Source: Deltaproteobacteria bacterium
GTDB taxonomy: Bacteria > Myxococcota > Myxococcia > SLRQ01
DNA: 64,000 bases
Direction: 5' to 3'
Assembly (NCBI GenBank): GCA_029210625.1
Contig: JARGFU010000018.1
Coordinates: 1-64,000 of the forward strand
Shown piece by piece: positions 1-64,000 of this stretch (position 1 is its first letter; each line of letters begins with the position of its first letter). The translations under genes and the position numbers were made by a program. Below the pieces are notes generated by a model. The model was not told the origin of the DNA. It made no database searches and saw nothing but the letters and a program-made list of their open reading frames with translations.

Positions 1-1
1 C

Positions 2-46
2 AAGAACCTCAAGGACTTCTCCGAGAACAACGACTCGACCACCTGA
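2..46 (+). CDS. 3' end of an unidentified gene (truncated by window edge)
   Basis: Only the last 14 codons and a TGA stop are present, reading KNLKDFSENNDSTT. The frame is supported by the strong terminator that starts 26 bases after the stop. The string DFSENN also occurs in the anti-sigma-like protein at 29345-30262 (SLGDFSENNGPS), so the missing gene may encode a related membrane or anti-sigma protein. That link rests on six to nine residues and is only a hint. Confidence 0.5.
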   Translation, partial: KNLKDFSENNDSTT

Positions 47-71
47 TCGATTCGTCTCGTCTGATTTCGAG

Positions 72-101
72 CGGCTCCCCGGGCGACCGGGGGGCCGTTT
101 T
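72..101 (+). terminator. Rho-independent terminator
   Basis: An 11-bp stem (72-82 pairing with 87-97, including one G-U pair) closes a GCGA tetraloop at 83-86 and is followed directly by TTTT. It lies just downstream of the partial gene ending at 46. It is the clearest intrinsic terminator in the window. Confidence 0.85.
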
Positions 102-109
102 CACTTTAA

Positions 110-184
110 GCTGCGAGCTTCGAGCTGCGAGTTCTGGGGCTGAAAGCTGAAAGCTGAAAGCTGACAGCTGATAGCTATGAGCTC
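110..184. repeat. Degenerate heptamer tandem array, left copy
   Basis: About ten consecutive seven-base units of the form GCTNNNA (GCTGCGA, GCTTCGA, GCTGAAA, GCTGACA, GCTGATA, GCTATGA) fill the gap between the terminator and the convergent lipoprotein gene. The units drift from GCTGCGA to GCTGAAA along the array. A seven-base period is not a codon multiple, so the array is not coding. A related array lies on the other side of the same gene. Confidence 0.8.
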
Positions 185-239
185 CCGGGTCGAAGAAGCA
201 CCGAGGTGCGAATCAGCAACGCCCGAGCTCGCAGCCCGA

Positions 240-1415
240 TCACGGCAGCTCGACCGGGGCGCAGGTGCTCACGCCCGCCCCGACGATCAGGTAGGGCACG
301 TCCTGCAGGAGCGGCGTGACCTGCCCGGCCTGGGTCGAGTCGAGGAGCAGCACCTGGGTGTTCAGGCCGAAGCCGTCGTCGGTGGTGACGAAGATGTAGA
401 AGCGGCCGCCCCAGTGGGCGAAGGCCCAGGCCATCACGTCGCCGGAGAGGTTGGGCAGGGCCCAGCTCTGGCCGTTCACGCCGGTGCCGGTCCCGATCTC
501 CGCCACGTAGGTGCTGGTGGTGCCCGGGAAGTAGCCGTAGAGCTCGGCGCTGCCGGTGCCGGTCAGCTCGGGGCCGTACTCGCCCGCGGCGAAGGGGCCG
601 ACGGTGCGGGCCTGGAGGGTCGCCGGATCGATCGCCCCGATGGTGCCGGTGCCCGAGCCGTCCGCCGCGCCGCCGGCGACGAAGAGGGTCTCGTCCGGGG
701 AGCCCGGCGCGTCGGCGACGAAGCCCATGCCGAAGAGCTCGTAGCCCCCCGTCCCCGGGACCCAGGCCTTCCGGGTGCAAGCAGAGGGGTCGGCGGTGTC
801 CACCGCGAAGATCTCGCCGCTGGTGTAGAGCACCCAGGCCTGGCCCTCGCGATCCACCGACATGGAGAAGGGCTGGCCGGCCCCGCTGCCCCACGCCGGC
901 AGGGAGGCGGCGGCGTTGCAGGTGAGGGTGCCGAGGAGCTGGAAGGTGTTCGCGCCGCCCGCGGGATCGAAGGAGAGCAGCTCGTTCGCGTCGTCGACCA
1001 CATAGATCAGCCCGGAGCCGGCCGCGCAGCCGTTGGAGACGCACTGCCCGTTCTGGCACTCGGCGATGCCGCAGGCCTCGGTGAGGGCGCCGATGCTCCC
1101 GTCGGCGTTGCAGGCGTGGACGTCGCCGCCGGAGCAGACGCCGCTCCCGGCGGGGTTGCAGTCGACGCAGCCCAGGTCCGGGAGGCAGCGCTGGGGGGCG
1201 CCGCAGGTCTCCTGATCGACGAAGACGCCGTCCTGGCAGACATGGAAGTCGTAGGCCACGCAGCGGGTCTCGCCCGCGCTGCAGTTGGTGGCGCCGCCGT
1301 CACTCGTCCCGCCGCCGTCGCCGCCCGTCCCACCGTCGGAGCCGTCCCCTCCTCCCCCGCCGGAGGGGCAGGCGGTGAGGAGCGTGGCGAGGGCGAGCAG
1401 GGCGAGCTTCTTCAT
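240..1415 (-). CDS. Cys-rich lipoprotein with DGG linker and probable beta-propeller-like domain
   Basis: The 391-residue protein begins with a type II signal peptide whose lipobox LTAC places the lipidated Cys at residue 16. A Gly/Asp-rich linker (about 17-42) tethers the folded part to the membrane. Residues about 45-135 hold closely spaced Cys pairs likely to form disulfides. The remainder is a series of short beta-type repeats around phrases such as LIYVVDDANELLSFDP, AWVLYTSGEIFAVD and GTIGAIDPATL, which suggests a propeller that may bind or sense an extracellular ligand. The ATG has GGAGG just upstream. It is monocistronic and lies between two heptamer arrays. The function is unknown; the lipoprotein assignment is firm and the propeller is inferred. 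Confidence 0.85.
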   Translation of the reverse strand: MKKLALLALATLLTACPSGGGGGDGSDGGTGGDGGGTSDGGATNCSAGETRCVAYDFHVCQDGVFVDQETCGAPQRCLPDLGCVDCNPAGSGVCSGGDVHACNADGSIGALTEACGIAECQNGQCVSNGCAAGSGLIYVVDDANELLSFDPAGGANTFQLLGTLTCNAAASLPAWGSGAGQPFSMSVDREGQAWVLYTSGEIFAVDTADPSACTRKAWVPGTGGYELFGMGFVADAPGSPDETLFVAGGAADGSGTGTIGAIDPATLQARTVGPFAAGEYGPELTGTGSAELYGYFPGTTSTYVAEIGTGTGVNGQSWALPNLSGDVMAWAFAHWGGRFYIFVTTDDGFGLNTQVLLLDSTQAGQVTPLLQDVPYLIVGAGVSTCAPVELP

Positions 1416-1441
1416 GGGGTCCTCCAGCGCAGAGCGGGGAC

Positions 1442-1447
1442 CCTAGC
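1442..1447 (-). promoter_or_regulatory. Candidate -10 box for the lipoprotein gene
   Basis: TAGGGT on the minus strand lies 26 bases before the ATG at 1415, outside the Shine-Dalgarno. The matching -35 region would fall inside the adjacent heptamer array. Similar TANNNT boxes precede many starts in this window. Confidence 0.35.
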
Positions 1448-1451
1448 ATCG

Positions 1452-1568
1452 GCTGCGAGCTGCGAGCTACGAGCTGCGAGCTGCGAGCTGCGAGCTGCGA
1501 GCAACAAGGTCTCCAGCCGCAGACCCGCGAGGCAACGAGCTCGTAGCTCATGGCTCGTAGCTCACAGC
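1452..1568. repeat. Degenerate heptamer tandem array, right copy
   Basis: Seven units of GCTGCGA (one GCTACGA variant) run from 1452 to 1502. After a 36-base interruption, four GCTCNNN units run from 1539 to 1568. The array occupies the promoter side of the lipoprotein gene ending at 1415 and the stop side of the gene starting at 2103. It shares unit length and core GCT with the array at 110-184. Confidence 0.8.
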
Positions 1569-1572
1569 CCGA

Positions 1573-2103
1573 TCACCCCTCCCATCGCGGCACGATCGCC
1601 AGCGTGCTCGAGGCACTACCGGCCATCGCCGGAACCGCGGTGCTCGAGTGCTGGCCCCCCATCCAGCGCCAGGGGTCCTCGATGCGCACCGGCTTCCCGT
1701 CGCGGGTGAGGAGGAAGGCGACGTCGTAGCAGCCGCGCCCGTCGAGCTCGAGGGTGCGGAAGGCCGCCGCGGCGAGGATCGGCCCGTCGCCGGGGGGCCG
1801 CACGTGGATCCGCCGCTGCCGGCGGCCCTCGGCCTCGAGGGTGTAGTAGCCGGTGAGGGGGATCAGCCCGCGCCGCCAGCCCCTCGCCCGGGGGCTGTGG
1901 AGGAAGCGCTGGAGGGAGGCGGTGAAGCGCCCCGCCCCCGGTCGTCCCAGGAGCATGGTGGTGACGAAGGGATCGCCCGAGATGCAGTAGGCCAGCTGGC
2001 CGGTGGAGATCACCGCCCGCGGCTCGAGCCGGACCCGGGCGCGGAGCTCGGGGAGGAGCTGCTGGAGGGTGGGGAGGGTGAGGGATTGGGAGATCGCGTC
2101 CAT
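1573..2103 (-). CDS. Degenerate SRAP (YedK/HMCES)-like protein, probably catalytically inactive
   Basis: This 176-residue protein has no sure assignment, but its middle and end align by eye with SOS-response-associated peptidase (SRAP) proteins. RGLIPLTGYYTLEAEGRRQ resembles the SRAP segment RCLIPADGFYEW..GKKQ. AAAAFRTLELDGRG occupies the place of the LAFAGLWE segment, and RDGKPVRIEDPWRWM resembles HDRMPVIL..W. The SRAP hallmarks are missing: there is no Cys at position 2, the Glu of GFYEW is Thr, and the active-site His is Arg. If related, it is a pseudoenzyme that might still bind DNA. It could also be an unrelated hypothetical protein. Confidence 0.6.
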   Translation of the reverse strand: MDAISQSLTLPTLQQLLPELRARVRLEPRAVISTGQLAYCISGDPFVTTMLLGRPGAGRFTASLQRFLHSPRARGWRRGLIPLTGYYTLEAEGRRQRRIHVRPPGDGPILAAAAFRTLELDGRGCYDVAFLLTRDGKPVRIEDPWRWMGGQHSSTAVPAMAGSASSTLAIVPRWEG

Positions 2104-2155
2104 GCAACCAACTTAGATCCGCCCCCTGACACTCCGGCTGCGGGGTCGGGCCGGG

Positions 2156-2203
2156 GGAAAAGCCGTGCACGAGCACGTGCACGTACACGTGCACGGGTTC
2201 TCC
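2156..2203. repeat. 48-bp hexamer-containing intergenic element, copy 1
   Basis: The layout is GGAAAAGCC, five hexamers of the form GNGNAC (GTGCAC, GAGCAC, GTGCAC, GTACAC, GTGCAC), then GGGTTCTCC. The same architecture recurs at 13792-13839. The 9-base ends are imperfect inverted repeats of each other. It occupies the intergenic space upstream of the gene starting at 2240. Confidence 0.75.
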
Positions 2204-2239
2204 CCGGAGCCGGGGTCGGTCCTGGGGTACGATGGCCCC

Positions 2240-3595
2240 ATGCGCTGGGGACTCTGGCTTCTCCCGATCCTGCTCCTCCTACCGGCAACCGCCCGACCGG
2301 ATGAACCTCCCCCCTCCCCCCTCCAAAATCACCACCAGAAGATCCTCGCCTTCGCCCTCGAGGCCGACGGCGTGGATCCGGTGCTGGCCAGGAACCTCAC
2401 CCGCCTCTTCACCTTCAGCCTCCGCCAGACCCTCCCCGACCGGGAGGTGGTGGGGCAGTGGGAGGTCCGCGACCTGCTGGCCCTCGAGGGGCAGAAGCAG
2501 CTGCTGGGCTGCGAGGAGGAGGGGGGCTGCCTGGCGGACATCGCCGGCTCCCTCGGCGCCCAGGTCCTGGCCACCGGCGCCATCGGGCGGATCGGCAACC
2601 GCTACCTGGTCGATCTGCGGCTGATCGACGTGGCCGAGGCGAAGATCCTCCGCCAGGTCTCCGAGCAGGTGCTCGGCGACGAGGAGATGGCGGCCGAGGC
2701 GGTGAGCCAGCTCGCCGCGAACCTCGCCGATCCCTCCCGCCCCGTCGGTCAGGGCCTCCTGCAGGTCCAGGGGCGGGGCGAGGTCAGCCTCGACGGCGAG
2801 CCCGTCGGCGCAGCCCCCCTCCAGCGCCTGGCGGTGAGCTCGGGCCACCACACCCTCCTCTGGCAGCCGAAGGACTCCCCCCGCCCCACCGGCGAGCGGC
2901 AGCTGCGGGTCGACCCCTACACCCTGGTCGAGGTCCTCCCCGAGCCACGGCAGGTGGAGTGGGACCTCAAGGCGATCTACGCCAGCGATGGCATCGGCAC
3001 CTCGCCCGGCGTGCAGCTCAACCGGAAGGTCGACGGCGCCACCACCAACACCGACACCCAGACCTCGGTGGTCTACCGCTCGCGCATCGGCTGGATGTTC
3101 CCGATGGGGGTGGGCCTCCACATCAGCCACCAGCTGGAGGCGGGCTCGGTCGCCATGGACCTCTGGTCCCTCGGCGTGGGCTACCGCTTCGGCGGCAAGC
3201 TCCGCTTCCACCAGGCCCTCGATCTCGCCACCGGGACGGTCTACCACCTCGAGGGGCTGCTGGGCGCGAGCTCCTCCGACGACAGCGCTCCGGCCAACGG
3301 CGTCATCTCCACCTCGGAGGTGACCTACACCCTCGACCGCTACCTCGAGCTGGGCCTCTCGCTGGGCATCACCTGGGGCGCCGTCGATCTGGGCAACGAC
3401 AACCGCCTGGCCATCACCTCGGGGAGCCTGATCCTCATGGCCGGCCTCCCCCCCTGGACCCCGAAGGGGCCGCCCCAGCAGAACTTCTACGAGAGCCCCT
3501 GGTTCTGGACCGCGGCGGGGGCCGGCCTGACCGGCTTCATCCTCTCGGGGCTGCTGCTCAACCCCCTGCGCGGGCTGACCACCACCGAGCCCTGA
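2240..3595 (+). CDS. Exported CsgG/TolB-like protein with PEGA-like segment and C-terminal membrane anchor
   Basis: The 451-residue protein starts with a signal peptide (MRWGLWLLPILLLLPATARP). Residues about 30-160 look like the N-terminal alpha/beta domain of CsgG/TolB-type envelope proteins: the helix LARNLTRLFTFSLRQTL, then GCLADIAGSLGAQVLATGAIGRIGNRYLVDLRLIDV. A short PEGA-like segment follows (GRGEVSLDGEPVGAAPLQRLAVSSGHHTLLW), and the protein ends in a hydrophobic helix (AAGAGLTGFILSGLLLNP). An in-frame ATG at 2165 would add 25 residues translated from the hexamer repeat and is rejected. A TACGAT -10-like box lies at 2228-2233. The protein probably acts at the periplasmic face; its partner is unknown. 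Confidence 0.75.
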   Translation: MRWGLWLLPILLLLPATARPDEPPPSPLQNHHQKILAFALEADGVDPVLARNLTRLFTFSLRQTLPDREVVGQWEVRDLLALEGQKQLLGCEEEGGCLADIAGSLGAQVLATGAIGRIGNRYLVDLRLIDVAEAKILRQVSEQVLGDEEMAAEAVSQLAANLADPSRPVGQGLLQVQGRGEVSLDGEPVGAAPLQRLAVSSGHHTLLWQPKDSPRPTGERQLRVDPYTLVEVLPEPRQVEWDLKAIYASDGIGTSPGVQLNRKVDGATTNTDTQTSVVYRSRIGWMFPMGVGLHISHQLEAGSVAMDLWSLGVGYRFGGKLRFHQALDLATGTVYHLEGLLGASSSDDSAPANGVISTSEVTYTLDRYLELGLSLGITWGAVDLGNDNRLAITSGSLILMAGLPPWTPKGPPQQNFYESPWFWTAAGAGLTGFILSGLLLNPLRGLTTTEP

Positions 3596-3662
3596 CGCGG
3601 GGCGAGGAAGGGGGAGGCGATCCGCTGCGGATCTTTTCTGCTCGATGCGGTAGATGCAGGCC

Positions 3663-4148
3663 ATGCCTTCCTTCGACATCGTCAGCAAGGTGGACCGGCA
3701 GGAGCTCGACAACGCCCTGAACCAGGCCCGCAAGGAGATCTCCCAGCGCTACGACTTCAAGGGCACCGATGCCGCCATCGAGTCCTCGGAGAAGGGCCTC
3801 ATCCTCAAGGCCAACTCCGAGGGCCGGGTCGACGCCATCTGGGAGGTCCTCCTGGGCCGCCTGGTGCGGCGGGGCCTGGCCCCCGAGGCCTTCACCCGCG
3901 GCAAGCACGAGGCCGTCGGCACCCGGGGCGCTCGCCAGACGATCTCGATCCAGGAGGGCATCCCCGAGGACGCCGCCAAGAAGATCACCAAGCTGATCAA
4001 GGGCTCGAAGCTGAAGGTCCAGGCCGCCATCCAGGGCGACGTGGTCCGCATCACCGGCAAGAAGCGCGACGACCTGCAGGCCGCGATGCAGCTCCTCAAG
4101 GGCGAGCAGCTCGAGATCGCGATGCAGTTCGTGAACTTCCGCGACTGA
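3663..4148 (+). CDS. yajQ: YajQ family cyclic di-GMP/nucleotide-binding protein
   Basis: The 161-residue protein matches the YajQ family over its full length: start MPSFDIVSKVD, YDFKGTDA, and a C-terminal segment ending AMQFVNFRD. Members consist of two ferredoxin-like subdomains. Some bind cyclic di-GMP and act as effectors with transcription factors; others bind nucleotides or tRNA. The start at 3663 rather than the ATG nine bases upstream gives the family-standard MPSFDIV N-terminus. It is a single gene, convergent with the membrane protein gene at 4162-5952. Confidence 0.95.
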   Translation: MPSFDIVSKVDRQELDNALNQARKEISQRYDFKGTDAAIESSEKGLILKANSEGRVDAIWEVLLGRLVRRGLAPEAFTRGKHEAVGTRGARQTISIQEGIPEDAAKKITKLIKGSKLKVQAAIQGDVVRITGKKRDDLQAAMQLLKGEQLEIAMQFVNFRD

Positions 4149-4153
4149 GCCTG

Positions 4154-4170
4154 GCCCCGGCCTACGGGGC
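4154..4170. terminator. Hairpin between convergent genes
   Basis: A 6-bp perfect stem (GCCCCG with CGGGGC) closes a 5-base loop between the yajQ stop and the stop codon of the convergent gene, which it overlaps. There is no T tract on either side, so it may be a weak bidirectional terminator or a 3'-end stabilising hairpin. Confidence 0.4.
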
Positions 4171-5952
4171 GTAGGTGTAGGTCAACGCCGCCAACGCATC
4201 GATGGCCGGCACCTCGACCTCCTCGCCCACCGCCGGGAGCTCGAAGGGGACGTAGCCGTCGGCGCTCCACACGACCCACACCCGGTCGGCCTGCTCGAGG
4301 GCGTCGTCGAAGGTCGCGCGAACGGCGGTCGGGAGGCCCCTCTCGTCGACCGCCTCCATGACGAGCCGGACCCCCTCGATCGAGAAGGGCTCCCCCGCCC
4401 GGAAGGGCCGATCCGGATCCAGCATCACCGTCTCGTAGCCCGAGTCGAAGAAGGCCCCCTCGGTGGTGAGCCGGAGGGTCCGCTCGTCGACCCGGCTGAC
4501 CACCAGCGCGCTCATCCCCGTACTCAGGGTGATGATCCGCTCCGGGGGAGACAGGCCGAGCCCCTCGCGGACCATCCCGGCGTGGGTCGTCCAGAAGAAG
4601 TCGAGGCCGTGCAGGATGACGAGGGTCCGGCCGCGAAGCTCCCCGACCCGATCGAGCGAGCGGAAGGCGCTGGTGATCGGCGCCTGGATCTCGTGGGGCT
4701 GGTAGGTGCGGAAGGGCTTCGCGAGGGGCGAGAGGACGAGGTGGAAGAGGACCAGCGAGCCGATGAGCAGGCGCGACCTCCGGCGAGCCCAGAACGCCTC
4801 GAGGCCCGGCGCCGGGTGGCGGGCGATCAGCTGGGCGATGAGCCCCATCCCGCCGAGGGTCGCCGCGATCAGGTTGCGGTCGGAGGCCTGCGCGGCGCAG
4901 GCGGGCAGCAGACTCAAGACCGTGGCGGTGGCCCAGAAGGCGGCGAGGCGGTCGGTCTTCAGGAGCCGCCAGAGGATCGCCACGAAGAGCAGGACGCCGC
5001 CCCCGACGATCAGCGTCAGGATCGGCAGGGCCTGGGGGGGCACATAGGCGAAGAAGTCCGACTGCACCGGCGTGAGCAGGCCCTGCAGCAGCCGGGGGAG
5101 GCGCTCGGCGGCGGACGCGAGGTAGCGCAGGGGATCCCGCACCGGATCCACGTAGTAGCCCGAGCGGCCCGCGCCGTAGCCGAGGAGATCGTAGGCGACC
5201 CGCCACAGCACGCAGACCAGCGCGGCAGGCGCGAGGGTGGCGAGGCGGCGAGTCCATCGGCCGCGCTCGAGGAAGAGCGCGTAGGAGAAGAGGTAGGCGG
5301 TGATCGCCAGGGCGGTCTCGCCGGCCAGCAGGCCGAGGGCGAGGGCGAGGGGGGCCAGCCAGGCGCCCGGCCGCCAGCCCTCCCGCCGCCACCGGAGGTG
5401 GGCGAGGAGCGCGAGGAGGGCGAAGACCAGGGAGACCAGGGCCTGCCGGTTGGCGATCCAGCCCACCGTGAAGCCGTGGGTGTCGTCGATGGCGTAGAGG
5501 AGCGCGGCGAGGGCGGCCAGCTCGGGGGTCGGCATCACCTTCCGGTAGAGGAGGCCGGCCAGCAGGACCAGCGCCGCGTACCAGAGGAGCGAGTGGGCGT
5601 GGGCGATCGCCGGGCTGTCGCGCCAGAGGGCGTGGTCGAGGGCGAGGGTGAGCGAGGAGAGGGGCCGCATCAGCCGGGCGTCGAAGCCGTGGGTGGCGTG
5701 CCAGGGCAGCCGGCCGGCGTCGCAGGCGACCTGCCGGTGCTCGGCCGCGGGTGGGATGCGGTAGAGGTCGAGGGGGCTGCGCGCCAGGTCGGGGGGCGCG
5801 TCCTCGGCCTGCATGGCGAGGTGGAGGAAGTCGTCGAGGACCCGGCCGCCGCCGAGGGCCGGCAGCGAGAGCACCACCGCGAGGGCGACCGCCCACGCCA
5901 GGCTGACCCGGCGAACCACGCCAGCGACGAGTCTGGTGGAGAGCGACATCAC
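4162..5952 (-). CDS. Polytopic membrane protein, GT-C-like fold
   Basis: The 596-residue protein has about ten hydrophobic segments. The first (AWAVALAVVLSLPAL) is followed by a large polar loop with FDARLMRPLSSLTLALDHALWR. This resembles the 'RPL..L.fald..LWG' loop of membrane GT-C glycosyltransferase-like proteins that use polyprenyl-phosphate sugars. The C-terminal 170 residues are soluble and mostly beta. No catalytic residues can be assigned with confidence, so transferase activity is inferred from topology only. It is transcribed alone, downstream of and on the same strand as the acetyltransferase gene. Confidence 0.7.
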   Translation of the reverse strand: MMSLSTRLVAGVVRRVSLAWAVALAVVLSLPALGGGRVLDDFLHLAMQAEDAPPDLARSPLDLYRIPPAAEHRQVACDAGRLPWHATHGFDARLMRPLSSLTLALDHALWRDSPAIAHAHSLLWYAALVLLAGLLYRKVMPTPELAALAALLYAIDDTHGFTVGWIANRQALVSLVFALLALLAHLRWRREGWRPGAWLAPLALALGLLAGETALAITAYLFSYALFLERGRWTRRLATLAPAALVCVLWRVAYDLLGYGAGRSGYYVDPVRDPLRYLASAAERLPRLLQGLLTPVQSDFFAYVPPQALPILTLIVGGGVLLFVAILWRLLKTDRLAAFWATATVLSLLPACAAQASDRNLIAATLGGMGLIAQLIARHPAPGLEAFWARRRSRLLIGSLVLFHLVLSPLAKPFRTYQPHEIQAPITSAFRSLDRVGELRGRTLVILHGLDFFWTTHAGMVREGLGLSPPERIITLSTGMSALVVSRVDERTLRLTTEGAFFDSGYETVMLDPDRPFRAGEPFSIEGVRLVMEAVDERGLPTAVRATFDDALEQADRVWVVWSADGYVPFELPAVGEEVEVPAIDALAALTYTYAP

Positions 5953-6058
5953 TCCTCCCGGCAGGAAGTGAAGACCAGCGAGACGTCAGTCTACCGCGGA
6001 CCGGCTGGCGCTTGGGGGCGCGCGGGGAGCGGGGCCGGGCGCGTGCTCGGGGACCGAC

Positions 6059-7321
6059 TCAGAACGCGTTGGCCGGGCCCAGGTAGAGGGGCGGCCCGCG
6101 GAACGCGGCGTCGAGGAGGTCGGCGGCCTTCTCGCTGCCCTTGCTTCCTTCGATGAGGCCCATCGCCAGCAGGCGGCGGGCGGCGCCCTGGCCGGCGTGG
6201 ATCTGCGCCAGGCAATCGATGGAGAGGTGCAGGCGCTCCTTCACCCGGCGGCCGCGCGCGAGGCGCGCTCCCTCGGGACCGAAGGTGAGGTCGAAGTCGC
6301 CGCACTGATCCTCGAAAACCGGATCCTCGATGCGCAGCCCCACCCTCCCCCGCACGCCGTTGAGGGCCGGCGCGGGGTGCTCGGCCAGGGCGTCGGCGAG
6401 GCGGACCAGGCGCAGCATGGCGCCCCCGCCCACGAAGCCGGCGGGGCTCATCGGCCCGAGGCCGGCGGGCTGCCCGACGATCCCGCGGTGGCGCGAGACC
6501 AGGAGGGCGTCCCCCGGGGGGAGGACCAGCTCGACGGCGGTGTACTGCTCACCGAGGGCCTCGAGGGCGCCCAGGAGGCCGCGGTGGGCGGCGGGGCGCT
6601 CGGCGCGCAGCTCGACCACCCGGCAGAGCTGATGCGGGAAGGAGGGCTGGTCGGGCACCTCGAAGAGGAGGTAGCCGTCGACCTTCCCGGTGCCCGGATC
6701 CACGTGGACCAGCTGCTCGGGAGCCCGCGAGAGCACCCTCATCTTCCACCACCAGGCCGTGCGCTTCAGCTGCCCGGTGGTGCCCGCCCGCTTGCGCTCG
6801 TAGAGGGCGCGAATCGCCGGCAGGTCCCGGGCGGTCGCCCGGCGGACGTTCGTGCGCTCGGGCGAGGCGGGCAGCTGGCCAGGCGCGACCCGCAGGTGAT
6901 CGCCGGCCTCGACCTCGCCGTAGCCGAACTTCCGGTAGAAGGACTCGCGGAAGGCGTAGAGCATCGAGAGCGCCACCTTCCGCCGCCGGATGTGGTGGAG
7001 GACGTCGTGCATCAGGGCCTCGGCCACCCCCCGGCGCCGGAACTCGGGCAGCACCACCACCGCGGCGATCCCGGCGAGGGGCCGATCCGCACCGCAGAGG
7101 CTCATCTGCAGGCGCAGGGCCGTGGCGTGGCCGGCGATCGTTCCCCCGATCGTCGCCACCCGGGTGTCGGCGAGGCGCCGGTGGGGGTGCTCCTCGTAGT
7201 AGCGCTCCCAGCGCGCCTGCTCCCCCAGCTGGAAGCTCCCCCGGGCGACGCGGGCCAGGGCCTTCTTCTCGTTCTTGCGCGAGGCGCGCAGCTTCGGGGC
7301 CGTCGAGGAGGAGCTCGCCAT
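6059..7321 (-). CDS. Eis-like GNAT family N-acetyltransferase
   Basis: The 420-residue protein has the layout of Eis-type acetyltransferases. A Lys/Arg-rich N-terminus precedes a GNAT domain with AVVVLPEFRRRGVAEALMHDVL (acetyl-CoA loop R/Q-x-x-G-x-A) and SMLYAFRESFYRKFGYG, typical of the family. A second GNAT-like half spans about residues 160-300, and an SCP2-like C-terminal domain follows. Eis enzymes acetylate amines of aminoglycosides or protein Lys using acetyl-CoA. The start MASSSS at 7321 was chosen; an ATG at 7363 would overlap the divergent gene. The length is close to the usual 400-420 residues. The substrate is unknown. Confidence 0.85.
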   Translation of the reverse strand: MASSSSTAPKLRASRKNEKKALARVARGSFQLGEQARWERYYEEHPHRRLADTRVATIGGTIAGHATALRLQMSLCGADRPLAGIAAVVVLPEFRRRGVAEALMHDVLHHIRRRKVALSMLYAFRESFYRKFGYGEVEAGDHLRVAPGQLPASPERTNVRRATARDLPAIRALYERKRAGTTGQLKRTAWWWKMRVLSRAPEQLVHVDPGTGKVDGYLLFEVPDQPSFPHQLCRVVELRAERPAAHRGLLGALEALGEQYTAVELVLPPGDALLVSRHRGIVGQPAGLGPMSPAGFVGGGAMLRLVRLADALAEHPAPALNGVRGRVGLRIEDPVFEDQCGDFDLTFGPEGARLARGRRVKERLHLSIDCLAQIHAGQGAARRLLAMGLIEGSKGSEKAADLLDAAFRGPPLYLGPANAF

Positions 7322-7346
7322 GGCCCGTGCATAGCATGCCGCGTGG

Positions 7347-7352
7347 TACCCT
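7347..7352 (+). promoter_or_regulatory. Candidate -10 box for the giant metalloprotease gene
   Basis: TACCCT lies nine bases before the ATG at 7362 in the 40-base divergent gap. It would give a very short leader. No convincing -35 was seen. Confidence 0.3.
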
Positions 7353-7361
7353 GGAGCCTCC

Positions 7362-10300
7362 ATGCCCCCCCGTCTCCGGAGCCTGCTGAAGGCGTTCAGT
7401 CTCGTCCTCCTCCTGCTGCCGGGGGCGGCCCGGGCCTGGACGCCCTTCGCGACCTGCGGTGCCACCGACAGCCACTGGAGCACCCTCCCGGTGTCCTACC
7501 GGATCCACCAGGCGGGCTCGGCCGACCTCCCCTTCGCCACCGCCGAGGCCCGCATCGCCGACGCCTGGGCCGAGTGGGCGCGGCCCTGCTGCAGCGACTG
7601 GTCGGTGAGCTACGGCGGGACCACCACCGTGCGGGCCAACGACTCGTCTCCCCTCCACGTCCTCTCCTGGGAGGAGAACAGCTGGCCCAGCTCGCTGGGC
7701 AACGTGAACTCCACCATCGGCGTGGCGATGATGGTCTACGGGATGGGCTGCGAGTTCTCGGGCGGGGACATCCTCTTCAACGGCGTGGGCTTCATCTGGA
7801 CCGACGGCAGCCCCGGCCTGGGCGGCCGCGTCGATCTCCAGAGCATCGCCACCCACGAGGGCGGCCACTTCCTGGGGCTGGGCCACACCAACGTGTCGGC
7901 GGCCACGATGTACCCGGTCTACGACAACGGGATCGCCCAGCGCAGCCTGGACGCCGACGACGAGGCCGGGGTCTGCAGCCTCTACAACCGCAGCTGCGGT
8001 GAGATCGCGTGCGAGAACGGCGTAGACGACGACGGCGACGGCGCCACCGACTGCGTGGACTCCGACTGCAACGGCCGGGCCTGCGACGGCCTCGGGCGCA
8101 CCTGCAGCGGCGGCGCCTGCGTCTGCCCGGGCGGCGGCACGGAGGCCGCCTGTACCGACGGCCTCGACGAGGACTGCGACGGGCTGACCGACTGCGCCGA
8201 CGCCAACTGCGACGGCGCCTCCTGCGGCAGCGGCGCCCTCTGCCAGGGCGGCGTCTGCAACTGCCCGGGCGGCGAGACGAGCGAGAGCTCCTGCGGCGAC
8301 GGCGCCGACAACGACTGCGACGGCTTCACCGACTGCCTGGACAACGACTGCACCGGGGTGACCTGCGCCGCGAACGGGAGGTGGTGCTCGGGCGGCGCCT
8401 GCGTCTGCTCCTGGGGCGAGACCGCCGAGTCGAACTGCGTCGATACGGTGGACACGGACTGCGACGGCTTCACGGACTGCGCCGACAGCGACTGCGCGGG
8501 CGTGAGCTGCGGAGGCGGGGGCGCCACCTGCACCGGCGGGGTCTGCGACTGCCCCGGAGGCGAGGCCACCGAGACGACCTGCGGCGACGGGCAGGACAAC
8601 GACTGCGACGGCTGGCCCGACTGCCAGGACAACGACTGCCTCGGCGTGACCTGCGGCCCCTTCGGGGTCTGGTGCTCGGGGGGCGCCTGCGTCTGCTCCT
8701 GGGGCGAGACCAGCGAGTCCTCCTGCGGCGACGGCATCGACTCGGACTGTGACGGCGCCACCGACTGCCAGGACACCGACTGCGCCGAGGGCGCGGTCTG
8801 CGGGGCCAACGGCCGGGTCTGCGCCGGCGGCGCCTGCGTCTGTCCGGGGGGCGCCTCGCCCGAGATCGACTGCGGCAACGGCGTCGACGACGACTGCGAC
8901 GGCGCCCGGGACTGCCTCGATGCGGACTGCGGCGGTGAGACCTGCGGCGCCAACGGCCGCTGGTGCTCGGGCGGCAGCTGCGCCTGCCCCTGGGGCGAGA
9001 GCTTCGAGTCGAGCTGCAGCGACGGCATCGACTCGGACTGCGATGGCTACACCGACTGCGACGACACGAACTGCAGCGGCCAGGCCTGCGCGGCCAACGG
9101 CTGGATCTGCTCGAGCGGCCTCTGCGTCTGCCCGGGCGGGCAGAGCAACGAGACCTCCTGCACCGGCGGCGGCGACGAGGACTGCGACGGGCTCGTCGAC
9201 TGCGCCGATCCCGACTGCGACGCCCTCGGCTGCGGCGACGAGGGGCAGGTCTGCAGCGGGGGCGCCTGCACCTGCAGCGGCGGGGAGGCCAGCGAGGTGT
9301 CCTGCTTTGACGGCAGCGACAACGACTGCGACGGCGCCACCGACTGCGTGGACGGCGACTGCCTGGGCCAGGCCTGCGGCGCCAACGGGCGGGTCTGCAG
9401 CGGCGTCTCCTGCGTCTGCCCCGGGGGCGAGCCCACCGAGGCGAGCTGCGACGACTCGGCCGACAACGACTGCGACGGCCTCGTCGACTGCGCCGATCCC
9501 CACTGCGACCTCGGCGCCTGCGGCGCGAACGGCCGGGTCTGCCTCGGCGGCGCCTGCGCCTGCCCCGGGGGCCAGGCCAGCGAGACCTCCTGCGGAGACG
9601 GCAGCGACAACGACTGCGACGGCGCCGTCGACTGCGCCGACCCCGACTGCCAGGCGGCCGCCTGCGGGCCCAACGGCCGGGTCTGCGCCGCCGGCGTCTG
9701 CGGCTGCCCGGGCGGCGAGGCCCAGGAGCAGAGCTGCGACAACGGCCTGGACGACGACTGCGACGGCGCCACCGACTGCGCCGACCCCGACTGCAACACC
9801 GACCCCTGCGGCGCGAACGGCCGCCTCTGCGCCGGCCTCACCTGCGTCTGCCCCGGGGGCGAGGCCAGCGAGGTGAGCTGCTCCGGCGGCCTCGACGAGG
9901 ACTGCGACGGGCTCGTCGACTGCGCCGACCCCGACTGCACGGCGGCGACCTGCGGACCCAACGGCCGCACCTGCAGCGCCGGCGTCTGCAGCTGCCCCGC
10001 CGGCGAGCCCAGCGAGAGCTCCTGCGTCAACGCGGTGGACGACGACTGCGACGGCTTCACCGACTGCGCCGACTCCGAGTGCGGCGGCCTCGCCTGCGGG
10101 GCCAACGGCCTGACCTGCAGCGGCGGCGCCTGCGTCTGCCCCGGCGGCGAGGCCAACGAGACCGACTGCGGGGACGGCGTCGACTCCGACTGCGACGGCC
10201 TCACCGACTGCGCCGATCCCGGCTGCGGCGGCGTGGTCTGCGGCACCAACGGCCGGGTCTGCTCGGGCGGCGCCTGCGGCTGCCCCGGCGGTGAGGCCAC

Positions 10301-13300
10301 CGAGACCTCCTGCGGCGACGCCCAGGACAACGACTGCGACGGCGCCATCGACTGCCTCGACGCCGACTGCGGCGGCGCCGCCTGCGGGGCCAACGGCCGC
10401 ACCTGCAGCGGCTCGCTCTGCCTCTGCCCCGGCGGCGAGGCCAGCGAGAGCAGCTGCAGCGACGGCGCCGACAACGACTGCGACGGCGCCACCGACTGCC
10501 TCGACAGCGACTGCACCGGCGCCGTCTGCGGGGCGAACGACCTGGCCTGCGTGGGCGGGGCCTGCGTCTGCCGCTGGGGCGAGGCCAGCGAGAGCGACTG
10601 CGGCGACGGCATCGACTCCGACTGCGACGGCGCCACCGACTGCGCCGACCTCGCCGCCTGCGGCGGCCAGAGCTGCGGCGACCACGGCCGCCTCTGCTCG
10701 GGCGGCAGCTGCGTCTGCCCCGGGGGGGAGGCCACCGAGGTCACCTGCACCGGCGGCGGCGACGAGGACTGCGACGGCCTGGTCGACTGCTGGGATCCCG
10801 ACTGCGTCGGCACCTCGTGCGGACCCAACGGCCGGGAGTGCGTGGTGGGCGGCTGCGTCTGCGCCGGCGGCGAGGCCGCCGAGGCCACCTGCGGGGACGG
10901 CACCGACAACGACTGTGACGGCCTCACCGACTGCGCCGACTCGAACTGCATGGGGGACCCCTGCGGCCCGAACGGGATGGAGTGCCTCTCGGGCACCTGC
11001 AGCTGCCGCTGGGGAGAGACCGTCGAGAGCGACTGCGCCGACGGCATCGACTCCGACTGCGACGGCGCCACCGACTGCGACGACAGCGACTGCGGCGGAC
11101 AGGTCTGCGGCGCGGGCGGCCGGGTCTGCAGCGGCGCCACCTGCGTCTGCCCGGGTGGGCAGAGCGCGGAGACCACCTGCACCGGCGGCGGCGACGAGGA
11201 CTGCGACGGGGCCATCGACTGCGCCGACAGCGACTGCGCCGGCGCCGCCTGCGGCGTGAACGGCCGCCAGTGCATCGGGACCACCTGCCAGTGCCCGGGT
11301 CAGGAGGCCAGCGAGAGCACCTGCGACGACGGCACCGACAACGACTGCGACGGCACCACCGACTGCCTCGACAACGACTGCAACAACGACGCCTGCGGCG
11401 CCAACGGGATGCAGTGCTTCGGCACCGCCTGCCTCTGCCGCTGGGGCGAGACCGTCGAGAGCGACTGCGCCGACGGCATCGACTCGGACTGCGACGGCGC
11501 CACCGACTGCGACGACGGCGACTGCGGCGGTCAGGTCTGCGGCGCCGGCGGGAGGCTCTGCAGCGGCGCCACCTGCGTCTGCCCGGGCGGGCAGAGCGCG
11601 GAGGCCACCTGCACCGGCGGCGGCGACGAGGACTGCGACGGCGCCATCGACTGTGCCGACAGCGACTGCGCCGGCGCCGCCTGCGGCGTGAACGGCCGTC
11701 AGTGCATCGGGACGACCTGCCAGTGCCCCGGAGGAGAGGCCCTCGAGGCGACCTGCGGGGACGGCACCGACAACGACTGCGACGGCACCACCGACTGCCT
11801 CGACAACGACTGCAACAACGACGCCTGCGGCGCCAACGGGATGCAGTGCTTCGGCACCGCCTGCCTCTGCCGCTGGGGCGAGACCCTCGAGAGCGACTGC
11901 CTCGACGGCATCGACTCCGACTGCGACGGCCTGACCGACTGCGCGGACAGCGACTGCAACGGCGACAGCTGCGGCTCGGGCGGGCGGGTCTGCGCCGGAG
12001 GCGTCTGCTCCTGCCCCGGCGGCTCGAGCCTGGAGATCTTCTGCACCGACGGCGCCGACGACGACTGCGACGGCCTGACCGACTGCGCCGACCCCGACTG
12101 CGCCGGCCTCTCCTGCGGCCCCTTCGGCCTGCGCTGCATCACGGGTGCCTGCGCCTGCGGCGGGGGCGAGGCCAGCGAGGCCACCTGCGGCAACGGCGGG
12201 GACGACGACTGCGACGGCCTGACCGACTGCGCCGACCCCGACTGCAACGCCCGCAACTGCGGCCCCAACGGCCTCGCCTGCCTCGCCTCGGTCTGCGCCT
12301 GCCGGGGCGGCGAGGACCCCACCGAGCTCACCTGCGACGACGGCCAGGACAACGACTGCGACGGGCAGACCGACTGCACGGACGCCGACTGCAACGCCGC
12401 GGCCTGCGGGCCCTACGGCGAGCTCTGCTTCGGCGGCGCCTGCGCCTGCCCGGGCGGAGAGCCCCTCGAGCTCACCTGCACCGGCGGCGGCGACGAGGAC
12501 TGCGACGGCCTCGCCGACTGCGACGATCCGGACTGCGACGGCCTGGCCTGCGCCTCCGAGGGCGAGCTCTGCCTGGGCAGCAGCTGCCTCTGCCCGGGGC
12601 CGGCGAGCGAGAGCTCCTGCAGCGACGGGCTCGACGAGGACTGCGACGGCCTGACCGACTGCGCCGACGCCGAGTGCGCGGGCCTGGTCGAGTGCACCTG
12701 CACCCCGGTCGACACCTACGAGGTCTCCTGCGTCGACGGCCAGGACGACGACTGCGATGGAGCGGTCGACTGCCTCGACGCCGACTGCGACGGGGTGGAC
12801 TGCGACGCCCTCGGGCGCGCCTGCACTGGCCTGGCCTGCGCCTGCCCCGGCGGCAGCACCGAGGCCGACTGCTCGGATGGCTTCGACGAGGACTGCGACG
12901 GCCTGACCGACTGCTCCGACGCGGACTGCGCTGGCGCGGCCTGCGGGCTGCCGGGCGAGCTCTGCTTCGGCGGCGCCTGCGCCTGCGACACCGGCGAGAC
13001 CACCGAGGTCGACTGCGGCAACCTCGGCGACGACGACTGCGATCAGGCGGTGGACTGCGACGACCTCGACTGCGAGCTCGACCCCCTCTGCAACCCCACC
13101 GACGGCGGCATCCCCGATGGGGGCACCCCGGACGGCGGGGACGACGGCGGCCTCCCGGACTCCGGTCCGGACCCGGACGGCGGGGCTCCCGACGGCGGCG
13201 ACGACGGCGGCCTCACCGACAGTGGGATCCCGGACGGCGGTGGCGACGGTGGCGCGATCGACGGGGGCGAGCCCGACGGCGGCCTCCCCGACGCGAGTGA

Positions 13301-13433
13301 TCCGGACGCGGGTCCCGCCGACGGTGGTTCGGGCGAGGAGCCGGGCTGCGAGTGCGGCGCCACCGGGAGCGGGGCCGCCCTGGGCTGGCTGCTCCTGCCC
13401 CTCCTGCTGGTGCTGCGCCGGCGCCGGGACTAG
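7362..13433 (+). CDS. Giant secreted matrixin-type metalloprotease with 36 Cys-rich DCDG repeats and MYXO-CTERM tail
   Basis: The 2,023-residue exported protein has a signal peptide (about 1-25, ending ARA) and a metzincin-type catalytic domain (about 26-208). That domain carries the zinc motif HEGGHFLGLGH (H165, E166, H169, H175) and a downstream Met-turn (ATM at 181-183), as in M10A matrixins. Residues about 210-1910 are 36 repeats of about 47 residues built around D-x-DCDG-x-x-DC, CxxNGRxC and CxCPGGE. These resemble the MopE-type metal-binding motifs common in Myxococcota. A Pro/Asp/Gly linker (PDGG repeats) leads to CECGATGSGAALGWLLLPLLLVLRRRRD, a Cys-x-Cys, hydrophobic helix and Arg cluster typical of MYXO-CTERM surface sorting. 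It is probably a surface-anchored, Ca- or metal-loaded stalk that displays a protease. Confidence 0.93.
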   Translation: MPPRLRSLLKAFSLVLLLLPGAARAWTPFATCGATDSHWSTLPVSYRIHQAGSADLPFATAEARIADAWAEWARPCCSDWSVSYGGTTTVRANDSSPLHVLSWEENSWPSSLGNVNSTIGVAMMVYGMGCEFSGGDILFNGVGFIWTDGSPGLGGRVDLQSIATHEGGHFLGLGHTNVSAATMYPVYDNGIAQRSLDADDEAGVCSLYNRSCGEIACENGVDDDGDGATDCVDSDCNGRACDGLGRTCSGGACVCPGGGTEAACTDGLDEDCDGLTDCADANCDGASCGSGALCQGGVCNCPGGETSESSCGDGADNDCDGFTDCLDNDCTGVTCAANGRWCSGGACVCSWGETAESNCVDTVDTDCDGFTDCADSDCAGVSCGGGGATCTGGVCDCPGGEATETTCGDGQDNDCDGWPDCQDNDCLGVTCGPFGVWCSGGACVCSWGETSESSCGDGIDSDCDGATDCQDTDCAEGAVCGANGRVCAGGACVCPGGASPEIDCGNGVDDDCDGARDCLDADCGGETCGANGRWCSGGSCACPWGESFESSCSDGIDSDCDGYTDCDDTNCSGQACAANGWICSSGLCVCPGGQSNETSCTGGGDEDCDGLVDCADPDCDALGCGDEGQVCSGGACTCSGGEASEVSCFDGSDNDCDGATDCVDGDCLGQACGANGRVCSGVSCVCPGGEPTEASCDDSADNDCDGLVDCADPHCDLGACGANGRVCLGGACACPGGQASETSCGDGSDNDCDGAVDCADPDCQAAACGPNGRVCAAGVCGCPGGEAQEQSCDNGLDDDCDGATDCADPDCNTDPCGANGRLCAGLTCVCPGGEASEVSCSGGLDEDCDGLVDCADPDCTAATCGPNGRTCSAGVCSCPAGEPSESSCVNAVDDDCDGFTDCADSECGGLACGANGLTCSGGACVCPGGEANETDCGDGVDSDCDGLTDCADPGCGGVVCGTNGRVCSGGACGCPGGEATETSCGDAQDNDCDGAIDCLDADCGGAACGANGRTCSGSLCLCPGGEASESSCSDGADNDCDGATDCLDSDCTGAVCGANDLACVGGACVCRWGEASESDCGDGIDSDCDGATDCADLAACGGQSCGDHGRLCSGGSCVCPGGEATEVTCTGGGDEDCDGLVDCWDPDCVGTSCGPNGRECVVGGCVCAGGEAAEATCGDGTDNDCDGLTDCADSNCMGDPCGPNGMECLSGTCSCRWGETVESDCADGIDSDCDGATDCDDSDCGGQVCGAGGRVCSGATCVCPGGQSAETTCTGGGDEDCDGAIDCADSDCAGAACGVNGRQCIGTTCQCPGQEASESTCDDGTDNDCDGTTDCLDNDCNNDACGANGMQCFGTACLCRWGETVESDCADGIDSDCDGATDCDDGDCGGQVCGAGGRLCSGATCVCPGGQSAEATCTGGGDEDCDGAIDCADSDCAGAACGVNGRQCIGTTCQCPGGEALEATCGDGTDNDCDGTTDCLDNDCNNDACGANGMQCFGTACLCRWGETLESDCLDGIDSDCDGLTDCADSDCNGDSCGSGGRVCAGGVCSCPGGSSLEIFCTDGADDDCDGLTDCADPDCAGLSCGPFGLRCITGACACGGGEASEATCGNGGDDDCDGLTDCADPDCNARNCGPNGLACLASVCACRGGEDPTELTCDDGQDNDCDGQTDCTDADCNAAACGPYGELCFGGACACPGGEPLELTCTGGGDEDCDGLADCDDPDCDGLACASEGELCLGSSCLCPGPASESSCSDGLDEDCDGLTDCADAECAGLVECTCTPVDTYEVSCVDGQDDDCDGAVDCLDADCDGVDCDALGRACTGLACACPGGSTEADCSDGFDEDCDGLTDCSDADCAGAACGLPGELCFGGACACDTGETTEVDCGNLGDDDCDQAVDCDDLDCELDPLCNPTDGGIPDGGTPDGGDDGGLPDSGPDPDGGAPDGGDDGGLTDSGIPDGGGDGGAIDGGEPDGGLPDASDPDAGPADGGSGEEPGCECGATGSGAALGWLLLPLLLVLRRRRD
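7991..13092 (+). repeat. 36 tandem ~141-144 bp coding repeats (DCDG Cys-rich units)
   Basis: Units have the consensus C.DG.DNDCDG.TDCAD.DC.G..CG.NGR.CSGG.CVCPGGEASE.S and carry about nine Cys each. Thirty-six copies of the D-x-DCDG core were counted, the first degenerate (DDDGDG) and the last DCDQ. Units with CxWGE at the boundary are always followed by an IDSDCDG-type (once VDTDCDG) core, which marks subtypes within the array. Confidence 0.95.
11004..11867 (+). repeat. Two tandem 432-bp higher-order repeats (three units each)
   Basis: The segment 11004-11435 is repeated almost exactly at 11436-11867. Each 432 bases encode three 48-residue units of subtypes CRWGE-IDSDCDG, TGGGDEDCDG and DGTDNDCDG. 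An older copy of the same triplet starts near 10569, 435 bases upstream, and the first unit of a fourth starts at 11868. Confidence 0.9.
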
Positions 13434-13442
13434 CCTGCCGCC

Positions 13443-13781
13443 ATGCTCGAGCTCATCTGCAAGAAGACCTGAAGCACCTGTCGCAAGGCGGTCGCCTTGC
13501 TCGACGAGAAGAAGATCGCCTACCGCTACCGCGAGTACACCGAGGAGCCCCTCTCGGCCGAGGAGCTGAAGGCGGTCCTGGCCAAGCTGGGTCTGGGCCC
13601 GAAGGATCTCCTCCGGAAGAACGACAAGGCCTACAAGGAGCTGGGGCTGACCGGGAAGGAAGCGGACGGGAAGCTCATCAAGCTGATGGCCGAGCACCCC
13701 ACCCTGCTCCAGCGCCCCATCGGGGTGAAGGGCCGGAAAGCGGTGGTCGGCCGGCCCATCGAGAACCTGCTGGAGTTCTAG
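13443..13781 (+). CDS. ArsC/Spx-family redox protein with in-frame UGA (probable selenoprotein, UxxC)
   Basis: Reading through the TGA at 13470-13472 gives a 112-residue thioredoxin-fold protein of the ArsC/Spx family (COG1393). Residues 1-13 read MLELICKKT-U-STC. The UGA therefore takes the first position of the CxxC motif (U10, C13), the same numbering as the C10/C13 switch of Spx. The C-terminal half holds the family signature RPIGVKGRKAVVGRPIENLLEF. A hairpin with bacterial SECIS geometry lies immediately downstream of the UGA. The gene starts ten bases after the giant protease stop. Without readthrough, a start at TTG 13497 would delete the whole active site. Alternatives are a nonsense-inactivated gene or a sequence error. 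Likely role: a selenol-based reductase. Confidence 0.8.
13473..13505 (+). promoter_or_regulatory. Putative bacterial SECIS element
   Basis: Seventeen bases after the UGA comes a GGTC tetraloop (13490-13493) on a perfect 7-bp stem (GCAAGGC 13483-13489 with GCCTTGC 13494-13500). The stem can be extended by GTC/GAC across a 2-base bulge. The spacing and the G-G-U loop match the E. coli fdhF SECIS, whose loop also begins 17 bases after UGA and contains GGU. SelB would bind here to insert selenocysteine. Confidence 0.7.
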
Positions 13782-13791
13782 GCGCCCCCTG

Positions 13792-13839
13792 GGAGAAGCC
13801 GAGGACGTGCACGTGGACGTGTACGTGGACGGGTTCTCC
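13792..13839. repeat. 48-bp hexamer-containing intergenic element, copy 2
   Basis: The layout is GGAGAAGCC, five hexamers GAGGAC, GTGCAC, GTGGAC, GTGTAC, GTGGAC, then GGGTTCTCC. It has the same length and order as copy 1 at 2156-2203. The 9-base ends are inverted repeats with one mismatch. It lies between the selenoprotein-like gene and the M20 hydrolase gene. Confidence 0.75.
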
Positions 13840-13889
13840 AATGTGCCCGGACGCGGTAGATCCGTCCCTCACCCTTCGAGGAGGACCCG

Positions 13890-15134
13890 ATGGATCTGTC
13901 GAAGCTGCGAGTGAACGGCGCGCGTCTGCGCGAGACCCTCGAGACCATGGCCAAGATCGGCGGCACCCCCGCCGGCGGCGTCCAGCGCCTGGCCTGCTCC
14001 GACCTCGACAAGCAGGGCCGGGACCAGCTCTGCGCGTGGTTCCGGGAGATCGGCCTCGAGATCACGGTCGATCAGATGGGGAACATCTTCGGCCGCCGCC
14101 CGGGCAAGCAGAACGACCTGGCGCCGGTGATGAGCGGCTCCCACGCCGACTCCCAGCCCAAGGGCGGCCGATTCGACGGCATCCTGGGCATCCTGGGGAT
14201 GCTGGAGGTGCTGCGGACGATCCACGAGAACGAGGTCGAGACCGAGCGCCCCCTGATCGTGGTCGACTGGACCAACGAGGAGGGCTCCCGCTTCGCCCCC
14301 GCCATGGTCGCCTCGGGCGTCTGGGCCGGCGAGCTGGACCTGCAGTGGGCCTACGAGCGCACCGACATCGACGGCAAGAAGCAGGGGGATGAGCTCGAGC
14401 GGATCGGCTACAAGGGCGAGGCCCCCTGCAAGGCCTTCCCGGTGCACGCCTACTACGAGTACCACATCGAGCAGGGCCCCATCCTCGAGCGCGAGGGCAA
14501 GCAGATCGGCGCCCCCAAGGGCATCCTCTGCCTGCACTGGTACGACGTCTACCTGGAGGGCGAGGCCAACCAGGTCGGCCCGACCCCGATGGAGGGCCGC
14601 CACGACGCCCTCTGCGCCGCCTCGGAGATGATCCTCGCCGTCGAGGCCCTCCCCGGGAAGATGGGCGGCAACATGGTCGCCACCGTGGGCGAGATCCAGA
14701 ACGAGCCCAACTCCCGGAACATCATCCCGGACAAGCTCCACTTCACGGTGGACATCCGCTCCTGGGACGACGAGCTGGCCCTCAAGGCCTGGGACGGCCT
14801 GCGCGGGCAGTTCGAGGAGATCGCCGCTCGCCGCGGCTGCCCCATCCGCATCGAGGAGACCTGGCGGGTGGAGCACGCCCCCTTCGACGAGAAGCTGGTG
14901 GACCGTGTCCTCGAGAGCGCCGAGCTGCTCGGCTACTCGAACATGCGGCACGTCAGCGGCGCCGGCCACGACGCCAGCTACATGAACCACGTCTGCCCCA
15001 CGGCGATGATCTTCGTCCCCTCCATCGACGGCCGCAGCCACGTGGAGGTCGAGGAGACCACCTGGGAGGACTGCGAGGCCGGCGCCAACGTGCTGCTCCA
15101 CGCGGTCCTTGCCAGCGCCAACGAAACCGAGTGA
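13890..15134 (+). CDS. M20-family Zn-dependent amidase (N-carbamoyl-L-amino acid hydrolase / allantoate amidohydrolase type)
   Basis: The 414-residue protein matches the hydantoinase/carbamoylase branch of peptidase family M20. Metal ligands are recognisable as H85 in GSHADSQPKGG, D96 in GGRFDG and E130/E131 in WTNEEGSRF; a later dimerisation domain and SGAGHDASYM near the C-terminus complete the pattern. These cytosolic enzymes hydrolyse N-carbamoyl amino acids, allantoate or ureidoglycine with two divalent metals, releasing ammonia and CO2. The start has GAGGAGG upstream (GAGGAGGACCCG-ATG). Substrate choice within the family cannot be read from the sequence. No purine or hydantoin genes lie nearby. 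Confidence 0.9.
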   Translation: MDLSKLRVNGARLRETLETMAKIGGTPAGGVQRLACSDLDKQGRDQLCAWFREIGLEITVDQMGNIFGRRPGKQNDLAPVMSGSHADSQPKGGRFDGILGILGMLEVLRTIHENEVETERPLIVVDWTNEEGSRFAPAMVASGVWAGELDLQWAYERTDIDGKKQGDELERIGYKGEAPCKAFPVHAYYEYHIEQGPILEREGKQIGAPKGILCLHWYDVYLEGEANQVGPTPMEGRHDALCAASEMILAVEALPGKMGGNMVATVGEIQNEPNSRNIIPDKLHFTVDIRSWDDELALKAWDGLRGQFEEIAARRGCPIRIEETWRVEHAPFDEKLVDRVLESAELLGYSNMRHVSGAGHDASYMNHVCPTAMIFVPSIDGRSHVEVEETTWEDCEAGANVLLHAVLASANETE

Positions 15135-15171
15135 TCTGCCCGCTCCCCCACCAACCGAACGGTAGGAACCA

Positions 15172-15684
15172 ATGACGACTCAGCTCGACTTCACCACCCT
15201 GGATCTGCAAGACGCCCTCGACCTCGCCATCCTCATCGAGAAGGAGGCCGAGGAGCGCTACACCCAGTTCGCGACGATGCTCGGCGCCACCGACGGCGCG
15301 GAGATCTTCGAGAAGATGTCCCGCAACGAGAAGGCGCACGGTGACGAGCTCCGCGCGAGGCGGGAGAAGCTCTTCGGCGACGCCCCCTCGCGGATGCACG
15401 AGGACATGATCCAGGACGTCGAGGCCCCGGACATGCACCAGCCCAGCCACGGGATGTCGGTGCGGGCCGCCCTCGAGGTCGCCATGAGGTCGGAGAAGAA
15501 GGCCCACGACTTCTTCGCCGCCGCCCTGCCGAGCATCGAGGACGCCGAGGTGAAGGCCCTCTTCGAGGAGCTGCGCGACGAGGAGATCGAGCACCAGCAG
15601 CTGCTCGAGGAGCAGATGGGCCGCTACCCCGAGACCCTCGAGCCGGACATCGACCCCGACTCGGTCGAGACCCCCGCGCTCTAG
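15172..15684 (+). CDS. Ferritin-like di-iron (rubrerythrin-type) protein
   Basis: The 170-residue protein is a predicted four-helix bundle with two pairs of metal-binding motifs: EKEAEERY (about 23-30) and EKAHGDEL in the first half, EKKAHDFF and DEEIEHQQLLEE in the second. These match rubrerythrin/ferritin-like Glu and ExxH ligands of a di-iron site. There is no rubredoxin domain, so it is the erythrin-only form. Such proteins store iron or reduce peroxide in the cytoplasm. It starts 38 bases after the M20 gene with AGGAA upstream of the ATG and may be cotranscribed with it. Confidence 0.85.
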   Translation: MTTQLDFTTLDLQDALDLAILIEKEAEERYTQFATMLGATDGAEIFEKMSRNEKAHGDELRARREKLFGDAPSRMHEDMIQDVEAPDMHQPSHGMSVRAALEVAMRSEKKAHDFFAAALPSIEDAEVKALFEELRDEEIEHQQLLEEQMGRYPETLEPDIDPDSVETPAL

Positions 15685-15706
15685 CCTCCACCCGCTGCAC
15701 GCGCGC

Positions 15707-15745
15707 TTGCGGCCCCTCGGTCCGGACTCATAGGGTGTCCGGACC
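15707..15745 (+). promoter_or_regulatory. Promoter with overlapping perfect palindrome (candidate operator)
   Basis: TTGCGG (15707-15712), 18 bases, then TAGGGT (15731-15736) form a sigma-70-like promoter. A perfect 9-bp inverted repeat, GGTCCGGAC-N9-GTCCGGACC (15719-15745), is centred on the -10 box and ends two bases before the AAGGAGGAG ribosome site. A repressor bound here would block the promoter. It could alternatively form an RNA hairpin in front of the ribosome site. Confidence 0.6.
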
Positions 15746-15756
15746 AAGGAGGAGCC

Positions 15757-16797
15757 ATGAGCGCGATGAGTGAGAGCCTCCGTCTGCTCTGGGAGACGGC
15801 CCTCGAGCTGGAGCAGTCCATCGACACCCTGCCCGGCGCCGAGCCCCTCGACGCCGCCGAGGGCCGCCGCTTCCTGCTGCGGATGCTCGCGGCCAGCGTC
15901 GACACCTTCGTCGAGCACGACGACGTCGACCGGCCCGCCTTCCACCACGCCGAGTCGCCGATCCGCAAGATGTTCGCGGACTGCCCGGACACCGACTACC
16001 TGCGGGCTCCCCTGCAGGTGGGCGGCGGCCGCGCCTACCGGCTGCGGGGGCGGATCCCCGAGGGCACCCTCTACGTGGGCATCCTCCTCTACGGGAAGGG
16101 CGGCCGGATCGGGAACCGGCTCACCGACGCCGAGCTCGCGCTCGACGCCGAGGGCCGCTTCGAGGTGACGATCGCCTGCGAGGAGCAGCCCGGCACCTGG
16201 CTGAAGGCCGACGGCGACGAGACGGCCGTCCTCGTGCGCCAGTACTTCGGGGACCGGGAGCAGGAGGCGCCCCTCGAGGTCGAGATCGAGTACCTGGGAG
16301 AGCCCGCCGCGCCCGCGGCCGTGGATCCCGAGCGCCTGGCCGCCCGGGTGGGCAAGTCCGGGCGGATGCTGCGGGCCATCTTCCAGCGCACGCGCATGGC
16401 CCACCAGATGGCGAGCTCCGTGCCCCCGAACACCTTCCTCCAGGTGCCGGGCGAGCAGCTCTTCCCCACCCCCGACAACCGCTACAGCGTCGCCTGGTTC
16501 CGCCTGCCGGAAGGGGGGAGCCTGACGATGCGCGGCCGCCTCCCCGAGGCGCGCTACGTCTCGGTTACCCTCTACAACGCCTGGCTGGAGAGCCTGGACT
16601 ACGAGCGCCACCGGATCTCGCTGAACCACCGGCAGATCGTCTGCGGCCCGGACGGCAGCTTCGAGCTCACCCTGGCCGACGGCCCGGCCGCCGGGCCCAA
16701 CGCGCTCGACACCGCCGGCCACCGGCAGGGCTACCTGCTGGTGCGCTGCCTCCTGCTCGAGGGCGAGATGCCCGAGTTCGAGCTGGTCGAGGCATGA
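15757..16797 (+). CDS. DUF1214-like domain protein
   Basis: The 346-residue protein has no signal peptide. Its first half contains RGRIPEGTLYVGILLYG, then TWLKADGDETAVLVRQYFGDRE, which resembles the conserved W...D...L.VRQYF motif of DUF1214 proteins. The second half repeats the pattern in part (YSVAWFRLPEGGSLTMRGRLPEARYVSVTLYN), so the protein may be two related beta domains. DUF1214/DUF1254 proteins have no established activity. The start has AAGGAGGAG seven bases upstream. It is translationally coupled (ATGA overlap) to the sulfotransferase gene that follows and shares its palindrome-controlled promoter, so it probably acts on the same substrate. Confidence 0.8.
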   Translation: MSAMSESLRLLWETALELEQSIDTLPGAEPLDAAEGRRFLLRMLAASVDTFVEHDDVDRPAFHHAESPIRKMFADCPDTDYLRAPLQVGGGRAYRLRGRIPEGTLYVGILLYGKGGRIGNRLTDAELALDAEGRFEVTIACEEQPGTWLKADGDETAVLVRQYFGDREQEAPLEVEIEYLGEPAAPAAVDPERLAARVGKSGRMLRAIFQRTRMAHQMASSVPPNTFLQVPGEQLFPTPDNRYSVAWFRLPEGGSLTMRGRLPEARYVSVTLYNAWLESLDYERHRISLNHRQIVCGPDGSFELTLADGPAAGPNALDTAGHRQGYLLVRCLLLEGEMPEFELVEA

Positions 16798-18002
16798 GCC
16801 TCCCTGCCCCCCACCGGCCCGCCCTGGCCCGGGCCGCCGATCTCTGGGACCGCCTGGGCCGCGGCCTGGGGCTGCGCCGGGACTGGCTCACCCCCGAGGC
16901 CCTCGAGGAGGACGCGGCCCGGATGACCGGGCTCTCGGACTTCGGCCCGGACGACTACCGCGAGGGCCTGGAGGTCTTCTGTCGCTCCCTGGCCCGGGAC
17001 GCGCACCTCGACGTCGTGGGCCGCGCGGTGGTCCGCTCCTTCCTCCGGCGGATCCTGGGCAACCGCCTGCTCCTGGTCGAGCACCGCAAGCACGCCCCGG
17101 CCCCGGTCGAGCTCGTCCGGCCCCTGATCGTGATGGGCCTGCCGCGCACCGGCACGACCCACCTCCACCGGCTGCTGGCCCAGGACCCCGCCGCCCACGG
17201 CCCGCCGGCCTGGACGCTCTGGCGTCCCCTGCCCCGCCTCGAGGGCCCGGACCGGCGGCGCGAGATCACCATCCAGGCGCTCGAGGGCATGCGGACCCTG
17301 AGCCCCGAGCTGGACTCGAAGCACTACCAGGAGGCCGACGAGCCCGAGGAGTGCTACCACCTCCTCGACCCCTCCTTCCGGGCGCCGGGCCTGACCATGC
17401 TCTGCCAGGCCCGCTCCTACTGGGAGTGGGTGAGGGGCCAGGACATGCGGCCGGCCTACCGGATGTACCGGGAGTACCTGGAGATCCTCCAGGCCTCGGC
17501 GCCGGGGAAGCGTCTCACCCTCAAGACCCCCCTCCACACCCCCTACCTGGAGGAGATCCTCGAGGTGATCCCGGACGCCTGCTTCGTGCAGACCCACCGG
17601 GACGTGGTCGAGGTCGCCGGCAGCATGGCGAGCCTGGCGCACTCGATGTTCGCGGTGACCTCCCCCCGGGTCGATCCGATCCAGCTCGGCGAGCTCGTGA
17701 TGGATCTCTTGCGCTGGCTGGCCGAGGCGACCCTCGCCCAGCGGGAGGCGCGGGAGCTGCCGGTGGTGGACGTGGCCTACCGGGACCTGCTGGCCGATCC
17801 CGTCGGGACGGTCGGGCGGATCCACGAGGTGCACGGCCTGCCCTTCACCGCCGAGGTGGAGGCCGCGGTCCGGGCCGGCGCCGAGAGGCGGCCCCAGCAC
17901 CGCAAGGGCACCCACCGCTACGAGCTCGCCGACTTCGGCCTCAGCGAGGCCCGGGTGCGCGAGGCCCTCGCCCCCTACGTCGAGCGCTTCCTCGGCGCCT
18001 GA
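16794..18002 (+). CDS. Sulfotransferase family protein
   Basis: The 402-residue protein carries the 5'-phosphosulfate loop GLPRTGTTHLHRLLAQDP (about residues 113-130). It also has a 3'-phosphate-binding segment (LKTPLHTPYLEEILEVIPDACFVQTHRDVVEV), the pattern of PAPS-dependent sulfotransferases of the Sulfotransfer_3 type. These cytosolic enzymes move a sulfuryl group from PAPS to hydroxyl or amino groups of lipids, sugars or small molecules. The start overlaps the upstream stop by four bases (ATGA). A second, related sulfotransferase is encoded at 26811-27950. The acceptor is unknown. Confidence 0.9.
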   Translation: MSLPAPHRPALARAADLWDRLGRGLGLRRDWLTPEALEEDAARMTGLSDFGPDDYREGLEVFCRSLARDAHLDVVGRAVVRSFLRRILGNRLLLVEHRKHAPAPVELVRPLIVMGLPRTGTTHLHRLLAQDPAAHGPPAWTLWRPLPRLEGPDRRREITIQALEGMRTLSPELDSKHYQEADEPEECYHLLDPSFRAPGLTMLCQARSYWEWVRGQDMRPAYRMYREYLEILQASAPGKRLTLKTPLHTPYLEEILEVIPDACFVQTHRDVVEVAGSMASLAHSMFAVTSPRVDPIQLGELVMDLLRWLAEATLAQREARELPVVDVAYRDLLADPVGTVGRIHEVHGLPFTAEVEAAVRAGAERRPQHRKGTHRYELADFGLSEARVREALAPYVERFLGA

Positions 18003-18003
18003 T

Positions 18004-20271
18004 TCAGAAGGCCGCGCCGTCGACCCGCCGCCCGGGTGAGTGGGGAAGGCCGGCGGGGGTGGTGGCGTGTTGCACGAAGGTCCCCGTCAGGTCGGGGTAG
18101 CGCGTGATCGAGGTGTCCGCGTCGCCGGCGGGCAGGGGGTAGGTGACGCTGTCCAGCACGACGCTCAGCGGATCGAGGAGGGAGACGGTGTCCCCCGCGT
18201 TGTTGAGCCCCAGGCTGCCGGCGGTCTGCACCTGGACGTTGGCCGGCCAGAGGCAGGAAGGCGTGCCGCCCCCGAAGACGACCATCACCCCGCCGGCGGG
18301 CAGCCCCACCGAGAGGAAGGTGTGGCGCTGCGCGGTCCCGTCCCAGAGCGACACCCCGCCGAGGTCGAGATCGACCCCCGAGACGTTCACGATCTCGACG
18401 AACTCGTCCTCGCCGGAGCTGATCAAGCCGTCGCAGTTGGCGTCGCCGAGGGTGGGCGAGGGGTCGGCCAGCAGCTCGTTGATCACGAGATCTCCCGGCA
18501 GCGGCGCCCGCCCCAGGCTCTGGCAGCTGGAGGCGTCGAAGGCGCTGATGTCGGTGTCGGCGAAGGACTGCAGGCGGTGGACGTCGTACTCGGTGGCGAG
18601 CCCCCGGAAGTCGAAGGTGGCCCCCACGCAGAAGCCCAGGGTGGTCGTGCTGTCGGCCCGGAAGACGACGCCGGTGGCGGTGCCGTAGCTCACCGTGAGG
18701 TCGAGCCCGCTGATGGCGGTGACCGTGATGCCGTCCACCCGCACCAGCTCGGACTCGAGGCCCTCGGAGGGGACGATCCCGGCCGAGAGGTTCTGGCGCA
18801 GGGTGTTCACCGCGTTGCCGGAGGAGAGGAGCTGCACCGGGTCGTGGAGGGTGATCTCCTGGAGGCCGTGGTAGTCGGAGACCTGGGTGACGTGCATCCG
18901 GATCTCGTCCCCCACCTGCACGTCGGGCACCCAGCCGAAGCCCTCGTAGACCGAGATCGCCGGCCCGGTGGTCCCCACCTGGAGCGCGTAGCCCTGGTCG
19001 CTGACGTAGGTGACCAGCGCCGGGCAGAGCTGCAGGCTCACGGTGGCGTTGGCCACGCCCGTGGCCGCGGCCCGCACCGCCCCGATGCCCACGCAGGTGG
19101 CGCTGCAGTCGCTGTCGTTGGCGCTGCTGCAGGCCCCGGGGCAGCAGCCGTCGCCGCCGACGCAGGCGGTGATCGGCACGTTGGAGCAGACCAGATCGCA
19201 GCTCCCGGCGCTGCCGCTCGAGCTGTCGGTCGTGCAGACCTGCCCGTCGTTGCAGGTGGCCGGGCAGTCCCCGTCGCAGGTCTCGTTCGTGTCCACGTAG
19301 CCGTTGCCGCAGGAGGGGCCGCAGTCGCTGTCGTTGCCCGCGTTGCAGGCGCCCCCCGGGCAGCAGCCGTCGCCGCTCACGCAGCTGGTCCGGGGTTGGT
19401 TCACGCACTCGAGGTCGCAGCTGCCCGCGCTGCCGATCGAGGAGTCGGCGGTGCAGGCCTGCCCGTCGTCGCAGCTCGCCGGGCAGTCCCCGTCGCAGGT
19501 CTCGTTCACGTCCACGTAGCCGTTGCCGCAGGAGGGGCCGCAGTCGCTGTCGACCCCGGCGTTGCAGCCCCCGGGGCAGCAGCCGTCCCCGCTCACGCAG
19601 GTGGCGATGGTGTTGTGGAGGCAGGCCGCCGTGCAGTTGCCGGCGCTGCCGGTGAGGGTGTCGGTGGTGCAGACCTGGCCGTCCTCGCAGTTCGCCGGGC
19701 AGTCCCCGTCGCAGGTCTCGCCGGGATCCAGGGTGCCGTTACCGCAGGCGTCGGAGCAGTCGTCGTCGCTGGTGGAGTCGCAGGCGTTGGGGCAGCAGCC
19801 GTCGCCGTTCTGGCAGGCCGTGATCGGGGCGAACTCGCAGGCCGCCGAGCAGGAGGAGACCGTGCCGGTGAGGGTGTCGGTGGTGCAGACGTCCTGATCG
19901 TCGCAGCTCGCCGGGCAGTTGCCGTCACAGGTCTCGCCGGGGTCCACCACGCCGTTCCCGCAGGCGTCCGAGCAGTCGAGATCGCTGGCCTCGTTGCAGC
20001 CGCTCGGGCAGCAGGCGTCGCTCGCCGCGGTGTCGCAGACGGTGATCGCGTCGTGGCGGCAGAGGGCCGAGCAGGTCTCGGCGCTGCCCTCGAGGCCGTC
20101 GACGGTGCAGGGGTTGGCGTCGTCGCACTCGGTGGGGCAGTCGCCGTCGCAGGTCTCGCCGGCCTGGAGCTCCCCGTCGCCACAGCCCTCGTCGTTGACC
20201 GCGCCGAAGCAGCCCGCCGAGAGCGAGATCGAGGCCACGAGGATGGCGAGCAGTGGGTGGGTGATCTTCAT
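18004..20271 (-). CDS. Lipoprotein with five Myxococcus-type Cys-rich repeats and a lamin-tail domain
   Basis: The 755-residue protein has a lipobox (LSAGC, Cys about 21). Five repeats of about 72 residues follow, with the core CGNGxVDxGETCDGDCPxxCDDGxxC and CxxGDGCCPxxC, the myxobacterial disulfide-rich repeat type. A central beta-rich part (about 400-570) reads as an OB-like segment (VATGVANATVSLQLCPALVTYV, VQVGDEIRMHVTQVSDYHGLQEITL). The C-terminal part begins LVINELLADPSPTLGD and DEFVEIVNVSGVDLDLGGVSLWD, a lamin-tail (LTD) domain. It is predicted to sit at the outer membrane surface. It is divergent from the lipoprotein gene at 20370. Confidence 0.88.
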   Translation of the reverse strand: MKITHPLLAILVASISLSAGCFGAVNDEGCGDGELQAGETCDGDCPTECDDANPCTVDGLEGSAETCSALCRHDAITVCDTAASDACCPSGCNEASDLDCSDACGNGVVDPGETCDGNCPASCDDQDVCTTDTLTGTVSSCSAACEFAPITACQNGDGCCPNACDSTSDDDCSDACGNGTLDPGETCDGDCPANCEDGQVCTTDTLTGSAGNCTAACLHNTIATCVSGDGCCPGGCNAGVDSDCGPSCGNGYVDVNETCDGDCPASCDDGQACTADSSIGSAGSCDLECVNQPRTSCVSGDGCCPGGACNAGNDSDCGPSCGNGYVDTNETCDGDCPATCNDGQVCTTDSSSGSAGSCDLVCSNVPITACVGGDGCCPGACSSANDSDCSATCVGIGAVRAAATGVANATVSLQLCPALVTYVSDQGYALQVGTTGPAISVYEGFGWVPDVQVGDEIRMHVTQVSDYHGLQEITLHDPVQLLSSGNAVNTLRQNLSAGIVPSEGLESELVRVDGITVTAISGLDLTVSYGTATGVVFRADSTTTLGFCVGATFDFRGLATEYDVHRLQSFADTDISAFDASSCQSLGRAPLPGDLVINELLADPSPTLGDANCDGLISSGEDEFVEIVNVSGVDLDLGGVSLWDGTAQRHTFLSVGLPAGGVMVVFGGGTPSCLWPANVQVQTAGSLGLNNAGDTVSLLDPLSVVLDSVTYPLPAGDADTSITRYPDLTGTFVQHATTPAGLPHSPGRRVDGAAF

Positions 20272-20341
20272 CCGATCCTCCTCCTCCGGAGAGGAGAGCG
20301 TACCACCCCCGGCGGCGCGGCGGAGGGCGCCCCCGATCTGC

Positions 20342-20347
20342 TATCCT
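20342..20347 (+). promoter_or_regulatory. Candidate -10 box (TATCCT)
   Basis: TATCCT lies 22 bases before the ATG at 20370 in the 98-base divergent gap and is followed by AGGAGAGGGAGGG as ribosome site. Confidence 0.35.
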
Positions 20348-20369
20348 CGGCCCCAGGAGAGGGAGGGCG

Positions 20370-21074
20370 ATGCACACACGCTGGCTCCAGGGCCCGCTCG
20401 CCGCCGCCTTGCTGGCGGCCGGCGGCTGCGGCGCCTTCGCGACGGTGGGGGTGGACCCGCCCGCCGATGGCGGGCGCGACGCCGGCGGGGACGGCGGCCC
20501 GGACGGCGGAGTCGATGCGGGCCCGGACGCCGGCGCGCCCGATTCGGGCGAGGACGGCGGCGGTGACGCGGGCAACGGTGACGGTGGGCTCCTGCCCCTC
20601 GGCAGCCGTTGCAGCCGGGGCGAGGAGTGCGCCACCGGCTCCTGCGACAGCACGGGCTGGGGCTACCCGCCGCCGACCTGCACGGCCTACTGCGACGCCG
20701 CGGACACCGCCTGCCCCGAGGGAGGGGTCTGCGCCGTCCCGGGGGCCTTCAGCGGGGCCTGCGTGCGCGCCTGCCAGGGCGACGACGACTGCCCCGAGGG
20801 CTTCACCTGCGAGTTCCTCGGCTCGGGCCCCGAGATCTTCGGCTGCCTCGCCAGCGGCCACTTCTGCGACCCCAAGGCGGTCGTCTGCGACGCCCTGCCC
20901 CCTTCCTGTGGCGGCGGCGAGTTCCCGGTGGTCGATCGGGGCTGCTGGGGGCCCTGCGTCCCCTGGGACGCCTGCCTGCCCATCGCCTGCGACCCGGAGC
21001 TACCCCACGAGGGCCAGTGTCCGCCGGCCTACGTCTGCTACCGCAGCACCCGCACCTGCGGGCCGCCGCTCTAG
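20370..21074 (+). CDS. Cys-rich lipoprotein with DGG/DAG linker
   Basis: The 234-residue protein has a signal peptide ending AAGGC, the lipidated Cys being about residue 20. A Gly/Asp/Ala linker (DGGRDAGGDGGPDGG...DGG, about 33-72) follows, then about 160 residues with more than twenty Cys. The Cys-rich part contains pairs such as CSRGEECATGSCDS, CQGDDDCPEGFTCEF and CPPAYVCYRSTRTC, resembling small 'C..DDCP.G..C' disulfide modules common in myxobacterial surface lipoproteins. No enzymatic motif is visible. The linker composition matches the other lipoproteins and the giant protease of this window, which suggests shared surface exposure. Confidence 0.85.
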   Translation: MHTRWLQGPLAAALLAAGGCGAFATVGVDPPADGGRDAGGDGGPDGGVDAGPDAGAPDSGEDGGGDAGNGDGGLLPLGSRCSRGEECATGSCDSTGWGYPPPTCTAYCDAADTACPEGGVCAVPGAFSGACVRACQGDDDCPEGFTCEFLGSGPEIFGCLASGHFCDPKAVVCDALPPSCGGGEFPVVDRGCWGPCVPWDACLPIACDPELPHEGQCPPAYVCYRSTRTCGPPL

Positions 21075-21096
21075 GACTCCGCCCAGCCCCGACGCC

Positions 21097-21651
21097 CTAG
21101 CGGACCATGGCGGCGATGCGGGCCACGGCCTGCTCGAAGGTGGCCGGCGTCAGGAAGGAGAAGGACTGCTCCCCGAAGAGGATGTGCGCGCCATCGTGGA
21201 TGACCTTCGGCTTGCGCAGCTCCAGCCTTCTTCCGTCGATGAAGCAGCCGTTGGTCGAGCCGGGATCGGTCAGCCAGTACTGCTGCTCGAGCCCCTCCGG
21301 CGCGTCGGGGTCCTCGGGCCAGGTGACGTAGGCGTGGAACTTCGAGATGGAGGCGAAGGGCAGCGGGATGTCGCAGTTGCTGGTCCGCCCGATGATGATC
21401 CGGTCCGAGTAGAGCGCGCCGGCGGCCTTCACCAGCGGGTAGACCGGCAGGTCCGGGGTCAGGGGCGCGGCGTAGGAGAGCTGCGGCATGGAGGCGCCCA
21501 GCAGGGCGGTCCGGAAGTCGGCGGCGTCCGCCACGGACTGCTGGTGCGAGTGGTGGAGCAGGACCGGCCGAGCGTTCTCCAGGAGGAAGAGCTCGAGCGG
21601 CTGCGTCTCGTGGGCCTCGACGAAGGAGGCAAGGGTGAGAACCTCGCTCAT
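21097..21651 (-). CDS. FHA-domain protein
   Basis: The 184-residue protein carries a forkhead-associated domain at about residues 65-165: IIIGRTSNCDIPLPFASISKFHAYV and DPGSTNGCFIDGRRL supply the conserved GR, S..H and STNG residues that bind phosphothreonine. The N-terminus (SEVLTLASFVEAHETQPLELFLLENARPVLLH) is not recognised. The ATG at 21651, preceded by GGGGAG, was preferred over a GTG at 21696 whose only SD overlaps it. FHA proteins act as phospho-dependent adaptors for Ser/Thr kinases, but no kinase gene is nearby. It follows the hybrid kinase gene on the same strand after a 77-base gap with its own direct repeats and -10 box. Confidence 0.88.
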   Translation of the reverse strand: MSEVLTLASFVEAHETQPLELFLLENARPVLLHHSHQQSVADAADFRTALLGASMPQLSYAAPLTPDLPVYPLVKAAGALYSDRIIIGRTSNCDIPLPFASISKFHAYVTWPEDPDAPEGLEQQYWLTDPGSTNGCFIDGRRLELRKPKVIHDGAHILFGEQSFSFLTPATFEQAVARIAAMVR

Positions 21652-21666
21652 GAACCGGCTCCCCGG

Positions 21667-21715
21667 ATCATACACTGCCCGGATCGAACCTTTCACCTCC
21701 TGCCCGGATCGGACC
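21667..21715 (-). promoter_or_regulatory. -10 box plus 16-bp direct repeats upstream of the FHA gene
   Basis: On the minus strand a perfect TATGAT -10 (21672-21667) is preceded by two 16-base direct repeats, GGTCCGATCCGGGCAG (21715-21700) and GGTTCGATCCGGGCAG (21690-21675). They have one mismatch and lie 25 bases apart. The proximal copy covers the -35 position, where no consensus is seen, so an activator bound to the repeats could replace it. Confidence 0.45.
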
Positions 21716-21728
21716 CGAGGCCGCGGTC

Positions 21729-23756
21729 CTAGGGGGGGGACCCCTGCCCGGCCCGGGCGGCCTGGACGGTGGCGAGCGCACCGACGAGGGCGTCGAGGGT
21801 GTAGGGCTTGGCGAGCCAGGTGACGGTCCCCACGTCGGGCAGCGGGGTGTCCAGCGGGGCGCCCGAGGAGACCACGATCGGCAGCTCGGGGATGAGCTCG
21901 CGCAGCTGCACCAGCACCTGCCCGCCGCTCAGACCGGGCATCGACCAGTCGAGGAGCACCGCGTCGATGACGCCGGACTCCCGCTCCATGAGCTCGAGGG
22001 CGGCCGCCCCACCGTTCGCCTCCTGCACCTCGAAGCCCGAGAGCTCGAGCAGCCTCCGGGCGGCGAGGCGGACCATCGGCTCGTCGTCGACGATCAGGAT
22101 CCGTCCGGTGGTCATGGGTGCCTCGCTCTCCCGGGGCTCTTCGGCGCTGCGAGCCGGTCGCCCCAGGCCAGGCAGATAGACCCGGATCCGGGTCCCCCTC
22201 CCCGGCGCCGTCTCGAGGCCGATGGCGCCTCCGAGACCCCGCACGACCCCGTGGACCACCGCCAGCCCCAGACCCCGGCCCTCGCGCTTGGTGGAGAAGA
22301 AGGGGTCGAAGGCCCGCTGCCGCGCCTCCGCGTCCATCCCGGAGCCGTCGTCCCGGACCTCCACCACGACATACTCACCGGGCTCCAGGCGATCGGAGAG
22401 GGTGGCGGCCCCGCCGCCCTCGTCGATGGTGACGACCTCGGTACGGATCACCACCGTGCCCTCTCCGCCCAGGGCCTCCGCGGCGTTCCCCGCCAGGTTC
22501 ATCACCACCTGATCGAGCTGGGCGCCGTCCGCCATCACGCCGGGGAGGCCCGAGCAGAGGCGCGTCTCGACCCGCACCGCGCCGGTCCGGATGGCGTCGA
22601 GGAGGGGGAGGAGCAGCTCGATCCGGTCGTTCAGATCGACCTCGGAGAGCTCGCCCTGGCTCTGGCCGGCGTAGGCGAGGAGCTGACCGGTGAGCCCGCG
22701 GGCGCGCAGCGCCGCCTCCCGGATGTGCTCGACGGCCTGCCGCCGGGGCCCCACCTCGAGGTCGGCCAGCGCGGCCTCGGCGTTGCCGAGGATCCCGACC
22801 AGCAGGTTGTTGAAGTCGTGCGCCACACCCCCGGCGAGCACCCCGATGCTCTCCAGCCGCTGGGTCTGCCGCGCCCTCGCCTCGATCTCCCGGGCCCGCC
22901 GCTGCTCGGTGATGTCCCGCCCGACGATCAGGCGGACCGGCTGGCCGTCCAGGGTGGCGTTGCGCGCCGCGACGGAGCCCCACCGGTAGGAGCCGTCGGC
23001 CCGGAGGAAGCGGATCTCGGTGGGCTCCACGTCGCCGCTGGCGATCCGCTTCAGGACCCGGGCCCGGTCGTCGGCGTGGATGAAGTCCACCGCCGGCCGC
23101 CCCACGACCTGCTCCCGCTCGATTCCCATGAATCGGAGACAGGCCTCGTTGACGTCGAGGATGAAGCCCTCCCGGTGCAGGACCATCACCTCGGAGCTGG
23201 CCTCGGCGTGGAGCCGGTACCAGGTCTCGGCGCGCTCCCGGGCCTGCTCGGCCTCGAGGCGAGCCAGCAGGGAGCCCACCAGGGTCGCGACGGAGCTGAG
23301 GGCGGGCGGCAGCTCACGGGGGAATTCGAGCTCCTTGCCCCACCAGAAGGCGATCACGCCCCAGGGCTGCCCCCGCACCATCATCGGCACGACGAGGCCG
23401 GCGGCGATCCCGAGCGGTTCGAAGAGGGCCCGCACCGGCGCCTCCAGCCCGGCGACCTCGAGGAGGATCGGCTCGCCGGCGAGGAGCCGCCCGGCGAGCT
23501 CGGGGGCGGTGGCGAGCGAGTAGCTCCAGTCCGGCGCCTCGAACTCTCCCCAGCGGGCGAGCTTCTCGACCTCCTGCTTCGCGAGGTCGATGCGGTAGAG
23601 CGAGCCGGAGCCCGCCCCCAGCTCGGTGACCAGGAGCTCGAGGAGCCGGGTGAGCCCGGTGTCCGCCTGCTCCAGGCGCACCTGGGAGACCGCGCCCGAG
23701 ACCTGCGCCAGCAGGTCGAGCCGCCCCCCCTTCAGGCCTTCCCCGCTACCCGGCAT
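21729..23756 (-). CDS. Hybrid sensor histidine kinase (GAF-PAS-HisKA-HATPase-receiver)
   Basis: The 675-residue cytosolic protein has an N-terminal GAF domain (about 20-175) and a PAS domain (about 185-290, FILDVNEACLRFMGIEREQVVGR). The dimerisation box GVAHDFNNLLVGILGNAEAAL contains the phospho-accepting His, and the ATPase domain has NLAGNAAEAL, DDGSGMD and GRGLGLAVVHG. A C-terminal receiver (about 555-670) has DDE and phospho-Asp DWSMPGLSG, with the conserved Lys in LAKPY. It has no membrane segment, so it senses a cytoplasmic or diffusible signal. The phosphorelay target is not encoded next to it. The start has no strong ribosome site; the ATG gives a plausible N-terminus. Confidence 0.92.
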   Translation of the reverse strand: MPGSGEGLKGGRLDLLAQVSGAVSQVRLEQADTGLTRLLELLVTELGAGSGSLYRIDLAKQEVEKLARWGEFEAPDWSYSLATAPELAGRLLAGEPILLEVAGLEAPVRALFEPLGIAAGLVVPMMVRGQPWGVIAFWWGKELEFPRELPPALSSVATLVGSLLARLEAEQARERAETWYRLHAEASSEVMVLHREGFILDVNEACLRFMGIEREQVVGRPAVDFIHADDRARVLKRIASGDVEPTEIRFLRADGSYRWGSVAARNATLDGQPVRLIVGRDITEQRRAREIEARARQTQRLESIGVLAGGVAHDFNNLLVGILGNAEAALADLEVGPRRQAVEHIREAALRARGLTGQLLAYAGQSQGELSEVDLNDRIELLLPLLDAIRTGAVRVETRLCSGLPGVMADGAQLDQVVMNLAGNAAEALGGEGTVVIRTEVVTIDEGGGAATLSDRLEPGEYVVVEVRDDGSGMDAEARQRAFDPFFSTKREGRGLGLAVVHGVVRGLGGAIGLETAPGRGTRIRVYLPGLGRPARSAEEPRESEAPMTTGRILIVDDEPMVRLAARRLLELSGFEVQEANGGAAALELMERESGVIDAVLLDWSMPGLSGGQVLVQLRELIPELPIVVSSGAPLDTPLPDVGTVTWLAKPYTLDALVGALATVQAARAGQGSPP

Positions 23757-23809
23757 CCTGTATGACTACCACCGATCGGAGACGCCTCGCACCCCGAACC
23801 AGGCCCTCG

Positions 23810-25330
23810 TCAGAGATCTCGATCGACGTAGCCGGCGACCCGGTGGGCCAGGGCCATGGCGGGCATCATCGGGTTGGCGCCGGGGCTCTCCGGCAGGAGG
23901 CTGGTGTCGGCGACGTAGAGGCCGTCGGTGCCGAAGACCGCGCCCCGCAGGTCGGTGCCGTGGGCGATGGGATCGGTGCCCATCTGCATGGTGCCGAAGA
24001 CGTGGTTGCTGGCCACGGTGAAGTCCGTGATGCTGAACTTCTCGCTGCGAAGCTTCTCCACGATCTTCCGGTCCCCGGTGGAGGGGGGCAGGCTGTCCAG
24101 GCCCAGGATGACCTCCTCGGCGCCCACCGCGAAGAACATCTCGGTGAGCGTGGCGAGGGCCTCGACCAGGCGATCCACGTCGCCCTGACCGAAGTGGTAG
24201 GTCATGTCCGTGCCGAGGCCCGGCACGTGGTTGACCCGGCCGACGGAGTCCTGACCGCTCACCCAGGCGTCGAAGGGCGCCATCTGAGCGTAGCGGGCCA
24301 GCTTCTCCTGCAGCTCCCGGCCGAAGCCGGCGAAGCGGAAGGCCATCAGCGAGGGCGGCGCCCAGATCGACTCGAGCTTGATGCCGCGATCCATCAGGTC
24401 GAGGCAGTGGTAGCCCTGCGAGGCGCCCGCCCAGGGCAGGACCTCCTCGCCGAAGACGCCGAGCACCAGCAGGCCCGGGTGGAACATCAGGTTCCCGCCG
24501 ATGCCCTCCCGGCGGAAGCCGCTCTTCTGGATGATGACCGGGTTCTCGATGGCGCCCGCGGAGAGGATCACCGCCTTGGCGTGGATGGTGACCCGGTGCG
24601 TGCGCTGCCCGTTGGTCGGGTGCATCACCCGCCCGACGACGCCGCGCACCCGGGTGCCCTTGGTGATCAGCTCCTCGACGACCACCGAGGAGATGACCTT
24701 CCCGCCGGCGGCGAGCACCTCCGGGATGCCCCGCTTGTCGGTCGAGAGCTTGGCGTCGTTGGGGCAGCCGGTGAAGCACTCGCCGGAGCCCTTGCAGCCG
24801 GCCTCGTTGCGCTCGATGACCAGGGGGTTCAGGCCGATGGCCCGCGCGCCCTGCGCGAAGAGCTCGTTGCGCCTCCCCTGGATCGCCGGGTCCACCGGCC
24901 GCACGCCCATGAAGCGCTCGACGGCCTCGTAGTCGGCGGCCAGGCTGCCGTTGCGCAGGTCGATGCCGGTCTTGGCCAGCCACCGCTCGTGCGCCTCGTC
25001 GGAGGAGCGCATGCAGATGGCCGAGTTCCAGACCGAGCCGCCCCCGAGGTTCTTCGCCCGCATGGAGGGCATGACGGTGTTGCCCCGGGTGGTCCGCATC
25101 CCGCCGTCCCAGAAGAAGCGGGAGAGCGTGCGGCCGGCATCCTTGCGCCGCTCGTGGGGGCGCACGATGGGGCCCGCCTCGAGGACGATGACCGAGCGAC
25201 CGGCCTCGGCCAGTCTCCTTGCTGCGAGGGCCCCGCCAGGACCGGAGCCGACGACCACGACATCACAGGTCTCGACGATCTCGTCGTCGTGGTCGGCGTA
25301 CTCGAGGACGCGTGCGTCCCGGCGGGTCAG
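23810..25330 (-). CDS. GMC-family FAD-dependent oxidoreductase, possibly translated by frameshift
   Basis: The protein is about 506 residues if read from the first codon after the upstream stop. The Rossmann motif VVVVGSGPGGALAARRLAEAG and E-A-G follow about 25 residues of plausible N-terminus (TRRDARVLEYADHDDEIVETCD). Later motifs such as CFTGCPNDAK, LSAGAIENPVII and VADTSLLPESPGANPMMPAMALAHRVA fit GMC and cholesterol/alcohol oxidases, which oxidise an alcohol to an aldehyde or ketone with FAD. No ATG, GTG or TTG exists upstream of the beta-1 strand. The first GTG (25258) would cut into that strand. Expression must use CTG 25330 (CTGA overlap with the aminotransferase stop) or a -1 frameshift from that gene. 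Confidence 0.88.
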   Translation of the reverse strand: MTRRDARVLEYADHDDEIVETCDVVVVGSGPGGALAARRLAEAGRSVIVLEAGPIVRPHERRKDAGRTLSRFFWDGGMRTTRGNTVMPSMRAKNLGGGSVWNSAICMRSSDEAHERWLAKTGIDLRNGSLAADYEAVERFMGVRPVDPAIQGRRNELFAQGARAIGLNPLVIERNEAGCKGSGECFTGCPNDAKLSTDKRGIPEVLAAGGKVISSVVVEELITKGTRVRGVVGRVMHPTNGQRTHRVTIHAKAVILSAGAIENPVIIQKSGFRREGIGGNLMFHPGLLVLGVFGEEVLPWAGASQGYHCLDLMDRGIKLESIWAPPSLMAFRFAGFGRELQEKLARYAQMAPFDAWVSGQDSVGRVNHVPGLGTDMTYHFGQGDVDRLVEALATLTEMFFAVGAEEVILGLDSLPPSTGDRKIVEKLRSEKFSITDFTVASNHVFGTMQMGTDPIAHGTDLRGAVFGTDGLYVADTSLLPESPGANPMMPAMALAHRVAGYVDRDL

Positions 25331-25353
25331 CTTTTTTTTCCGGCGCTACCTCC
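25305..25353 (-). promoter_or_regulatory. Putative programmed -1 frameshift signal (SD-like, A8 slippery tract, hairpin)
   Basis: Reading the minus strand, GGAGGT (25353-25348) is followed after eight bases by A8 (25339-25332), read by the aminotransferase as GGA AAA AAA AGC TGA. Slipping back one base on A AAA AAA continues as AAG CTG ACC, exactly the GMC oxidoreductase frame. Eleven bases after the A tract a hairpin GGACG-CACG-CGTCC (25319-25306) can form. Element order and SD spacing resemble the E. coli dnaX frameshift site. Confidence 0.6.
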
Positions 25354-26814
25354 GGCGGCCGCGGCCTTCTTCGGCTCCGGGACCGGGCCGGCGCCCTTCT
25401 CCACGCCGGCGACGGCCTTCACCTTCTTGGCCGCGGACTTCACGGCGTCGGTGACGGCGGTCTTGCCCAGCGCGAGGGCCGGGCCGGTGGAGGCGCCGTA
25501 CATGCTCTGGATGGCGCCCTCGTAGCTGTCGAGGAAGTACTGGATGTCCTCGTCGGTCAGCGTGATCGGCGGCAGGATCTTGATGGCGTTCAGGCCCGGG
25601 CCGGGCACCTGGACGATGACCTGGTGCTCGGTGAAGAGCCGGACGTTCATCGCGGCGCCGAAGCTGGCCTTGTCGAAGGCGCCCATCAGGGCCTGCTGGG
25701 CCTTGAGGAGCGCGCTCGAGTCGGTGTTCTTGAAGTAGGTGCCGATCATCATGCCCTTGCCCGCGACGCGGTCGATGACGTCGTAGCGGGTGGCCAGATC
25801 GTTGAGGCCGGCGCGGATCTTCTGGCTGACCCGGGCGGCGGCGGCCGGGGCGTCCATCTCCTCGAGGACGTCGAGGGTCGCCAGCCCGGCGGCCATGGCG
25901 AGGTTGTTCTCGCCGAAGGTGGAGAAGTAGATCGGCCCGGACTGGAAGCTCTTGAAGACCTGATCGTAGACGTGCTCACCCACGAGCACGGCCGCCACCG
26001 GCATCTGACCGCCGGAGAGGACCTTCGAGAGGGTCACCATGTCGGGCAGGATCCCGGCGGCCTGGAAGGCGAACCACTTCTCGCCGAGGCGGCCGAAGCC
26101 GGTCTGCACCTCGTCGAGGACCAGCAGGGTGCCGAACTCGTCGCAGAGCTTCCGCGCCTCGCGCAGGTAGTCGTGGTCGAGCACGTCGAGGGTCATGCCC
26201 TGGCAGGCCTCCATGAAGAGGGCCGCCACGTCACCCTTGGAGAGCTCGCGGCGCAGGGCGGCGAGGTCGTTGGGGCGGATCGAGGTGCAGATCGGCATCC
26301 GCGGCTCCATCCCCTCCTTCATCTGGTTGAAGCCACAGAGGCTGATGGCCCCGTAGCTCCGCCCGTGGAAGGCGCCCTCGAGGTGGAGGTAGCGCCGCCG
26401 CCGGGTGACGAAGCGGGAGAAGCGGATGGCCACCTCGTTCGCCTCGGCGCCCGAGTTGGCGTACTGCACCTTGGAGAAGCCCTTGCCGGCGAGCTTGAGG
26501 ATCCGCTCGGCGAGGAGCCCGCCGAGGATCGAGGCGTTCACCACGCAGAGGTTGGGGACGTCCATCTCGACGACGTCGCGGATGGCCGCGTTGACCTTCG
26601 GGTGGTTGCGCCCGAAGAAGTAGACGCCGCCGCCGGAGAGCAGGTCGAGGTAGCGCTTCCCCTGGGTGTCGAAGAGGTAGTGCCCCTCCGCCCGCACGAA
26701 GGGCGTGTTCATCCCGCCCATCTGGAGCATCTTCATCAGACGGGGGTGGACGTGCTTCTGGTCCAGGAAGTCGCCGGACTTCAGCCGCTCCTGGATGAGC
26801 TCCTTCATGCTCAT
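25327..26814 (-). CDS. Class III PLP-dependent aminotransferase with Ala/Lys-rich C-terminal tail
   Basis: The 495-residue protein is a fold-type I, class III aminotransferase. The PLP Lys is K264 (TLSKVLSGG), the pyridine-binding Asp is D234 (LVLDEVQTGFGR), and NSGAEANEVAIRF (120-132) binds the phosphate. These enzymes transfer an amino group to or from an omega-amino or aldehyde substrate. The catalytic fold ends near residue 440. Residues 441-495 are an Ala/Lys/Pro-rich low-complexity tail that looks like an inter-domain linker. The ATG overlaps the sulfotransferase stop by four bases (ATGA). The tail ends at the A8 slippery tract, so a -1 shift would fuse it to the GMC oxidoreductase (about 1,000 residues). 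Confidence 0.92.
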   Translation of the reverse strand: MSMKELIQERLKSGDFLDQKHVHPRLMKMLQMGGMNTPFVRAEGHYLFDTQGKRYLDLLSGGGVYFFGRNHPKVNAAIRDVVEMDVPNLCVVNASILGGLLAERILKLAGKGFSKVQYANSGAEANEVAIRFSRFVTRRRRYLHLEGAFHGRSYGAISLCGFNQMKEGMEPRMPICTSIRPNDLAALRRELSKGDVAALFMEACQGMTLDVLDHDYLREARKLCDEFGTLLVLDEVQTGFGRLGEKWFAFQAAGILPDMVTLSKVLSGGQMPVAAVLVGEHVYDQVFKSFQSGPIYFSTFGENNLAMAAGLATLDVLEEMDAPAAAARVSQKIRAGLNDLATRYDVIDRVAGKGMMIGTYFKNTDSSALLKAQQALMGAFDKASFGAAMNVRLFTEHQVIVQVPGPGLNAIKILPPITLTDEDIQYFLDSYEGAIQSMYGASTGPALALGKTAVTDAVKSAAKKVKAVAGVEKGAGPVPEPKKAAAAGGSAGKKS

Positions 26815-27950
26815 GACTTGAACTCCTTGGTGTACCCGTAGGTGTCGTAGACCTGCTGCCAGCGCTCGTAGACGAAGTCGGCGAGCTCCGGCTCCATGGT
26901 CAGCTTGTTGACCTTGTAGCCCTTGAGGGTGTCGAGGTAGGGCGTCAGCACCCGCTCGAAGCGCTCCCAGTCGGGCAGGTTGAACTTGTCGTAGATCTCC
27001 CGCAGCACCCGGGTCTCGTTGCCGATGAAGTCGCCGTAGGCGATCTCGACCAGGTTCTGCTCGGGGATGAGCTCTCGGTCCTCGATGATGCGGGTGAAGA
27101 GCCGCTCACCCAGCAGCGCGGTGTGCTCCCAGCGCTGATCGAGGAAGGCCTGCTCGGGGCGGCTCAGGAAGTTCTCCCAGTCCACCTTCGAGCGCATGTG
27201 CACCATCGAGCGGAAGACCCGCGCCGGGTGGCGGTGGATGTGGATGAACTTGGCGTCCGGGAAGAGCTCGAGGAGCATCCGGATCCGCGCCGAGTGAGGG
27301 CAGCTCTTGAGGATGACGCGCTTGCCGCCGGTCGCCAGCATCATCTTCTTGATGAAGAGGGTCACCGCGTTCTTCCAGATGCGCCGCTCCTCCTCGGTGG
27401 CCTCGAGGAAGTCGATGTACTTCTCGTACTGGGCGTAGCGGTCCGGGAACATCAGGGCCGAGTAGAAGGAGAGGCCGCCGGTGAGCTTCAGCAGGCCGAT
27501 CTCGTCCTCGGCGGGCTCGAACCAGCCGTGGGCCATGTTGTCGTAGGTCCGGGTCGGCGGCAGGGCGTTCTTCAGCAGCCTCGGTCCGATCTTGCCGGTG
27601 GCCAGGAAGCTGGAGGGGAAGACCACCTGATAGACCGTGGAGTAGGTGTGGTTCGGATCCCTGCCGAGCAGCCCGTGGAGGTGGGTGGTGCCCGAGCGCC
27701 AGTGCCCGATGACGATCAGCGGGGTGGGATCGATGTCCATCTGGGCCAGCTTGCTGGCGTACATGGCGTCGTCGACCCGCCCCAGGAGGGTCGAGGGCAA
27801 GGAGAGGCCGCCGAGCATGGCCACCCGGTGGAGGTAGTCCAGGTTCGGCTTCCAGCCGCCGGCCTTCAGCATCTTGAGAAGGGCACCGGTCTCGATGCCG
27901 GTGGCCAGCTGCTCCTGCGACCACCTGTCGATCAGCTCGTTCGCGCGCAT
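26811..27950 (-). CDS. Sulfotransferase family protein
   Basis: The 379-residue protein carries the PAPS 5'-phosphosulfate loop VIGHWRSGTTHLHGLLGRDP (about 77-96) and a second site, LKSCPHSARIRMLLELFP followed by FIHIHRHPARVFRSMVHM. The catalytic-type His and the RDP/RHP pattern fit the Sulfotransfer_3 family. The start MRANEL at 27950 has AGGAGG at ideal distance, eight bases after the stop of the GMC small subunit. It is the second gene of a tightly coupled operon with the aminotransferase and GMC oxidoreductase, so its acceptor is probably the same metabolite. It is only distantly similar to the sulfotransferase at 16794-18002. Confidence 0.9.
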   Translation of the reverse strand: MRANELIDRWSQEQLATGIETGALLKMLKAGGWKPNLDYLHRVAMLGGLSLPSTLLGRVDDAMYASKLAQMDIDPTPLIVIGHWRSGTTHLHGLLGRDPNHTYSTVYQVVFPSSFLATGKIGPRLLKNALPPTRTYDNMAHGWFEPAEDEIGLLKLTGGLSFYSALMFPDRYAQYEKYIDFLEATEEERRIWKNAVTLFIKKMMLATGGKRVILKSCPHSARIRMLLELFPDAKFIHIHRHPARVFRSMVHMRSKVDWENFLSRPEQAFLDQRWEHTALLGERLFTRIIEDRELIPEQNLVEIAYGDFIGNETRVLREIYDKFNLPDWERFERVLTPYLDTLKGYKVNKLTMEPELADFVYERWQQVYDTYGYTKEFKS

Positions 27951-27958
27951 GGCGCCTC

Positions 27959-28489
27959 CTATCGATGGTCCGAGGAGCTCCCGGCCGCTTCCTTCACGGC
28001 GGGCGCCTCCTCGGAGGTCTGCGACCTCTCGGCCGCCTCGCGCTGCTGAGCGCGGATGATCTCGTCTCCCGGGCGGATGCCCATGGCCTGGCCCACCTCG
28101 GCGTTGTCCACGTAGGCCCAGAGGAGCAGCCCCCGCAGCGCCTGAAAGAGCAGGCGCGCGAAGTAGAGGGGGTTGTCGTTCCAGAAGCGCAGGCTCTTGT
28201 CCCGCTCCTCGGGGGAGAGCCGGCTGAAGGTCGAGAGGCTCCTGGGCCGGGTCACCAGGGCCTGGACCTCGAAGCCCACGAGCATGGCCCGGATCATGAT
28301 CTGCTCCCGCAGGGGGAGGAAGGAGAGCATCTCCTCGAAGTAGGCCACCACGTGGGCCTCGCTCCCGGAGATCGGCAGGCCGGCGTCCGGGGGGAAGACC
28401 GTCTCGGCCAGGGCCTCGAGGATCCGCGCCTCGGCGGAGGTGAGGGGGGGCAGCTTGGGACTCCACCCATCGATGAAGGGCAACTTCAT
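27959..28489 (-). CDS. GMC oxidoreductase small-subunit-like protein (gluconate 2-dehydrogenase subunit 3 type)
   Basis: The 176-residue, mostly helical protein opens with LTSAEARILEALAETVFPPDAG, the pattern of gluconate 2-dehydrogenase subunit 3-like proteins that accompany GMC oxidoreductases. The helices (VVAYFEEMLSFLPLREQIMIRAMLVGFEVQAL, LRFWNDNPLYFARLLFQALRGLLLWAYV) are amphipathic. There is no Tat or Sec signal, so the complex is presumably cytosolic. The C-terminal 30 residues are a disordered Ser/Glu-rich tail. It is the first gene of the operon, with GAGGT upstream of the ATG. The family pairing fits the GMC gene four positions downstream and supports the operon as a single functional unit. 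Confidence 0.75.
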   Translation of the reverse strand: MKLPFIDGWSPKLPPLTSAEARILEALAETVFPPDAGLPISGSEAHVVAYFEEMLSFLPLREQIMIRAMLVGFEVQALVTRPRSLSTFSRLSPEERDKSLRFWNDNPLYFARLLFQALRGLLLWAYVDNAEVGQAMGIRPGDEIIRAQQREAAERSQTSEEAPAVKEAAGSSSDHR

Positions 28490-28584
28490 GGTGTACCTCT
28501 ATCCTCTCGGCGGCCGATCCCCGCCCGGGAGGCGGCCGCCCGCCTCGCCGCAGGATCCGGCGAGGAGGGCCCGAAAGGAGGCTT

Positions 28585-28616
28585 GGAATAGCCTTTGCCC
28601 CGCAGGGGGTCAAGGC
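28585..28616 (-). promoter_or_regulatory. Sigma-70-type promoter and imperfect palindrome upstream of the GMC operon
   Basis: On the minus strand TTGACC (28613-28608), 17 bases, then TATTCC (28590-28585) form the best sigma-70 promoter in the window, about 95 bases before the first ATG. The region 28591-28616 is an imperfect palindrome (GCCTT..CCCC...GGGG..AAGGC) filling the spacer and part of the -35, a likely operator. Confidence 0.6.
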
Positions 28617-28687
28617 GCCGATGGAGGCCTCTACGACGACCGGAGGATGGTGGGCGTGAAGGTCCCCATGGTACGCCGGAGGGGCAG

Positions 28688-29263
28688 ATGGAGGTCGACG
28701 CGCGAGCCCTGGAGACGGTCGACGATCGCTTCCTCGTGGCCCGGGCCAACGGGGGCGACCGGGCCGCCTTCGACGCCCTCTACCAGCGCCACAAGGGCTG
28801 GGTCCTGGCCCTGGCCTGGAAGCTGACCGGCTCGGAGGCCGACGCCCTGGACGTGCTCCAGGAGAGCTTCGTCTACTTCTTCGGGCGCTTCCCGGGCTTC
28901 GAGCTCACCGGCGCGCTTCGCAGCTACCTCTTCCCCCTGGTCAAGCACCAGGCCATCAGCCTGATGCGCCGGCGCCGCCGCTCGGTCTCCCTGGAGGCCG
29001 AGGAGGAGGCCGGGCGGCCGGAGGCGGAGCCCAGCTTCCAGCCGGCCCCGGACCACGACCTGGAGGTGCGCCTCCAGAGCCTCTCCCCCGGCCACCGGCA
29101 GGTGGTGCACCAGCGCTTCGTGCTGGGGATGAAGCTCGAGGAGATCGCCGAGGCCCTCGAGATCCCCCCGGGGACGGTCAAGAGCCGCCTCCACCACGCC
29201 CTGCGCAAGCTGCGGGAGCGGGAGGAGGCCGAGGACGCCTCCCTCGAGCGGGGCCCTCCGTAG
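28688..29263 (+). CDS. ECF-type RNA polymerase sigma factor
   Basis: The 191-residue protein has sigma region 2 (DRAAFDALYQRHKGWVLALAWKLTGSEADALDVLQESFVYFF) and region 4 (LSPGHRQVVHQRFVLGMKLEEIAEALEIPPGTVKSRLHHALRKLRE), separated by a short linker, as in extracytoplasmic-function sigma factors. The start MEVDAR at 28688 has GGAGGGG five bases upstream. An in-frame upstream start would add 31 Arg/Pro-rich residues and is rejected. The next gene encodes a membrane protein with a zinc-type anti-sigma N-terminus, its likely regulator. It is divergent from the GMC operon, so the two share a 198-base control region. Confidence 0.92.
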   Translation: MEVDARALETVDDRFLVARANGGDRAAFDALYQRHKGWVLALAWKLTGSEADALDVLQESFVYFFGRFPGFELTGALRSYLFPLVKHQAISLMRRRRRSVSLEAEEEAGRPEAEPSFQPAPDHDLEVRLQSLSPGHRQVVHQRFVLGMKLEEIAEALEIPPGTVKSRLHHALRKLREREEAEDASLERGPP

Positions 29264-29344
29264 CGCGGCCGCGCCCCGGTCCGGAGGATCCCGTGATGAA
29301 CCTTTTGCCCCCGCCCGCCGCTACCCGATAGAGACCACGAAGCC

Positions 29345-30262
29345 ATGACCACCCACCCCGACATCCTCGAGCTCGAGCTCTCGCGCACCGGCGAGGCCAG
29401 CCCGGCGACCGAGCAGCACCTGGAGGCCTGCGAGGCCTGCCGGGCGGTGCTCGCCGAGCTCCAGAGCCTGGAGGCGGGGTTGATGGACGAGGTGCCCGAG
29501 ATCCCGATCCCCGAGGCGGTGGACCGGGCGGTGGCCGCGGCGGCCGACGCGGCGGTGGCCCGCGCCGAGGCGCAGCGGGTCGAGTCCGACGACGCCCGGA
29601 TGGCCGAGTTGATCCGGCCGAGCGTCTTCCGGCGGCTCCTGCCCTACATGGGGGCGGCCTCGGCGGCGGCGATCATGATGATCACCCTGACCTCGGTCTT
29701 CGGGGACAACGTCCGGGCCCTCTTCGGCGCCTCGGCCGACGCCCTGGCCGGCAACGAGTACCGGGAGCCGATGGCGGGCGTCTCGGGCCAGGCCCTGGAG
29801 GGGCACAAGAGCCTGGGCGACTTCTCCGAGAACAACGGCCCCAGCGAGGGCTTCGGGGGCGAGCTCCACAAGGGCCTGGAGATCTACGAGGAGGACGGCT
29901 CGCCGGCGGCGGACTGGCCCGTCGGGGTGGAGATCGTGGAGGAGGCCTGGCGGCTGACCTGGACCCCGGACGGCTCCCGGAGCGGCGCCCTCGAGGTGAC
30001 CCTCGGCCTGCCGGCCGGCACCCAGCCCGGCCCCCTGAAGGCCCTGCACGAGGGCGACACGGCCCGGCAGGCGCTCCTGCCCGTGATCGGCTCCGAGCAG
30101 CGGCTGCGAGTGTGGGTGGTGCGGACGACCCCCAGCCAGGCCCCCCTCGAGGTGCGGGTGCAGGTGGAGGGGCCGGCCGGCACGCCCCGGATCCTCTCGG
30201 CGAGCTTCACGCCCACCGGAGGCGCCCCCGACCCGGTCACCCCCGGCCTGGGACCCGGCTGA
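29345..30262 (+). CDS. Membrane anti-sigma factor with zinc-finger-like N-terminus
   Basis: The 305-residue protein begins with a short helical domain containing HLEACEACRAVL, the H-x3-C-x2-C zinc motif of anti-sigma factors. A single membrane helix is at about residues 100-120 (YMGAASAAAIMMITLTSVFG). The C-terminal 180 residues are predicted outside the cytoplasm, beginning with a Gly/Asn-rich stretch (DFSENNGPSEGFGG) and ending in a beta-rich domain. It lies 81 bases downstream of the sigma gene and presumably sequesters it until an envelope signal is received. The DFSENN string also appears in the truncated protein at the window start. Confidence 0.8.
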   Translation: MTTHPDILELELSRTGEASPATEQHLEACEACRAVLAELQSLEAGLMDEVPEIPIPEAVDRAVAAAADAAVARAEAQRVESDDARMAELIRPSVFRRLLPYMGAASAAAIMMITLTSVFGDNVRALFGASADALAGNEYREPMAGVSGQALEGHKSLGDFSENNGPSEGFGGELHKGLEIYEEDGSPAADWPVGVEIVEEAWRLTWTPDGSRSGALEVTLGLPAGTQPGPLKALHEGDTARQALLPVIGSEQRLRVWVVRTTPSQAPLEVRVQVEGPAGTPRILSASFTPTGGAPDPVTPGLGPG

Positions 30263-30353
30263 TACGACTCAGTGCGGCGCAGCCAGGGATGATCTGGAGA
30301 CGATCCGGGCATAGGATGCCGGTCTTCGAACCTCCAGTCTGGAAGGAGCCTCC

Positions 30354-31877
30354 ATGTCCCTGCCGAAGATCCGTCTGATCACCCTCGATCCCCGCAAGCA
30401 GAAGGCGGATCTCCTGGTACTCCCCGTCTACGCCGGCGAGCTCGGCTCGAAGAAGAAGCGGCGGGAGCTCCTCGACCGCACGGCCAAGGCCTTCCGCGGC
30501 CAACTCGAGGCCCTGGCCAAGGCCGAGAAGTTCACCGGCAAGAACGGTGAGGTGCTGGAGCTTCCCACCCAGGGCAAGCTGCCGGTGACCCGCCTGCGCC
30601 TGGTGGGCCTGGGCCGCAGCGGCCAGAAGAGCAGCCGCCGCCTGCGGGTGGCCGTGGCCGGCGCCCTGCGGGTCGCCCGCTCCCGGGACACCCGGACGGT
30701 GATCGTGGCGATCCCCGAGGACCAGCAGACCGCCATGGGCGTGCGCGGCGCCGCCGAGGGCGCGGTCCTGGGCGCCTACGCCTTCGATCGCTACCTCTCC
30801 CCGGGCAAGGACAAGCGGGGCCTGGTCCCCGTGCGCGAGGTCGCCCTGGCGGGCAACCCGAAGGACGAGGCGCAGAAGGCCGCCGCCGCCCTCGGCTTCG
30901 CGATCGCCGAGGCCACCTGCATGGCCCGCGACCTCGTGAACGAGCCCGCGGGCGAGATGACCCCGCTGGAGCTGGCCGATCGCGCCAAGGCCCTCGCCGC
31001 CGCCCACGGCCTGAAGTACCGGCACCTGAACGCCGCCCAGATCCAGAAGGAGAACATGGGCATGTTCTGGGGCGTGGCGCGGGGCTCGGACATCGAGCCG
31101 CGGCTCATCGTCCTGGAGTACCAGCCCAAGCAGAAGACCGAGGACAAGGGCATCGCCCTGGTCGGCAAGGGCGTGACCTTCGACTCCGGCGGCTACGACC
31201 TGAAGGGCCCCGCCTTCATGCTCGACATGAAGATGGACATGGGCGGCGCCGCCGCCGTCATCTCGGTGATGCGGGCCGTGGCCGAGATCGCCCCGCCCTT
31301 CCCCGTCGTCGCCTACGCCGGCGCCTGCGAGAACCTCGTCTCGGGACACGCCTACAAGCCCGGCGACGTGCTCAAGAGCCGCAAGGGCAAGACCGTCGAG
31401 ATCAACAACACCGACGCCGAGGGGCGGCTGGTGCTCGGCGACGTCCTCGACTACGCCTGCAGCCACGGCCACAAGACGGTCATCGACGTGGCCACCCTCA
31501 CCGGCGCGGCCATGGTCGCCCTCGGGCCCTACACGGTCGGGCTGCTCTCGAACGACGACGCCCTGGCCAGCAGCCTCAAGGAGGCCAGCAAGGCGGCCGG
31601 CGAGGACTTCTGGCGCATGCCGCTGAACCCGGCCCTGCGCGAGCAGCTCAAGAGCTCCATCGCGGACCTGCGCAACACCGGCGAGCGCTTCGGCGGCTGC
31701 ATCACCGCCGCCCTCTTCCTCGAGAACTTCGTGGGTGAGGGCGTGGCCTGGGCCCACCTCGACATCGCGGGCCCGGCCTACGCCACCAAGCCCAAGGGCG
31801 TGGACCCCAAGGGCGGCACCGGCGCCAGCGTGCGCACCCTGGCCCAGCTGATCCTCGACCGGATGAGCGCCAGCTAG
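30354..31877 (+). CDS. pepA: Leucyl aminopeptidase (peptidase family M17)
   Basis: The 507-residue protein has the full M17 signature NTDAEGRLVLGD and the metal-ligand segments GKGVTFDSGGYDLKG and MKMDMGGAAAVISVM (Lys, Asp, Asp, Asp/Glu ligands for two metals). An N-terminal macro-like domain precedes the catalytic domain. The enzyme removes N-terminal residues from peptides in the cytoplasm; some homologues also bind DNA. Its length is normal for the family. A TAGGAT box (30312-30317) and AAGGAG precede the ATG. It is a single gene, followed after 25 bases by a sensor kinase gene on the same strand. Confidence 0.95.
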   Translation: MSLPKIRLITLDPRKQKADLLVLPVYAGELGSKKKRRELLDRTAKAFRGQLEALAKAEKFTGKNGEVLELPTQGKLPVTRLRLVGLGRSGQKSSRRLRVAVAGALRVARSRDTRTVIVAIPEDQQTAMGVRGAAEGAVLGAYAFDRYLSPGKDKRGLVPVREVALAGNPKDEAQKAAAALGFAIAEATCMARDLVNEPAGEMTPLELADRAKALAAAHGLKYRHLNAAQIQKENMGMFWGVARGSDIEPRLIVLEYQPKQKTEDKGIALVGKGVTFDSGGYDLKGPAFMLDMKMDMGGAAAVISVMRAVAEIAPPFPVVAYAGACENLVSGHAYKPGDVLKSRKGKTVEINNTDAEGRLVLGDVLDYACSHGHKTVIDVATLTGAAMVALGPYTVGLLSNDDALASSLKEASKAAGEDFWRMPLNPALREQLKSSIADLRNTGERFGGCITAALFLENFVGEGVAWAHLDIAGPAYATKPKGVDPKGGTGASVRTLAQLILDRMSAS

Positions 31878-31902
31878 CCCGAAAGGCCCGGCCAGAGCGA
31901 GC

Positions 31903-33285
31903 GTGGCGAGGGAAGGTCGCGAGACTCCGGGGGGAGGAGCCGATGGGGCAGAGGTGCGCGCGGCGCACCGGGCCGAGCGCAGCGAGCGGACGCTCCTGGT
32001 CGGCCGGATCTTCGCCGCCGCCCTGCTGCCCACCATGGGCTACTTCATCTTCCAGGACATCGTCCTCCTGGGCGTCGGTGACGGCTGGCTCTGGCGCCTG
32101 ACCGCCATCGTCCCGGCGCTGGCCTTCCTCCTCCTCTCCCTCGGCCCCCTGAAGCGGCGGCCCGACTGGGTGGCCCCCGTCCACGCCCTCACCCTCGCCG
32201 GCGCGGTGGTGAACATCTGCGGGCTGACCTTCCACCTCTTCGCCCAGGAGGGCGTCCCCCTCGAGCACCGCTACGGAGCCGTCACCGGCATCGTCCTGTC
32301 GCAGGGCGCCACCTTCGTCTTCGCCGCGGGCGCCCGCCGCTTCCTGGCGCCGGTGCTCCTCCTCCCCCTCGCGGCCCTGCTGATCGGCCTGCTCGCCCTC
32401 GGCGCCCTCGATCGCGAGTCGCTGACCCTCTTCAGCAACCCCGTGGTGATGGCCGGCGCCCTGGTCGCCTCGGCCTGGGTCTTCGAGCGGATGAGCCTGC
32501 GGGAGTTCGAGGCCCGGCGCCTGGCCGAGCGCCGCCACACCGACCTCGCCCGCACCCTCGGGCGCCTCTCCCACTCGAACGAGGAGCTCAGCCTCCTGGC
32601 CAACGCCCTGGCCCACGATCTGCGCCAGCCCCTGCAGAGCATCACCCTCCTCATCGAGGTGCTCGAGCGGCGCCTCGCCGGCCGGGGGACGGGCAAGCCC
32701 GCGGACGAGATCGTCAAGGACCTGGGAGAGATCGCCGATGGCATGGCGGACCGGATCTCGAACGTCCTCGAGTACGCCCGCCTCGACACCCGGATGCCTC
32801 CGAGGATCGACGTCGATCTCGGCGCGGTGGTCGAGCACGTCCGCCGGGATCTGCAGGCGGCGCTGGAGCGGAGCGGCACGATCCTCCAGGTCGGGACCCT
32901 CCCGGTGGTCGCGGGAGACGCCTCCCAGCTGGAGATGCTCTTCCAGAACCTGATCGAGAACGCCATCAAGTACGCCCGTCCGGGCCGGGCGCCCACGATC
33001 CGGATCCACGCCGAGCCCCTGGGCGACCTCGTCCGGATCTGGGTCGAGGACGAGGGCCTGGGCGTCACGGAGGCCGAGGCCCGGCGGATCTTCGAGCCCT
33101 TCGAGCGGCTCAAGCGCGGCGAGACGAAGCCGGGCCTGGGGCTCGGCCTCGCCGCCTGCAAGAAGATCGTGCGGCGGCACGGCGGGGAGATCGGCGCCGA
33201 ACCCGGCCGGGAGGCCGGCTCCCGCTTCTTCTTCACCCTGCCGGTGAGGGGGCTGACCCCGCTCCCGGACCTCTCCGACGAGTAG
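31903..33285 (+). CDS. Membrane sensor histidine kinase
   Basis: The 460-residue protein has about six hydrophobic segments in residues 30-190, with no recognisable periplasmic domain between them. The kinase core starts with a coiled coil (AERRHTDLARTLGRLSHSNEELSLLANA), continues into the phospho-accepting box ALAHDLRQPLQSI, and ends with an HATPase domain (NLIENAIKYARP, VEDEGLGV, GLGLGLAACKKIVRRHGGEI). The seven-transmembrane-like sensor region suggests detection of a signal within or near the membrane. The GTG start at 31903 is uncertain. No response regulator lies adjacent. It converges with the cyclase gene at 33288. Confidence 0.88.
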   Translation: MAREGRETPGGGADGAEVRAAHRAERSERTLLVGRIFAAALLPTMGYFIFQDIVLLGVGDGWLWRLTAIVPALAFLLLSLGPLKRRPDWVAPVHALTLAGAVVNICGLTFHLFAQEGVPLEHRYGAVTGIVLSQGATFVFAAGARRFLAPVLLLPLAALLIGLLALGALDRESLTLFSNPVVMAGALVASAWVFERMSLREFEARRLAERRHTDLARTLGRLSHSNEELSLLANALAHDLRQPLQSITLLIEVLERRLAGRGTGKPADEIVKDLGEIADGMADRISNVLEYARLDTRMPPRIDVDLGAVVEHVRRDLQAALERSGTILQVGTLPVVAGDASQLEMLFQNLIENAIKYARPGRAPTIRIHAEPLGDLVRIWVEDEGLGVTEAEARRIFEPFERLKRGETKPGLGLGLAACKKIVRRHGGEIGAEPGREAGSRFFFTLPVRGLTPLPDLSDE

Positions 33286-33287
33286 CG

Positions 33288-34790
33288 CTAGCGCTTGAGC
33301 TGGAAGAAGCGCACCGGCCGGCTGCGGCCGCGCACCTGCTGCTCGTCGCGCTTCTCGAGATCGCCGGCCTCTCCGAGGAGCTCGACGGTGGCGGATCCGA
33401 TGAGGACCTCGCCGTGCCCCGCCAGGGCCTGCAGGCGGGCCGCGACGTTCACCGCGTCGCCGATGGCGGTGAAGTCCATCCGGTCGAGGTTGCCGATGTT
33501 GCCCAGCATCACCTCGCCGGTGTTGATCCCCACCCCGGCGTGGACCGGGATCTGGCCCCGATCCTCGCGATCGACGTTCAGCGCCTCCAGGCCCCGCACG
33601 ATGGCGGCGGCCGCGTCGACGGCCGAGCGGGCCGCGTGCTCGGGCGAGCCCCGGGAGAAGATGGCCATCACGTTGTCGCCGATGAATTTGTCGATGAAGC
33701 CGCCGTGGTGCGTGAGGGCCTCGACCACCACCCGGAAGTAGTCGTTGAGGAGGCCGTGCAGCTCGTGGGGGTTCAGGCTCTCGGCGATGGTCGTGAAGCC
33801 CCGGATGTCGGCGAAGAGGATCGAGCAGGTCTGCAGCTCGCCGCCCAGGTCGAGCTTGTGCGAGCGCGCCAGCACCTGCTGCACCAGCTCGCGCGAGACG
33901 TAGCGCGAGAAGGACTCGACCAGCAGCTCCCGCTCGGTGATGTCGTCGAGCACCACCACCGTGCCCTCGGGGTTGCCGGCGGCGTCGTACATCCGCTGGG
34001 CTCGGGCGAAGACCGAGATCGTCTGGCCGTCCCCCCGGTTCAGCTTGAGCTTGGTCAGGCCGATCCGCCCCTCGCTGCGAACCCGCTGGACGAGGGCGGC
34101 CACGTCGAGGTTCACGACCTCGGAGAAGTCCTCCACCGACTTGCCGAGGACCCGCTCGGCGGGGATGCCGAGGATCTCCTCCATCCGGGTGGTGTAGAGG
34201 TTGACGATGCCGTCGTGCGCGGCGACCACCATCAGGCCCGAGGTGAGGCTCTCGATCACCCGCTGGTTGAATTCGTTGGCCTGGATCAGCGCCTCGTTCA
34301 CCGCGACGTTCTCGGCCTCGAGCTGCGCCTCGTAGCGCGCCTGCTGCTGGGAGAGGCGGTTGAGCTCCTGGTTCTTGGAGCGGAGCTGCTGGTTGGTCAC
34401 CTCGGCGAACATCCCGGCGGCGGTGGTGAAGAGATCGAAGATCCGGGTCTCGAGCTCGGTGTAGCCCTCGACCCCGTGCAGGTTGCCCCCGTTCTCGGCG
34501 GCGATCACCTTGCGGACGGCGGGGATGACGCAGAAGAGCGCCTGGAGGAAGTCCGAGATCGACAGCCCCTGCTGCACCCGCCGGGTCGAGGTCACCCGGA
34601 ACTGATCGAGGAGGCGATCGGCGTCGTCGTCCTCGAGGAAGAGGAGGCTGCTCTCGATCATCGCCTCGACCTGCACCCTCAGCTCCGCGGGGTTGAGCAG
34701 GGCGTAGCGAGGCAGGCGCTCGGTGATCCGGGCCTGGGTGGCCTCCACGATGAGGTCTTTGTTCGCATTGAGGATGTCGAGAGCGCTCAC
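33288..34790 (-). CDS. Class III adenylate cyclase with N-terminal sensor and PAS domains
   Basis: The 500-residue soluble protein has an N-terminal helical domain of RsbRD type (about 1-130), a coiled coil, a PAS domain (about 165-290, VVAAHDGIVNLYTTRMEEILG) and a class III cyclase domain (about 310-490). The latter holds the metal-binding Asp residues in FADIRGFTT and FIGDNVMAIF, and the base-recognition residues Lys (FIDKFIGD) and Asp (MDFTAIGDAVN) expected for ATP rather than GTP. It therefore probably makes cAMP in response to a cytosolic signal. A protein with two cyclic-nucleotide-binding domains is encoded at 54181-55695 and is a possible target. Confidence 0.92.
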   Translation of the reverse strand: MSALDILNANKDLIVEATQARITERLPRYALLNPAELRVQVEAMIESSLLFLEDDDADRLLDQFRVTSTRRVQQGLSISDFLQALFCVIPAVRKVIAAENGGNLHGVEGYTELETRIFDLFTTAAGMFAEVTNQQLRSKNQELNRLSQQQARYEAQLEAENVAVNEALIQANEFNQRVIESLTSGLMVVAAHDGIVNLYTTRMEEILGIPAERVLGKSVEDFSEVVNLDVAALVQRVRSEGRIGLTKLKLNRGDGQTISVFARAQRMYDAAGNPEGTVVVLDDITERELLVESFSRYVSRELVQQVLARSHKLDLGGELQTCSILFADIRGFTTIAESLNPHELHGLLNDYFRVVVEALTHHGGFIDKFIGDNVMAIFSRGSPEHAARSAVDAAAAIVRGLEALNVDREDRGQIPVHAGVGINTGEVMLGNIGNLDRMDFTAIGDAVNVAARLQALAGHGEVLIGSATVELLGEAGDLEKRDEQQVRGRSRPVRFFQLKR

Positions 34791-34906
34791 GCGGCGATCC
34801 TAGCCACGCTGCGTCATCCCGGGAACCCCGGCGGAGAAATGGTGTCCAAGCCCTTCAGACGAACCGGTTCGCCCGCCCCTGCCCCCCGGCCCGCGATAGG
34901 ATGGCC

Positions 34907-35617
34907 ATGGACACCGCCGATCTCGCCCTGCTCACCCCCCACGAGGCCTCCTCCGAGCCCTCGGAGGCAGGGATCGACGAGCCCGAGGTCACCTACTTGC
35001 AGCCCTCCGACCGCCGCCTGATCGCCCGGATCCGCCAGGGAGACGAGCGCGCCTTCTCCGAGCTGGTGAGCGCCTATCAGGACCGGATCTTCTCCCTCTC
35101 CCTGCGGATGATGGGCAGCCGGGAGGAGGCCGAGGACCTCACCCAGGAGGTCTTCGTCGCCCTCTACCAGCACCTGGGGCAGTTCCGGGGCGAGGCCCAG
35201 CTCTCGACCTGGATCTTCCGGGTGACCCGCAACCGCTGCCTCAACCGGCTCAAGTACCTGGGCCGGCGCTCGGCTGGGAAGGTCACCCCCCTCGACAGCG
35301 TCCCGGCCCGGAACCTGGCCGAGTCCTCGGGGCGCTCGCCGACCCAGCCCGATCAGCACCTCGAGGGCCTGCAGCTGCAGGAGACCGTCGAGGCGGCCCT
35401 GCTGGAGCTCGGTGAGGAGCAGCGGATGATGGTCCTGCTCCGGGACGTCGAGGGGCTGGCCTACGAGGAGATCGCCGAGATCTGTGAACGACCCGTGGGG
35501 ACGGTGAAGAGCCGTCTGCATCGCGCCCGCCTCGCCCTGGCCGAGGCCGTGAGCCGATCCCACCAGACCCGGCCGCCCGCCGCCGCGGGCGGCGCCAAGG
35601 AAGAGGAAACCCCATGA
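34907..35617 (+). CDS. ECF RNA polymerase sigma factor (RpoE-like)
   Basis: The 236-residue protein has sigma region 2 (DERAFSELVSAYQDRIFSLSLRMMGSREEAEDLTQEVFVALYQHL) and region 4 (ALLELGEEQRMMVLLRDVEGLAYEEIAEICERPVGTVKSRLHRARL). This is a close match to RpoE/SigW-type ECF factors. About 40 acidic residues precede region 2. The ATG at 34907 was chosen because AGGA lies five bases upstream; the ATG at 34901 sits inside the TAGGAT box. The last four bases overlap the start of the anti-sigma gene (ATGA), so the pair is translationally coupled. Confidence 0.92.
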   Translation: MDTADLALLTPHEASSEPSEAGIDEPEVTYLQPSDRRLIARIRQGDERAFSELVSAYQDRIFSLSLRMMGSREEAEDLTQEVFVALYQHLGQFRGEAQLSTWIFRVTRNRCLNRLKYLGRRSAGKVTPLDSVPARNLAESSGRSPTQPDQHLEGLQLQETVEAALLELGEEQRMMVLLRDVEGLAYEEIAEICERPVGTVKSRLHRARLALAEAVSRSHQTRPPAAAGGAKEEETP

Positions 35618-36303
35618 GCGCGGATCACACCGAGATGGTCGAGCGCCTCTCTCCCCTCCTCGAGGGTGAGCTGCCCCCCGACGAGCAGCAGGCCCTGGAG
35701 ACCCACCTGGAGGGCTGCGAGGACTGCCGCCAGCAGTACGAGGCGCTGCGCCGGACCACCGAGGCCCTCCGGAGCCTCCAGCCCCACCGGGCCCCGGCGG
35801 ATCTGGAGGCCCGCGTGCGCCGGCGGGTCCGCCGGCGGGACAAGGTCCACCACCTCCCCCGCCCGCCGACCTGGCCCCAGGAGCTGCTCTCGGCCGCGGT
35901 GCTGGCGGTGATCGTGGGCGCCACCGTCACCCTCTCGGGCCGGATCCTGGTCCCCGGCGGGGACGAGAACCTCTCGGGCGGCCCGGCCGCCACCGGCCTC
36001 TTCGGCGACCGGATCCCCGACGTGGTCGAGGTCCGCTTCGCCGCGGGGGACGAGGGCGCGGCCCGGGCGGTGGTGGCCGCCGCCGCGGACCTCGGCGCCC
36101 GCACCCTCGGGGGCGCCCCCCTGCGGCCCGGCGAGCCCCTCTCCGAGGTGGGGATGGCCTTCACCCTGCCCAAGGAGGCCCTGGCCGTGATCGTCCCGGA
36201 CGGCATCGCCGAGGTGGTGGCGGTGCCCGACGACGAGGCCGATCCGAGGCCACCCGCGGGCTGGATGCTGGTGAGGGTGCGGGTCTCGGGGCAGGGACCC
36301 TGA
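35614..36303 (+). CDS. Zinc-finger anti-sigma factor, membrane anchored
   Basis: The 229-residue protein starts with a zf-HC2 anti-sigma domain (about 1-50) with HLEGCEDCRQQYEAL, the H-x3-C-x2-C metal site. An Arg-rich juxtamembrane stretch, a single membrane helix (about 88-108, LLSAAVLAVIVGATVTLSG) and a 110-residue extracytoplasmic domain follow. The latter ends in a repeated-looking alpha/beta segment (DVVEVRFAAGDEGAARAVVAAAADLGARTLGG) that may resemble a ferredoxin-like sensor fold. It is coupled to the upstream ECF sigma factor, which it should hold inactive. Confidence 0.9.
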   Translation: MSADHTEMVERLSPLLEGELPPDEQQALETHLEGCEDCRQQYEALRRTTEALRSLQPHRAPADLEARVRRRVRRRDKVHHLPRPPTWPQELLSAAVLAVIVGATVTLSGRILVPGGDENLSGGPAATGLFGDRIPDVVEVRFAAGDEGAARAVVAAAADLGARTLGGAPLRPGEPLSEVGMAFTLPKEALAVIVPDGIAEVVAVPDDEADPRPPAGWMLVRVRVSGQGP

Positions 36304-36352
36304 CCACCTCTGACCACCCGCAGCCCGGAAGTTGTCGTTTTTTCGCCTGGGC

Positions 36353-36379
36353 CCCCGGCCTCGACTAGGGTCGGGGGCG
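36353..36379 (+). other. GC-rich hairpin in the leader of the transglycosylase gene
   Basis: GCCCCCG (36353-36359) pairs with CGGGGGC (36373-36379) around a loop containing a possible inner CCT/AGG pair and the TAGGGT -10-like box (36366-36371). It ends three bases before the ATG at 36383 and replaces any Shine-Dalgarno. It could be an operator over the -10 box or an RNA structure that affects initiation. Confidence 0.35.
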
Positions 36380-36382
36380 GAC

Positions 36383-38647
36383 ATGGCGATTCGATCTACT
36401 GCCCTCCTCGCCCTGGCGATCGGGCTGGGCGCGCCCTCGCTCGCGCGCCCGGACCAGAGCCCCACCGACGCGCCGGCGCTCCTCGCCCTGGTCGCCGCCT
36501 CCCCGAGCGATCCCGGCCGGGCCCCCGAGGCCCTACGCGAGATCGCCGCCCGCCTGGAGGGCCGGGACCCCCAGGGCGCGCTGCGCCTGCTGGAGGCCCT
36601 GCCGGAGACCCTCTCGGCCAGCGCGGCCGCCCTCTTCCTGCGCGGTGAGGCCCTGCGAGAGCTGGGGCGCCCGGAGGAGGCCGTCGGGGCCTTCGAGGGC
36701 TCCCTGCAGCGGGACGCCCTCCTGGGCGACCGCCTGCGTCTGCACCTGGGCGAGGGGCTGCTGGAGCTGGGGAGGCTCGGCGAGGCCGCCGCGGTCCTCG
36801 GAGATCTCGATCCCCAGAGCCCCCACCATCCGGAGGCGCTGCTCCTGCGGGCCCGCGCCCTGCGCGAGGGCGGCCGGCTCGACGAGGCCCGGCCCCTCCT
36901 CGAGGACGCCCTGCGCCGGGAGACCGTCGGGCGACGGGCCGAGGCGCTGCGGCTGGAGCTCTCGCGGGCCCACCTGGCCGCCGGAGACCTGGACGCCGCC
37001 CGGGGGATGCTGGAAGCCAACGTGCTCCACGGCAGCGTGGCGGCCTGCCGCGAGGCCCTCGAGGTGCTCGCGGCCCTCCCCGCCCCGGACGGGGATCCGA
37101 CCTGGCAGCGCCTGCGCCGGGCCGAGCGCGCCGGGGACGCGGGGCTGCGGGCCCTCTCCCGGGACGAGCGCCCAACCTCCTCGCGCCCGGCCCGCTGGGC
37201 CGCCTACCTGCGCGCCCGCCGGGCCGAGGCCGCCGGGGAGGCCGCCCTGGCGGTGGCCCTCGATGGAGGGGTCCTCGACCCCGGGGGCGAGCAGCGCACC
37301 GAGGAGGGCCTGCGGGCGGCGGCCCTGATCGGCCTGGCCCGGGGCCTGACCACCCTCGGCCGGCTGGGGCCCGCGCGGGAGCGCTGGCTGCAGCTGGCCG
37401 CCGAGCACCCGGCCCACCCGGAGGCCCCCCGGGCCCGGATCGCGGCCGCCGAGCTCTCCCTGCGGCAGGACGACTTCGCCGAGGCCGGCCGCGCCCTGCA
37501 GGCCTACCTCCTCCTCTACCCCACCGATCCCGGCCGCCCCCGCGCCTTCTTCCTCTGGGGCTGGGCTCGCCTCCGGCAGGGGGAGTACGCCGAGGCCGCC
37601 GAGCTCTTCGCCGGCGCCCTCTCCCGCCCCGCCCTGGCGGCGGACGAGGCGGACACCCTCGGCGGCAGCCGGATCGCCGCCGCCGCCCGGGCCCGCTACT
37701 GGCACGCCCGCAGCCTGGATCTGGCCGGCGAGGCCGAGGCGGCCGCCGACTCCTACCGGCAGCTCCTCTCCCGCCACCCCCTCTCCTACTACGCGGCCCT
37801 GGCCCGGGACCGGCAGGTGGAGCCCGCCCTGGAGCCCCCGAGCGATATTGGCGCCAGCCCGGATCACGGGGACCTCGACCCCCGGGTGCGCCGCGCCCGC
37901 CAGGCGGCCTGGCTCGGCCTGCGCAAGGAGGCCCGGCGGCAGCTCGGCCCCCTCCTGGCCACCCCCTCCCGCGCCCGCCACCCCCGCGACCTCCTCGAGG
38001 CCGCGCGCACCCTCGAGGCCCTCGGGCAGCGCGAGACCGCCCGCTTCCTCTACCGCTCGGCGATGGTGCACGACGGCGGGGGTCTGCTGCCCGGCGAGCG
38101 GGAGCAGGCGATGCAGCACGCCTTCCCCCGCCTCCACCAGGACCTGATCGAGAAGGAGGCCCGTCGCTGGTCCATCCCTCCGGCCCTGGTCTTCGGGCTG
38201 ATCCTGCGGGAGAGCGCCTTCAAGCCCTGCGCCCGCTCCAGCGTGGGCGCGCGGGGCCTGATGCAGCTGATGGGGCCGGCGGCCGCGGACGCCGCGGGGG
38301 ACCTGGGGCTGGCGGCGCCGAGCGCGGACGCGCTCTGTGATCCGGCCCTCAACGTGCGCCTGGGGACCTGGCACCTGAAGAAGCTCCTGCGCCGCTACGA
38401 GGGCGCCGAGGTCCTCGCCGTGGCGGCCTACAACGCCGGCGCCGGCACCGTGGACCGCTGGCGCGAGCGCGACCCCGGCATGCCCCTGGACGTCTGGGTC
38501 GAGGAGATCCCCTTCGACGAGACCCGGGTCTACGTCCGGGCCGTCCTCTCCGCCGCCCGGGGCTACGCCTGGACCTGGGAGCGCCCCTCCACCCGGGGCG
38601 TCGGAGCCGGGGTGGGCACCCGCGTCACGGCGGCCCCTCAGCGGTAG
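36383..38647 (+). CDS. Slt70-type soluble lytic transglycosylase with TPR-like superhelix
   Basis: The 754-residue protein has a signal peptide (MAIRSTALLALAIGLGAPSLARP). About 550 residues of Leu/Ala/Glu-rich helical repeats follow (TPR-like units such as AAALFLRGEALRELGRPEEAVGAFEGSL). The C-terminal catalytic SLT domain (about 590-740) contains the Glu in LILRESAF, SSVGARGLMQLMGPAA and VAAYNAGAGTVDRW. The enzyme cleaves the MurNAc-GlcNAc bond in the periplasm, forming 1,6-anhydroMurNAc. Domain order and length match Slt70-like proteins. An in-frame ATG at 36332 lies before the leader hairpin and would spoil the signal peptide. Confidence 0.92.
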   Translation: MAIRSTALLALAIGLGAPSLARPDQSPTDAPALLALVAASPSDPGRAPEALREIAARLEGRDPQGALRLLEALPETLSASAAALFLRGEALRELGRPEEAVGAFEGSLQRDALLGDRLRLHLGEGLLELGRLGEAAAVLGDLDPQSPHHPEALLLRARALREGGRLDEARPLLEDALRRETVGRRAEALRLELSRAHLAAGDLDAARGMLEANVLHGSVAACREALEVLAALPAPDGDPTWQRLRRAERAGDAGLRALSRDERPTSSRPARWAAYLRARRAEAAGEAALAVALDGGVLDPGGEQRTEEGLRAAALIGLARGLTTLGRLGPARERWLQLAAEHPAHPEAPRARIAAAELSLRQDDFAEAGRALQAYLLLYPTDPGRPRAFFLWGWARLRQGEYAEAAELFAGALSRPALAADEADTLGGSRIAAAARARYWHARSLDLAGEAEAAADSYRQLLSRHPLSYYAALARDRQVEPALEPPSDIGASPDHGDLDPRVRRARQAAWLGLRKEARRQLGPLLATPSRARHPRDLLEAARTLEALGQRETARFLYRSAMVHDGGGLLPGEREQAMQHAFPRLHQDLIEKEARRWSIPPALVFGLILRESAFKPCARSSVGARGLMQLMGPAAADAAGDLGLAAPSADALCDPALNVRLGTWHLKKLLRRYEGAEVLAVAAYNAGAGTVDRWRERDPGMPLDVWVEEIPFDETRVYVRAVLSAARGYAWTWERPSTRGVGAGVGTRVTAAPQR

Positions 38648-38697
38648 ATCCTTTCTCCGGGCCGTGCGTCAATGCCTCCATGAAAAGGGAGGCCTCC

Positions 38698-40983
38698 ATG
38701 CGCACCGTCCGAACCCGACTGCTCGTCCTCGCAGCCCTCGTGATCGGGATCACCCCGCTCACGGCAACCGCCCAGGGCATCCTCATGCCCACCGAGCCGG
38801 GCCTCGGGCCCCTGCAGATCGGCCACCAGCGGGTGACGGTCGACATCGTCGACGGCACGGCGGTCTCGAAGGTCGACATGACCTTCCACAACCACACCAA
38901 CCGCCAGCTCGAGGCGACCTTCATGTTCCCGATGCCCCAGGGCTCGGCCCTGCAGGACTTCTCCCTCTGGATGAACGGGAAGAAGACCAAGGGTGAGGTG
39001 CTCGAGGCGAACAAGGCCCGCCAGATCTACGAGGGCATCGTCCGCCGGATGAAGGACCCCGGCCTCCTCGAGTACGTGGACCACGAGCTCTTCCGCGCCC
39101 GGGTCTTCCCGGTCCCGGCGAACGGCGACATGCGCATCGAGATCGCCTTCTCCCAGGTGCTGAAGTTCAGCGACGGCGTCTACACCTACGAGTTCCCCCT
39201 CGCCGCCGGCAAGGTGAGCGGCGCCCGGGCCTCGACGACGATGAAGGACTTCACCTTCACCGCCGACATCAAGTCCAAGACGGCGATCAAGTCGGTCTAC
39301 TCGCCGACCCACAAGATCGACGTGCGGCGCCCCGACGATCACTCGGCCAAGCTCGGCTTCGAGAAGCTGCGCGAGAACCTCGATCGCGACGTGCTGCTCT
39401 ACTACACCGTCGGCCGCGGCGACGTGGGCATGAACCTCCTGACCCACGCCGAGAAGGGCGAGCCCGGCTACTTCCTGCTGATGGTCAGCCCCAAGCAGGA
39501 GTGGCAGAAGAAGGAGGTCATCGGGAAGGTCGTCACCTTCGTGGTCGACACCTCGGGCTCGATGGCCCGCAAGAAGCTCGACTCGGCGAAGAAGGCCCTG
39601 ACCTATTGCCTCGAGCGCCTGCTCCCGGAGGACCGCTTCAACATCGTGCGCTTCTCCACCGACACCGAGCAGTTCCGGCGGCAGCCGGTGAAGGCCAGCG
39701 ACGACAACGTCGAGGCCGCCCGGCGCTTCGTCGACGACTTCTACTCGAGCGGCGGCACCGCCATCCACGAGGCCCTCACCACCGCCCTCCAGGACGCCCC
39801 CGAGGACGGCGCCCCCCACCTGGTCGTCTTCCTCACCGACGGCGAGCCCACCGTGGGCATCACCGACGAGGCCCGCCTGGCCTCCGAGATCGCGACCCTC
39901 AACGAGAAGAAGAAGAGCCGCATCTTCGCCTTCGGCGTCGGCGACGAGCTGAACGCGACCCTCCTGGACCGCCTCGCCTCCGAGAGCGGCGCCTCGGTCG
40001 AGTTCGCCCGGGACGGCAAGGAGACCGAGGTGAAGCTCTCGGGCTTCTACAACCGCATCGCCTTCCCCGTGCTCTCCGACGTCGCGGTCGAGCTGGACGG
40101 CGCCCGCGCCTTCGACATCTACCCGCGGACCAGCCCGGCCCTCTTCAAGGGCAGCCAGATGATCGTGGTGGGCCGCTACCGCGAGCCGGGCACCCACGCC
40201 GTCTCCCTCTCGGGCAAGACCGGCGCCGAGACCAAGAAGTACGACGAGAAGCTGAAGTTCCCGGCCAGCGAGCCCGAGCACGAGTTCATCGCCCGCCTCT
40301 GGGCCGTGCGGAAGGTCGGCTACCTCCTCGAGCAGATCCGCGTGCACGGCGAGAACGCCGAGCTCAAGGAGGAGGTCACCCGCCTGGGCAAGAAGTTCGG
40401 CATCGTGACCCCCTACACCTCCTACCTGGTCGTCGAGGACACCCCGATGCCCACCCCGGGCCCGCGCCCCTTCCCGGATCGCCCGCCGCGCCGGGACTTC
40501 GAGGGCCGCGCCTCCGGCGGCGCCGCCCCCGCGGCCGCCCCGCCCCCCGAGGCCTTCGCCGCCGACGAGGCCATGGCGCCCCGCCGGGCCGAGCGGGAGA
40601 AGAAGGCCAAGGCCCTCTCGGGCAGCTCCTTCTCCACCCGCACCGGCGCCGACGCCATCGCCACCTCGGGCGCCATCAAGGCCCTCAAGGAGGAGGCCAC
40701 CCTGGGTGACGCCGGCGGCACCACCGTCCGCCGGGCCTCGGGCCGCACCTTCGTCTGGAAGGACGGCGCCTGGACCGACTCGGACTGGAAGTCGGGCGCG
40801 AAGATCCTGAAGGTCGCCTACCTCTCCGACGCCTACTTCGAGCTCCTGAAGTCCCAGCCGAGTCTCAAGAAGGCCCTGACCCTCGGCGAGCGGGTGAGGA
40901 TCATGATCGACGGCAAGCGCGGCGTGGAGATCGCCGAGGCCGGCGAGAAGGACGCCGCGAAGGTGAAGGCCTTCCTGAAGTAG
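38698..40983 (+). CDS. Exported VIT- and vWA-domain protein
   Basis: The 761-residue protein has a signal peptide ending TATAQ, a VIT domain (about 30-160, VDGTAVSKVDMTFHNHTNRQLEATFMFPMPQG) and a von Willebrand A domain. The MIDAS motif DTSGSM starts near residue 283. Later FLTDGEPTVGI and related residues complete the metal site. A Pro/Ala-rich disordered linker (about 580-650) precedes a small C-terminal domain (FVWKDGAWTDSDWKSGAKILKVAYLSDAYFELLKSQPSLKKALTLGERV). Such proteins mediate metal-dependent protein contacts at the cell surface. The ATG at 38698 has GGGAGG upstream and is preferred over one at 38680. Confidence 0.92.
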   Translation: MRTVRTRLLVLAALVIGITPLTATAQGILMPTEPGLGPLQIGHQRVTVDIVDGTAVSKVDMTFHNHTNRQLEATFMFPMPQGSALQDFSLWMNGKKTKGEVLEANKARQIYEGIVRRMKDPGLLEYVDHELFRARVFPVPANGDMRIEIAFSQVLKFSDGVYTYEFPLAAGKVSGARASTTMKDFTFTADIKSKTAIKSVYSPTHKIDVRRPDDHSAKLGFEKLRENLDRDVLLYYTVGRGDVGMNLLTHAEKGEPGYFLLMVSPKQEWQKKEVIGKVVTFVVDTSGSMARKKLDSAKKALTYCLERLLPEDRFNIVRFSTDTEQFRRQPVKASDDNVEAARRFVDDFYSSGGTAIHEALTTALQDAPEDGAPHLVVFLTDGEPTVGITDEARLASEIATLNEKKKSRIFAFGVGDELNATLLDRLASESGASVEFARDGKETEVKLSGFYNRIAFPVLSDVAVELDGARAFDIYPRTSPALFKGSQMIVVGRYREPGTHAVSLSGKTGAETKKYDEKLKFPASEPEHEFIARLWAVRKVGYLLEQIRVHGENAELKEEVTRLGKKFGIVTPYTSYLVVEDTPMPTPGPRPFPDRPPRRDFEGRASGGAAPAAAPPPEAFAADEAMAPRRAEREKKAKALSGSSFSTRTGADAIATSGAIKALKEEATLGDAGGTTVRRASGRTFVWKDGAWTDSDWKSGAKILKVAYLSDAYFELLKSQPSLKKALTLGERVRIMIDGKRGVEIAEAGEKDAAKVKAFLK

Positions 40984-42741
40984 GTGAAGCCCGCCTCCCC
41001 CGGCCTGACCGACCACCGCGTATTCGCCCTGCTCTTCGCGGGCGTGTACGCGGTGGTCTACGTCCTGCTCCAGGAGCCCTTCGCCGACCCCGGCCGGCTC
41101 CTGATGGAGAAGGACCAGATGGAGCTCCTCTACGAGGCGCTGATCGGCAACCCGCGGGGCTACTCGATCGGCACCTCGGAGATGAACACCCTGCCGGTGC
41201 TCCAGCTCGGCTACGCCCTCTTCTTCCTCTTCGGGCAGAGCCTGGTGGCGCTCTTCTGGACCCTGATCCTCCTGAAGCTCGCAGCGCTGCTGGGCACCTG
41301 GTGGCTGCTGCGCCGGCACCTGCCGCCCCTCCTCGGCGAGCTCTTGGCCCTGCTCTTCCTCTTCGACGCCCACCGGCACTGGGACTACTGGAGCGCCTTC
41401 CTCCCCAACACCCACAGCGAGCCCCTCGCGCTCGTGCTCCTGCTCTCGCTCGCGCTCTTCCACGCCCGCGGGCGGATGGCCTTCTTCCACACCGCCAACG
41501 TCACCGTCTGCCTGCTGATGAACTTCCACTTCGTCAACGGGATCCTCCTGCTGGTGCCGGCGCTGGTGGCCTGGGTGAACCGCGCGCGCTTCGGCCGGCG
41601 CGACTGGCTCCTCCTCCCCCTGCCCTACCTCGTGCTGGGCCTGCTCTTCCTGCCCCAGCTCGCCCACCTGCCCTCCCTCCTCACCCAGGGCGCCGCTCCC
41701 GGCGGGCCGCCCCCGGCCGCCCGCACGATCGCGATCTCGGCCGCGAAGCTCTTCGCCGGCCAGAGCGCCCTCGGGCTGCTGGGCCTCTTCGGCCTCGGCT
41801 TCGTCCTGAAGCGGAGCTGGCGGGCCCGGCCGGGCGGCGGGCTCGTGGAGGGGCTCGCCCTCGCGACCCTGGCGAGCCTGCTCGCCCTCGCCGGCGCCTA
41901 CCTGCTGGTGGGAGAGATCCTGGTGCTCGAGGCGGCCTACCGCCTGCGGGCCTTCCTGCCGGCGATCGTCCTAGCGCACTTCTTCGTGCTCCTCGAGGTC
42001 ATCGCCTGGGCCGAGCACCGGAGCACCCGGGGCGTGCTCGTCTCGCTGGCCCTGCTGCTCGTCTCCCTCCACGCCCTCGAGCGGCCCGGGCGGCTGCTCT
42101 CGGGGGAGCTACCGCGACCGGTGCGCTCCGCGGCGCGTCACCGCAGCGCCCACCCCATCGCGTCCGGCGCGCGGCTGGGCGAGCAGATCTTCGAGGAGAC
42201 CGGCGCGCGGGGCGCCGACCTCGGGGCGCGGGTCCACCTCGCCTCGCTCGAGAGAGAGCTGCGCTTCTTCGTCGAGGCCGCCAGCCGGCGCGGCGAGGCT
42301 CCCCCTCCCGAGGAGGGCGTCGAGCACGTCGTGGAGCTACGCTCGGCCGCGCTGGAGGCCACGATCCACCCGGTCCGCCCCTGCCTCCACCTGCCCGGGG
42401 AGCTGCCCTCCCTCGCCGACCCCCAGGCCGATCCCGCCGCGGGCTGGCGGGAGATCGACTGCCCCCCCGGGGCGGAGCGCCGCTACCTCTACGTGACGCT
42501 GCGCAAGGAGATGCCGCCCCCGGCGCCCCGGGCGGGCGGCACCGTGGTGGAGATGGTCGTCGCACCGGAGCTCGACTCCCCCTCCTGGGACGACGTCCGG
42601 CGCTACCGCTCGCGCGAGCCGGTGGCCTTCGCCGACCTCGGGGCCGAAGGGATCCAGGTCGCCGCCCCCACCGAGTCCCGCTCGCTCTCGCTCTTCGAGT
42701 CGCCGGTGATCCTCCCGGACTTCCCGGTCGCCGAGCGCTGA
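40984..42741 (+). CDS. Polytopic membrane protein of the glycan cluster (GT-C-like)
   Basis: The 585-residue protein starts with GTG directly after the stop of the VIT/vWA gene. It has about nine membrane segments in residues 12-380. After the first comes an acidic loop (LLMEKDQMELLYEALIGN) of the kind that carries the catalytic Asp in GT-C glycosyltransferases, although no family signature can be confirmed. The C-terminal 200 residues are soluble and probably periplasmic. It is convergent with the glycosyltransferase gene at 42746-43519, four bases away. It may transfer sugars from a polyprenyl carrier or act as a polymerase-like membrane protein. Confidence 0.7.
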   Translation: MKPASPGLTDHRVFALLFAGVYAVVYVLLQEPFADPGRLLMEKDQMELLYEALIGNPRGYSIGTSEMNTLPVLQLGYALFFLFGQSLVALFWTLILLKLAALLGTWWLLRRHLPPLLGELLALLFLFDAHRHWDYWSAFLPNTHSEPLALVLLLSLALFHARGRMAFFHTANVTVCLLMNFHFVNGILLLVPALVAWVNRARFGRRDWLLLPLPYLVLGLLFLPQLAHLPSLLTQGAAPGGPPPAARTIAISAAKLFAGQSALGLLGLFGLGFVLKRSWRARPGGGLVEGLALATLASLLALAGAYLLVGEILVLEAAYRLRAFLPAIVLAHFFVLLEVIAWAEHRSTRGVLVSLALLLVSLHALERPGRLLSGELPRPVRSAARHRSAHPIASGARLGEQIFEETGARGADLGARVHLASLERELRFFVEAASRRGEAPPPEEGVEHVVELRSAALEATIHPVRPCLHLPGELPSLADPQADPAAGWREIDCPPGAERRYLYVTLRKEMPPPAPRAGGTVVEMVVAPELDSPSWDDVRRYRSREPVAFADLGAEGIQVAAPTESRSLSLFESPVILPDFPVAER

Positions 42742-42745
42742 CCGA

Positions 42746-43519
42746 TCAGAAGCCCACGAGCCGGGCGATCTCCCAGGGGGGAGGCTCGGGGCGCACGGGG
42801 AGGCGGCCCGGATCGAGGGTCATCCGCCCGACGCGGTAGAAGTCCCGCAGCACCGGGAAGACCCGGCCGATCCCGTACTTCGTCTGACCGGCGAGGCGCT
42901 CGCGGTGGTGGACCTCCACCTCGGCGATCCGGGCTCCCCCCGCCGACGCCAGGGGGACGATGAAGCGGTGCAGCCCGGGCTGAAGGTGGAGGCGCCGCGC
43001 GACCTCCCCCCGGTAGACCCGCAGGGTGCAGCCCAGATCGTGGATGGGGAGACGCAGGGTGCCGCAGATGAGGGCGTTGGCCGCCCGGGAGGGCAGCCGG
43101 CGCGAGAGGAGGCGGTCCTTGCGGTCCCGGCGCCAGCCGGTGACCAGGTCGTAGCCCTGCTCGAGGAGCGCGATCATCGGCCCGATGTCGGCCGGGTCGT
43201 TCTGGCCGTCGGCGTCGAGGGTGACGACGATCTCCCCGCTCGTGTGGGCGAGGCCCGCGTCCAGCGCGGCGGCCTGCCCCTGGTTGCGGGCGAAGATCAC
43301 CAGCTTGAGGGTGGGCTCGGCCTGGGCCCGCGCCTCGAGGTACTCGCGGCTTCCGTCGCGGCTGCCGTCGTCCACCAGGACGATCTCGTAGCTGCGGCCG
43401 AGGGCCGCGAGGGCGTCGCCGAGCTCGGCGAGGAGCGCCTCGAGGTTCGGACGCTCGTCGAAGACCGGCAACACGACGCTGATGGCCGGTGTGCTCTGCT
43501 CTCGCTCCACCTCGCTCAT
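42746..43519 (-). CDS. Family 2 glycosyltransferase (polyprenyl-phosphate sugar transferase type)
   Basis: The 257-residue protein has a GT-A fold: SVVLPVFDERPNLEALLAEL at the start, nucleotide-binding EIVLVDDGSRDGS, and the DxD-type TLDADGQNDP (about 94-103). Then come DLGCTLRVYRGEVARRL and HHRERLAGQTKYGIGRV, which match the ArnC/DPM1 group making polyprenyl-phosphate-linked sugars. It lacks the two C-terminal membrane helices of ArnC, so it resembles the soluble DPM1 form. Its product could feed the neighbouring GT-C-like membrane proteins. Confidence 0.92.
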   Translation of the reverse strand: MSEVEREQSTPAISVVLPVFDERPNLEALLAELGDALAALGRSYEIVLVDDGSRDGSREYLEARAQAEPTLKLVIFARNQGQAAALDAGLAHTSGEIVVTLDADGQNDPADIGPMIALLEQGYDLVTGWRRDRKDRLLSRRLPSRAANALICGTLRLPIHDLGCTLRVYRGEVARRLHLQPGLHRFIVPLASAGGARIAEVEVHHRERLAGQTKYGIGRVFPVLRDFYRVGRMTLDPGRLPVRPEPPPWEIARLVGF

Positions 43520-43558
43520 GGAGCGGCGTAGATATCCCGCCGGGGTCGGGACGGCCAG

Positions 43559-43588
43559 TTGCCAAGACCTCGACCCGCCCCATAGCCT
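43559..43588 (+). promoter_or_regulatory. Sigma-70-type promoter for the 43597 membrane protein operon
   Basis: TTGCCA (43559-43564), 18 bases, then TAGCCT (43583-43588) precede the GTG start at 43597 by only eight bases, implying a very short or absent leader. Confidence 0.5.
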
Positions 43589-43596
43589 CTCCTGCC

Positions 43597-45243
43597 GTGC
43601 CCTCCTCCCCTCCCGCTGCTCGCACGCTCTTGCGGCTCGGCCTCCTGATCCTCCTTGCGGGTCTGGCGCTCGCGCCGCTCCGGGCGAGCGCGGCGGGCTA
43701 CTTCGTCCCCCCGGGGAACGAGGCCTACTACCTCGCCCTCTCCCGGCGGCCGGCCATCGCCGAGTGCGGCTGGGAGGCCGCGGGCATCACCCTGGGACCC
43801 CAGACGGTCCGCTACACCTTCACCGACCCCGGCGAGGGGGTCGAGGCCACGGTGGAGCTCGCCCACCCGGCGACCTGCGAGGCGCCCGCGGCCGGCCCCG
43901 AGACCGCCTTCTGCGTCTCCCTCGCCAGCCTGGACCGCCGCCCGGCCGGCAGCTGCGGCGCGGCCCTGCTGGAGGCCGAGCTGCGGGAGGCCATCCGCGT
44001 CCAGGCCGGCACGGTCCGCTGGATCGAGCCCTGGGACGTGGCACCGGCGGTGCTCCCCGTGGAGCCGCCCCCGAGCGCGACCGTCCCCGGCGACGACCCC
44101 GAGGAGCGCTTCTCCCTCTATCTCCTGGTCCTCGCGGCCTTCGCCGCCTGGCGGCTGCGGCGGTGGAGAGAGACGTGGGAGGGCTGGCTCTGGCTGCCCC
44201 CACGCGAGCGGCTGGCGCTCGGTGGCCTCCTCCTGGGCGCCGCGGCCCTCGGGCTGGGGCTCTACGGGCTCGACGGGGAGCGGGTCTGGTGGGTCGGCGA
44301 GACCGCCCTCGGCGCCGGCAGGCTCCTCACCCCCGTCTCCGATCCGGCCACCGAGGTGGGCCTCGCGCGGGCGCTCCTCTTCCACGACCTGGATCCCGGC
44401 CTGCGCCTGGCGCTGGCCCAGCTGGCCGGCGCCCTCGCCCTCCTCTACGGCTTCGCCCTCGCCTGGCGCCTGGGCGGCTCGAGCCGCCTCGCCCTCGCCG
44501 TGGTCGCGCTGCTGGGGCTCTCCCCCCTCCACGGCCGCCTCGCCACGGCGGAGCCGGGCCTCATGCTCTCCCTGGCCCTCGCCCTGGCCACCCTCCACGC
44601 CGCCGCCGCCTGGCTGGCCTCTCCGAGCGGTGAGCGGCTCTGGACGCTGGGCACCGCCTACCTGGCCGCCGCCTGGCTGGCGCTCGGCCCCATGAGCCTC
44701 CTGGGCCTCCCGCTCCTCCTCGTCCTCGCGCCCCTGGGCGCGCGGCCCGCGGCGGGGGAGCGCAGGCGCGGGGCGCTGGCGCTCCTGCTCCTGGGCTCGC
44801 TCCTGCTGGCGGCGTGGATCGCGCGCGGCTCACCGCTGACGAGCCAGGTCGCGGCCCCCGAGCACCTGACGATCCCGGGGATCCTCCTCCACTACCACCT
44901 GGTCCATCCGGTGCACGCCCTGCTGGTGATCCTGGGGCTGGCCGAGGTGCGCCGACTGCGAGGTCAGCGCCTCGTGCTGGCGCTCCTGGCCGTCCTGGGC
45001 GGCGGGGTCTTCTGGTTCGGCGCCGCGGCGGGGACCGGCTGGAGCTCCCTGCCGACCCTCGTCGTCCTCGGGCTCCCCCTCCTCCTCCTGGGGGGCGCGG
45101 GCGCCTTCCGGGCCGCCCGCTGGCTCCCCTCCCCGGGTCCGACGCGGCCCCTGGTGCTCGGCGCGACGCTGCTGCTCCTCCTCCACCACGCCCTCCTCTA
45201 CCACGGCGTCTTCGGCCGCCTGCTCTTCTCCCCGGCGACGTGA
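43597..45243 (+). CDS. Exported/polytopic membrane protein of the glycan cluster
   Basis: The 548-residue protein starts at GTG with a signal peptide (LLRLGLLILLAGLALAPLRASA). A periplasmic domain of about 130 residues carries four to six Cys and a Thr/Val-rich beta pattern (AGITLGPQTVRYTFTDPGEGVEATVELAHPATC). About nine membrane helices follow, Leu/Ala/Gly-rich, with short charged loops. The arrangement suggests a membrane transporter-like or GT-C-like protein, but no catalytic motif was recognised. Its stop overlaps the start of the next gene (GTGA), so the two are translationally coupled and may form a complex. Confidence 0.7.
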   Translation: MPSSPPAARTLLRLGLLILLAGLALAPLRASAAGYFVPPGNEAYYLALSRRPAIAECGWEAAGITLGPQTVRYTFTDPGEGVEATVELAHPATCEAPAAGPETAFCVSLASLDRRPAGSCGAALLEAELREAIRVQAGTVRWIEPWDVAPAVLPVEPPPSATVPGDDPEERFSLYLLVLAAFAAWRLRRWRETWEGWLWLPPRERLALGGLLLGAAALGLGLYGLDGERVWWVGETALGAGRLLTPVSDPATEVGLARALLFHDLDPGLRLALAQLAGALALLYGFALAWRLGGSSRLALAVVALLGLSPLHGRLATAEPGLMLSLALALATLHAAAAWLASPSGERLWTLGTAYLAAAWLALGPMSLLGLPLLLVLAPLGARPAAGERRRGALALLLLGSLLLAAWIARGSPLTSQVAAPEHLTIPGILLHYHLVHPVHALLVILGLAEVRRLRGQRLVLALLAVLGGGVFWFGAAAGTGWSSLPTLVVLGLPLLLLGGAGAFRAARWLPSPGPTRPLVLGATLLLLLHHALLYHGVFGRLLFSPAT

Positions 45244-47423
45244 GCGCCTCCTCCCAGCCTCCCCCGACCGGAGGACAGCGGCGGCTCGCCGGCCTGGTCG
45301 CGGGCGTCCTCGTGCTCGGCGGGCTCACCGCGGTCCTCCTCCGCCTCCCGGCGCCGGTGAGGGTGCAGAGCGACTTCGTGGCCCCGAGCCTGATGGTGGG
45401 GGACTGCCTGGAGCTGGGGCGCTGCGACTACCAGATCAACCCCTTCGGGGACGCGACGATCCTCGGGATCCAGCACGGCTCCCTCTTCGACGACGCCCTC
45501 CTGCTCGCCACCTTCCTGGGCGAGCCCCTCTCGACCTACCGGCTCTTCACCGAGCTCTCCGCCTTCGCCGCCCTCCTCCTCTTCTTCCTCTGGGCCCGCC
45601 GCTCCCTCTCGGAGGACACCGCGCTCCTCGTCCTCGGCGCCAGCCTCCTGGTCTGGCGGCTGCTCTGCCCCGAGGATCCCTCCTCGATCTGGAACCCGGC
45701 GCTCCTCCCCCTGCCGGCCTTCGCCTTCGCCGCCGCCGCCGCGAGCTACTTCCTCTCCCGCCGGCTCACCTACCTCGCGATCGCCAGCCTCTCCGCCGCC
45801 GTCGCGGCGCAGGCGCACGTGGCCGCCTTCGCCCTCGGCCTCCCCCTCGTCTATCTCCTCGCCGGCACCGAGCCCGCCCGCCGCGGCCGGCACGCCCTGG
45901 TCGCCGGCCTCTTCGCCTGGGGCGCCCTGCAGGTGGGCTCGCCGGCGATGTTCACCGACCTCTACCTGCCCCGGCCGCCCCTCGCCCTGCTCCTCCCGCT
46001 GCTCGGGGGCGGCCTGGTGGCCCTGGCGCTCCTCCTCCGGCTCGCCCGCCGCTACCCGCGGGGCGAGGGTGGCCTGCTCCTCTTCCTCGCCCTCACCCAC
46101 CTCCCCCTCTTCGTCGCGATCCGGCTCCTGCGCCCGGAGGAGACCCGCTACGCCTTCAGCCTGGTGCCCGGCGTCGCCCTCGCCCTCGCCCTCCTCCCCG
46201 GCTGGCTCCTGGGTGCCGCCGGGCGCTCCTTCCCCCTCGCGGCGCGCTGGCCGGCCCGCCTCCTCGCCGCCGGCGCCCTCGTCGCCCTCCTCGCCGCCGG
46301 CCTCCCCGAGAGCGGCTCGAGGCCCGACCCGGCGCGGCCGGCCGAGGCGCCCGAGACCGTCCTGCCCGAGCTCGAGGGCGTGCGCAGCGTCGCCCTCTTC
46401 CTGCGCGAGCACACCCTCCTCGAGTTCCCCCAGGCCTTCCGCCGCCTGCGCGGCGGGATCCGCCTCAAGCCCGTGCTCAACGGCCTCGCCCTCTTCCTCC
46501 CGAGGGAGGGAGAGGCTCCCGCGCCCGCCCGGGCCGCCCCCGACCTGACGGTCTTTCCGCTGAGCAACCACTCCCTCCCCGACCCGCTCCCGCGGGACTG
46601 GTACCGGGTGGACCCGCCGGTGGGCCCGCCCTGGCTGCTGCGCCTGCGGGCGCCCACCCTCGACTGGGACCGCTTCGCGCTCCTGGTCGCCGACCCGGCG
46701 GACACCCGGCCGCCGCGCTGGCGCTCGGTCGACTACGCCTTCGCGCCCGCCATCCACCCGGCCGATCGCAAGCTGCTCGCCGCGCGCTCCGACGCCGGCC
46801 TCTCGCCCTTCCTCTACGGGCTGCGCGCCGATCCGATCCTCCTGCGGATCCCCTTCCGCCGGCCAGCCGGCAGCCCCCCCCTGCTCCTGGCCCTGCCCCC
46901 GCCGCCCCGGGATCCGGAGGGCCCCTCCGGCTGCGAGGGGACGATCCTCGGGGTCGAGGGCCTCGGCCCGCAGCAGCCCCTCCCCGCCCGCCACCTCCTC
47001 CTCCCGCAGAGCGAGGAGGAGCAGCGCGGGACCCTGCTGCTGGCTTACGCCCTCGGCGGCGCGCCCTGCACCTGGGGCAGCGCGGGGCTCCCGCCTCCGG
47101 TGCTGGAGCTCGAGGCGGCGGACGCCGGGCTCCTCTCGACGGTCTTCCCCGGCTCGGAGCTCGCCGGGCTCGAGGGGCTGCTCTCGGGCCGCGCTGCTCC
47201 CCGGGGCGCGGGCGAGCGCTCGCTGGTCCGGGAGGCCGACGCCCTGAACGCCCGTGCCCTCGATCGTGAGCTGCCCCTCGCCGAGCTGCAGCCCTGGCCC
47301 CGGGACTTCGTCCGCCACAAGGAGCCCCAGAGCGGCCTCGCCGTGAAGCTCGCGAGCGTCCTCGCCCTCTGGCTCACCTTCCTCGCGGCGCTGCTCCGGC
47401 TGCTCTGGCCGGGGCGCTCCTAG
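45240..47423 (+). CDS. Polytopic membrane protein with large extracytoplasmic C-terminal domain
   Basis: The 727-residue protein starts at GTG overlapping the previous stop. It has about ten membrane segments (first LAGLVAGVLVLGGLTAVLL). The first loop (VAPSLMVGDCLELGRCDYQINPFGDATILGIQHGSLFDD) is unusually Cys/Asp-rich. After residue about 360 a soluble domain of about 330 residues follows, and a final helix (LASVLALWLTFLAALLRLLW) closes the protein. Its organisation recalls membrane glycosyltransferases or oligosaccharide transferases. Function is inferred only from topology and from the surrounding glycan-related genes. It ends four bases into the convergent radical SAM gene (shared CTAG). 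Confidence 0.7.
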   Translation: MSASSQPPPTGGQRRLAGLVAGVLVLGGLTAVLLRLPAPVRVQSDFVAPSLMVGDCLELGRCDYQINPFGDATILGIQHGSLFDDALLLATFLGEPLSTYRLFTELSAFAALLLFFLWARRSLSEDTALLVLGASLLVWRLLCPEDPSSIWNPALLPLPAFAFAAAAASYFLSRRLTYLAIASLSAAVAAQAHVAAFALGLPLVYLLAGTEPARRGRHALVAGLFAWGALQVGSPAMFTDLYLPRPPLALLLPLLGGGLVALALLLRLARRYPRGEGGLLLFLALTHLPLFVAIRLLRPEETRYAFSLVPGVALALALLPGWLLGAAGRSFPLAARWPARLLAAGALVALLAAGLPESGSRPDPARPAEAPETVLPELEGVRSVALFLREHTLLEFPQAFRRLRGGIRLKPVLNGLALFLPREGEAPAPARAAPDLTVFPLSNHSLPDPLPRDWYRVDPPVGPPWLLRLRAPTLDWDRFALLVADPADTRPPRWRSVDYAFAPAIHPADRKLLAARSDAGLSPFLYGLRADPILLRIPFRRPAGSPPLLLALPPPPRDPEGPSGCEGTILGVEGLGPQQPLPARHLLLPQSEEEQRGTLLLAYALGGAPCTWGSAGLPPPVLELEAADAGLLSTVFPGSELAGLEGLLSGRAAPRGAGERSLVREADALNARALDRELPLAELQPWPRDFVRHKEPQSGLAVKLASVLALWLTFLAALLRLLWPGRS

Positions 47424-48895
47424 AAGAAGCCCTTGAAGGCCACCCGGACCAGCTCGACCACGTTGTCCGGCCGCACCCGCCGGGCCTGCCGCCAGATCTG
47501 CCGGGGCGTCAGGTAGAAGGCCCGCAGGGCCCGCTTCTGCATCCGGCGCAGGCCGTCGGCGGTCTGGGTGGGGGTGACCCAGATGGGCTCGTTGTCGGTG
47601 AAGAGGAGGTAGGAGGAGTAGCGGCGCCAGACGTCCAGGTCGACGCTGCCGTCCTCGCGCACGCCGGTCTGCAGCTCCCCCTTCTGCGAGAGCTCCTCGA
47701 AGAGCTTCGAGCCGGGATAGGGGCACAAGATCGAGAACTGGGCCATGTCGAGCTTCAGCTCGGTCGCGAAGCGGATCGTCTCCAGGCTCTCCTCGGCGGT
47801 CTCGGTCGGCAGGCCCAGGATGAAGAGCCCCTCGATCTGGATGTCCGAGTGGCGCTGCACGTTGCGCACCGCCGTGCGCACCTCCTCGAGGGTGGTGCGC
47901 TTGTCGACGATGTCGAGGAGGCGCTGCACCCCCGACTCGATGCCCAGGGAGAGCTCGACGCAGCCTCCCGCGTCCATCGCCTCGACCAGCTCGGGCTGCA
48001 GCAGCTTGACGTTGGCGTCGCAGCCCCACTCGACCTTCAGGCCCCGCCGCTGGATCTCCTCGCAGATGGCGAAGACCCGCTTGCGGTCGGCCATGAAGAG
48101 GGGATCCATGAGGTAGACGTAGGTCGCCCCGTACTCCTCCTCCAGCATCTGCAGCTCGTCGACCACCTGCTCGACCGAGTTGCGGCGCTGCTTGTGGCCC
48201 TGGTGCACCACGCAGAAGGTGCAGCGGTAGGGGCAGCCGCGGGAGGTCATCATGGTCTTGCCGACCTTGTCTCCGCCGCCGACGTAGTTCTGATTGCTGA
48301 TCTCGCCGAGGTGGTAGAGCTCGCGCTTCACCAGGTCCCGGGCCGGGAAGGGCAGCTCCGCGAGCTCGTGGATCACCCCGGAGCCCGGGGTGCGAATCAA
48401 CGCGCCGTCGGGCGCGAGGAAGGAGACGCCCTCGAGGGCCTCCAGGCCGCGGCCGGTCGCCGTCTCGCCGCCCCGCTCCCGCCAGACCAGGAGGTCGCGG
48501 AAGATGTACTCGCCCTCGCCGTGGACCACCAGGTCACAGCAGCCGTTCTTCAGGTAGGCCTCGGCGAAGACCGACGCGTGGACGTTGCCGAGGACGACCA
48601 GGATCTCGGGGTGCTCCTCCTTCAGCTTCTTGCCCAGGAGGTAGACCGAGGTCCCGCTGCAGGTGAGGGTCGAGAAGCCCACCACCTCGGGCTGGAGGGC
48701 CAGGAGGCGGCGCTCGACCTCGTCGAGGCCCAGGCCCTCGGCGTAGGCGTCGATCACCTCCACCTCGTGGCCGGCCTCCCGGGCCACGGCGGCGATGTAG
48801 AGGATGCCCAGGGGCTCGTACTTCTGGATGAAGACGGAGCCCACCCCGAACATCGCCTCCATCTCGTCGGGAGGGTTGACCAGCACGACCCGCAT
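47420..48895 (-). CDS. B12-binding radical SAM protein
   Basis: The 491-residue protein has an N-terminal cobalamin-binding Rossmann domain (about 1-140, MRVVLVNPPDE; EPLGILYIAAVAREAGHEVEVIDAY). A radical SAM domain follows with CPYRCTFC (about residues 222-229), the three Cys that bind the 4Fe-4S cluster. Such B12-dependent enzymes often methylate unreactive carbons or rearrange sugars or lipids (as in HpnP/HpnJ, BchE). A C-terminal domain of about 110 residues completes it. In this cluster it may modify a glycan or lipid precursor. It is convergent with the membrane protein at 45240 and divergent from the glycosyltransferase at 48981. Confidence 0.92.
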   Translation of the reverse strand: MRVVLVNPPDEMEAMFGVGSVFIQKYEPLGILYIAAVAREAGHEVEVIDAYAEGLGLDEVERRLLALQPEVVGFSTLTCSGTSVYLLGKKLKEEHPEILVVLGNVHASVFAEAYLKNGCCDLVVHGEGEYIFRDLLVWRERGGETATGRGLEALEGVSFLAPDGALIRTPGSGVIHELAELPFPARDLVKRELYHLGEISNQNYVGGGDKVGKTMMTSRGCPYRCTFCVVHQGHKQRRNSVEQVVDELQMLEEEYGATYVYLMDPLFMADRKRVFAICEEIQRRGLKVEWGCDANVKLLQPELVEAMDAGGCVELSLGIESGVQRLLDIVDKRTTLEEVRTAVRNVQRHSDIQIEGLFILGLPTETAEESLETIRFATELKLDMAQFSILCPYPGSKLFEELSQKGELQTGVREDGSVDLDVWRRYSSYLLFTDNEPIWVTPTQTADGLRRMQKRALRAFYLTPRQIWRQARRVRPDNVVELVRVAFKGFF

Positions 48896-48980
48896 CAGGA
48901 GGAGAGTCTGGACCGGAAGCCCCGAGGGGTCCAGGCCCTCATGGCCCGGTGAATTCGGCTACGATGCGGCAGCCCAGCCC

Positions 48981-50045
48981 ATGATCTCGATCATCATCCC
49001 CGCCTACGACTGCCGCGACGAGATCCAGGGATTGCTGGACGACGTCGGGCGCAGCGCCCTCCTCGCCGAGGGCGACGCGGAGGTGATCGTGGTGGACGAT
49101 CACTCCACCGACGACACCGCGGCGGTCTGCGAGGCCCGGGAGGGGGTGCGGGTGATCCGCCAGCCCCAGAACGCCGGCCCGGCCCGGGCCCGCAACGTGG
49201 GCGCCGCGCACGCCCGGGGGGAGCTCCTGATCTTCATCGACTCGGACGTGCGCCTCCTGCCCGGAGGGGACATCCTCTCCGAGATGGTGAGGGTCCTGCA
49301 GGAGCGTCCTCCGGTGGACTGCGTCTCGACCCTCAGCTCACCCAGGCCAACCCGCGAGAGCGCCATCGCCTACGCGAACTCCATCTACCACGCCTACTAC
49401 ATGGACCGGATCCTGGCGGGCCGGGACGAGGTCGAGGGGCGGGTCATGTTCTTCACCACCCGCCTCGGCGCCATCCGCGCCCGGCGCTTCCGGGAGGCGG
49501 GCGGCTTCTACGAGTCGCTGAGGCGGGTGATGAACGAGGACGGCGAGTTCGGCACCCGCATCTACCACCGGGGCTACCGCTCCTACCTCGCCCGCCACCT
49601 CGTCCACCAGCACCGCTACCCCACGGGCTTCGGCCGCTACCTGCGCAGCTACTACCACTCGACGGTCGCCCAGGCGCAGATCGACCGCACGATGGACACC
49701 TCGGCCGACGAGTCCCTCTCCGCCGCCGAGAAGGGGCGCCGGCTCTACGCCCTCTCCTTCTGGCTCCTGCCCCTCCTCTTCGCCCTCCTGCCGGCCGCGG
49801 CCGCCGCCGCCCTCTGCGGGCTCTGGGTCCTGGCCCTGCCGCTGGTCCTCGGCGCCCTGGGCCGCCGGATGCGGGCCGAGACGCCGCGCCGCTACTGGGT
49901 GGGCTTCCACGCCGTCTACGTGGCGATCACCCCCTTCATCTTCGCCGGCTACGCCGTCGGGCTCCTGCGCCACTCGCTGGGCGACTCCCTCTTCGCCGGG
50001 CCGCCCTCGACGCTGGAGTACTTCCGGCAGGAGGCCGCTTCGTGA
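48981..50045 (+). CDS. Family 2 glycosyltransferase with C-terminal membrane segments
   Basis: The 354-residue protein has a GT-A domain (MISIIIPAYDCRDEIQGLL; VIVVDDHSTDDT; NAGPARARNVG; LLIFIDSDVRLLP, the DxD site at about residues 91-93). Further on, RVMNEDGEFGTRIYHRGYRS contains the ED acceptor-binding motif. The C-terminal 100 residues include two or three hydrophobic helices (LSFWLLPLLFALLPAAAAAALCGLWVL). This places sugar transfer at the inner membrane. A TACGAT box lies 15 bases before the ATG. The stop overlaps the next start (GTGA). Confidence 0.92.
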   Translation: MISIIIPAYDCRDEIQGLLDDVGRSALLAEGDAEVIVVDDHSTDDTAAVCEAREGVRVIRQPQNAGPARARNVGAAHARGELLIFIDSDVRLLPGGDILSEMVRVLQERPPVDCVSTLSSPRPTRESAIAYANSIYHAYYMDRILAGRDEVEGRVMFFTTRLGAIRARRFREAGGFYESLRRVMNEDGEFGTRIYHRGYRSYLARHLVHQHRYPTGFGRYLRSYYHSTVAQAQIDRTMDTSADESLSAAEKGRRLYALSFWLLPLLFALLPAAAAAALCGLWVLALPLVLGALGRRMRAETPRRYWVGFHAVYVAITPFIFAGYAVGLLRHSLGDSLFAGPPSTLEYFRQEAAS

Positions 50046-51148
50046 ACCTCCGCCACGGGCTCCGCGCCGGGCGTCGCCTGCTGCGCGGCAACGTCGACGA
50101 CCGGGTGGCGACCGCCATCTTCTTCGTCACCGACGACTGCAACGCCCGCTGCGACTACTGCTTCAACACCCGGCTCTCGCACCGCAACGGGGAGAAGACG
50201 CGCGGCCGGCGGCTCGACGCCGACGAGCTGCGCCAGATCGCGCGCCACCTCGGCCGCCTCTACCAGGTGATCCTGAGCGGCGGAGAGCCCTTCCTGCGCC
50301 GGGACCTCGGCGAGGTGCTCCGGGGCCTCCTCGACGAGTCCCGGCCGGCGATCGTCACCCTCCCCACCAACGGCTCCCTCCCCGAGCGGGTGCTGCCGGT
50401 GCTGGAGGAGGCCGCCCGGGAGCACCCGGCCACGGTCTTCAACCTCGGCCTCTCCCTCGACGCGGTGGGCGAGGCCCACGATCAGCTGCGCCGCCTGCCG
50501 GGGGGCTACGCGAAGGCCCTCGGCCTGGGCCGGGCCGTGCAGCGCCTGGGCCAGCGCCTGGGCAACGTGAACCTGGTCGTGAACAGCCTGGCGACCCGGG
50601 AGACCCTGGACGGCCTGCCCGCCCTCTTCGAGGCGCTGGCCTCGGCCTTCGAGGGCGCCGAGTGGTTCCACAACCTCCAGTTCGATCAGCGCCTGCAGGC
50701 CGACCCCCTGGAGGACCCCGCCCTCGAGGAGCAGCTGCGCCGCCTCCAGGCCCTCGAGCGCGAGGCCCGGGAGCGGCGGGCCGGGCGCCTCGGCCGGCTG
50801 ATCGAGGGGGCCTACGTCGACGGCCTCAACGCCCTCCTGCGGCGTCAGCTGGGCGAGGGCAGGATGATCTACGCCTGCAACGCGGGGCGGAAGCTGATCG
50901 TCGTCGCCTCCGACGGCACCCTCTCGCCCTGCGAGCCCTTCCTCTTCGAGGAGCACTACGCCGCCCGGCGCAGCTTCGATCTGCGCGAGCACGGGCTGGA
51001 CTTCTACCGGCTGCGGGCGACCCCCGAGTACCGGGCCGAGCTGGAGTTCATCGAGGCCGGGAAGTGCGCGGCCTGCCCCTGGTCCTGCGCGGCCATCACG
51101 AGCCTGCTCTTCGAGCCGGGACAGTGGCAGCGCTTCTGGGTAACGTGA
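50042..51148 (+). CDS. Radical SAM protein with C-terminal SPASM-like Cys cluster
   Basis: The 368-residue protein carries the radical SAM motif CNARCDYC (about residues 36-43) and VILSGGEPFLRRDLGEVL, the conserved GGEP SAM-binding strand. The C-terminal part has a Cys-rich segment (CNAGRKLIVVASDGTLSPCEPFLF, then CAACPWSC), typical of SPASM auxiliary clusters. Enzymes of this type modify peptides, amino acids or sugars. It starts with GTG overlapping the glycosyltransferase stop by four bases and is followed by the epimerase gene after four bases, so the three are likely one operon. Confidence 0.9.
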   Translation: MNLRHGLRAGRRLLRGNVDDRVATAIFFVTDDCNARCDYCFNTRLSHRNGEKTRGRRLDADELRQIARHLGRLYQVILSGGEPFLRRDLGEVLRGLLDESRPAIVTLPTNGSLPERVLPVLEEAAREHPATVFNLGLSLDAVGEAHDQLRRLPGGYAKALGLGRAVQRLGQRLGNVNLVVNSLATRETLDGLPALFEALASAFEGAEWFHNLQFDQRLQADPLEDPALEEQLRRLQALEREARERRAGRLGRLIEGAYVDGLNALLRRQLGEGRMIYACNAGRKLIVVASDGTLSPCEPFLFEEHYAARRSFDLREHGLDFYRLRATPEYRAELEFIEAGKCAACPWSCAAITSLLFEPGQWQRFWVT

Positions 51149-51152
51149 GCGG

Positions 51153-52109
51153 ATGTCCGGACCCACCCTGATCACCGGCTCCGCCGGCTTCATCGGCTCC
51201 CACCTCGCCGAGGCCCTCCTCGCGCGGGGCGACCAGGTCGTCGGGGTGGACGACTTCGACCCCACCTACGATCCCGCGCTCAAGGAGCGCAACCTCGAGG
51301 GACCCCGGAGTCGCGCGGGCTTCCACTTCGAGCGGCTTGACGTCCGGGACGCCGACGCGCTGCAGGCCCTCCTCGCCGCGCGGGGGATCCGCCGGGTCGC
51401 CCACCTCGCCGCCCGGGGCGGCGTGCGGCCCTCGGTCGAGGACCCCGAGATCTACGCCGACATCAACGTGCGCGGCACCCAGAGCGTGCTGCAGGCCTGC
51501 CTCGCGAGCGGCGTGGAGCAGGTGGTCTTCGCCTCCTCCTCCTCGGTCTACGGCGCGCGGGACGGCGGCACCTTCCACGAGAGCGACGCCGCGGATCGCC
51601 CGGCCTCACCCTACGCCGCCACCAAGCGCTCGGGGGAGCTGCTCTGCTACGCCGCCTTCCACGATCACGGCCTGCCGGTGACCTGCCTGCGCTTCTTCAC
51701 GGTCTACGGGCCACGGCAGCGGCCGGACATGGCCATCCATCGCTTCCTCGAGCAGCTCGAGGCCGGCCGGCCCCTGACGATCAACGGCGACGGACTCCAG
51801 CGCCGGGACTTCACCTACGTCGACGACATCGTGGCGGGCTTCGTCGCCGCGCTGGAGCGCCCGGACGGCTACGCGATCTACAACCTCGGCAGCGGGCGGG
51901 AGGTCACCGTCCTCGAGCTGGTCGCCGCGCTGCAGGAGGCCGCTGGCCTGGAGGGCAGGCTCGAGCACGGCCCCGCCCACGCCTCGGACGTCCCCCACAC
52001 CCGGGCGGACATCGGGCTGGCGCGGCGGGTGCTGGGCTGGGAGCCGCGGGTCCGCCTCGAGGAGGGCCTCTCCCGCTTCGTCGCCTGGTACCGGCAGCGG
52101 CCGGGCTAG
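51153..52109 (+). CDS. NAD-dependent nucleotide-sugar epimerase/dehydratase (SDR, UDP-glucuronate 4-epimerase-like)
   Basis: The 318-residue protein is an extended SDR: nucleotide-binding TGSAGFIGSHLAEALLARG (about 8-26), FASSSSVYG, the catalytic YAATK (Tyr and Lys), and RFFTVYGPRQRPDMA. The segment VVGVDDFDPTYDPALKERNLEG resembles UDP-glucuronate and UDP-galacturonate 4-epimerases. It interconverts sugar nucleotides using bound NAD+ and supplies a precursor for the surface glycan. It lies four bases after the radical SAM gene. Its stop shares a CTAG with the convergent asparagine-synthetase gene. Confidence 0.92.
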   Translation: MSGPTLITGSAGFIGSHLAEALLARGDQVVGVDDFDPTYDPALKERNLEGPRSRAGFHFERLDVRDADALQALLAARGIRRVAHLAARGGVRPSVEDPEIYADINVRGTQSVLQACLASGVEQVVFASSSSVYGARDGGTFHESDAADRPASPYAATKRSGELLCYAAFHDHGLPVTCLRFFTVYGPRQRPDMAIHRFLEQLEAGRPLTINGDGLQRRDFTYVDDIVAGFVAALERPDGYAIYNLGSGREVTVLELVAALQEAAGLEGRLEHGPAHASDVPHTRADIGLARRVLGWEPRVRLEEGLSRFVAWYRQRPG

Positions 52110-54052
52110 ACCGACGCGCGGGGCTCGCGGGCCGTGAGGTACTGCTTGTAGGTCCCCTCGGCCACGAAGAGGTCGAACCAGATGAGCACCATCAGGATGC
52201 TCCAGAGGGCGCGGCCGTTGTCGCGCTTCCGGGCGAGGTGCTCCTGCCAGAGGTGGTCGACGCCGGCGTGGGTGAGGAAGCCCGTGCGCTCGACCTTCTC
52301 CCGGGAGAAGTACTCGTCCGCCACCGGCTTCAGATCCCCCAGGAACCAGAGCGAGTGGGGCATCTCCAGCCCCATGTTCTTGCGCCCCGAGATCGCCTCG
52401 GGGATGTGGCCCCGCATCGCCTCCTTCTGGAGGTAGCGCCCCTTCATCCCCTTGAGCCGCAGCTCCGGCGGGACCCGGCTCATGTAGTCGTAGAGGATGC
52501 GGTCCATGTAGGGGAAGCGCGCCTCGATGGAGTGGGCCATGAAGGTGCGGTCGTTCTTCACCATCAGATCGCCGATCAGGTAGGTCTCGGCGTCGAGGGC
52601 GCAGATGCGGTCCAGCTCGTCGGTGAAGGGGTAGGAGTCGTAGATCTTCGCCGCCCAGTCTCCGGTGTCGATCATCCGGGCGGCCTTCGGCATCAGCCGG
52701 CGCTTGTCGGCGTCGGCGATGGTGTAGCGCCAGTGGATGTGGGACTGGGCCACGTCCATCTCGGCGCCCTCGGTGAAGCGCTTCGCCATGAAGTCGAAGG
52801 AGAGCTTGCGGTAGTCGGTGGGCAGGGCGTGGGCGACGCCGTGGGCGAGCTTGCGCAGGGGCCCGGGGGCGAAGCGCCGCCAGTAGTGACGCACCTTCCA
52901 GGCCCGGTGGGTCTCGTAGGCGGTGAAGGTCTCGTCGCCCCCCTCGCCCGAGAGGAGCACGGTGACGTCCTTGGTCGCCTCGCGGGCCAGCAGGTAGGAG
53001 GGGATGGCCGCGCCGTTGGCGCTGGGCTCGTCGAGGTAGGCCATGTGCTCGACGAGCACCTCCATCACGTCCCTCGGCCCCACGTGGATCTCGTGGTGGA
53101 TGGTGTTCGCGAACTCCACCATGATCTGCTGCCAGCGCGCCTCGTTGAAGCTCTTCTCCCCCATCACCACCGAGTAGCTGTGCAGGTCGCGCTGCGGCCC
53201 GATGCACTCCCGGGCCAGCGCCAGGATCGAGGAGGTGTCGAAGCCCCCCGAGAGGGTCAGGCCCAGGGGCGCGTCGGCGATCAGGTTGCGCCGCACGCTG
53301 TCGAGCATCTGCTCGTAGAGACCGTCCCGGAGCTCCTCGAAGCTGGACTGCCGGTCCGCCTCGAAGTGCACGCGGTAGTAGCGCTGGTCCTCGGTGCGCC
53401 CGGTCGAGAGATCGATCTGGAGGCGCTCGCCTCCCTGGAGCTCCTCGACGCACTCGAAGGGCGTGTGGCGGCCGGGGATGTAGGCGAGGGTGAAGTAGTG
53501 GAAGAGGCCCTCGAGATCGATGTCGGCCCGGAACTCGGGCAGCTCGAGGAAGGCCTTGATCTCCGACGCGAAGTAGATCCGCCGCGGGGTCCGCATCAGG
53601 AAGAGGGGCCGGTTGCCGAACTGGTCGCGGACGATCCAGACCTTCTCCTCCCGCCGATCGTGGAGGGCGAAGGCGAACATGCCCGTCAGCTCCCGGCAGA
53701 AGTCGATGCCCAGCTCCTCGTAGAGGTGCAGGAGGGTCTCGGTGTCGGAGCTCGACTTGAACTCGTACTTCTCCCGGAGGCGGTACTGCTCCTCCAGATC
53801 GCGGAAGTTCGTGACCTCACCGTTGTAGGCGATGCTGATCCGGCCGTCGGCGCTGGTCAGCGGGAGGTCGGCGGCCGAGGAGAGATCGACCACCCGCAGG
53901 CGGGCGTTGCCCAGGATGCAGCGGCGGTCCTCGACCAGGGACTGCTGGTCGGGGCCCCGGTGGCGGACCCGCTGCACCATCGTCTGGACGGATCCCCGGT
54001 CTCGTTCCCCGAGATCCTCCCCCAGACCGATGACGCCAGCGATGCCACACAT
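52106..54052 (-). CDS. asnB: Asparagine synthase (glutamine-hydrolysing) family protein
   Basis: The 648-residue protein starts at MCGIAGVIG, with the catalytic Cys2 of the class II glutaminase domain exposed after Met removal. RVRHRGPDQQSLVEDRR and AYNGEVTNFRDLEEQY complete this domain (1-210). The synthetase domain has the ATP pyrophosphatase loop LSGGFDTSSILALA and LLSGEGGDETFTAYETH. AsnB converts aspartate and glutamine to asparagine. Homologues in polysaccharide clusters often amidate sugars or peptides, and this copy's place next to a nucleotide-sugar epimerase suggests that role. It is convergent with the epimerase and has an in-frame upstream extension that is rejected. Confidence 0.93.
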   Translation of the reverse strand: MCGIAGVIGLGEDLGERDRGSVQTMVQRVRHRGPDQQSLVEDRRCILGNARLRVVDLSSAADLPLTSADGRISIAYNGEVTNFRDLEEQYRLREKYEFKSSSDTETLLHLYEELGIDFCRELTGMFAFALHDRREEKVWIVRDQFGNRPLFLMRTPRRIYFASEIKAFLELPEFRADIDLEGLFHYFTLAYIPGRHTPFECVEELQGGERLQIDLSTGRTEDQRYYRVHFEADRQSSFEELRDGLYEQMLDSVRRNLIADAPLGLTLSGGFDTSSILALARECIGPQRDLHSYSVVMGEKSFNEARWQQIMVEFANTIHHEIHVGPRDVMEVLVEHMAYLDEPSANGAAIPSYLLAREATKDVTVLLSGEGGDETFTAYETHRAWKVRHYWRRFAPGPLRKLAHGVAHALPTDYRKLSFDFMAKRFTEGAEMDVAQSHIHWRYTIADADKRRLMPKAARMIDTGDWAAKIYDSYPFTDELDRICALDAETYLIGDLMVKNDRTFMAHSIEARFPYMDRILYDYMSRVPPELRLKGMKGRYLQKEAMRGHIPEAISGRKNMGLEMPHSLWFLGDLKPVADEYFSREKVERTGFLTHAGVDHLWQEHLARKRDNGRALWSILMVLIWFDLFVAEGTYKQYLTAREPRASV

Positions 54053-54180
54053 GGGCTCTGTGTGTAGCGCACGGGATCCTCGGGGGGCAACGACCTTGAG
54101 GGGCCGCGGCCTCCAGCCCACGATGGCTTCGTGCTCCCTCTCTGGCTCGTGGTACCCTTGCGGGGGCCGAGGGACGGAAT

Positions 54181-55695
54181 TTGGCGACGAAGACAGCAAA
54201 GAGAGGGGAGCGACCGGCACCGCCCTCCCGCACCACGCTGCGCCGCGCGATCAAGGGGCTCCACCAGGTCGTCAAGCGCAAGAAGAACGACGTGCGCTCG
54301 ATGGTGCGGCTGGCCCGCGCCCACCGCCTCCTGGGCAACGACGCGAAGAGCGCCCGCTGGTACACCGTCGCCATCCGCCTCCTCTCCCAGCAGGGCCACG
54401 GCCTGCGGGCGCTGGCCCTGGCCAAGGAGCGGCTGGCGGTCGCGCCCGAGGATCAGGAGAGCCTCCTGGAGCTGGCCTCCCTCTACGCCAAGCACCCCGA
54501 CGCGATGGAGCGGGAGCAGGGGCGGGTCGCCCTGCCCCTCGCCCCGGAGGAGGACACCTCGGTCGGCCGGATCCCCCGGGACTTCACGGCCACCAGCGCC
54601 AAGGCCTTGAAGATCCTGGACGACGCCGACGAGGTCGAGCGGATCCACGCCGCCCTCGAGGCGGCCTTCGCCGACGAGATGGAGACCGCCCCCCGCTCCG
54701 GCGGCCGCTACGCCGACCAGGAGCCGCCGCCCGAGCAGAGCACGGACGAGGAGCGCGCCCTCTCCGCCGCCGAGGACAACGCGGCGAAGCCCCCTCCCCT
54801 GCCGCCGCGCAAGGAGGGGGGCCAGGAGGCCCTGGAGGCGGCCACCCTCGGCGGCCTGCCCCTCCTCTCCTCCCTGGGGCAGGGCGCCTTCATGGCCCTG
54901 ATGCGGGACATGGAGCGGATCACCCTCGAGGACGAGGAGGTCCTCTTCGCCGAGGGAGAGAAGGCCCGCTCCTTCTTCATCGTGGCCGAGGGGGCCCTCG
55001 AGGCCCGCTCCGCCCGCAGCGGCACCGAGGCGCTCCTCGCCCGCCTCACCGAGGGCGAGGTGATCGGAGTCCTGGGCCTCTACTCGGGGCGGCGCCGCAA
55101 CGCGACGGTCTCGGCGGACGGCCCGGCGGTGGTCTTCGAGGTCACCGATCGCCTCCTCTCCCGCCTCGTGAAGCAGCACCCCGCGGCGAAGCAGGCCCTG
55201 GCGACCTTCTACCGGCAGCGGCTGCTGGAGACCTTCCTCGGGAGCTGCCCCCTGATCCAGGACCTGCCCCGCGCCGCGCGGCTGAGCATCGTCGACAGCT
55301 TCGAGGAGACCCGCCACCCGGAGGGCAGCCTCCTGGTCGCCCCCGGCGAGGTTCAGAACAGCCTCCACCTCGTCCTGCGTGGGCGCCTCGAGGTCGAGTC
55401 CCGCCTCGAGGGTGAGCGGCACAACCTGGCCCACCTGGAGCGGGGCGACTTCTTCGGCTGCATCGCCGCCCTCACCGGCACCCCCAGCCGGGACCGGGCC
55501 CGCTGGTCCGAGGAGGGGCTGGCCGCCTCCCTCTCCCAGAAGCAGTTCAGCGAGATCGTCAAGCGCCACCCGGCGCTCCGCGCGCTGCCGCGGGTGCTGG
55601 CGGAGCGCGGGCTGATGGTCTCCCGCACCCTCTTCGTCGGCGAGACCGGCGTCCCCGGCTTCAAGCGCGAGGACGCCGCGAGTCAGGACGGCTAG
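54181..55695 (+). CDS. Protein with two cyclic-nucleotide-binding domains and N-terminal TPR-like region
   Basis: The 504-residue soluble protein starts at TTG. A Lys-rich start leads into TPR-like helices (about 20-115, ARAHRLLGNDAKSARWYTVAIRLLSQQG). A disordered acidic/Pro-rich linker (about 170-215) follows, then two cNMP-binding domains. The first (about 225-345) has LFAEGEKARSFFIVAEGALEARSA and GEVIGVLGLY. The second (about 350-480) has LVAPGEVQNSLHLVLRGRLEVESR and RGDFFGCIAAL. It has no DNA-binding HTH, so it is not a CRP-type regulator but a cyclic-nucleotide sensor or scaffold. An adenylate cyclase is encoded at 33288. Its stop shares CTAG with the convergent caspase-like gene. Confidence 0.85.
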   Translation: MATKTAKRGERPAPPSRTTLRRAIKGLHQVVKRKKNDVRSMVRLARAHRLLGNDAKSARWYTVAIRLLSQQGHGLRALALAKERLAVAPEDQESLLELASLYAKHPDAMEREQGRVALPLAPEEDTSVGRIPRDFTATSAKALKILDDADEVERIHAALEAAFADEMETAPRSGGRYADQEPPPEQSTDEERALSAAEDNAAKPPPLPPRKEGGQEALEAATLGGLPLLSSLGQGAFMALMRDMERITLEDEEVLFAEGEKARSFFIVAEGALEARSARSGTEALLARLTEGEVIGVLGLYSGRRRNATVSADGPAVVFEVTDRLLSRLVKQHPAAKQALATFYRQRLLETFLGSCPLIQDLPRAARLSIVDSFEETRHPEGSLLVAPGEVQNSLHLVLRGRLEVESRLEGERHNLAHLERGDFFGCIAALTGTPSRDRARWSEEGLAASLSQKQFSEIVKRHPALRALPRVLAERGLMVSRTLFVGETGVPGFKREDAASQDG

Positions 55696-57875
55696 AGCTC
55701 GAGGCCGAGCACCAGGCCGGGCCAGATCCGGCCGGTGTGGCGGCCGCTGGTGTAGGTGAACTGCGGCCCCAGCCACGCCAGGTCGGCGCGGTCCCCCTGG
55801 TCGGAGAAGAAGCCGTTGAGGCCGACGCCGCCGACGACCCGCACCTTCCAGAGCTTCACGACGGCCAGCGCGCTGAAGCGCCCCACCAGGGAGTAGCCGG
55901 CCATGTTCCAGGTGCCGAAGTGCTCGCTGCCGCCGGTGAGCTCGAGGTTCAGGGAGAGCGGCCCGATGAGCTTCTGCTCCACGCCCAGGCCGAACTGGGC
56001 CGTGAAGCGCAGGGGGCTGCTGCCCGGCGCCATGCCCATGCTGATGAGGCTGTAGACGTGGCGGCTGCCGAGCTTCAGGCCGGCGTTCAGCCCGTGGAGG
56101 TCGTCCCCCCAGAGCCGGAAGCGGTGGATGCCGCCGCCGATGAAGTTGAGGACGCCGATCGCCTCACCCTCCGAGCCGTCGACGGCGACGTTCACGACGC
56201 CGATCTGCCAGCCCTCGAGCTTGGTGGTGACGTTCAACACCGAGAGCTGGGTGCCCTTCAGCTCCGGGGTGATGTTGAAGCCGGCGGAGAGCTGGGCGCC
56301 GTGGACCGGGCCGTGGGCCACGTTGAAGCCCGCGGCGAGCTGACCCCCGCGGACCTCGCCCGCGACGTTGAAGCCGGCCGTCGCCTGCAGGCCCTTGAGA
56401 TCGCCGCTGGTGATGTTGAAGCCGGCGGAGAGCTGCACGCCGGAGGTGTCGCCCCCGACGATGTTGAAGCCCGCGGCGAGCTGGCCCCAGCGCAGGTGTC
56501 CGCGGGCGATGTTCCCGCCGGCGGCCACCTGCAGCATCCGGGAGGAGCCCGCCAGCCGGTTGCCACCCACGGCGATCTGGGCGCCGGAGCCGCGGCCGGC
56601 CGAGTTGCCGACGAGGCTCAGCTGGAGGCCCTGCATCTCCTCGTCGACCAGGCTGAGCCCGAAGCCGAGGGCGAGCCCGTCGAGGGCGGTCGAGCGGGCC
56701 CCCAGGAGGTGGAGCTGGAGGCTGTGGCGGTAGGCGTGCTGCGGGGGCAGCGGGAGGAGGCCGAAGCCGAAGAAGCGGTCCTCGATCCGGGCGAGGTCCG
56801 CCGGGGGGAACTCGCCCCGGGCCACCGCCACCTCCCGGGGGATGATGCGCAGCCCCTCGGGCCCGAGGCCGGCGGGGGTGCCGCTCTCCAGGGTGATGCG
56901 CCCGGCCGAGAGCTGCTGGCCGTCGTCGAGGGTGATCTCGTAGGTGCCGGGCTGCAGCCCGAGGACGACCGGGCTGCCGGCGGGCTTCTTCAGCTCGGCG
57001 ACGAGGTGGCCGGCGGTGTCGCGCAGGTAGACCCGGCCGCCGAGCTCGGCGGCGATGACGAGGGTGCTGCTCGCCTGGCGCAGGTCGGTCATGACCACGT
57101 CACCCGTGCCCGAGAGCTGGAAGTCGTAGTTCGGGTGCTGGGCGCCGCCCTGGGTGCGCTCGGTGCGGGCCAGGGTCTCGCGGAAGGCGAACTGGTAGGC
57201 CTCGGCGAGGGTGACGGTCTGGTCGGCGTCCGAGTCGGCGGCGCCGCGCAGGCCGGAGACCAGGTAGTGGGTGAAGAAGGAGCCCCCGATCCGATCCGAC
57301 TCCTGCGAGGCCTCGTCGGCCGAGCTGGAGGTGAGGATCGCCTGACCCTTCACCTGCCGGGAGTCGTCCACCAGGAAGGGCGCGCGGGCGACGCCGCCCT
57401 TGGCCCGGGTCAGCGCGCCCGAGGCGCAGGAGTCGAGCACGGCGATCCGCACGTCGGTCTTCATGGCCTCGAGGGCCTTGCGCAGCTCACGGTAGCCGTA
57501 GCGCTCCTTGCCCAGGAGCAGCCCCTCCTCGTCGGAGTGGCCGGAGTAGTAGAAGATCAGCTCGATGCGATCCGCGCTGCCCGCGGCGGCCTGCAGGCGC
57601 TCCCGGGCGGTGACGAGGGCCTGCTCGAGGCCCTCGCGGTCGGTGTTCAGGGCGAGGATGCGGTCGGCGCCGGCCACGCCCCCCAGCTCGGAGAGCAGGT
57701 CGCTGACGGCCTCGGCGTCCGAGCGGGCGAAGCGCAGGCGGGTGCGATCGGGCCCCCCGTCGTTCGCCGCGGTGATCAGGGCGAAGCGCCGGGTGGCGGC
57801 GGTGGCGGGCAGGACCAGCCCGGCGGCGGCGAGGAGGATCAGGATCCGAGTGAGTCGATGGGCGAGGCAGCTCAT
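55692..57875 (-). CDS. Exported caspase-like peptidase (C14-type) with surface-repeat beta domain
   Basis: The 727-residue protein has a signal peptide (about 1-27). A caspase-hemoglobinase fold follows with the catalytic pair H113 (FYYSGHSDEEG) and C150 (LDSCASGAL), the spacing usual for metacaspase-like C14 peptidases. After a beta-rich linker (about 260-395), residues about 400-600 hold repeats of about 20 residues built on G-x-QLAAGFNVA/QLSAGFNI, resembling LA_2272-type surface repeats. The C-terminus has alternating hydrophobic strands ending GLVLGLEL, suggesting a barrel or solenoid at the outer membrane. The ATG overlaps the anti-sigma stop (ATGA). It is probably an envelope-located protease under control of the upstream sigma factor. 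Confidence 0.88.
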   Translation of the reverse strand: MSCLAHRLTRILILLAAAGLVLPATAATRRFALITAANDGGPDRTRLRFARSDAEAVSDLLSELGGVAGADRILALNTDREGLEQALVTARERLQAAAGSADRIELIFYYSGHSDEEGLLLGKERYGYRELRKALEAMKTDVRIAVLDSCASGALTRAKGGVARAPFLVDDSRQVKGQAILTSSSADEASQESDRIGGSFFTHYLVSGLRGAADSDADQTVTLAEAYQFAFRETLARTERTQGGAQHPNYDFQLSGTGDVVMTDLRQASSTLVIAAELGGRVYLRDTAGHLVAELKKPAGSPVVLGLQPGTYEITLDDGQQLSAGRITLESGTPAGLGPEGLRIIPREVAVARGEFPPADLARIEDRFFGFGLLPLPPQHAYRHSLQLHLLGARSTALDGLALGFGLSLVDEEMQGLQLSLVGNSAGRGSGAQIAVGGNRLAGSSRMLQVAAGGNIARGHLRWGQLAAGFNIVGGDTSGVQLSAGFNITSGDLKGLQATAGFNVAGEVRGGQLAAGFNVAHGPVHGAQLSAGFNITPELKGTQLSVLNVTTKLEGWQIGVVNVAVDGSEGEAIGVLNFIGGGIHRFRLWGDDLHGLNAGLKLGSRHVYSLISMGMAPGSSPLRFTAQFGLGVEQKLIGPLSLNLELTGGSEHFGTWNMAGYSLVGRFSALAVVKLWKVRVVGGVGLNGFFSDQGDRADLAWLGPQFTYTSGRHTGRIWPGLVLGLEL

Positions 57876-58672
57876 GGCGTCTCCTTCCGGAGGTCGAAGC
57901 GGAGGAAGTCGATCCCTTGGGGCAGGAGGGAGCGCAGGGCGTCCCCCTCCTGTCCCTGCTCCAGCGCGGCGCGCAGGGCGCTCGCCTCGAAGGGCTCATC
58001 GGAGACGAAGAAGTAGAAGCGCTCGAAGCGCGGGGCGTCGTCCAGCTCGTAGGCGCGGTCGAGGCTCACCTTCCCCGAGGGCTCGAGCGGAACGGAGTGC
58101 AGCCCGCCGCGCCCGGCCAGGTGGTCGGTGAGGGTGCCGCGGCCGTCGAGGGAGAGGATGAGGCCGTGGTGCTTGCCGGCGGCGGTGTAGGCGACCTGCA
58201 GCAGGTCCCCGGGGCGGGCCAGGGCGCCGGAGGTGAGCTCCTCGTCTCCGGCGGCCGTCTTGCGGTGCACGTGCAGCCGGGCGTCGAGGCCCTTGATGGT
58301 CGTGTGCTCGAGGCCTCCGTTGGGGTCCACGCCCACCGGCGGCGGCCCCCGGAGGAGGAAGACGGCCAGGGCGGCGGCGGCGGCCAGGGTGGGCAGGCCC
58401 CAGAGCAGGGGACGGGAGGAGCGCTGACGGCCGGCCTCCCGCTCGGTGACCTCCTGGAGGTGGCGGCGGCGCTCGATGGCCCGGGCCAGCTCCTCGGCCG
58501 GGTGGGCCGCGAGGATCGCGCGGTTGCTCTCCTCGAGGGCGGCGAGGCGCGCGGCCTCGGCCGGGTCCGCCTCGATCCGGGTGCGCAGCTCGGCGGCCTC
58601 GGCCTCCGGCAGCTCGCCGAGCGCGAGGCGCTCGAGCTTCCACTCGGGAATGGGTGAGTTCGGGGTGGTCAT
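57872..58672 (-). CDS. Membrane anti-sigma-like protein without zinc motif
   Basis: The 266-residue protein has a helical N-terminus (about 1-95) resembling anti-sigma domains in length and charge (WKLERLALGELPEAEAAELRTRIEADPAEAARLA) but no Cys, so no zinc site. A membrane helix lies at about 103-120 (LLWGLPTLAAAAALAVFLL). The extracytoplasmic part (PGDLLQVAYTAAGKHHGLILSLDGRGTLTDHL) resembles DUF4384-like domains found in myxobacterial caspase operons. It overlaps both neighbours by four bases, upstream with the sigma gene and downstream with the caspase-like gene, so the three products are made in a fixed ratio. Anti-sigma function is inferred. Confidence 0.8.
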   Translation of the reverse strand: MTTPNSPIPEWKLERLALGELPEAEAAELRTRIEADPAEAARLAALEESNRAILAAHPAEELARAIERRRHLQEVTEREAGRQRSSRPLLWGLPTLAAAAALAVFLLRGPPPVGVDPNGGLEHTTIKGLDARLHVHRKTAAGDEELTSGALARPGDLLQVAYTAAGKHHGLILSLDGRGTLTDHLAGRGGLHSVPLEPSGKVSLDRAYELDDAPRFERFYFFVSDEPFEASALRAALEQGQEGDALRSLLPQGIDFLRFDLRKETP

Positions 58673-59163
58673 GCCTGGGCTCCTTCCCGCATCTCGACCT
58701 CCCGGGCGATGGCCTTGAGCCCCCGGAGGCGCTTGCGGACGCCGGAGACGCTCATCCCCACCTCTCCGGCGACCTCCTCGAGGGTCATCCCGTCGAGGAG
58801 GTGGAGGGTGGCGATGGTCGCGGTGGACTCGGGGACCTCCTGGAAGAGCCGCGAGAGGAGGGAGCGGGCCTCCTTGCGAGGATCGTCGTCGGTGGAGCGC
58901 GCGATCAGGTCGAGGAGCTCACCGTCCGCGACCTCGGGCCGACGCCCCTGGCTCCGGATGCGGTTCAGGCAGGTGTTGGTGGCGATCCGGAAGAGGAGGG
59001 AGGAGGCGCCGCGATCCTCCAGGCGGTCCTGGTGGCGGAGCACCTGGACGAAGACGTCCTGCATGGCATCGAGGGCGGCCTCCTCGTTTCCGAGCAGACG
59101 GCGGCAGCGGCGTAGCACCATGGGTCCATACCTGCTGTAGAAGGTTTCGAGATCGACGGGCAC
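58669..59163 (-). CDS. ECF-type RNA polymerase sigma factor
   Basis: The 164-residue protein has region 2 (DLETFYSRYGPMVLRRCRRLLGNEEAALDAMQDVFVQVLRH) and region 4 (TIATLHLLDGMTLEEVAGEVGMSVSGVRKRLRGLKA), as in compact ECF factors of Myxococcota. The GTG at 59163 was chosen because GGGGAG lies eight bases upstream and it gives a normal ECF N-terminus. A GTG at 59202 adds 13 residues without a better ribosome site. It is the first gene of the sigma/anti-sigma/caspase operon, all overlapping by four bases. Its own promoter may be one it recognises. Confidence 0.9.
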   Translation of the reverse strand: MPVDLETFYSRYGPMVLRRCRRLLGNEEAALDAMQDVFVQVLRHQDRLEDRGASSLLFRIATNTCLNRIRSQGRRPEVADGELLDLIARSTDDDPRKEARSLLSRLFQEVPESTATIATLHLLDGMTLEEVAGEVGMSVSGVRKRLRGLKAIAREVEMREGAQA

Positions 59164-59201
59164 AGTCGGCTCTCCCCGTGGGTCTTTCACCCTCTTCAAC
59201 A

Positions 59202-59215
59202 CCGGGCGGTCCCGG
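59202..59215 (-). terminator. Short hairpin between the lipoprotein and sigma factor genes
   Basis: CCGGG and CCCGG (5-bp stem, 4-base loop) lie just after the stop of the lipoprotein gene on the minus strand, followed by TGTT. It may end or attenuate transcription from the topoisomerase operon before the sigma operon. The T tract is weak. Confidence 0.35.
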
Positions 59216-59220
59216 AGGTG

Positions 59221-59946
59221 TCACTCCTGGATCGTTTTTTCTTCGACGGCCGCCGGGGCCTCGAAGGGCAGGGCCACGACCGAGCGGGGCCAGGGGGCCC
59301 CCTCGTCTCCGCTCCCCCGCAGGGCGAAGACCACGTAGCGCCCCCCCGGCGAGCAGCCCAGGCGCTCCGGGGAGACCCCGGAGATGGCCTGGAGGGCCTC
59401 CTGGAAGTGCTTTCCGACCTTCCCGGGGCCGGCCGCCTCGCCCAGGCGCAGCTCGCTGGCCCACACCCCGCCCTCCTCGACCAGGCGCAGGCCCTTCCCC
59501 GGGGGGCAGCGCTCCACCGGGGGCCGGTAGCCCCCGGCCTCCAGGAGCCGCAGGGCCCGCTCCCGATCCGCCGCCTCCACCAGGAGGAAGTCCGTGATCC
59601 GCCGGCCCTCGCCCGTCCCCACCACCGTGAAGAGCAGGCTCCTGCCTCCCGGCGCCCGGGAGAGGTAGGCCAGCCGCCGCTCGTCCTGGGAGAACCCGAC
59701 CCGGAAGCCCCCGAGGTCCACCGGCTCGATCTCCGGTGCCACGGCGGCGCCCCCTACCCCGCCATCCCGCCGGGGCGCGCCTCCCTCGGCATCCGCCTCA
59801 GCCTCCGCGTCAGCGGTCTTTTCTGGGGGTTTCTCGCTGGCCTCGCGCACCCCGGGCCCGCTCGCCGGCTCCTCACCGGGACACCCCCAGCCCCCCAGCA
59901 CCACGCTGCAGATCAGGAGACGCCCGAGCAGCCGGCGCAGGCTCAC
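59221..59946 (-). CDS. Lipoprotein
   Basis: The 241-residue protein starts at GTG with a signal peptide and lipobox (LGGWGC, Cys about 21). An acidic, Ala/Glu-rich linker (KTADAEAEADAEGGAP) follows, then a domain of about 180 residues with LGGFRVGFSQDERRLAYLSRAPGGRSLLFTVVG, LRLLEAGGYRPPVERCPPGKGLRL and GCSPGGRYVVFALRGS. These look like two beta-propeller-type or TolB-like strands, but the fold is not recognised. The start overlaps the topoisomerase VI A stop by four bases (GTGA), so it is expressed with the topoisomerase although its role must be in the envelope. An in-frame extension upstream into that gene is rejected. Confidence 0.8.
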   Translation of the reverse strand: MSLRRLLGRLLICSVVLGGWGCPGEEPASGPGVREASEKPPEKTADAEAEADAEGGAPRRDGGVGGAAVAPEIEPVDLGGFRVGFSQDERRLAYLSRAPGGRSLLFTVVGTGEGRRITDFLLVEAADRERALRLLEAGGYRPPVERCPPGKGLRLVEEGGVWASELRLGEAAGPGKVGKHFQEALQAISGVSPERLGCSPGGRYVVFALRGSGDEGAPWPRSVVALPFEAPAAVEEKTIQE

Positions 59947-61178
59947 GGCAGGAACTTCTCCGGGTGGGCCAGCTTCTGCGGCAGGTACTCGTCGATGACG
60001 TAGTTCAGGCCCCACTTCGCCAGGGCCTGCTGCTCGGCGCGGACGCCCATCTTCAGCAGCTGCTCGATGGCCTTCTGCCACTTCTTGTGGTGCTGGAAGA
60101 AGGGATCGTTCTTGAGGGCGTCGTTGGCCCGCTTGATGTCCACGTCCTGCAGCTTGTGGGTGGCGTCCCGGAGGTTGAAGTCGATGATGTCCTGCGGCGC
60201 CACCCCCAGGAAGCGCGCCTGGGGCACGCAGAAGAACTGGTTGATGTGGGCGGCGTTGCCCGAGCCCACCTTCAGGGTCCGGTAGATGTTCGAGATCCCG
60301 TAGGGATCGCAGTCGACGAAGGCGTAGACCGGGATGTTCTTGGAGTCGGCCAGCCGCCGGATGAAGCGCCGGGTGGCCCGGGTGGGCACCCCGCCCATCG
60401 AGATCAGGATGCAGTTGGAGCTGCGCCAGAACTTGTGGGTGGCCAGGCGCTGGAACATACCGCCGGTCTCGATGGCCAGGATGAACTTGGCCTTGGTCTC
60501 GAAGCGCAGGTGCTCCACCGAGTGGGGGATGGTGTAGGCCCCCGAGCCGAAGCGGGTGCAGTCGATCCGCAGCTCCTCGCCGGTCTCGTAGTCCCGGTCG
60601 ATGACCACCAGCTCACCGCTGACGGCGCCGCCGTGGTCCTCGGGGTAGAAGCGCAGCTGCTCGCGGCTGACGTCGTGCAGCGCGAACATGGCCTCGATGT
60701 CGTCCATCACCGAGTCGGACTCGGCCTGCTCGTTGAACTTGGCCGGGCCCCAGTTCTTGCTCTGGTAGTAGGCGTCTCGCTTGGTGGCGAAGTCGTCGGT
60801 CTCCACCATGTACTTCGAGAGCGCCATCAGCTTCAGGGTCTGCGCGAAGCCCTTGGCGGTGTTGTAGGTCAGCGCCCGGGTCTTCCGGGACTGCCCGATC
60901 TTGAAGTAGCCGTTGCGAGAATCGTAGCGAACGTTGGAGAGCGAGCGCACCGGGAAGCGCAGCTCGGGCTTCTGGTTCTTGCTCACGGCCTGGTGGATGC
61001 TGCTGGCGCTCCCCTCGATGGCCTCGACGGTGATCTTGTCCAGCTTCTCCTTCGCCGCCGTCTTGGCTGCGCTCTTGCGCCGGGTGCCGCCGCCGCCGGC
61101 GGCCTCCCGGGTGGAGAGGGTGCCGCTGCCCTCGGTCTGCCTCGCGCTCTTCTTCGTCGCCTTCTTCTTCTTCGCCAT
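59943..61178 (-). CDS. top6A: DNA topoisomerase VI subunit A (Spo11-like)
   Basis: The 411-residue protein has a Lys/Ala-rich N-terminal extension of about 60 residues. The CAP-type catalytic domain contains ATKRDAYYQSK (Tyr at 137/138, the DNA-linking residue), and the TOPRIM domain has the Mg-binding Glu (ILAIETGGMF) and DCDPYG. With subunit B it makes a type IIB enzyme that passes one DNA duplex through a transient double-strand break using ATP. Topo VI is mostly archaeal and plant, with scattered bacterial occurrences. It starts two bases after the subunit B stop and overlaps the lipoprotein gene downstream. Confidence 0.93.
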   Translation of the reverse strand: MAKKKKATKKSARQTEGSGTLSTREAAGGGGTRRKSAAKTAAKEKLDKITVEAIEGSASSIHQAVSKNQKPELRFPVRSLSNVRYDSRNGYFKIGQSRKTRALTYNTAKGFAQTLKLMALSKYMVETDDFATKRDAYYQSKNWGPAKFNEQAESDSVMDDIEAMFALHDVSREQLRFYPEDHGGAVSGELVVIDRDYETGEELRIDCTRFGSGAYTIPHSVEHLRFETKAKFILAIETGGMFQRLATHKFWRSSNCILISMGGVPTRATRRFIRRLADSKNIPVYAFVDCDPYGISNIYRTLKVGSGNAAHINQFFCVPQARFLGVAPQDIIDFNLRDATHKLQDVDIKRANDALKNDPFFQHHKKWQKAIEQLLKMGVRAEQQALAKWGLNYVIDEYLPQKLAHPEKFLP

Positions 61179-61180
61179 GA

Positions 61181-63112
61181 TCAGCCGTTCTTCCGGGAGC
61201 GATGGAGGATGCCGGTCAGGTCCTCGACCGCCTGGTCCTTCTGCTTTTCGGAGAGGGAGAGGATCTCCTGCAGGGCCTCACCGATGATGGGAATGAAGGT
61301 CTCGATGTGGCTGCGCTTGCGCATCTCGTCGGCCTCCCGGCGGCGCTTGCGGATGAAGATCCCCAGGCGGCGGCCGCACTCCTGCAGGGCGAGGCGCAGC
61401 TCCTTGAGGATCTCGTCGTAGGAGGCGATGGCCTCCTTGGCCTCGGAGGTGAAGGGCACCCAGACGCTGGTGAACTCGGCGAAGATCACCAGGGGTCCGG
61501 TGGGCAGCGCGCCCCGCGACTGCTGCAGGCCGTAGTTGCGCCACCCCGCGCTCGCCACGGCCTTGCCGATGGCGCAGGCGTTCTGCTGGTACTGCAGGGG
61601 CACCCGGTTGGCGAAGCGGTAGACCCGGGCCAGCTCGTCGGCCGGGAGGTTGCCGCCCCAGGCGAGGGCGACCTCGACCTGGAAGGGGTTGCCCCGATAG
61701 ATGGCCGGGCGCCGGGTCGTGCTGGTGGTGAAGGCCGGCTCGTAGCCCTGGGCCCGCAGGCCCGAGATCAGCCCGTCGAGCATCACGTCCTCGCCGATGG
61801 GGCTGATGCAGGAGGTGGGCGGGGCGAGGATCTTCACCTGCGGGATCGCCGAGGCCAGGGCCTCGGCGTCGCGGGTGGCGACGCTGGCCGGCCTCAGGCT
61901 CGCTCGCAGCTTCGCCTTGTCGATGATCTCCTTGGCCACCCGGGGTGTCACCCGCGAGAAGTCGTTGCAGAGCGCCGCCTGCAGGGTCTTGGCCCGGGTG
62001 GAGTGGAGCATCTTGATGAGCAGACCCAGCTCGACCCCGTAGGGGTGCGGCTTGATCTCCCGCGGCTCCTCCGGGAGCTGATCCGAGGCCCGGGGGAAGT
62101 GCACCCAGTCGCTCTTGGGCGCCTTGTAGCGGATCGAGGTGTGGGGGTTGGCCATGTGGGTGAGCTCCACGTAGCCGTCCACGCCGCGCATCCCGCGCCG
62201 GTAGGTGCCCTCGAGCTCGATCTCCACCCGCGTGCCGTGGTTCTTGTCGGGCCAGTCCTCCTCCTTGTCCACCAGGATCTTCGGCTTGTTCTTGGAGGTG
62301 TCCATGACCAGCTCGAAGTAGTGGGCGGCCTTCTTGGGGCCGGTGCGGGAGTGGATCACCACCGGCATCCCGGTGGTGAGCTGGCCGTACATCCCCGCCG
62401 CGCTGATGCCGATGCCCTGCTGCCCCCGGGACTGCTTGAGGCTGTGGAACTTCGAGCCGTAGAGCAGCTTGCCGAAGATCTTGGGGATCTGCGCCGCGAC
62501 GATGCCCGGGCCGTTGTCCTCCACCGAGAGCCGGAAGCGGCTCTCGCCCTTCTCCTCGATCTCGATGACCAGGTCGGGCAGGACGCCGGCCTCCTCGCAG
62601 GCGTCGAGGGAGTTGTCGACGGCCTCCTTCACGGCGGTGAGCAGCGCCCGGGAGGGGCTGTCGAAGCCGAGGAGGTGACGGTTCTTGGAGAAGAACTCGG
62701 AGACCGAGATCTCGCGCTGGCGGGCGGCCATCTCGGTGGCGGTCCGCCGCCGCCGGGCCTTGCCCCGCTTCGCCGGCTTGCCCTCCACCTCGGGGGCCAC
62801 CTCGAGGGTCTCTTCCAGGGTCTCCTCCAACGTCTCCTCGGTGGGCACGGCCTTCCGGGTGTTCTTCCGGGCCGACTTCTTCGCCGCCTTCTTGGCCGGC
62901 TTCCTCGCGGTCTGCCGGGCGGGGGCCTTGCCGGCCTTCTTGCCGGGGGGCTTCTTGCCCGCCCCGGCCTTCCCGGCGGTCTTCTTCGCCACCTTCTTCC
63001 CCGACTTCTTGGCGGTCTTCTTGGCGGTCTTCTTCTTGGAGGAGGAGCCGCTGCTCGCCTTGGCGGCGAAGAGGGATCCCTGTCCTGGCATAGCGGGCGG
63101 GTGCCGAGTCAT
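61181..63112 (-). CDS. top6B: DNA topoisomerase VI subunit B with histone H1-like N-terminal tail
   Basis: The 643-residue protein has a GHKL ATPase domain (about 133-330): [17 protein letters not shown] with the catalytic Glu/Asn, VEDNGPGI, and [16 protein letters not shown] transducer domain follows, with [20 protein letters not shown] and [21 protein letters not shown] typical of Top6B. Ahead of these, residues about 24-90 are a Lys/Ala-rich low-complexity tail ([10 protein letters not shown] and PAKKAAKK repeats), then TLEE triplets and an Arg/Lys cluster. The tail resembles bacterial histone H1-like proteins. The start at 63112 has GGGAG seven bases upstream. Subunit A follows directly. 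Confidence 0.93.
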
Positions 63113-63250
63113 CGATCTCCCTGCCTTGCGGTCTGAAGCGGGCCTTCTCCCCGCACCTCCCGACGGATCACTTCCGAGGGGACCACGGGGCGCGCGGTTT
63201 GTAGCAGCGCGTCTGGGACCGTGCAATGGCGTTCCCGGTCGCGTTTCCCG

Positions 63251-63270
63251 CCAAAACCGGGCGCTTCCCG
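63251..63270 (-). terminator. Possible terminator after bioD
   Basis: On the minus strand just after the bioD stop, CGGG and CCCG form a 4-bp stem with a 5-base loop, followed by GTTTTGG. The stem is short, so termination is plausible but weak. Confidence 0.35.
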
Positions 63271-63272
63271 TC

Positions 63273-63986
63273 TCAGGCGCCGGTCGGGGCGTCCAGGACC
63301 GCGAGCAGGGATCGGGCCAGGCGCGGCAGCTCGAGCTCGGGCTCGCTCCCCACCTCTCCCAGGATCCTCGCGCCGGTGAGCGCGGCCAGCCGGCCGGGGT
63401 TGTCGCGCACCGAGGGGTCCTCCTCCGGGGAGGGCAGGCCGGGGGGCCGGTTGAAGACCACGCCGAGGCAGGGGAGGCCTCGGCCCGCGAGCACCTCCAG
63501 GGTGAGGCTCGCGGCGTTGAGGCAGCCCAGGGTGTTGGGCACCACCACCAGCACCGAGAGCCCCCAGCGGGCCGCCAGATCCGCGGAGGTCAGGGAGCCG
63601 ATCAGGGGTGAGAGGAGGCCCCCGGCGCCCTCCACCAGGAGCAGCGCGTGGCGGGCCCGGAGGGCCTCGAAGGCGGCGTCGAGGACCGAGAGCTCGGGGG
63701 TGAGGCCGGCCCACTCGGCGGCCACCGCGGGGCTGACCGGCGGGCCGAAGCGGTAGGGGCAGACCCGCTCCAGGGGATCGAGGCGCCCGGTGGCCTCCCA
63801 CAGGGCGGTCGCGTCGGCCGGGACGAGGCCACCCTCGGGCCCCGGGCGGCAGCCGCTCTCGAGGGGCTTCATCGCCCCCACCGTGAGGGGTGCCGGCAGC
63901 AGCCCCTCGAGGGCGCGGATCAGCCCCACGCCCAGGTGGGTCTTGCCCACCTCGGTGCCGATGCCGGTGACGAGGATCGCGTGCAT
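63273..63986 (-). CDS. bioD: Dethiobiotin synthetase
   Basis: The 237-residue protein starts [22 protein letters not shown], whose GTEVGKT is the BioD P-loop. [10 protein letters not shown] (Lys for substrate) and [13 protein letters not shown] are the further nucleotide and substrate sites. BioD closes the ureido ring of dethiobiotin from 7,8-diaminononanoate, CO2 and ATP in biotin synthesis. Length and motifs fit the family. A TAGACT -10-like box lies eight bases before the ATG. No other bio gene is in the window, and the upstream neighbour is outside it. Confidence 0.95.
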
Positions 63987-63993
63987 GGGAGAC

Positions 63994-63999
63994 AGTCTA
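63994..63999 (-). promoter_or_regulatory. Candidate -10 box for bioD
   Basis: TAGACT on the minus strand ends eight bases before the bioD ATG at 63986. The -35 position lies beyond the window edge. Confidence 0.3.
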
Positions 64000-64000
64000 T

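Follow-up and report, generated by a model that had tools for sequence, protein, structure and literature searches.

A putative selenocysteine-containing ArsC-type reductase with a conserved SECIS hairpin in uncultured bacteria labelled Myxococcota and Acidobacteriota

In this study, we conclude from comparative sequence analysis that selenocysteine (Sec) is very probably inserted at codon 10 of a reductase with the ArsC fold, which is encoded in the window, that is, in the whole 64,000-nucleotide stretch of DNA analysed here. An earlier note on this DNA had proposed that the UGA at this codon is decoded as Sec, and the proposal is now supported by the Sec machinery of the genome, by 48 clade members with TGA at the same place and by a covarying hairpin. 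The features of the gene are located as follows:

13443..13781, + strand: gene for the 112-aa Sec-ArsC protein, containing a single in-frame TGA (from frame reading, PF03960 and orthologues)
13458..13460, + strand: Cys6, at the position of His8 in R773 ArsC; invariant in the clade (the pattern used to collect orthologues required Cys6; 4 others, read by coordinates, also have Cys6)
13470..13472, + strand: UGA codon 10, predicted to be read as selenocysteine, at the catalytic position; 48 clade members have TGA here and 2 have TGC
13479..13481, + strand: Cys13, found in every clade member and proposed to act as the resolving thiol in U10-x-x-C13
13483..13500, + strand: upper hairpin of a predicted bacterial SECIS element, GCAAGGC-GGUC-GCCUUGC, with its loop 17 nt after the UGA (from folding, covariation and TGA scan)
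13479..13512, + strand: likely full SECIS region, the lower part of which, a bulged stem of UGUC with GACG, is predicted for the window and for only some of the orthologues
13614..13616, + strand: Arg58, equivalent to Arg60 of R773 ArsC; invariant in a 29-row alignment
13713..13715, + strand: Arg91, equivalent to Arg94 of R773 ArsC; invariant in the 29-row alignment
13752..13754, + strand: Arg104, equivalent to Arg107 of R773 ArsC; invariant in the 29-row alignment

The gene begins with ATG at 13443 and ends with a TAG stop at 13779-13781, and with TGA translated as U its product is MLELICKKTUSTCRKAV...GRPIENLLEF. The earlier note had described an ArsC/Spx-type gene with TGA at codon 10, and its coordinates and frame were reproduced. 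The frame beyond the TGA does encode a complete family protein, as claimed, with a match to Pfam ArsC (PF03960; E 3.4e-18, 66.2 bits, above the gathering cut-off of 24). In alignments, U10 stands opposite C12 of ArsC from plasmid R773 (residues 8-110 of the query against 10-113 of the chain) and opposite C10 of Spx, which bears out the placing of the TGA at the first Cys of the CxxC motif. On the upstream side, positions 7362-13433 encode a 2023-aa matrixin-domain protein with dozens of Cys-rich repeats (CGDGxDNDCDGxxDCxDxDC) and a hydrophobic, Arg-ended C-terminal tail that looks like MYXO-CTERM; 9 nt separate its end from the Sec gene, and the long open frames in other frames over it look like a by-product of the repeats. 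A rubrerythrin-family gene lies at 15172-15684, 1.4 kb downstream of the Sec gene, and no conservation of this linkage was seen in relatives.

The genome that contains the window (6.11 Mb, 98% complete) possesses the Sec machinery, the absence of which had been named as evidence against Sec. It holds a tRNA-Sec (67.5 bits, over the cut-off, and also called as tRNA-SeC by ARAGORN) together with SelA (461 bits), SelB (292 bits) and SelD (382 bits), all over their curated cut-offs. SelD (L070, contig C1:67334-68257, minus strand) itself has an in-frame TGA, in the motif HGAG-U-ACK, and the hairpin predicted after that UGA has a loop other than GGUC.

A GGUC loop 17 bases after the UGA, on a perfect 7-bp stem, had been noticed from the letters alone and was confirmed by position, with stem arms at 13483-13489 (GCAAGGC) and 13494-13500 (GCCTTGC) and the loop GGTC at 13490-13493. 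The 43 nt from the TGA are predicted to fold into exactly this hairpin plus the bulged lower stem (-14.8 kcal/mol). For a longer stretch of 71 nt another fold was preferred, and no significant structure was found (z -0.85). Folding energy by itself would not have convinced us, and the comparative evidence supersedes it. The published bSECIS model describes a loop of 3-9 nt with a G in the first two loop positions, a stem of 4-16 bp, a distance of 16-37 nt from the UGA and a minimum free energy of at most -7.5 kcal/mol (PMC13188914). With a 4-nt GGUC loop, a 7-bp stem, a distance of 17 nt and -14.8 kcal/mol, the window hairpin passes this check, which had been suggested beforehand, though the model in a relaxed form (6 or more pairs, G-U allowed, 16-37 nt) accepts 284 of 999 TGA triplets, so that the model alone is weak evidence. 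Under a strict definition (7 or more Watson-Crick pairs closing a loop of 3-6 nt that has G in its first two positions and lies 16-18 nt from the TGA), 1 of the 999 TGA triplets counted over the two strands of the window was retained.

Orthologues were searched for with the protein or a profile in whole genomes and GTDB contigs, and the members read base by base, the window included, comprise 48 with TGA and 2 with TGC; the question raised earlier, whether Cys replaces the UGA elsewhere, is thus answered by these two orthologues. Of 379 genomes in a phylum sample centred on the Myxococcales genome G198, 33 gave matches above 125 bits (32 with one TGA, 1 with TGC), and the clade is sharply separated, the next match below it having 106 bits and no TGA. 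A clade gene was present in 13 of 396 genomes sampled around the Acidobacteriota-labelled genome G200, always with TGA, and among 195 genomes of the window's own GTDB phylum it occurred in the window genome and G182 (TGA) and in G017 (TGC). Most carriers are metagenome-assembled genomes under submitter names, and their taxonomy is approximate; the clade spans groups labelled Myxococcota and Acidobacteriota, that is, uncultured bacteria of at least two phyla. Wider ArsC relatives mostly have Cys at the catalytic position. A first check detected tRNA-Sec in each of its eight TGA-bearing genomes, and it was also found in 33 of 40 further TGA carriers, compared with 22 of 40 non-carriers (p 0.015). 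No tRNA-Sec was found in the other 7 of these 40 carriers, where a stricter filter, used above 40 genomes, was applied; incomplete assemblies together with this filter are the probable cause. The TGC genome G196 has a tRNA-Sec, and in the TGC genome G017 (75% complete) none was found over the cut-off.

Comparison of the members indicates that the hairpin is under selection as RNA. All seven stem pairs are formed in 44 of the 48 TGA members and at least six in 47 of 48, the exception being L141, where the hairpin appears slightly shifted. Across 18 TGA members, pairing holds in 99.3% of stem cells, and both sides have changed at three of the pairs; for these 18 sequences, 0 of 500 shuffles reached the observed pairing or double-change value, and pairing fell to 27-55% when the partner was slid by one to three columns. 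Synonymous double changes were observed from AAG/GCC to AAA/GCT (L055, L132 and L157) and from CGC/TTG to CGT/TTA (L079), and the loop-closing G-C has become C-G in L054 and L056 and A-U in L084. Of 44 parsed Sec genes, 43 have TTR at codon 19, compared with 86 of 689 Leu codons elsewhere in these genes (p 2e-34, uncorrected for relatedness), and synonymous differences occur at a rate of 0.19 within the hairpin codons 13-19 and of 0.50 across codons 21-57. Both TGC orthologues have CTG at codon 19 and a stem broken synonymously (5/7 and 6/7 pairs), which is the pattern expected of a SECIS element decaying once Cys replaces Sec.

The two TGC members (L048 and L049) are found at different places inside a 44-row clade (42 Sec, 2 Cys). 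Two Sec/Cys changes were counted on this tree, also across the bootstrap range, and well-supported branches force only one. Because the TGC members are nested at separate places, Sec-to-Cys reversal, perhaps twice, is more probable than that the identical hairpin was gained repeatedly. A minimum of eight Sec/Cys switches is forced by well-supported branches of the wider tree, which includes the second Sec lineage described below, with its different RNA context. Documented Sec-to-Cys reversals concern mainly FdhA and SelD (2026 review, PMC13188914), and the clade adds probable reversals outside these two. A second Sec-ArsC lineage was encountered in the Acidobacteriota sample (L096-L098 and L103-L114; 15 TGA genes with the motif YEKPTU[ST][TK]CR and alike). 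It belongs to the same family and has Sec at the same position, but lies on separate branches interspersed with close Cys homologues, and the GGUC hairpin of the window clade was absent from it at the 17-nt spacing.

Other readings of the TGA were weighed against Sec insertion. If the gene were a pseudogene with a real stop, or if TGC or TGT had been misread as TGA, the TGC in two orthologues would fit, but 47 genes in other assemblies carry the same TGA, the protein being conserved beyond it and the hairpin covarying; this barely conceivable reading is refuted by the orthologues and was rejected. The same 47 orthologues speak against the possibility, raised in the earlier note, that resequencing might reveal TGC or TGT at this codon. 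Reassignment of TGA throughout the genome, for example to Trp or Gly, or readthrough without Sec, deserves hardly any credence. No support for genome-wide reassignment was found; three of the five genes neighbouring the Sec-ArsC gene stop with TGA, the replacement codon is TGC and never TGG or GGN, and tRNA-Sec, SelA, SelB and SelD are present. Translation from TTG 13497 (codon 19) would yield a 94-aa protein without the active site, and this is the entry in the standard-code ORF list of the window, just as had been foreseen for automatic annotation. As a true start it is very improbable: conservation of codons 2-9 and of Cys6 extends through the whole clade, both Cys orthologues included, and a good ribosome-binding sequence (GAGGAGG) lies upstream of the conserved ATG in G182/L051.

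With Sec at codon 10 as the preferred reading, the protein resembles glutaredoxin-type ArsC more closely than Spx, so that of the "ArsC/Spx" family named at the outset the first half stood and the second did not (95 against 68 bits, third Arg kept, best superposition on arsenate reductases). The nearest NCBIfam model is that of glutaredoxin-dependent ArsC (TIGR00014), which gave 95.4 bits for the window protein and 86-100 bits for three orthologues, all below its cut-off of 106. Spx/MgsR (TIGR01617) gave 68 bits, below the cut-off of 75, and the YffB model also scored lower than TIGR00014. The model for ArsC family (seleno)protein (NF041106, cut-off 85) did not list the window protein at E 0.001; it gave 20.2 bits in P0002 and matched only 4 of 9 clade members, with a best E of 0.00017. 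The tested clade members fall outside every named NCBIfam model at cut-off. Since no such model catches the clade over its cut-off, automatic annotation probably places the start of these genes after the UGA, with loss of the active site. In the tree, the clade is placed on a 100/99 branch beside CxxS ArsC, with a joint branch of 97/93 (37 rows). The predicted structure has the thioredoxin-like fold of ArsC (pLDDT 95.6; Foldseek E 8e-11 to 3rdw), with TM 0.91-0.92 to arsenate reductases (0.92 to 1jzw) against 0.81-0.87 to Spx. Another ArsC-family gene in the genome (L124 1489-1875, minus strand, contig C39) is a Cys form (GCSTCKKA) without the third Arg and is YffB/Spx-like.

Arsenic resistance by ArsC needs Arg60, Arg94 and Arg107 and the catalytic residue (PMC5155266), and in the clade the catalytic position is invariant alongside the equivalent Arg triad. 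R773 ArsC (PDB 1i9d, 1jzw) resembles the window protein in fold, in catalytic position and in these arginines (Arg58/91/104 here), but has Cys12, CxxS and His8 where the window protein has Sec10, UxxC and Cys6, and the window gene is outside any ars operon. Spx (PDB 1z3e, 3gfk) shares the fold (TM 0.81-0.87) and the CxxC position but is without the third Arg of the triad, at the alignment end, whereas the window protein has all three.

ArsC-like selenoproteins have been predicted in deltaproteobacteria (PMC1794560), and UxxS and UxxC forms were reported from ocean samples (PMC2398784) and relisted in 2022 and 2026 (PMC9312934; PMC13188914). One predicted selenoprotein is the "Arsenate reductase-like protein" of COG1393/NF041106 with UxxC (PMC9312934 Table 1; PMC13188914), which is probably the same as "Arsenate reductase 2, cd03032, UxxC", represented by 42 GOS sequences (PMC2398784). 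Like the window protein, this family is of ArsC type, has Sec first in a CxxC-type motif and is known from surveys only; unlike it, the window clade gives about 20 bits or no match to NF041106, has TIGR00014 as its nearest model and keeps all three arginines of the triad. The other is "Arsenate reductase", TIGR00014, with UxxS (PMC13188914; PMC2398784, as "Arsenate reductase 1 UxxS"), which shares the nearest NCBIfam model and Sec at the catalytic Cys; the window clade differs from it in having UxxC with its own resolving Cys, Cys6 at the His8 position and scores below the cut-off. The window gene is of an established predicted kind, but its subfamily is unmatched by the models cited in the 2026 review; some of the ocean UxxC sequences may belong to it.

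We propose the following course for Sec insertion and catalysis. SelB with Sec-tRNA would bind the hairpin directly after codon 10, and UGA would be translated as Sec and not as termination. This step has strong support from the sequence comparison, and of all the readings of the TGA weighed above, SECIS-dependent decoding is the one that survives. The pocket of Arg58, Arg91 and Arg104 may hold an oxyanion, probably arsenate, which the Sec10 selenolate would attack; Cys13 would resolve the adduct as an intramolecular Sec10-Cys13 selenenylsulfide, and thioredoxin or glutaredoxin might reduce it. In this the window protein would act as an arsenate reductase does, but, unlike CxxS ArsC, it would not require a mixed disulfide with glutathione. 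Cys6, which occupies the His8 position, may take part in the redox cycle or modulate it.

The substrate is probably, with modest confidence, arsenate or a similar oxyanion, and arsenate is the best guess because of the arginine pocket. No ars genes were found beside the Sec-ArsC gene in the window, and none by inspection in the conserved neighbourhoods of clade genes; the neighbours shared beyond close relatives (L052/L053, L054/L056) are single ones only (L054 with L080 and L083; L075 with L077). On the same contig (C18), about 108 kb away, acr3 stands adjacent to a thioredoxin-type ArsC (L126 4855-6362, minus strand; ~120.9-122.4 kb), which by inspection is of the low-molecular-weight-phosphatase type, with the motif CVANSARS. 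This acr3-arsC pair is likely the routine arsenic detoxification route, and since it is separate, arsenic detoxification need not be the main job of Sec-ArsC. A less probable but still appreciable alternative, which leaves Sec insertion unchanged, is that arsenate is not reduced and that the product is a redox protein of another sort, either a Sec-containing thiol:disulfide one (glutaredoxin- or thioredoxin-like) or one akin to Spx/YffB. The UxxC motif, as in Grx/Trx and Spx, agrees with it, as do a match of the product to Pfam Glutaredoxin (E 3.8e-7), the want of an ars neighbourhood, the separate acr3 and Trx-type ArsC, and the rubrerythrin gene downstream. It is opposed by the invariance of all three arsenate-binding arginines needed for resistance in ArsC, by the nearest tree relatives being CxxS ArsC and by the lower scores of the Spx and YffB models.

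Arsenate or oxyanion reduction being the reading that we favour, a further tentative suggestion from these sequences, on which we would not insist, is that the clade is an undescribed, almost always Sec-dependent ArsC subfamily in Myxococcota- and Acidobacteriota-labelled groups. Its three-chalcogen site, Cys6-x3-Sec10-x2-Cys13 in the Arg pocket, might serve a job other than routine arsenate detoxification, acting for example on another oxyanion, a specific protein or a persulfide.

Predictions of ArsC-type selenoproteins go back about two decades, and no enzymology is reported for them in the surveys and reviews that we found. The earlier remark that such proteins are known only from surveys agrees with this literature, and in open-licence literature no Sec-ArsC enzymology or Myxococcota selenoproteomes were found. 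Furthermore, the clade offers 48 natural Sec forms and 2 natural Cys forms on a well-studied enzyme frame, which makes the benefit of Sec in an arsenate-reductase site directly testable.
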